A stretch of 20,223 bases of DNA from a virus: IMG/VR virus record IMGVR_UViG_3300009408_000045, positions 1-20,223 of that record; one strand, written 5' to 3'. Shown piece after piece: positions 1-20,223 of this stretch. The notes under the pieces were generated by a model that was given only the letters and a program-made list of their open reading frames with translations, did no database searches and was not told where the DNA came from. The number at the start of each line of letters is the position of its first letter. Position 1 is the stretch's first letter. Position numbers and translations under genes: made by a program.

Positions 1-239
1 ACACCCCAAGCTACACGCTTAAACATCGCTGAACGCTCACTACGGGCTTTCACACATTCTTTAAGGTCATCGGTTGACGGTAGTTCTTCAATGACGTGTT
101 CCATGTGCCTTAGTGTTTTAGGGTCTGGTGTTTGACCCAGAGTCTTCTCAATATCATTAAGCTTGCCATGATGTGTTTGAGTCATGGATGAAAGCTGTGC
201 AATCTTAATATCTTCGGCTCGCCGATTAAGTTCTGTCAT
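1..239 (-). CDS. Partial small late protein, C-terminus cut by window edge
   Basis: The reading frame opens at an ATG at 239 and stays open to the left edge, giving 79 residues. The start is supported by an AAGGAAC ribosome binding site five bases upstream. The visible part begins MTELNRRAEDIKIAQL, is polar and helical with likely short coiled-coil segments, and near the edge turns to MFKRVAWGV, which may be the beginning of a membrane segment. Small phage proteins with a helical N-terminus and a C-terminal membrane anchor are common near lysis cassettes, so a lysis-associated membrane protein is possible, but this is inference. It is the most distal visible gene of the leftward late block, separated from the upstream gene by 9 bases. 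Confidence 0.7.
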   Translation of the reverse strand, partial: MTELNRRAEDIKIAQLSSMTQTHHGKLNDIEKTLGQTPDPKTLRHMEHVIEELPSTDDLKECVKARSERSAMFKRVAWG

Positions 240-248
240 AACTGTTCC

Positions 249-689
249 TTATGGGTTGAATACAAACGATGCATTATAATACTCGCCTATTTTAATTTCT
301 TGCTTCCAAAATCTATGCCCAAACTTTACAAGGTACTTGCCGCCTTCATTGTAGTAGAAAAAGAACCTACACCCATCTTCAAATGTTACGATGGTTAGAT
401 GCCCCTTCACTTCAATAGTTTTAATAATACCTTCTGCATTCAAGGTATGACGTAATAGGTTGTTAGCTGGATTGCGTATACAGCTCCAATTATAGCAAGG
501 GAAGCATCTGACTAACCAGTGCTTAGCCTCCTTGTTCTTGTAAAGCTTGTCACCGCAATAGCCATCAACAGAGTTTCCCCATATTGAATAGCCAATACCT
601 GTATAACGTGCAAGGAAGTAGCCACCAAACATGCCAGCCATTGCAGCTATGAACCATGCTAGTGTGTATAAAGTGTAGCGTGCAATCAT
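249..689 (-). CDS. Small membrane-anchored phage protein of unknown function
   Basis: 146 residues. Residues about 7-27 are hydrophobic (LAWFIAAMAGMFGGYFLA) and look like one N-terminal membrane segment. A Cys/Trp-rich stretch follows (four Cys between about residues 45 and 70), then an RNPANN motif at about 72-77, and a beta-rich C-terminal half. A family of short phage membrane proteins carries a similar RNPANN word (I believe DUF7338-like, from memory and uncertain); no function is known to me. Its start overlaps the stop of the upstream chaperone-like gene by 4 bp, so it is probably translated by coupling. The position after the tail fibre and chaperone genes would suit a lysis or host-envelope role, but nothing in the sequence proves that. 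Confidence 0.75.
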   Translation of the reverse strand: MIARYTLYTLAWFIAAMAGMFGGYFLARYTGIGYSIWGNSVDGYCGDKLYKNKEAKHWLVRCFPCYNWSCIRNPANNLLRHTLNAEGIIKTIEVKGHLTIVTFEDGCRFFFYYNEGGKYLVKFGHRFWKQEIKIGEYYNASFVFNP

Positions 690-973
690 AACGGTTTAGG
701 TATGCGTGTTTTTTCGGCAGTGATAGCCTCCTTCCATGTTGTTGTGCCGTTTACCGCATCATGGTACTGCATATCCAGTTGTTCCTGTATAGTTGGATAC
801 ACTCTAGCACGCTGGTATTGTGTAGATGCTTGAGCTGCTTCTAAACGCAACACCTCCGCATCAATAGCTTTGCTCTCTGCTGCTGTAGGCTTCTTGCCAG
901 CGATGAAGACGTTGCCCTTATCATCTTGGTAACAGTCTTTATTCCATAGTGATTGAATCGCGTTTAGCTTCAT
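686..973 (-). CDS. Small tail-fibre-associated protein, putative tail assembly chaperone
   Basis: 95 residues. The N-terminal half includes a short KDCYQDDKGNVFIAGKKPT segment and a charged helix. The C-terminal half carries YPTIQEQLDMQYHDAVNG followed by TTWKEAI and a basic, Pro-containing tail. This YP-I-EQLDM-YHD-W pattern is common in small phage proteins encoded beside tail fibres (XkdW-like or tail-assembly-chaperone-like families). The gene follows the long fibre gene with a 4 bp start/stop overlap, which suggests a role in folding or attaching that fibre. The family likeness is recalled from pattern, so the chaperone role is a moderate-confidence inference. Confidence 0.7.
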   Translation of the reverse strand: MKLNAIQSLWNKDCYQDDKGNVFIAGKKPTAAESKAIDAEVLRLEAAQASTQYQRARVYPTIQEQLDMQYHDAVNGTTTWKEAITAEKTRIPKPL

Positions 974-2322
974 GCTGCAATCTCCGTGATGATAATTTCT
1001 GATACGCCCGTTTCAGCACCTGCTATAAAACATCTATTTGTCCAGCAGGTTCTAGCGTACGAACCACTAGCAACAAGTGAGAACGTAGTAGCTACACCTG
1101 CTGTAGAGCCACTTGCGTCTAATGTGGAAAGTGTCATGCTTTCTGGTGTCGAGCTATCATTCGAACCGTTGTCGTGCGTTTGCGCACCTAGTGCAATACC
1201 TTGCATGTTTGACGTTGATGGGTTATTAACTCTTACACCGTCACGTAATACGTTAAACACATTATCCCATTGAACAGCCATTTCACCAAACCATCGCATT
1301 TCGATTATGAATTTTGAGCTATTACCCTTTGGTGTTATTGCTAATTGGAAGTCACTGCCCGCGCCTAGCTGGGTGTCTGTCGTGCCTATGGCTTGACTGC
1401 CTTGTGTTGTGATTGTCTTGCCTACTACTTGTAGGATTTTACCACCACCACCTAAAGCACTCCAAGCTGCACCATCCCATACTTCCATACTTCCAAGTGT
1501 AGTGTTCCAGCGTTGGTAGCCTACTGCTGGAGTTCCATCACGTTGGGCTGTAGTGCCTACTGGTATAATTGCACTTCCAGAAGCGCTTGTCTCAGTAATC
1601 TTGGCAGCCCAAGTACCGTTTGCTTGCTTCACATTGGTTGGGCGACCTGCTGCTACTTCGGCTGCTGCACCTGCTGAAAGCTCAACTACTTCTGTGTTGA
1701 TATCGAGTGTGGCCTTCAAATTAAGGGCTGTCTGTTGTGCTGTAGACACAGGCTTATTAACATCGCTTGTGTTATCAGCATTACCTAGTCCTACGTCTAC
1801 CTTTGTAACGGCATGAGGGTTGCCTGTAACTGTAGAAGTATGTGCTTTATTAGCCGCAACATCTGTATTAACAGACACAGTTGCCTGAAAGTCTGTGGTG
1901 TCTGCTGCCACATGCGTATGCGCTGTAGCTGCCGCTTCCACAGCCTCCACTGTAATACCGTTAGTGTATAATAACTGACTAATACCTTGTACAACAGCTA
2001 CACCTACTGTCCCTGCGTGCTTAATTGTAAGTGTAAAGCTACCTGTAGTTAAGTTATCCACAACAAAGGACTGTGCCACGTTATTAGGTACAATGATAGC
2101 CACATTAGCTGTCAACGTCCCTGTAATGTCAAAGGAGTTGTTGCTGAACTGTGAGGTTGTTAGTGTTACATCAGTGTTAGTGACAGCTAAGCCCAAACTC
2201 CCTGTGGACAATGCCCCCACTTGCTCTGCTGTAACACTGTGAGGGTTGTCTACAGCCCCTACGTGAGAAGCTACTCCGCTAATTGCAGAAGTTGTCTGTG
2301 TTGTTGGTGTTAGCGTTGCCAT
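970..2322 (-). CDS. Tail fibre protein
   Basis: 450 residues. Two copies of the fibre motif NPH-x-VT are visible (NPHSVTAEQVGAL near residue 27 and NPHAVTKVDVGLGNADNTS near residue 168), the second continuing into VNKPVSTAQQTAL, a pattern typical of phage side-fibre shafts. Around residues 255-295 lies a stalk segment (GTPAVGYQRWNTTLGSMEVW, ending in GGGG) common in phage fibres. The remaining C-terminal region of about 155 residues is beta-rich, Ser/Thr/Gly-rich and likely the receptor-binding head. It begins 1 bp inside the stop of the preceding ejection-protein gene (TAATG junction) and is followed by a chaperone-like gene. Role: virion fibre that contacts the host surface; the receptor is not deducible. 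Confidence 0.88.
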   Translation of the reverse strand: MATLTPTTQTTSAISGVASHVGAVDNPHSVTAEQVGALSTGSLGLAVTNTDVTLTTSQFSNNSFDITGTLTANVAIIVPNNVAQSFVVDNLTTGSFTLTIKHAGTVGVAVVQGISQLLYTNGITVEAVEAAATAHTHVAADTTDFQATVSVNTDVAANKAHTSTVTGNPHAVTKVDVGLGNADNTSDVNKPVSTAQQTALNLKATLDINTEVVELSAGAAAEVAAGRPTNVKQANGTWAAKITETSASGSAIIPVGTTAQRDGTPAVGYQRWNTTLGSMEVWDGAAWSALGGGGKILQVVGKTITTQGSQAIGTTDTQLGAGSDFQLAITPKGNSSKFIIEMRWFGEMAVQWDNVFNVLRDGVRVNNPSTSNMQGIALGAQTHDNGSNDSSTPESMTLSTLDASGSTAGVATTFSLVASGSYARTCWTNRCFIAGAETGVSEIIITEIAA

Positions 2323-4931
2323 TATTGTTGCCCTCTCTCATCTAAGGCAGTTAGACCTGCTATAGCTGTAGGTGTAGATATAGCCCACCGAAGGAACAAA
2401 CTTGACTCAGGGTCTTTCTTAGCAAGCTTCAATAACTTCTGCGCTCCATCTGGTGTAAGCATAAGATTTTTTAAGTCTTTTTTTAGCCCTATCCTTGTAA
2501 AATACTCTTGCCCAGCATCATTGATACGGATAGATTTCCATAATGTACTACCAAGCCTTGCTATCAAGAACCCTTTTATCTTAGCAGGTGTGTCAAGGTC
2601 TCTGAATAGGCTGTCAAACTGCCGTAGCCTCTGTCCCCTATCTGCTAAAGGTTTCTTTAAGTTGCTTGCTAAGAAAGACAGGTCAGATAGGTGCGCTGCA
2701 TCTGTCAACTTTGAGCCATATTTCTGTAAATCCGCTAGTAGCCTAGTATCTGTACGAACCTCTCCAGTGCCACCTGTCATAATGTTGTCAAGCATTGTTG
2801 CTCGCAGTCTGTCGAACTCTATACGAGGGACTTCCCCTGACAGTTTATTAAGGGCATCTACCTCTTGCCCCATTCTGCCTGACGTTAGCAAGTTCTTAAT
2901 ATGTCGTGGTTCACTACTAAAGCCGAACTTAGCAAATGCCATTTTATCTACTGCATCCTTAGAGAGTCTTAGCCCATTCACTTCTGCTGCCGTTGCTGCT
3001 AAATTCTTATACTTATCTAACACACCTAACGTGCCTAAGAGTTCTTCGTTATGCCCCTTAGATAGAAATGCCTTTATGTTCTCCTCAGTAACTCTCCCAC
3101 CACTAGCACTTGCTCGGATAGAGGCTTTAATGGCGTTATCCATAACCTGCACAACATCCTCCTTACTAGCCCCTAGCAGTCTCCCAAGCGCAGACTCTGT
3201 GAAATCTAAAAGTACTTTTGTGTCTGTAACTGGGCGCTCTCCGAATAAGAACTTCTGAGTAAGCTGCTCTGGTGCAGCGGCAATTTTGCCATCCTTCCCT
3301 CGCTTAAAAACTCCTACAATAGACTTGATAGCCTTAAAGCCTTCAATCTCTTTGTACACCTTGTTGGCTGTCTTCAACTCCTCAGAGCCATGCTTGTCTA
3401 TCACCCTAGTAATTGCAGAGCCTAACTGTGCAAGCTCTGCTGCCTGACCTTTTTTACCTGCAATGTTAGCAGCCTCAACAGAGTCGTTTATCATAGTCCT
3501 AATGGTCTTTAAGCTCCCTGCCGTCATACTTGCAACCTTGTCTTTAACAAGCTCTCCAGCAGTGTCTAACACACCTGCAACTTCTGAATGCCCTTTAACC
3601 TCAGCGATAAGCACCTCTTTGACAGTTTTAACAGGCGCAGATATAGCTTTCGCACTCACTGGTGCGTTTTTAGACACATTAGAGACTGCCTCAATAATCT
3701 CCTTCTTACCAGCTTCGAGGGACTCCATAGGGGATGTCTTACCATAGAGAACATCAGTAGCTTCCTTACCTCTTGCTGCTATGTTGTCAAGAAGGTCAAA
3801 TATAGCTGCGCTAGCTTTAGTAGCATTCTCCCCGTCTAAGGAAGAAGATATTGCCTCGTCCAGTTGAAAAATCCTCTCTATATATTGGTTTTTCAAGTCG
3901 CCAACGATAGAGGAAGCTTCCCCTGCTGAAATCCTAGTATCTGTTACGGCATCCGTCACTCGCTGAATAGCCCCAACTGTCTCCTCGGTAAACCTTGTGG
4001 CTACGGTTGGGTCTCCAAGAGCATTCCCTAAGTCCTTCGTTAAGTTAATGTATTTAGCATCCTTTGTCGCATCTGCAAGCGTGGCTTGCACACCATGCTG
4101 TAAAGATAGGTTAATATCATTAGAAAACTCTTGGAGCTGCTCTGGAGTGAACCTTTCCCGTAAATCCGCAGAGATAACTTCCTCAGCTCTGTTCAACTTG
4201 TCAAAAGACAAGGATTTATTAACTTGTTTATATAATGCAGGGGCACTTACTACACTAGCAGTAATCCCTGCCACTGTGCCTAATAGAGAGCTGTCTGTTA
4301 CACCCTCCACTACTTGAGAAACTACATCCGCTTCCCCAGCTAATAAAGACTCTGCAACAACAATTCTGTCTGGACTACTCTTGATAGAGTCTAAGAGTTT
4401 GCCAGCCGTCCGCTTAACCCTAGAGCCGCTGCCTACCATACGCTTCACTACTTCTTTCCCTACAACGGCTGCTGGGGCAGCTACAACACTTCCTAAACCT
4501 ATGCCTGTCCCAAAAGCCTCTCCAACCTGTTGTAAGGATTTCGTCCTCCCTCCTAGCCTTTCAAGACCTGCTTGAAACTCCTCTCCACCTTGCTTAAAGA
4601 AATCAGACACTCCGTTAGGTGCTAACCCTGCACCAGAAGCTATAAACTCTGGGGTATCAAAAGCTGCTTGCTTATAAGCCCCACCTAGAAAACTGGCTGT
4701 GGGGTCTATAGCTGTCTGTACAGCATTAAGAGGCTCTAGCGCTGCTTGTGGGAACGCCTCGGTATTTATTGGGGCATCCCCTTCTGCTGTAGGCAGCCCA
4801 TCTGCCGTTTGGATGCTAGGGGCTGTGGGAGACGCGCCACCTTGAAGTACCTGTGCTATGTCAGAATCAGACATATCTACTGGGAACTCAATGATTTCCC
4901 CATTAAATTCTATTTCTTGGAAATCTGCCAT
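2322..4931 (-). CDS. Large internal virion (DNA ejection) protein
   Basis: 869 residues, the largest gene here. It opens with a short module (FNGEIIEFPVDMSDSDIAQVL, residues about 9-30) of a type often found at the N-terminus of podovirus internal virion proteins. The remainder is mostly Ala/Lys/Glu-rich helix with Gly/Ala-rich patches near residues 135-165 and 200-235 that may insert into membranes. I see no lysozyme or transglycosylase motif. It is the third in a run of three genes (267, 395 and 869 residues), the size order expected of podovirus ejection proteins such as P22 gp7/gp20/gp16 or T7 gp14/gp15/gp16. Its start overlaps the stop of the 395-residue gene by 1 bp. Assignment rests on context and composition, not on clear homology. 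Confidence 0.78.
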   Translation of the reverse strand: MADFQEIEFNGEIIEFPVDMSDSDIAQVLQGGASPTAPSIQTADGLPTAEGDAPINTEAFPQAALEPLNAVQTAIDPTASFLGGAYKQAAFDTPEFIASGAGLAPNGVSDFFKQGGEEFQAGLERLGGRTKSLQQVGEAFGTGIGLGSVVAAPAAVVGKEVVKRMVGSGSRVKRTAGKLLDSIKSSPDRIVVAESLLAGEADVVSQVVEGVTDSSLLGTVAGITASVVSAPALYKQVNKSLSFDKLNRAEEVISADLRERFTPEQLQEFSNDINLSLQHGVQATLADATKDAKYINLTKDLGNALGDPTVATRFTEETVGAIQRVTDAVTDTRISAGEASSIVGDLKNQYIERIFQLDEAISSSLDGENATKASAAIFDLLDNIAARGKEATDVLYGKTSPMESLEAGKKEIIEAVSNVSKNAPVSAKAISAPVKTVKEVLIAEVKGHSEVAGVLDTAGELVKDKVASMTAGSLKTIRTMINDSVEAANIAGKKGQAAELAQLGSAITRVIDKHGSEELKTANKVYKEIEGFKAIKSIVGVFKRGKDGKIAAAPEQLTQKFLFGERPVTDTKVLLDFTESALGRLLGASKEDVVQVMDNAIKASIRASASGGRVTEENIKAFLSKGHNEELLGTLGVLDKYKNLAATAAEVNGLRLSKDAVDKMAFAKFGFSSEPRHIKNLLTSGRMGQEVDALNKLSGEVPRIEFDRLRATMLDNIMTGGTGEVRTDTRLLADLQKYGSKLTDAAHLSDLSFLASNLKKPLADRGQRLRQFDSLFRDLDTPAKIKGFLIARLGSTLWKSIRINDAGQEYFTRIGLKKDLKNLMLTPDGAQKLLKLAKKDPESSLFLRWAISTPTAIAGLTALDERGQQ

Positions 4932-6118
4932 TACTTAACTACCTCAAATTTACCAGTAGTTAGATTATAACGCTTCCTTACAGGAGCAGTTGTTTCTTGT
5001 GTAACCTTGTCACTACTTCCTTCCAACCACTTCCGTAGCTCAGGGGAGACGCCCTTACCAAACTGCTGATTAAGTGTCTTTGCGCCTTTACCAAACAGCG
5101 CTGTATTATTCTGTAGTGTACTAGAATGCTTATCAAAGATTGTTTTAGCAGCCCTGTGTATAGCTGCCCTGACATTTGGAGTAGACCCCCAAGAGCCTAA
5201 GATAGCGTCTGTAATCAGTCCCATATCTTTGTCTGACAGTTTTGCCAAACTCTGCCCCTGAGCAGATGCCCATGATAGAATCAGAGCTTTAGCCTTAGCC
5301 TTACCTTCATCTGTAGCCAGCTTAGGGTTGTTAGAAGCTAGTACAGCGTTGTCAATAGCAGTCTCAACACTACCTGCATCACCTTTGAAGTAATGTGATA
5401 AGGTTTTCCTACCTTCTGTCACTTCTTGAGTTAGTAATTGTGCCAAGCCCTTAGAAGACCCTACTGTTGTCAGGGTATCTTTCCCTTTAGCTAAGGACTC
5501 ATCAAAAGCCTTTGCCGACTTGCCGAAGGATAGTACATTCGAGGACTGCTGAGAGAGGTCTAAAATCTGCTTAGGTGTTAGTCGTGAAGCCTCGTTATCC
5601 TTGACTGCTGCCTGATTAGCTCTCTTAATATTAGCTAGCTCAATCCTATCCTGCTGCTTAAGCCCTCGCACTCTGTCAGCCTCTGCTCGCTTATCTTTCA
5701 AAAGGGCTGCTGCTGCCTTCGTAGAGGCGTCTCGCTCCTGTTTCTTACCTTTAAGTGTATCTTTTCGCAGCCCTAGTGTTTCGCCAAACTGCTCTTGCTG
5801 CACTTTAACCTTTTCAGCAGCCAGTGCTAAGTCTTCCTGCCTATTCTGTGCAGCTAGGTCAAGAGCTGCACCTTCCTTCGCCTGCTGATATTGTGCTACA
5901 GCATCACTATAAGCCGCTTTGTTTATATCAGCTTCCTTTTTAGCCCTATTGAAGTCGTACTGTGCGGCTAAGTTGCCAAATACGTCAAATGCTCCTCCAT
6001 TGCCTTTGAAGGCAAACTGCTCAGGGGTCACAGAGGTTGTGCCAAAGGCAGAAAGCTGTGGAGGGGTTAAGTTTGTAAAAGCGTTAAGAGCTTTTTGTGA
6101 TTCGTTTAATGTTGGCAT
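4931..6118 (-). CDS. Internal virion / DNA ejection protein, helical
   Basis: 395 residues, dominated by Ala/Gln/Lys/Glu-rich helix. Residues about 50-190 form a long likely coiled coil (for example KKEADINKAAYSDAVAQYQQ and KVKVQQEQFGETL-like stretches). The C-terminal half is more globular and ends in a Thr/Val-rich tail. No catalytic motif is visible. It starts 33 bp after the end of the 267-residue internal-protein gene and its stop shares one base with the ATG of the 869-residue gene. Position and composition fit the middle member of a podovirus ejection-protein set, which leaves the capsid with the DNA and builds a channel across the host envelope. The role is inferred from synteny. Confidence 0.75.
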   Translation of the reverse strand: MPTLNESQKALNAFTNLTPPQLSAFGTTSVTPEQFAFKGNGGAFDVFGNLAAQYDFNRAKKEADINKAAYSDAVAQYQQAKEGAALDLAAQNRQEDLALAAEKVKVQQEQFGETLGLRKDTLKGKKQERDASTKAAAALLKDKRAEADRVRGLKQQDRIELANIKRANQAAVKDNEASRLTPKQILDLSQQSSNVLSFGKSAKAFDESLAKGKDTLTTVGSSKGLAQLLTQEVTEGRKTLSHYFKGDAGSVETAIDNAVLASNNPKLATDEGKAKAKALILSWASAQGQSLAKLSDKDMGLITDAILGSWGSTPNVRAAIHRAAKTIFDKHSSTLQNNTALFGKGAKTLNQQFGKGVSPELRKWLEGSSDKVTQETTAPVRKRYNLTTGKFEVVK

Positions 6119-6151
6119 ATTAGCTCCTAATTAAATACGTGCAGTGATGTA

Positions 6152-6955
6152 TCAAGGCTGCGTTCCACCATTAGCAGGTGTTTTTTTGTATCTGTCGGCG
6201 ATAGAGTTCCCAGCTTTAAACCCAGCAGCAGCCCCACTTGTCAAGTTCTGCAAATTACGGGTAGAGATTGCTTGAGATTGTCCACTGGCAGCAAGAGCAT
6301 TAGATACAGCACTATTACCTGCTTGCTGTGAAGAAGATACATTACCAAGTCTTGCAGCTTCTGCGGCTGATTGGGCAGAGAACATGTTCTGCACATCCTG
6401 CTGAGAGAGTCCTTGCAAGAACCCAGCTTCTGCCTGTTTAACACCAGCGTCCTGTACAGCCATATCCCTACCTCCAATAACAGCTTGGTCACGTAAAGCT
6501 GCTGTCTGTTGGTTAGCAAATTGTTGGCGTAAAGCTTGTTGCATGATAGCCCCACTAGAGCCTGTAAGCCCTGTAGCGCCTATCTGAGCCTGTAGGCTCT
6601 GCTGTTGTTGAGCTTGCTGTTGCTGTAGTTGTGGTAAACGACTGCCTAAGTAAGCTTGTTGATACTGGGAGGCTGCTGCTGGGTCAACCCCTAAGCCACC
6701 TGCCACTAAGCCCCCTAGCTGTGAGCGAGCGTCTGTTGTTGTCTGTGCTGTCCCTGCTACTGGATTGTAAGTGAAGTCTTTACTTGTCGCAGTGCCTAGA
6801 GGGGATGTGAATGTCCTTGCGTCTACCCTTGCTCGCTCTGCGGCAGCTTGCCTTGCTGCCCTGTCCGCTGCTCGATTAGCAGCCGATGCTGATTTGTTAG
6901 CACTGTAAATGCTTCCTGCTGCTCCTACTGCGGCAGCCGCTACGCCCCAAGGCAT
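6152..6955 (-). CDS. Internal virion / DNA transfer protein, Ala/Gln-rich
   Basis: 267 residues. The N-terminus is small and hydrophobic (MPWGVAAAAVGAAGSIYSA) and runs into an Ala/Arg-rich helix. A Gln-rich tract follows at about 110-130 (LPQLQQQQAQQQQSLQAQ), then repeated Gln/Ala/Ser helices up to a basic tail. Podovirus internal proteins (P22 gp7-like, T7 gp14-like) often have this small-residue N-terminal membrane-active segment and low-complexity helices. The gene is the first of three consecutive ejection-type genes. Its ATG shares one base with the stop of the 2-oxoglutarate oxygenase gene, so the oxygenase is physically tied to virion-gene expression. Confidence 0.75.
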   Translation of the reverse strand: MPWGVAAAAVGAAGSIYSANKSASAANRAADRAARQAAAERARVDARTFTSPLGTATSKDFTYNPVAGTAQTTTDARSQLGGLVAGGLGVDPAAASQYQQAYLGSRLPQLQQQQAQQQQSLQAQIGATGLTGSSGAIMQQALRQQFANQQTAALRDQAVIGGRDMAVQDAGVKQAEAGFLQGLSQQDVQNMFSAQSAAEAARLGNVSSSQQAGNSAVSNALAASGQSQAISTRNLQNLTSGAAAGFKAGNSIADRYKKTPANGGTQP

Positions 6956-7512
6956 TACTTAGCTCCCTTGTTTGTTTCAATACAAATAATCATAGTAATC
7001 CTATCCTCGTCACTCTCATTAGTCACCCAATGAGTTTCTTGATTGTTAAACCAGTATAAATCACCAGTCTCTGTTTCTAAAGAGCCTTCCTCAAAATGAA
7101 AGGCTTGCCCTTCTGCCGCTGCAATCTGCAATGCAAACTTATCAAAGTGTTCTGCATGCCACCCACCATCTACATGAGGCTGACATGTGCAGCCAGCAGG
7201 GATGCGTGTAATTAACACTCCACCAAGACGTTCCCCTTCTACTAACCTCATAACATCGAACACAATGTCTTTTATCTGAGGGAGAGCTGAATATGCAGGA
7301 TACCAGACAGCTTCATGCTCATTATTAAACTCTGCCAAGTCGCCATTGTAGTTGCTAAAGTCATTATAACGCACCCAAATATCATCTAGCCCATTATGTG
7401 CATATTGCTCTAGGCGAGCTTTTTGTTGATTCCATAAGAAAGGTTTTTTATGTAACTCTTGTACTAGACCAGAAACGTCCACACCCTTTAATAGCAGTTG
7501 CATATTCTTCAT
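6955..7512 (-). CDS. 2-oxoglutarate/Fe(II) dioxygenase, aspartyl/asparaginyl hydroxylase-like
   Basis: 185 residues. The facial triad of this superfamily is visible as H113 and D115 in QPHVDGGWH and the distal H161 in GDLYWFNNQETHWVTNES. R171, ten residues after the distal His (DEDRITMII), sits where these enzymes bind the 2-oxoglutarate carboxylate. The arrangement GDLYWFNN-x3-H-x-V-x-N-x-SDEDR is typical of the aspartyl/asparaginyl beta-hydroxylase family. Expected chemistry is hydroxylation of a protein side chain or small molecule using O2 and 2-oxoglutarate; the substrate is unknown. It overlaps the sulfotransferase-like gene upstream and an ejection-protein gene downstream by 1 bp each, so it is made with virion proteins. 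All catalytic residues are intact. The first residues may be optional because an in-frame Met follows at codon 4. Confidence 0.88.
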   Translation of the reverse strand: MKNMQLLLKGVDVSGLVQELHKKPFLWNQQKARLEQYAHNGLDDIWVRYNDFSNYNGDLAEFNNEHEAVWYPAYSALPQIKDIVFDVMRLVEGERLGGVLITRIPAGCTCQPHVDGGWHAEHFDKFALQIAAAEGQAFHFEEGSLETETGDLYWFNNQETHWVTNESDEDRITMIICIETNKGAK

Positions 7513-7991
7513 TAGACACTCTCCATCATCTTGAGAGACTCTAGGTTGTAGTCTCTGAACTCATCTGTGATTACAAAATCTCTTAGTTGTAAATATCTTA
7601 CTTCATTAAAAACATCATTAGGGCGTAGATACTCCCAAACACCTCTTGCTACTCCTGCGTCTGAAACTACCCTCTCAAAATCTACACTTGGGTATTCAAG
7701 GCTATCAAACTTCTCTAAACTCTCTGCACTCATCTCAGGCATTCCTAAGCAGTTCAGTGAACTATTAACATCTTTAACACTGCGTAACACTTTCAGTGTA
7801 GGGCATTTGAGGGATTCTATGAAATAAGGGATTAAGTAAGCCCCTGTACACACTATGCTCTTAAGGTTCAAGACATCTTTAGGAGGAAGCCTCCCGAAAG
7901 GGTCGTGAATACACGTATCTTCGTCTGTGGACAACCAGTTAGCCATCCAAGCCGTTCCGCTTCTTGGTAGCCCTATCACACATAAATTCAT
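7512..7991 (-). CDS. Sulfotransferase-like P-loop protein
   Basis: 159 residues. The N-terminus has VIGLPRSGTAWMANWL (residues 5-20), closely resembling the PAPS-binding 5'-phosphosulfate loop of sulfotransferases (PRSGTTWL). A second match is KVLRSVKDVNSS, where R70 and S78 have the Arg-x7-Ser spacing of the 3'-phosphate-binding site. Known members transfer sulfate from PAPS to sugars, tyrosines or small molecules. At 159 residues it is much shorter than most cytosolic sulfotransferases (roughly 250-300), so it may be a minimal or degenerate version or another P-loop enzyme such as a nucleotide kinase. A His-Asp-Pro-Phe-Gly stretch (29-33) may contribute to the active site. It overlaps the 85-residue gene by 4 bp and the oxygenase gene by 1 bp. 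Confidence 0.72.
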   Translation of the reverse strand: MNLCVIGLPRSGTAWMANWLSTDEDTCIHDPFGRLPPKDVLNLKSIVCTGAYLIPYFIESLKCPTLKVLRSVKDVNSSLNCLGMPEMSAESLEKFDSLEYPSVDFERVVSDAGVARGVWEYLRPNDVFNEVRYLQLRDFVITDEFRDYNLESLKMMESV

Positions 7992-8245
7992 CTCAAAGCC
8001 CGTAGCGTTGACTGTGTGGCTTCCTGTAGTGCTTCTGCAACCACGTTACGGCTCGACTCTGCACTTGCTGCAACTGAACGAAGCTGCTTACTGTTCTCAA
8101 GTAGCATAACTGGAATCATAACTTGGGAACACTCCCAAACATCCTCATCCTTTCCAGTGTTAGGGTTAACCCCTCTATACTGTTGAAAGAACATACATTC
8201 GTGCTTAGTACATTTCTTTGCGGTAAATCCACATTTCCTTGCCAT
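7988..8245 (-). CDS. Small Cys-containing phage protein, possible metal-binding N-terminus
   Basis: 85 residues. Four Cys occur in the first 39 residues (C5, C12, C17, C39) around CGFTAKKCTKHECMFFQQY, with His15 nearby. The spacing could hold a zinc ion or an iron-sulfur cluster. The middle (GVNPNTGKDEDVWECSQVM) resembles small phage proteins I recall that share the words NPNTG and a Trp-x-Cys, with no known function. The C-terminal half is a helix ending in LQEATQSTLRALR. It lies between the collar-fibre gene (1 bp overlap) and the sulfotransferase-like gene (4 bp overlap), and so may be a virion component or a partner of the two enzymes. No function can be assigned. Confidence 0.72.
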   Translation of the reverse strand: MARKCGFTAKKCTKHECMFFQQYRGVNPNTGKDEDVWECSQVMIPVMLLENSKQLRSVAASAESSRNVVAEALQEATQSTLRALR

Positions 8246-8850
8246 CAGTTTTTGCTACACACAATCATATCAATATACTTCGGAGCGTATGCTATAGTAT
8301 GTGTATGTGCAGCATTTCCACCTGTAGAGCCTGTTGAGCCGCTAACATTGATAATAGGGGCATTTGGCGGCGCACCAGTCAATGGTGATGCCACACTACC
8401 AACAAACCCTGTATGTGTATGTGCAGGCATTTCGGCGATAGTTAAAACATGCCCACCTGTAAGTGTGGAAGCGAGTGTCGGACTATTTGTACCCCCTGTA
8501 CCACCACCTGCTCCGTTAACAATACGGAACAAAGCATCATTGTTTGTAATGTCTTGTGTCCACCCTGTGGGAGCTGAGGCTTGGAAAAAAGCCATCTTAG
8601 TGCCTACTGGAATAGGGGAAGCTGCAATCCTCGTGTTAATTAGGGCAGATACTTCTTGGTACTGTGGGGCTTGCGTGCCTGTAGCACCTGACGGTACAGA
8701 GAGGTAGCCTGTCATGGTGCTGCCTGTTTTATCAACCTTCGTAGCACTCGCAGCAGCCGCTGTTAAAAATTCTGTGTCAAACACAGCAGGGTCGGCAGGT
8801 GTAGAGCCTCTAAGGGCTGTGAAACTTTGGGATTTTACATAGTCTGTCAT
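8245..8850 (-). CDS. Tail collar-domain fibre / receptor-binding protein
   Basis: 201 residues. Residues 81-97 (PVGTKMAFFQASAPTGW) match the start of the phage tail collar domain found in short tail fibres and microcystin-dependent-protein-like proteins. The C-terminal part has EMPAHTHTGF (His144, His146) and NAAHTHTIAY (His182, His184); in T4 long tail fibre tips such HxH motifs bind iron and stabilise the trimer. The end, KYIDMIVCSKN, is also typical of this family. The N-terminal 80 residues are probably the virion attachment and shaft. The gene follows the large tail-tube protein with a 1 bp TAATG overlap and precedes the 85-residue Cys-containing gene. Likely role: short fibre or spike tip contacting the host. 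Confidence 0.85.
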   Translation of the reverse strand: MTDYVKSQSFTALRGSTPADPAVFDTEFLTAAAASATKVDKTGSTMTGYLSVPSGATGTQAPQYQEVSALINTRIAASPIPVGTKMAFFQASAPTGWTQDITNNDALFRIVNGAGGGTGGTNSPTLASTLTGGHVLTIAEMPAHTHTGFVGSVASPLTGAPPNAPIINVSGSTGSTGGNAAHTHTIAYAPKYIDMIVCSKN

Positions 8851-10400
8851 TATTTACGCAGACCTCCTGTATTGTAGTATGCTTCTAAAGCAATCACTTT
8901 GAATTTTGTCATATTGTTATTTGAGATACGGATACTAAAAAGCTCTCCTCTGCCAATGACAGGTAGTGCCTCATCACCTGATAGGAAACCGCCAACACCA
9001 CCGCCCCAAGAAGCCCCTGTAGTCGCTGTTCCCCAAGCGTTCCTGACACTCGCTGTGGCAGACCCAATATATAAGAGTGAGTTGTTATCTATGGTAGGCA
9101 CGCTTGGTTCGAGAGTTATCTCATCGTAAGATGCCTGCCTTTCATCTAAGTTAGTCCATGTCTTAACTACCACAGTGTCGCCAAACACTCCTTCGTAAAG
9201 AAGCTCTACCTTGTTCCACCTAGACCGCTGCTCTTTTGAAGATGCTCTGAATGGAGCAGTTTCCCAAACCATTGGGATGGCAACTGGTGTACCATTATCT
9301 ATTGTATCTGCTACAGCCGTATCATTAAGCTTATGTAGCATTGTGGTAGCTGTGTATGTAACTCCGTTCTGAACTGTTAAGAGGGCATCTTGGATTCCAT
9401 TCCATGACACCCAAGACTTGAACAGTGTGTGGTACACAAGCGTCTCGTTGCCAAACGTACACATATACACACCAAGTGATTCCGCGAAAGTAGAGCTTAT
9501 AGCTGTTACATCTATTAGAGGAAGCTGTGTGATTACATGATTGTTAATGGGAACTGATGCATCAAACGCCGCTGCATCACCTTGTACGGCAATCTCTTTG
9601 AGGGTCTTGAACCCATAAGATGATAAAAAGATAGTGTCGTTACCAACGCCTTGTACACTGTCAGCAGACGCACAACCAATACCTTTAATAGTCTTCTGCA
9701 CTCGGAATGTTGTAGGGTTATTAGGGTCTGTGCCTGAATAAAAGATTACAGAGTTTTTGCATAGCGCAACAAGTAACCCCTGATAAGATGTCACTGCAAC
9801 AACAGCGTCACCTTCATCTAAAGCTCCGCCTACGTTAATGAAACCTCCACCAGCCCCTATACCCCAATCTGTAGCCCCTGTACCAGAGTCAGGGGTTGAA
9901 TAATAAACCAGAGTCTTTTGTGCTGCATCACCACACCCGTACATGCGTCCGTTATACGATGTGAAGCTGTTCATAGGATTAACACCAGTAGGGGTTGCCC
10001 ATACAGTGCCGTTGTAAGACCTTACGTTAATACCATCCCCACAAATAAGGACATTACCCAGTGTCCCAGAGCGCACTTTAGATGTAAACACTCCGTTAAG
10101 AGCTGCTACGGCAGTCCATGCTGCACCTGTAGACTTATAGAAGTTGGTGTCACTAGCACTTGCAAATAATGCGCTAGTGCCTGTGATACTATAGTGTTCA
10201 TGGAGGCTCTTAATAAGCCCTCCAACAGCCACTCCAGAAGTACCAAATGTAGTTTGTGCTGGGCGGCGATTCATACCTCCAGACCTATCAAACCACACAT
10301 TCTCTAGCCTAGCAGCATATTGAGCATCCATTTCCCTGATAGGAGTGGTCGTGTTCCACCCCTTTACTGGAGCATGTACACGGGTTAGGGTTAGTGCCAT
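8850..10400 (-). CDS. Tail tubular protein B / nozzle-like tail hub protein
   Basis: 516 residues. The N-terminal segment (VKGWNTTTPIREMDAQYA then RLENVWFDRSGGMNRRPA) has the layout of podovirus tail nozzle proteins: start near a strand, list the chain's attachment, then N-x-RRP. The body is beta-rich with repeated short blades (for example SYNGRMYGCGD, SYQGLLVALCK, LSSYGFKTLKEI), as expected for the beta-propeller of P22 gp10 or T7 gp12-type proteins. The C-terminal 90 residues contain a Gly-rich loop and end in FKVIALEAYYNTGG. It directly follows the adaptor gene with a 1 bp overlap. Expected role: assembles below the portal and adaptor to close the packaged head and form the tail channel. 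Confidence 0.78.
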   Translation of the reverse strand: MALTLTRVHAPVKGWNTTTPIREMDAQYAARLENVWFDRSGGMNRRPAQTTFGTSGVAVGGLIKSLHEHYSITGTSALFASASDTNFYKSTGAAWTAVAALNGVFTSKVRSGTLGNVLICGDGINVRSYNGTVWATPTGVNPMNSFTSYNGRMYGCGDAAQKTLVYYSTPDSGTGATDWGIGAGGGFINVGGALDEGDAVVAVTSYQGLLVALCKNSVIFYSGTDPNNPTTFRVQKTIKGIGCASADSVQGVGNDTIFLSSYGFKTLKEIAVQGDAAAFDASVPINNHVITQLPLIDVTAISSTFAESLGVYMCTFGNETLVYHTLFKSWVSWNGIQDALLTVQNGVTYTATTMLHKLNDTAVADTIDNGTPVAIPMVWETAPFRASSKEQRSRWNKVELLYEGVFGDTVVVKTWTNLDERQASYDEITLEPSVPTIDNNSLLYIGSATASVRNAWGTATTGASWGGGVGGFLSGDEALPVIGRGELFSIRISNNNMTKFKVIALEAYYNTGGLRK

Positions 10401-11053
10401 TATTGGTAACCATCCACTTCAACCCTAATGCCACGGTTGGCAATATTAGAGAGGACATCACTACTGAGCTGGTTTTGGTATAATGTGGCATAGCCGCGAG
10501 TAAGTCCGTCATAAGAGTCAAGGTGCATCAAAGCCCCTAGCACTAACACATCATCATCAAGCTCTGTTGTACCTGTATCAACTGTTGCATCAAATCTAGA
10601 AGCCTTCTTGTATGCACTGATGTTGATTACATCACCACTTGCAGGCGTTGGAAACAACTGTACTTGTAACTTATTTGCAGAGCTTACACCACGCTGGAAG
10701 AATAAAGACTGCCCTGTATTCAGTTGTAACGCCACTTGTGAATCAAACTGCTCAGGAGTTAATTCCTGCATCATGCCTTTAGCAGCAATCCAGACACTCA
10801 CAGCACCACCACTACGTACATCCTCTGTGCCAGAGAAGTCAAACACATCGTCTGTGCCGTTTGCTGCGCCTGTAGCGTTAACGCGTAAGGAAGCCCAATT
10901 AGACTTATTCTCCACTGCGCCAATAGTTAAATTAAGGAACTCTGTAATACGCTCTGCAATACCGCCTACACTACCTGAAACTGTTGTCACAGCTTTGGCA
11001 TCCCCTGTAGTGGCTAAGACACGATTTACTAATGTTAGTAAACTTGATGACAT
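10400..11053 (-). CDS. Tail tubular protein A / head-tail adaptor-like protein
   Basis: 217 residues, an expected size for podovirus adaptor proteins (T7 gp11, P22 gp4 group). The N-terminus is helical (LLTLVNRVLATTGDAK and ERITEFLNLTIGAVENKSNW), the middle is beta-rich (residues about 60-150), and the C-terminal helices (DDDVLVLGALMHLDSYDGL, then YATLYQNQLSSDVL) match the style of the C-terminal region of T7-type tail tubular A proteins. The gene sits between the 89-residue protein and the large nozzle-like gene, the usual order for adaptor then nozzle. Expected role: ring that links the portal to the tail. Assignment rests on family style plus synteny. Confidence 0.75.
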   Translation of the reverse strand: MSSSLLTLVNRVLATTGDAKAVTTVSGSVGGIAERITEFLNLTIGAVENKSNWASLRVNATGAANGTDDVFDFSGTEDVRSGGAVSVWIAAKGMMQELTPEQFDSQVALQLNTGQSLFFQRGVSSANKLQVQLFPTPASGDVINISAYKKASRFDATVDTGTTELDDDVLVLGALMHLDSYDGLTRGYATLYQNQLSSDVLSNIANRGIRVEVDGYQ

Positions 11054-11062
11054 TCCTTTCTC

Positions 11063-11332
11063 CTATATAGCAAATTCAGGGCGGTGTTTAGCGTAAAACT
11101 TAAGAAAATCATCATCCTGCCAACAATCTGCACCAAGCTTCCTGCTCCATTCATAAAACTCTTGGGAAGGGACGCTAAAGGCTTTCTTCATTGTCCTATC
11201 CTTAGTCCAACCTTGCCCATTCTCTCTTGTATTCTGTACGTCTCTTGCCACTTCTGTTTGGTCTTGCTCGATGGTTAGAAGTATGTTGCCGTCAGCATCC
11301 TCTAGGAAGCTGTTTGTTGTGTATAAAGCCAT
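11063..11332 (-). CDS. Small hypothetical head-tail region protein
   Basis: 89 residues, polar and mixed, with the start MALYTTNSFLEDADGNILLT and several Trp residues in the second half (GQGWTKDRTMKKAF, EFYEWSRKLGADCWQDDD). The spacing of the start is supported by an ACAGGAG ribosome binding site upstream in the 3' flank of the capsid gene. I do not recognise a fold or motif. It lies just downstream of the capsid gene terminator and 9 bases before the adaptor gene, so it is the first gene of the distal tail block. It could be a minor head-completion protein or an assembly factor; that is inferred from position only. Confidence 0.7.
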   Translation of the reverse strand: MALYTTNSFLEDADGNILLTIEQDQTEVARDVQNTRENGQGWTKDRTMKKAFSVPSQEFYEWSRKLGADCWQDDDFLKFYAKHRPEFAI

Positions 11333-11352
11333 TGTTATATAAACTCCTGTTA

Positions 11353-11390
11353 CATAAAAATGAGGAGGGCTGTTAAGCCCCCCACACTAA
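11353..11390 (-). terminator. Intrinsic terminator after the capsid gene
   Basis: Read on the minus strand, GGGGGGCT - TAAC - AGCCCTCC forms an 8 bp stem (one G-U pair) with a 4-base loop at 11364-11383, followed by TCATTTTTATG. This is a standard Rho-independent terminator shape placed within about 15 bases of the major capsid gene stop. The G-U pair is only favourable in the leftward transcript, which supports the orientation. Partial termination here would make capsid and scaffold mRNA more abundant than downstream tail mRNA. Confidence 0.85.
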
Positions 11391-11395
11391 GCTAC

Positions 11396-12487
11396 CTAAA
11401 GAGTAGCACCGAATACTGCTGCTGAGGCAGATTCGCCCAAGCTTTCTAGGCAATACTCACCCTCAATCATAAACTTACGAGAAGAACCGTCACGCGCAAG
11501 CTCTTTTACGTTGATTGGACGTAAGAAAGCTGTACGGAACATTTTCTCATCTACGATTGCTACAGTACCTTCTGGAGTCCAACGGTCATATTTAACTTGC
11601 ATATTACCGAAGTCAGATTGGTAGATGTCAACTGTTGCAGTCAGTACTTTGTTCTGGTCAATTACTTGGCGTAAGCCAGCAGCGAAGCCAGAGATAGCAC
11701 GCTTCTGCTTACCAGAAACATAGACTGCATTTGGACTGCCACCTGCATCTTTAGCAAGCTGGATACCGTCATTCATTGCTGCTTCTGTCAAAGGAGTAGG
11801 AACAGTGTAGACAACGTATGTAGAAGTGGCATCAGGTGCAACGTCCCATGCAGCTACAGTTAGTACCAAAGCGGCAACACCAGTCACTACACGGTATTGA
11901 CCAGCGCCAGTGCCACCAGTGATTAACACATGGTCGCCAATAAGAGCAGCACCAGCGGCAATGCTGATAGTGGTTGCTGCGCCAGCAGTCGCAGTACCAG
12001 CCAAATCTGCGCCAACACCGTTAGTTAAAGATACACGGTTAGTAGATGCGAAGTTGTAGAAGCCACCAGAACGGCGAGCCGTACCTATAGCACCAGCAGA
12101 CTTAGTACCCTGCCACAATACACGTTCCATATCGCGTGCCATTTCTTTTGTTGCTTTCTCTACTTGATGAGAATACTCAGAAGCAACACCAGCTTTCAAT
12201 ACAGACTCTTGTGTATCAGAAATCTGACCAGTTTTACGGCTGATTTGGCAATAGTTGTTCAAACGTGAACGTTGGGACAATGTGCCATAAGTTGCAGCAG
12301 AACCTTCAATCTGTGCATTGTCAGAAGGTGCGTCAAGTGATTCAGTCATCCACTCATGCAGAGTGCCTGTTGCTTTTGTTTTAGCGATAGAGGAAAGAAA
12401 CGGGGTTTCTTCCACAGCTACGCGAGTTACTACGTCAATTAGGTCTTCTTTGTTACCTGACTGAGAGTAGGTTGATAATACTGCCAT
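11396..12487 (-). CDS. Major capsid protein
   Basis: 363 residues. The N-terminal third (GNKEDLIDVVTRVAVEETPF, TGTLHEWMTESLDAP, then RLNNYCQISRKTGQISDTQ) is characteristic of the SU10-type major capsid family (DUF5309, HK97 fold), and the helix HQVEKATKEMARDMERVLWQG fits the spine helix. Residues about 158-230 form a small-residue beta-rich segment (VLITGGTGAGQYRVVTGVAA, then YVVYTVP) that looks like an inserted domain. The C-terminal part (AVYVSGKQKRAISGFA to EGEYCLESLGESA) fits the A-domain end of the fold. It follows the scaffold gene by 12 bases and is closed by a terminator. Role: icosahedral shell subunit. Confidence 0.9.
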   Translation of the reverse strand: MAVLSTYSQSGNKEDLIDVVTRVAVEETPFLSSIAKTKATGTLHEWMTESLDAPSDNAQIEGSAATYGTLSQRSRLNNYCQISRKTGQISDTQESVLKAGVASEYSHQVEKATKEMARDMERVLWQGTKSAGAIGTARRSGGFYNFASTNRVSLTNGVGADLAGTATAGAATTISIAAGAALIGDHVLITGGTGAGQYRVVTGVAALVLTVAAWDVAPDATSTYVVYTVPTPLTEAAMNDGIQLAKDAGGSPNAVYVSGKQKRAISGFAAGLRQVIDQNKVLTATVDIYQSDFGNMQVKYDRWTPEGTVAIVDEKMFRTAFLRPINVKELARDGSSRKFMIEGEYCLESLGESASAAVFGATL

Positions 12488-12499
12488 TGCAGTCTCCTG

Positions 12500-13396
12500 T
12501 TATTCTCCAGCTAGACGTGCGCCTATGTCAGCAAATACAGAGGACATATCGCCTTCCTGCACTGCTTTAGCTTTACGTCTGCTAGAAACATCTTTTGTTG
12601 TTTTAGTTGCCGAGCGTACCTTTTTCGTTGGTACTACTTTAGGCTTTCTCTTAGCTGGTGCAAGCATCGCATCTAAGAGTTTTAAGTTCTTCGCCACTGC
12701 ATCTTCAACCTCAGAGCCTTGTATCACATCCGACACAATCATTTGAGCTAGTATAGCCCCTTGCTTATCATCGTTAGTATCTATGTTAACATAGTTACCG
12801 ACATTGGAATGCACTTCACTCTGCATGGTTGCCTTGAATGTCTCAACGGCTTCTGCTTGTTGAGTTTGCAGGGCAGCAGCTTCCTGTTCTTCAAGCATCT
12901 GCTTAATACGTGGGTCAAGGGCTTGTTCTTCCTGCACCTCTAACACATCTTCTAAGCCAAGCTCTTTGATTTGTTCAACTAACTTAGAATATTGGTCACT
13001 AGAACCTTTTACCGCTTCTAGTTTAGCCTCTAAGTTAGCGACTTCCTCTGTGGCTTGTTTACGCTTTTCACGCTCACTCTGCATTGCACGCTTTAGGTTG
13101 CTATTAACTTCCTCAAGCTGCGTTACAGACTCATCCGTGTCAGCTTCTTCTGTATTGTCTTCGCTGTCAGCTTCACTGTCTTCGCCTTCTTCGTCATCGT
13201 CTTCGTCAACATCTTCGTTGTCTAAATCTTCATCTTCGACAACATCCTCATTGACTTCTTCCTCAGCTTCGCCCTCTACACCTTCTGTGTCCTCGGCTGG
13301 TGCTTCTTCAACGACTTCATTAGCGAACATACTCTCACTAACGCCGTACTGCTCATTCAATACACTTTCAACTGTTACCACTTCTTCGTCTGCCAT
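12500..13396 (-). CDS. Capsid scaffolding protein
   Basis: 298 residues with three clear zones. Residues about 20-90 are extremely acidic (Asp/Glu in most positions, e.g. EDLDNEDVDEDDDEEGEDSE). Residues about 95-190 are a coiled coil (QLEEVNSNLKRAMQSEREKR onward). The C-terminal 60 residues are basic (KRKPKVVPTKKVRSATKTTK, SSRRKAKA), as in scaffolds that bind the capsid shell through a positive C-terminal segment. Size, the acidic and coiled-coil build and the position directly before the major capsid gene all fit a scaffold that shapes the procapsid and then leaves. No protease motif is visible. A ribosome binding site (AAAGGGGAT) lies shortly before the ATG. Confidence 0.85.
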   Translation of the reverse strand: MADEEVVTVESVLNEQYGVSESMFANEVVEEAPAEDTEGVEGEAEEEVNEDVVEDEDLDNEDVDEDDDEEGEDSEADSEDNTEEADTDESVTQLEEVNSNLKRAMQSEREKRKQATEEVANLEAKLEAVKGSSDQYSKLVEQIKELGLEDVLEVQEEQALDPRIKQMLEEQEAAALQTQQAEAVETFKATMQSEVHSNVGNYVNIDTNDDKQGAILAQMIVSDVIQGSEVEDAVAKNLKLLDAMLAPAKRKPKVVPTKKVRSATKTTKDVSSRRKAKAVQEGDMSSVFADIGARLAGE

Positions 13397-13411
13397 CTTA
13401 TCCCCTTTTAA

Positions 13412-13486
13412 CGTGGGCTACCACGAATATGTTTTTTACGCCTTTACTGGCGAATTTGTTGTTGTAACTTTTTACGTTAGCTACAA
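13412..13486 (-). promoter_or_regulatory. Three stem-loops in the scaffold gene leader
   Basis: The gap between the 56-residue gene and the scaffold gene holds three short inverted repeats in a row. In the leftward RNA they are UUGUAGCU/AGUUACAA (8 bp with one G-U, loop 9; 13462-13486), CGCC/GGCG (4 bp, loop 6; 13439-13452) and CGUGG/CCACG (5 bp, loop UAGC; 13412-13425). None is followed by a U-tract, so they are not obvious terminators. They could stabilise or process the scaffold-capsid mRNA or control its translation. I did not find a convincing -35/-10 pair in this gap. Confidence 0.4.
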
Positions 13487-13490
13487 ACGA

Positions 13491-13661
13491 CTATTTCTTT
13501 ACGACTTTCTTCTTGACTAGTGCTTTTTGAGGTAGTCCCACTGCTTTTGGTGGGTTAACTACTACGGGAGTGTTAATTGCCTCAATAATCTCATTAACTT
13601 TCTTAATGATGCAATTAAAGTTGTCATTCAATGGGTTTTCTTCTAACTTATTCAAGTCCAT
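13491..13661 (-). CDS. Small Lys-rich late protein (56 residues)
   Basis: A short open frame fills part of the gap between the 88-residue gene and the scaffold gene. It encodes 56 residues: a helical N-terminal half (MDLNKLEENPLNDNFN, then IIKKVNEIIEAI), a Val/Pro linker and a basic tail (LVKKKVVKK). AAGGAG lies only 1 base before the ATG but 7 bases before an in-frame TTG at codon 3 (13655), so translation may begin at the TTG. It overlaps the upstream gene by 14 bp, like its neighbour pair at 13901-13914. The function is unknown; the basic tail would suit binding to nucleic acid or to the acidic scaffold. That it is real is inferred from ribosome binding site and layout. Confidence 0.55.
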   Translation of the reverse strand: MDLNKLEENPLNDNFNCIIKKVNEIIEAINTPVVVNPPKAVGLPQKALVKKKVVKK

Positions 13662-13914
13662 TCTCCTTATCGTCTTCCATTTTATCTTCTTCCTGCTCCA
13701 TAATCATCATAACGCTATCGAGCATATTCTTATCCTTCAAAAAGCTCTCTACAGGCTGGTCTTGATTACCATGTACGTACTCTTTATAGAGAGAAGGGAA
13801 GTTTTCACGAAGGTCACGGGCTGTAATACCTTCTTCTGCACTCTCTGTGCCTGCATCCTTCATAAACACACTCATCAAACCTTTAACTAACCCTTTATAC
13901 TCATTCTTCATCAT
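13648..13914 (-). CDS. Small hypothetical late protein
   Basis: 88 residues, helical, with a basic N-terminus (YKGLVKGLMSVFMKDAG), a central ARDLRENFPSLYKEYVHG segment and an acidic Met/Glu/Asp-rich C-terminus (MMIMEQEEDKMEDDKENGLE). Two ATG codons lie in tandem; AAAGGAG sits 4 bases before the first and 7 before the second, so the second (13911) may be used. It overlaps the upstream 112-residue gene by 14 bp and the downstream 56-residue gene by 14 bp. I recognise no domain. Position between portal and scaffold suggests a minor head or assembly role, unproven. Confidence 0.7.
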   Translation of the reverse strand: MMKNEYKGLVKGLMSVFMKDAGTESAEEGITARDLRENFPSLYKEYVHGNQDQPVESFLKDKNMLDSVMMIMEQEEDKMEDDKENGLE

Positions 13915-14239
13915 CCAGCTCCTTTAAGTTCTCAATTAAAGCGTCTGAATTAACTACATAACTCTCTAACTTTGCTTTAATGTACTGTGCTACACGTAAT
14001 TCTGCCCGTATTTGCACTTGGCGAAACACTCTGTAAGGGCTTGTGTTAACCAACTCTGCATAATTGGCTCGTTCAATCTCCTCAAGCGTCTTATATAGTA
14101 AAGCCCCAAATGGGCTGCCCATACCACCTTTAACAATCTCGCCAAGCTCAAGGTCTTTACCTACGCCATGTAAGTAGTCGCTCTCGCCCACCATACGATT
14201 CATGTTTTTCTTTAGAATACGGCTAGGAGGACTCATCAT
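13901..14239 (-). CDS. Small hypothetical protein following the portal gene
   Basis: 112 residues. The N-terminus is basic (SRILKKNMNRMVGESDYLHG), the middle has GGMGSPFGALLYKTLEEIER, and the rest is helical with a Glu/Asp-rich end (LIENLKELDDEE). No known motif is seen. It begins inside the portal gene stop (ATGA overlap) with tandem ATG codons and overlaps the next gene by 14 bp. Genes in this slot in related phages are often small head-assembly or portal-associated proteins; here that is only an inference from location. Confidence 0.7.
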   Translation of the reverse strand: MMSPPSRILKKNMNRMVGESDYLHGVGKDLELGEIVKGGMGSPFGALLYKTLEEIERANYAELVNTSPYRVFRQVQIRAELRVAQYIKAKLESYVVNSDALIENLKELDDEE

Positions 14240-16041
14240 ACTGTACGTCCATTACCAGCAGGGTCGCCACCACCCTGCATAACCACATTTGGCTGTGAAG
14301 TTAGCTTGGACACGTCTTCCTGAATACCACCAGCATCCGTTTGTGAAGGATGTGGTTGTTGCTGATTAGCTAATGGGTTTTGGATGACATCATCCACCTT
14401 CAATCCAAGAGCTTCTAACATAGGCTTAACAATAGGATAGTAATTCGCTTGGTTGCCATAAATACTTTGCAATATAGCAGCCGTGTTAGACGTATCTGCA
14501 ATAGCTGCCTGTTTAGCAGCTTGCATAGCACCTGCCCCAACAGAGATATTGAAGTCGCCTTCTAATGCTTCTGCATAAGGGTCTTGTGACTGCACATTAA
14601 GCTCAATAGCTGCTGCCTCAAATAATGCTGGGTCGGCTGCTTGACGAATCATACGAATAAGCTTAGTGACAAACGGCACTGCAAATGTAATCTTCAATAC
14701 AGACGCATCAAGCGTTGTTGAAGCACTACTATTAGCAGACACAATCTTTGACTCTGTGGCTGTTGTAGAGCCTCCAGAGGATACGCCAGCACGTTGTGCC
14801 GACTCTGCTACTAGACGCTCCATATCTGCTGTAGCCGCAGTTTCCTCGTTATAAGAGGAAGCTGTTACATCTGGTGGAGCATCCCACCACACACTGTTCC
14901 GATTTGCGACAACATTAACCTTACCGCTGTAAGAGCGTGACAACACCGCAGGGTCAATACCTGCTTCTGGAGTCATAAACTTCTCACGATTTAGAACAAG
15001 GCTTACGTTGTCTCGGCGTTGATTGCGGATGGCATTAACTTCAATCTGTGCCGACTCAAGTTTCTCAGGCATAGCTCGGTCATACATTTCATGTGGGGTG
15101 TAATAAATACGCCCAATACCAAATGGGAATGGGTCAGAGCCGTCTTGGTTAGATAGGTTGAACTCTAATGGGGTTGGGGCTTCTAATATCTTCTTATCTG
15201 CTAAACTAACTGTAACGACAGGGACATAATCCCCGTCTTCATCTTCTTCATAGTAATAGCTGTACCAAACTTCCAGTAAGCCATTGTCAATATCAATGGC
15301 ATACGAGAATGGGCTGTTTTGGTGGGCGCGTTCTGTCTTTAAGGTGTTACCTGTAGTTGACGTGAAGCCACTCTCAAACAAACCTTCATCAATCTCATCC
15401 CAAACGCCAAGTCGTTCCATCTTCTTAGCGAATGACTTATCACGCCAGCGGCGAATGATACCAAAGCGAGCCATACCCACTTCATCCCAACCTACAGAAG
15501 GGTCAATACGGAAATCTTCTGGTGGGATTGATTCGAGTGTGGCGTAGGAGTATAACTCTCGCTCATCCTCAACCTTTGCCACTATTAAATTACCCTCGGC
15601 ATCAAGCTGGTCTACTTCAACCTCAAACTTCTCAACATCCCTGTCCCAATCAACAAAGAAAGGTGCAAAATTGTACGTTAGGCTGTCAGAAGCTACATTT
15701 AAGACCGCTGACTCCCAATTTATGCCGCCAGCTTCTTTAATATAGTAGTTGCAGACACGTTCCATTATCTTTGCGCCGTTGTCTGTGCTTGTTAGAGTGG
15801 GCTTAAGGCTTACAGGGGCATCGCCAGCTAAGCTGAATAGGTGGTCAGCACGTTTACGGTAGTGCATAGCCTCAATCTTAGGCACAAATAGGCTAGACTG
15901 CCCCACTTTACGAGGAGTGAGGTGTAATGAACGTGCCAGTTTCTCATTCTTAGCCCAGCGTTGTTCCTGTAAATCTGAAATAGCAGAAGCACTGTCCCAC
16001 AGCTGCTTGATATCACTAAGCGTGTCTAGTTCATCGTCCAT
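14236..16041 (-). CDS. Portal protein
   Basis: 601 residues, a normal size for podovirus portals. The N-terminal part contains SSLFVPKIEAMHYRKRADHL and the sequence ESIPPEDFRIDPSVGWDE, a style typical of P22- and SU10-like portals (I/P-x-E-DF-x-x-DP). A helical region around residues 395-470 fits the stem and wing, including the Ser/Thr-rich loop ESAQRAGVSSGGSTTATESK. The C-terminus (about 530-601) is Gln/Asn/Pro-rich and low in complexity (NPLANQQQPHPSQTD), which may be a flexible barrel end. The gene lies 4 bases downstream of the large terminase. Role: dodecameric ring at the capsid vertex through which DNA is packaged and ejected. Confidence 0.88.
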   Translation of the reverse strand: MDDELDTLSDIKQLWDSASAISDLQEQRWAKNEKLARSLHLTPRKVGQSSLFVPKIEAMHYRKRADHLFSLAGDAPVSLKPTLTSTDNGAKIMERVCNYYIKEAGGINWESAVLNVASDSLTYNFAPFFVDWDRDVEKFEVEVDQLDAEGNLIVAKVEDERELYSYATLESIPPEDFRIDPSVGWDEVGMARFGIIRRWRDKSFAKKMERLGVWDEIDEGLFESGFTSTTGNTLKTERAHQNSPFSYAIDIDNGLLEVWYSYYYEEDEDGDYVPVVTVSLADKKILEAPTPLEFNLSNQDGSDPFPFGIGRIYYTPHEMYDRAMPEKLESAQIEVNAIRNQRRDNVSLVLNREKFMTPEAGIDPAVLSRSYSGKVNVVANRNSVWWDAPPDVTASSYNEETAATADMERLVAESAQRAGVSSGGSTTATESKIVSANSSASTTLDASVLKITFAVPFVTKLIRMIRQAADPALFEAAAIELNVQSQDPYAEALEGDFNISVGAGAMQAAKQAAIADTSNTAAILQSIYGNQANYYPIVKPMLEALGLKVDDVIQNPLANQQQPHPSQTDAGGIQEDVSKLTSQPNVVMQGGGDPAGNGRTV

Positions 16042-16045
16042 ATAT

Positions 16046-17506
16046 TCAATATCCTATCAAGCTATCGTTGTATTCATAATTATCATCTTCTGCTGGGTTG
16101 TAAGCTGTGTACGTGAAGTTGGGCGGCATTGCATGTCTTAGGGACATAGCTGCATAACGTGTGGCATCCATCAAATCGTCTCTCACCTTCACAATCTTAC
16201 CGTCTTTCCTGTAGTAGCCACGATACTCTCTAAGCCAGTCATCTAAATGCTCAAACACTTGGAAGCGTCCTGTCTTCATCCTATCAAGCATTGACATAAT
16301 ACCAGCTTCAACGCCGTTTGTACTTTTACCTGTCAATGGGTCGGGCGGATTCTTAAAGCATTCAGCAGCCATATTCAAGCCTTCTGTAATGTAGTTCTGC
16401 TTTAGTGTCTCACCAGATGTCTTATCGTGTATCCCAGCATCATGTGGGTATTGGGTTGGAATCCACTTTCCGCCCCTAGCCCTGATATTATGTCCATGCA
16501 CTCTAGGGGTCTCTCTACTCTTGGTATAACAATCTACAACGTAAACAACGTCCTCATCTTTGTCCCAAGCTAAATGCACCCAAGCGGTAGGATGGTCATA
16601 ACCAAAGTCTAAAGCTGCTACATGCGCCCAATGGTTAGGGATGTCAAATGCTTCGCATGTAAGGTCATCTTCTGCAACTGGAAAAACCATGCCACTACCA
16701 AGCGTTGGCTGACCCATACTACGCATCTTACGTTCATGGGGAGGGAGAGCGTCTAGCATTTGCTGCTTAACTTCCTCTGTAATATGTGGGGCATCATCCC
16801 ATGTGGCATTCATTATCATCTGCCCTTTCTTGATGCTTTCCTGATACTGCCTTACAACATCTGTAACACCGTTCTCTGGTGTAAATGTCAAACTAACAAC
16901 ACCACCTCTATCAACTGTGGAACGTAAAGCTTGAGAATAAATATCTTGTGGAGGTTCTTCATCAAGGGCTACGAAATCTGCCGAAAACCCCATCCAACCT
17001 TCTTTACCACTATCGTAAGAAATAAAACTTATCTTACTCCAGCCCCCTGAAATGTGCTGCACTAGAACGGACGAAAGGGCATCAGGGATACCAGCCTTAC
17101 GAGCTGTCTTACCAAGCTTTGAAGCTGGGATGAACGCCGTTCCCCTTTGTGATGGGTCTGACGGCTCTCCTAGGAGCTTCGTCTGTGCAACGTCCTTAAC
17201 CTGTTGGTTAGTTTTACCGCCACACACAATGAGCGTTGGTCTATCCCACTTACGCCCTTCGTACCATTCTGGGTATTCGCCTGTAGCGTGAGCCACAACT
17301 TCCCACGCCATAATGTCACTCTTGCCAATACGATTAGCTGCCATAAGAGCTTTCTGCTTGTTCTCTGTGGAAGCTGCACAAAAGGCTTTCTGATAATCAT
17401 ACGGGCTATATTTGTAAAACTGCTTGCCCGACTCTCGGCGTTCTTTTTCTTCAAGAAGCTGAATCAACTCAAGCTTTTCTTCGGCGGACAGTTTCTCTAT
17501 ATTCAT
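16046..17506 (-). CDS. terL: Terminase large subunit (packaging ATPase and nuclease)
   Basis: 486 residues, a usual length. The ATPase domain shows Walker A at residues 56-63 (AANRIGKS), Walker B with catalytic Glu at 178-183 (FVALDE, D182/E183) and a coupling motif SLTFTP at 205-210. The nuclease domain has its first metal Asp in VAALDFGYDHPTA (D300) and further acidic residues in YPHDAGIHDKTSG (D356) and RDDLMDATRYA (around D443-D447). Role: drives DNA into the procapsid and cuts it. The ANRIGKS and LDEEPP words resemble P22-type (headful) terminases, but the packaging mode is not proven here. Its ATG overlaps the small-subunit stop by 4 bp. Confidence 0.95.
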   Translation of the reverse strand: MNIEKLSAEEKLELIQLLEEKERRESGKQFYKYSPYDYQKAFCAASTENKQKALMAANRIGKSDIMAWEVVAHATGEYPEWYEGRKWDRPTLIVCGGKTNQQVKDVAQTKLLGEPSDPSQRGTAFIPASKLGKTARKAGIPDALSSVLVQHISGGWSKISFISYDSGKEGWMGFSADFVALDEEPPQDIYSQALRSTVDRGGVVSLTFTPENGVTDVVRQYQESIKKGQMIMNATWDDAPHITEEVKQQMLDALPPHERKMRSMGQPTLGSGMVFPVAEDDLTCEAFDIPNHWAHVAALDFGYDHPTAWVHLAWDKDEDVVYVVDCYTKSRETPRVHGHNIRARGGKWIPTQYPHDAGIHDKTSGETLKQNYITEGLNMAAECFKNPPDPLTGKSTNGVEAGIMSMLDRMKTGRFQVFEHLDDWLREYRGYYRKDGKIVKVRDDLMDATRYAAMSLRHAMPPNFTYTAYNPAEDDNYEYNDSLIGY

Positions 17507-17973
17507 TCGCCCACTATCTCAGCGTCAATATATTCTGTTTTCTTAATTAAAGAAGCTAGTCTATTATTAAGCTCATCGTCAGACGTGTCGCTCACTTTCA
17601 TCTCAATCTGTGTAGCTGCCTTATAGCCACTAAGTTCTAATACAGCTATAGCTGCTTTAAGTCTTACAGCTTCCTGTGTCTTTGGGTTGCTTAATAGCTC
17701 GTCTATAACTGTTGTAGCTTTAATAGCTGTGTTAGACAAATGCTGCCTTACGGCTGTAGCAATTCGCGTGTCATACTTCTTACGTAACTTCGACACTTCA
17801 ACATTCACTGTAGCTGAGGAAGCGTTAGGATAAAGCTTCTCGTAAGCCTTCTTACTGCCCATACCATCTATAAAGAGCTGCAACCACTCCTCATGCTTAG
17901 GATTAACTTTAGGAGAGGACTTACGAATTGTACGTCCATCCTTGTCATAAGGGCTGTTAGGCTTAGCTGGAAT
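17503..17973 (-). CDS. terS: Terminase small subunit, probable ATT start
   Basis: The body HEEWLQLFIDGMGSKKAYEK then LYPNASSATVNVEVSKLRKK looks like the DNA-binding helix-turn-helix of small terminases, followed by helices and the tail IKKTEYIDAEIVGE. It sits directly before the large subunit with an ATGA overlap. The only standard start in frame is TTG at 17883, which would cut off the HEEW part of the first helix and has GAGGAG only 3 bases away. The frame is open upstream to a stop at 18030-18028 with no ATG, GTG or other TTG. An ATT at 17973 has AAGGAG 6 bases upstream, giving about 156 residues beginning (M)PAKPNSPYDKDGRTIRKSS. Alternatives are the TTG start or a sequencing error. Role: recognises the packaging site on phage DNA. 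Confidence 0.78.
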   Translation of the reverse strand: MPAKPNSPYDKDGRTIRKSSPKVNPKHEEWLQLFIDGMGSKKAYEKLYPNASSATVNVEVSKLRKKYDTRIATAVRQHLSNTAIKATTVIDELLSNPKTQEAVRLKAAIAVLELSGYKAATQIEMKVSDTSDDELNNRLASLIKKTEYIDAEIVGE

Positions 17974-18002
17974 AACTCTCTCCTTAATGTACGAGGGGGC
18001 AG

Positions 18003-18017
18003 GAGGGGAAGCCCCTC
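18003..18017. other. GC-rich hairpin in the terminase leader
   Basis: GAGGGG-AAG-CCCCTC is a 6 bp perfect inverted repeat with a 3-base loop, about 30 bases upstream of the likely small-terminase start. It has no U-tract in the leftward RNA, so it is not a simple terminator. It could affect translation of the small terminase or form part of a packaging-site structure. It lies inside the small terminase frame only if that frame is read further upstream. Confidence 0.35.
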
Positions 18018-18206
18018 TTAAACTGCCCTACAATGCCTCATATTCTCTACTAAGCTGCAAACATAGCTCTGCTTCTTAGACCGCCTTAAAAGAAGCTGAA
18101 CAACCTTTAAGGCTTAAAACTTTATATTATATAATTTGAATTAAAGAGCTTCTAAACTTTAGAGCCTCTAGACCCTCTATGTTCTGTTTAGCGGCTTCTA
18201 CAAGCC

Positions 18207-18235
18207 AGTGTAGACCTTATTAGAGGAAGTGTCAA
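18207..18235 (-). promoter_or_regulatory. Leftward sigma70-type late promoter
   Basis: On the minus strand TTGACA (18235-18230) is followed after 17 bases by TACACT (18212-18207). The -35 is a perfect match and the -10 matches at 4 of 6 positions. It points to the terminase genes and would give a leader of about 230 bases. It is the best-placed promoter for the whole late block. An AT-rich stretch further down (around 18122-18132, with TATAAT on both strands) lacks a convincing -35. Confidence 0.65.
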
Positions 18236-18242
18236 ATACTGT

Positions 18243-18302
18243 AACCACTTATCTCACATTCCCTTATTTATCAACCACTTAACACCTATGTATTAAAGGT
18301 GT
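18243..18302. repeat. Direct and inverted repeats upstream of the late promoter
   Basis: AACCACTTA occurs exactly twice, at 18243-18251 and 18273-18281, 30 bases apart, about three helical turns, so both copies face a similar side of the DNA. Immediately beyond is an inverted repeat ACACCT - 9 bases - AGGTGT (18282-18302). All lie just upstream of the -35 of the leftward promoter, at roughly -45 to -100 from its expected start. This is a natural site for an activator or repressor. Confidence 0.5.
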
Positions 18303-18491
18303 CCTCTTAACTGTGCCTACGCTAGGGGGCGATTTCTACCCCTCTATCTGTACCTTGCCTATATTTTAAGCAGCCTCTTAATGAGGATTTATTAGGCAGC
18401 TCTAAAGGGCATGTTTGAAATCTCTGTGAAGAAAAAGTCTGGGTATACCCCTACTTCCTCTCCCACAAAGCCGCTACCCCCCCACTTACTT

Positions 18492-18518
18492 ATATAATAA
18501 TATGTTAATATAATAATA
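18492..18518. repeat. AT-rich direct repeat, possible unwinding element
   Basis: ATATAATAATA is present twice exactly (18492-18502 and 18508-18518), separated by TGTTA. The surrounding 35 bases are almost pure A/T, in contrast to the C-rich run just before it (18470-18485). Easily melted AT-rich repeats next to a cluster of short repeats are usual at replication origins. Confidence 0.5.
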
Positions 18519-18542
18519 GTATTCTAAGGCTTTTAAACACTT

Positions 18543-18659
18543 CAAGCTATGCATTGCTATTACTATCAAGCTATAAGGGCTTAGCGTAGCTTGTGTGAGC
18601 TTGTGAAGGGGCATATTGTAAGCTATGACAAGCTTTTAGAAGCTGAACAACAAGCTATG
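18543..18659. repeat. Cluster of CAAGCT/AGCTTG words (iteron-like)
   Basis: Six copies of CAAGCT or its complement AGCTTG fall within about 115 bases: CAAGCTAT at 18543, 18567 and 18651, CAAGCT at 18629, and AGCTTGTG at 18588 and 18598; a near copy, AAGCTATG, is at 18620. Copies lie in both orientations. A tandem 11-base repeat, AAAGCTTATAA, follows at 18716-18726 and 18726-18736. Together with the AT-rich repeat on its left this is the strongest candidate in the window for a replication origin or a protein-loading site; the protein is not known. Confidence 0.5.
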
Positions 18660-18683
18660 TATGGGCTTGTGGGCTTTTTCTAG

Positions 18684-18715
18684 GGGAGAAAGAAAGAGAG
18701 AGGGCTTAACAACCC
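18684..18715 (-). terminator. Weak candidate terminator of the small leftward gene
   Basis: On the minus strand GGGTT-GTTA-AGCCC (18715-18702, with one U-G pair) is followed by TCTCTCTTTCTTTCTC. The stem is only 5 bp and the tail is pyrimidine-rich rather than pure T, so termination would be partial. It lies 45 bases beyond the stop of the gene at 18760-18948. Confidence 0.35.
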
Positions 18716-18759
18716 AAAGCTTATAAAAGCTTATAACTGCTTACATGCTACCCTTATAG

Positions 18760-18948
18760 CTACTTAATAAGCTGAAACAAGCCTCTATCAATATCACTTA
18801 TAATAAAACTACTAGCTAACCTTTTAAGCTCTAAAGTTGTACAATACCTATAATTAGGTAATGATTGTAAAAACTCTATCTTTTCTTGTACAGCTTGCTT
18901 TCTTGTAAGCTTCTTACTGCTGTAATGATTCTTAATAAATAATGCCAT
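18760..18948 (-). CDS. Small unknown protein with its own promoter
   Basis: 62 residues: a basic N-terminus (MALFIKNHYSSKKLTRKQAV), a helix with LQSLPNYRY, and a C-terminal helical half (LELKRLASSFIISDIDRGLF). Two helices joined by a short turn are likely, and small basic phage proteins of this kind are often regulators or host inhibitors, but no motif is recognised. The start is supported by AAGGGATTAG just before the ATG, and a leftward promoter lies 40 bases upstream. It stands alone in the control region between late and early blocks and has a weak terminator after it, so it may be expressed independently of both. Confidence 0.65.
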   Translation of the reverse strand: MALFIKNHYSSKKLTRKQAVQEKIEFLQSLPNYRYCTTLELKRLASSFIISDIDRGLFQLIK

Positions 18949-18985
18949 CTAATCCCTTGTAGCTTGTCGAGTAGTATCTAACGCA

Positions 18986-19013
18986 AGTGTAGGACAAAAT
19001 AGCAATCTGTCTA
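18986..19013 (-). promoter_or_regulatory. Leftward promoter of the 62-residue gene
   Basis: On the minus strand TAGACA (19013-19008) is followed after 16 bases by TACACT (18991-18986). The -35 matches at 5 of 6 positions and the -10 is the same hexamer as in the late promoter. Transcription would start about 30 bases before the ATG at 18948. Confidence 0.55.
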
Positions 19014-19103
19014 AACTAATTTATAAAGCCTTATATATTAATAACTTAGCTTATAGCTATATGTGACAAGGTAACGCTTACAGACACGCCATGAAATAAA
19101 TGC

Positions 19104-19132
19104 TTGACTAATACATTCAGCTTTGATAATGT
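19104..19132 (+). promoter_or_regulatory. Rightward early promoter candidate 1
   Basis: TTGACT, 17 bases, then TAATGT preceded by TGA, which gives an extended -10. Only 3 of 6 bases of the -10 match the consensus, so strength is uncertain. It points to the plus-strand gene series. Confidence 0.4.
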
Positions 19133-19208
19133 TCGCCTTGTTGAAAGGTTGTACATCTGCACAAAGTCTTATGACGTAGTTATCAGCTTAGTATTCAGAA
19201 AGAAAAGT

Positions 19209-19238
19209 TTGACAAGTTATAGAATAGTGTGTTACGGT
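19209..19238 (+). promoter_or_regulatory. Rightward early promoter candidate 2
   Basis: A perfect TTGACA at 19209-19214 is followed after 18 bases by TACGGT, preceded by TGT (extended -10). The spacer contains GTTATAG, shared with the promoter at 19451. The first early gene starts about 25 bases downstream. Confidence 0.45.
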
Positions 19239-19263
19239 TCGGCATCAGAGAAACAAGGGGTAC

Positions 19264-19446
19264 ATGATGGATACTAAAATACGTGAAACCAATATATATA
19301 CAATCATAGCAATATATCGCGACGGACTAGCTACAGAGGCGGAATGTGTTGCCAGCTTGGCATTGCTTAATGTACGCGGTGCATTCAAAGGGCTGGATTT
19401 CATCGGTTATGATTATGTTAATCAAGCATGGCTTAAAACTGAATAA
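19264..19446 (+). CDS. Small early protein of unknown function
   Basis: 60 residues, mixed alpha/beta in composition, e.g. ETNIYTIIAIYRDGLATEA and NVRGAFKGLDFIGYDYVN. No recognised motif. Tandem ATG codons occur at 19264 and 19267; AAGGGG ends 3 bases before the first and 6 before the second, so the real start is probably 19267, giving 59 residues. It is the first gene of the rightward block, between two rightward promoters, which suggests early, strong and possibly independent expression. Small first genes of phage early regions often alter host functions, but no role can be read here. Confidence 0.7.
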   Translation: MMDTKIRETNIYTIIAIYRDGLATEAECVASLALLNVRGAFKGLDFIGYDYVNQAWLKTE

Positions 19447-19450
19447 AAGC

Positions 19451-19479
19451 TTGACACTGGTTATAGGACTTGTTATGAT
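19451..19479 (+). promoter_or_regulatory. Strong rightward early promoter
   Basis: TTGACA (19451-19456), 17-base spacer, then TATGAT (19474-19479) with an extended -10 TGT. This is the best match to the sigma70 consensus in the window. It lies in the 50-base gap between the first two plus-strand genes and would start transcription around 19486, 35 bases before the ribosome-binding-site-supported ATG at 19521. Confidence 0.8.
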
Positions 19480-19520
19480 GGCGCACTACTTAATTTTTAA
19501 TGACGACAAAGGGGCTTGAT

Positions 19521-19820
19521 ATGATTATATTGAACGGTAAGAAGTTTGCAGAGAGTGAAGATGAGTTTACTAGCAGCTTGTTTGAATCAGGCGGAACGTG
19601 TGTTGGCTATGCTAGAAAGAATAAATGCAGCGTGACATTGTATAATATGCAACATGAAAAAATAGGTGTTATCAATAAGCATGGTTGTCTATGTAAAGCT
19701 ACTAAAAAAGACTGTGGGAGGTGGTGGTACAGCTTCGCCACTATTGAAGAAGTAGGCGAGTACACAAGCTATATGCAGGCACAAGATGATACTGCCGCAG
19801 CTCTGGCTATTGCAGCTTGA
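19521..19820 (+). CDS. Small early protein, Cys-containing, unknown function
   Basis: 99 residues from the ATG at 19521, which has AAAGGGG 6 bases upstream. An ATG at 19500 in the same frame has no ribosome binding site and is very near the expected RNA start, so it was not chosen. The protein opens with MIILNGKKFAESEDEFTSSL and has Cys residues in GGTCVGYARKNKCSV and KHGCLCKATKKDCGRWWYSF, possibly a small metal-binding or disulfide unit. The C-terminus is Ala-rich and acidic. The middle (VTLYNMQHEKIGVINKHG) resembles small beta-rich phage proteins of unknown role. It is driven by the strong promoter at 19451. No function can be assigned. Confidence 0.75.
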   Translation: MIILNGKKFAESEDEFTSSLFESGGTCVGYARKNKCSVTLYNMQHEKIGVINKHGCLCKATKKDCGRWWYSFATIEEVGEYTSYMQAQDDTAAALAIAA

Positions 19821-19849
19821 TAAACAATAACAACAAAAGGGGCAACAAC

Positions 19850-19900
19850 ATGAATAACGAATTATTAGAGCATTATTATAAAACAAAAGGGAAGGTATAA
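19850..19900 (+). CDS. Possible 16-residue leader peptide
   Basis: A tiny open frame, MNNELLEHYYKTKGKV, has AAAAGGGG placed 7 bases before its ATG, the same signal as the neighbouring real genes, and ends 2 bases before the next gene's ATG. It could be a leader peptide coupling translation to the next gene, or the ribosome binding site may be incidental. Its end contains the AAAGGGAAGG site used by the next gene. Confidence 0.4.
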   Translation: MNNELLEHYYKTKGKV

Positions 19901-19902
19901 CT

Positions 19903-20223
19903 ATGAAAATCAAGAAAGTACACACTAACACAACTTATAAGAGCTACCCAACGGATAGCGAAGGCAATCGCTACGGCGGCGGCTACGGCACGCTTACTGA
20001 ATGCAGCGATGCTATAAAAAACAGTCGTTACCTGAGCGAAGATAAACATTATGCAGGCAGCTTCATTGCTGAAAAAGTATATGCTGATAACGCAAGAATG
20101 CCCGACAATAAAGAAATGATTGCAAGCTATAATGTGGTAGCGGCTTGCAAGGGTGGGTTATCCGAAGTCGTAACATTGCGCCTTTACATGGGGCGAAGTT
20201 CGAAGGCGAGTAAAGTGTATGCT
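19903..20223 (+). CDS. Early protein, partial, runs off the right edge
   Basis: The frame opens at ATG 19903 with AAAGGGAAGG upstream and stays open for 107 codons to the end of the window. It begins MKIKKVHTNTTYKSYPTDSE and has a Gly/Tyr-rich stretch (NRYGGGYGTLTECSDAIKNS), then KHYAGSFIAEKVYADNARMP and KGGLSEVVTLRLYMGRSSKA. The likely fold is mixed alpha/beta, but the family is not recognised. It follows the 16-residue frame by 2 bases and belongs to the same early transcript as the 99-residue protein. Confidence 0.7.
   Translation, partial: MKIKKVHTNTTYKSYPTDSEGNRYGGGYGTLTECSDAIKNSRYLSEDKHYAGSFIAEKVYADNARMPDNKEMIASYNVVAACKGGLSEVVTLRLYMGRSSKASKVYA

Follow-up and report, generated by a model that had tools for sequence, protein, structure and literature searches.

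The window, by which we mean the whole 20,223-bp stretch of DNA that was analysed, is IMG/VR virus record IMGVR_UViG_3300009408_000045, which is classed as linear and has no end repeats. Its leftward genes form the packaging and structural block of a podovirus, in which TerS, TerL, portal, major capsid and tail-region proteins were recognised from the ORF map and PHROG families. On the other side of a long junction lie small early ORFs that run rightward. The late block is headed by terS, whose start is probably an ATT codon at 17973 behind the SD AAGGAG. The ORF list starts the gene at a TTG (17883), which removes a stretch of TerS that can be aligned with LUZ24-type TerS, and the codon score of the terS frame is weak (z -0.3). 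Translated from the upstream start, TerS gave tblastn matches to Rembedalsseter, UFV-P2, JB8 and Bruynoghevirus TerS (E 1e-6 to 4e-3), together with a weak match to the TerS family in PHROG. Family searches with the first rightward early ORF (19264..19446) returned no match. Measured from terS (~17973) to that ORF (19264), the junction is 1,290 bp long with 37% GC, and in it and around it lie the following features.

17503..17973, minus strand: terS, the first gene of the late block, identified by tblastn to LUZ24-type TerS and by PHROG, with the frame open upstream of the TTG
18207..18235, minus strand: candidate late promoter, TTGACA-17-TACACT, matching 10/12 of the consensus and positioned like those of tf, LUZ24 and UFV-P2
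18491..18526, no strand: AT-rich block, for which nearest-neighbour stability is the lowest of any 35-bp duplex in the window
18543+, 18567+, 18588-, 18598-, 18629+ and 18651+, both strands: CAAGCT words, core CAAGCTA(T)
18578..18667, plus strand: imperfect hairpin (z -2.6) that pairs the words at 18588 and 18651
18617..18745, no strand: 28-nt imperfect inverted repeat that takes in the AAAGCTTATAA repeat
18716..18736, no strand: AAAGCTTATA tandem repeat, two copies
18760..18948, minus strand: putative 62-aa ORF with a good ribosome-binding site, within the junction
19264..19446, plus strand: first rightward early ORF, 60 aa, with the SD AAGGGG, from the ORF list
19451..19479, plus strand: candidate early promoter, TTGACA-17-TATGAT with TG, matching 11/12 of the consensus

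TerL is 52% identical to that of Pelagibacter phage Baldr, 47-48% to those of the Vibrio VP506/KIT05 group and 42-43% to those of PaP3-type Pseudomonas phages, with alignments to LUZ24-type and Vibrio VP506/KIT05-type phages spanning 87-91% of the protein. The major capsid protein matches the same broad phage group. Judged by TerL, TerS and capsid, the fragment is a LUZ24-type podovirus. At the DNA level, no relatives of the window were found among the phages or viral contigs searched, a set from which very close records may have been missing. Within IMG/VR only TerL had relatives, at 37-49% identity, and none was found there for TerS, the early ORF, capsid, portal or tail protein. GTDB genomes yielded no TerL relative, and Rfam and tRNA searches of the window gave no matches. 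The major capsid gene (11396-12487, minus strand) encodes 363 aa, compared with 318 aa in LUZ24, and aligns to its relatives in two pieces; the greater length and the two-piece alignment suggest an internal insertion. Within the structural block, 6955-7991 (minus strand) encodes an aspartyl/asparaginyl beta-hydroxylase-like protein (PF05118) and a neighbour that matches a PHROG 'hydrolase' family and, weakly, a sulfotransferase.

A preliminary description, made from the letters of the DNA, had seen an A/T segment built of two copies, and these are indeed present, ATATAATAATA lying at 18492-18502 and again at 18508-18518. A or T occupies up to 36 of 40 bases in this block, and our promoter scan, which scores matches to the sigma70 consensus, found a possible weak leftward -10 there in TTTAAA-16-TATTAT (18537 to 18510). 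The tandem repeat reported beside the words was likewise recovered, with AAAGCTTATAA occurring twice at 18716-18736; the repeat is AAAGCTTATA at a period of 10, and its two 11-mers have one base in common. The region had also been called noncoding. This holds for 18492-18736, which no ORF of at least 50 aa overlaps, but a plausible 62-aa ORF adjoins it on the right (18760-18948) and therefore the interval from 17.97 to 19.26 kb is not all noncoding. Phage records held no relatives of this ORF. In a first scan the hairpin appeared exceptional (z about -4), but this was discarded, as the region ranked only 10th of 502 on a whole-window grid. In tf, LUZ24 and Bjorn, the three phages compared in this respect, the mean folding scores of the junction equal those of the rest of the same genome. 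An intrinsic terminator at 18650-18680 (plus strand) was rejected as well, such sites occurring at close to the shuffled rate (2 vs 1.5).

Six CAAGCT/AGCTTG words in both orientations had been described, and we recovered all of them, four forward and two reverse, within 114 bp (18543-18656). They are spaced irregularly, at 24, 21, 10, 31 and 22 bp, and share a core of 6-9 bp, with a CAAGCTA extension in four of the six and a CAAGCTAT extension in three. The density of CAAGCT reaches 45.8/kb in 18530-18660 as compared with 1.6/kb in the late genes and 6.2/kb in the early ORFs, and the window contains 42 copies in total where 22.7 +/- 4.8 are expected. An equal density elsewhere, which the preliminary description had named as a refutation, is not seen in these window-wide counts, but that outcome does not discriminate between an origin and other functions. 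The clustering of this named word exceeds all shuffles. Because CAAGCT was picked after looking at the sequence, we applied a correction for any 6-mer: one with six copies in 121 bp is found in 2-10% of Markov simulations, depending on model order (orders 1-4, trained on the noncoding segment). Moreover, the six words are not independent, because 18588- and 18651+ pair as the two arms of a single imperfect hairpin. The centres of the words lie close to multiples of 10.5 bp (R 0.82, p 0.011), a regularity noticed only afterwards. AAGC and AAGCT words are enriched more widely than the cluster, across the whole noncoding stretch and the early region. Among the early ORFs, 19354-20128 is also dense in CAAGCT (6 in 963 bp, z 5.7), and a copy in the early region overlaps the -35 box of the candidate promoter at 19451.

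Promoter-like sites were not clearly above shuffles (10 vs 6.2 +/- 2.5), and one IHF-like site was seen at 18269. That the candidate promoters of the junction are used we infer from their matches to the consensus.

By synteny and the homology of the flanking genes, the cluster is placed in the late/early junction of LUZ24-type phages, and this homologous position is the strongest result of our analysis. A mostly noncoding junction of 1.7-2.1 kb between terS and the early genes is present in LUZ24, tf, UFV-P2, PaP3, Bjorn, BroderSalsa and KIT05. Two late and four early promoters are found in that of tf (1,707 bp) along with a terminal repeat of 186 bp (PMC3517423), that of LUZ24 (1,880 bp) is annotated with two promoters of each kind and a repeat of 184 bp, and the order of promoters in UFV-P2 is as in these two phages (PMC3890496). 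In tf and LUZ24 the late promoters point leftward and the early promoters rightward. The junctions of PaP3 and KIT05 carry tRNA genes on the late side. A long junction is missing from the marine IMG/VR TerL relatives and from Baldr, where the divergent intervals are short.

The window shares with the LUZ24-type phages (Bruynoghevirus LUZ24/PaP3, Krylovvirus tf and Vicosavirus UFV-P2) homologous TerL, TerS and capsid, a terS that heads the late block, small early ORFs running the opposite way and a mostly noncoding junction between the two, with candidate promoters in both directions, an AT-rich element on the late side and repeated words that are specific to each phage. However, its terS and terL are not separated by a lysozyme gene, it lacks the ATATCCC cut motif, its repeated word is a different one, a possible ORF lies inside its junction, and that junction, at 1.29 kb and 37% GC, is both shorter and richer in A/T. 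With the 50-kb genomes of the Vibrio VP506/KIT05 group the window has in common a TerL that is ~47% identical, a long AT-rich junction (1.8 kb in that group) beside the terS side, and the absence of the LUZ24-type cut motif, which is missing from the KIT05 junction too; that group differs in its late-side tRNA and endolysin genes and in its repeated words, TAATAA and ACTATA.

Repeated 6-mers place the junctions of the group at rank 1-5 among 15-39 segments of their own genomes. The observed/expected ratio there is 1.28-1.49, against about 1.15 elsewhere and 1.30 in the window, with the value for the longer junctions being the best among several sub-windows and hence subject to a small bias. 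The repeated words differ by lineage. In LUZ24 and PaP3 the words TCTTAA/CTTAAG cluster within 121 bp, in a nested hairpin close to an AT-rich late promoter; the arrangement strongly resembles the AT block and clustered words of the window. In relatives, therefore, clustered words next to an AT block accompany an annotated role in late transcription. The nested hairpin of CTTAAG words, GGCTCTTAAGA...TCTTAAGAGCC, lies at ~44993-45072 in LUZ24 (offsets 412-492 from terS) and recurs in PaP3. It is directly downstream of an annotated late promoter, and judging from this position the late transcripts of LUZ24 and PaP3 may begin with it. Further afield, short CCTAAAG repeat arrays flank the terminal repeat of T7. 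These resemble the window in being short degenerate repeats near early promoters at a genome-end junction, but they keep a single orientation, and no genome end could be placed in the window by the cut motif.

Taken together, we consider it slightly better than an even chance that the segment works as part of the control and genome-end region at the late/early junction of this LUZ24-type podovirus. The leftward late genes start with terS (~17973) and the rightward early genes at 19264. The junction of characterised relatives combines leftward sigma70 late promoters, a short direct terminal repeat, where terminase cuts the replicated concatemer, and rightward early promoters. The AT block would then be an easily melted element of a leftward late promoter, and the CAAGCT words a short cis-acting array in the place where the relatives keep their terminase cut region. 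From this position we infer that terminase, or a regulator, may bind the words.

At the ends of the terminal repeat in the Pseudomonas members, the cut sites have a shared core, which reads AATATCCCCCC at the left site and GGGAATATCCCTTGA at the right one, the two being separated by 177-197 bp (drawn from tf, LUZ24, PaP3, UFV-P2 and Rembedalsseter); ATATCCC is common to the cut sites of all five. PaP3, originally reported as a cos phage, has such a pair, in agreement with the terminal repeats of phage Delta (PMC8540360). ATATCCC is absent from the junction of the window. With a weight matrix of the LUZ24-type cut sites, the best scores in the window were 12 and 15 bits, both in coding DNA, whereas real sites score at least 23, and the placing of terminal-repeat ends by this motif was rejected, no site in the window coming near the real-site score. 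As the LUZ24-type cut motif is absent, a role in packaging is suggested by position, with the CAAGCT words lying 570-683 bp from terS and the left cut sites of the relatives about 400-860 bp from it. Two further candidates were set aside: ATCCCTTG at 18952 proved to be the 62-aa ORF's ribosome-binding site in reverse, and the 12-base match that TATACCCC at 18444 has in LUZ24 does not lie at the cut site of that phage. No tf-type nick sites (TACTRTGNC) were found. The TerS of PaP3 binds DNA in a sequence-specific manner (PMC7672466) and so, by analogy, a TerS-binding site near terS would be reasonable biology.

It is also possible, if somewhat unlikely, that the words are cryptic simple sequence, a by-product of drift by slippage and duplication with no binding function of their own. 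The spread of AAGC and AAGCT across the junction and early region would fit this, as would the fraction of simulations in which some word clusters as strongly, the repeat-rich junctions of the relatives with different words in each phage, and folding that is ordinary for the window. Drift accounts less readily for the packing of the named word into 114 bp and its possible helical phasing, and the CTTAAG cluster common to LUZ24 and PaP3 indicates that such an element is kept there.

The proposal of the preliminary description, a replication origin, we regard as doubtful. An initiator would have to bind the CAAGCT words and melt the adjoining AT block, upon which primase-helicase would be loaded. 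The clustered words do adjoin the weakest duplex of the window, and in this combination of several short-word copies and an AT-rich, unwinding-type element (18491-18526) the region resembles the iteron origins of lambda ori and plasmids, compared here by features only; the phasing of the words on the helix, found post hoc, is in keeping with it. However, iterons are even copies of ~17-22 bp in the same orientation, whereas the window has a core of 6-9 bp in both orientations at irregular spacing and no linked initiator gene. No initiator gene was found in the fragment, the replication genes of which lie outside it, and the relatives have a primase/helicase and a DNA polymerase with a T7/PolA-like annotation, but none of their genes is annotated as an initiator. 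DnaA boxes (TTWTNCACA) had no match beyond 17.9 kb in the window, although phage origins need not contain them. The preliminary description had also looked to GC skew. The skew does turn near the cluster, but the turn coincides with the flip in gene orientation, where a minimum is expected, and thus cannot count for an origin. Among eight relatives the cumulative minimum lies near the junction in PaP3, KIT05, BroderSalsa, VA-RY-3 and HTVC106P but not in tf, LUZ24 or Bjorn; the turn follows gene orientation in most relatives, and skew was dropped as evidence. A limited, targeted literature search found no mapped replication origin for the LUZ24-type group. The sequence gives an origin no specific support, though one may be present.

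Slightly less likely again is an operator array, in which a phage or host regulator would bind the words and time late against early transcription: the words do lie between candidate leftward and rightward promoters and an early-region copy overlaps a -35 box, but 300 bp separate them from the nearest strong late-promoter candidate and 800 bp from the early one, and no regulator gene was found in the fragment. Our estimates for control junction, drift, origin and operator overlap, since one junction may hold several functions. Lastly, we raise as a very improbable idea that LUZ24-type phages keep, next to the AT-rich element of a late promoter in the terS/early junction, a phage-specific array of short inverted words with two roles, one in starting replication and one in marking the packaging end. 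If this were true, replication and concatemer cutting would be tied to one site, the window having the AGCTTG version of the array and LUZ24/PaP3 the CTTAAG version.

In summary, an uncultured phage fragment has been placed in the LUZ24-type group. The junction between terS and the early genes is a fair place to test for an origin, a case for which sequence alone is insufficient. The stretch rich in repeats and in A/T is real and is in an ordinary kind of place for LUZ24-type phages, in which an origin-like layout can arise within a known promoter and genome-end junction.
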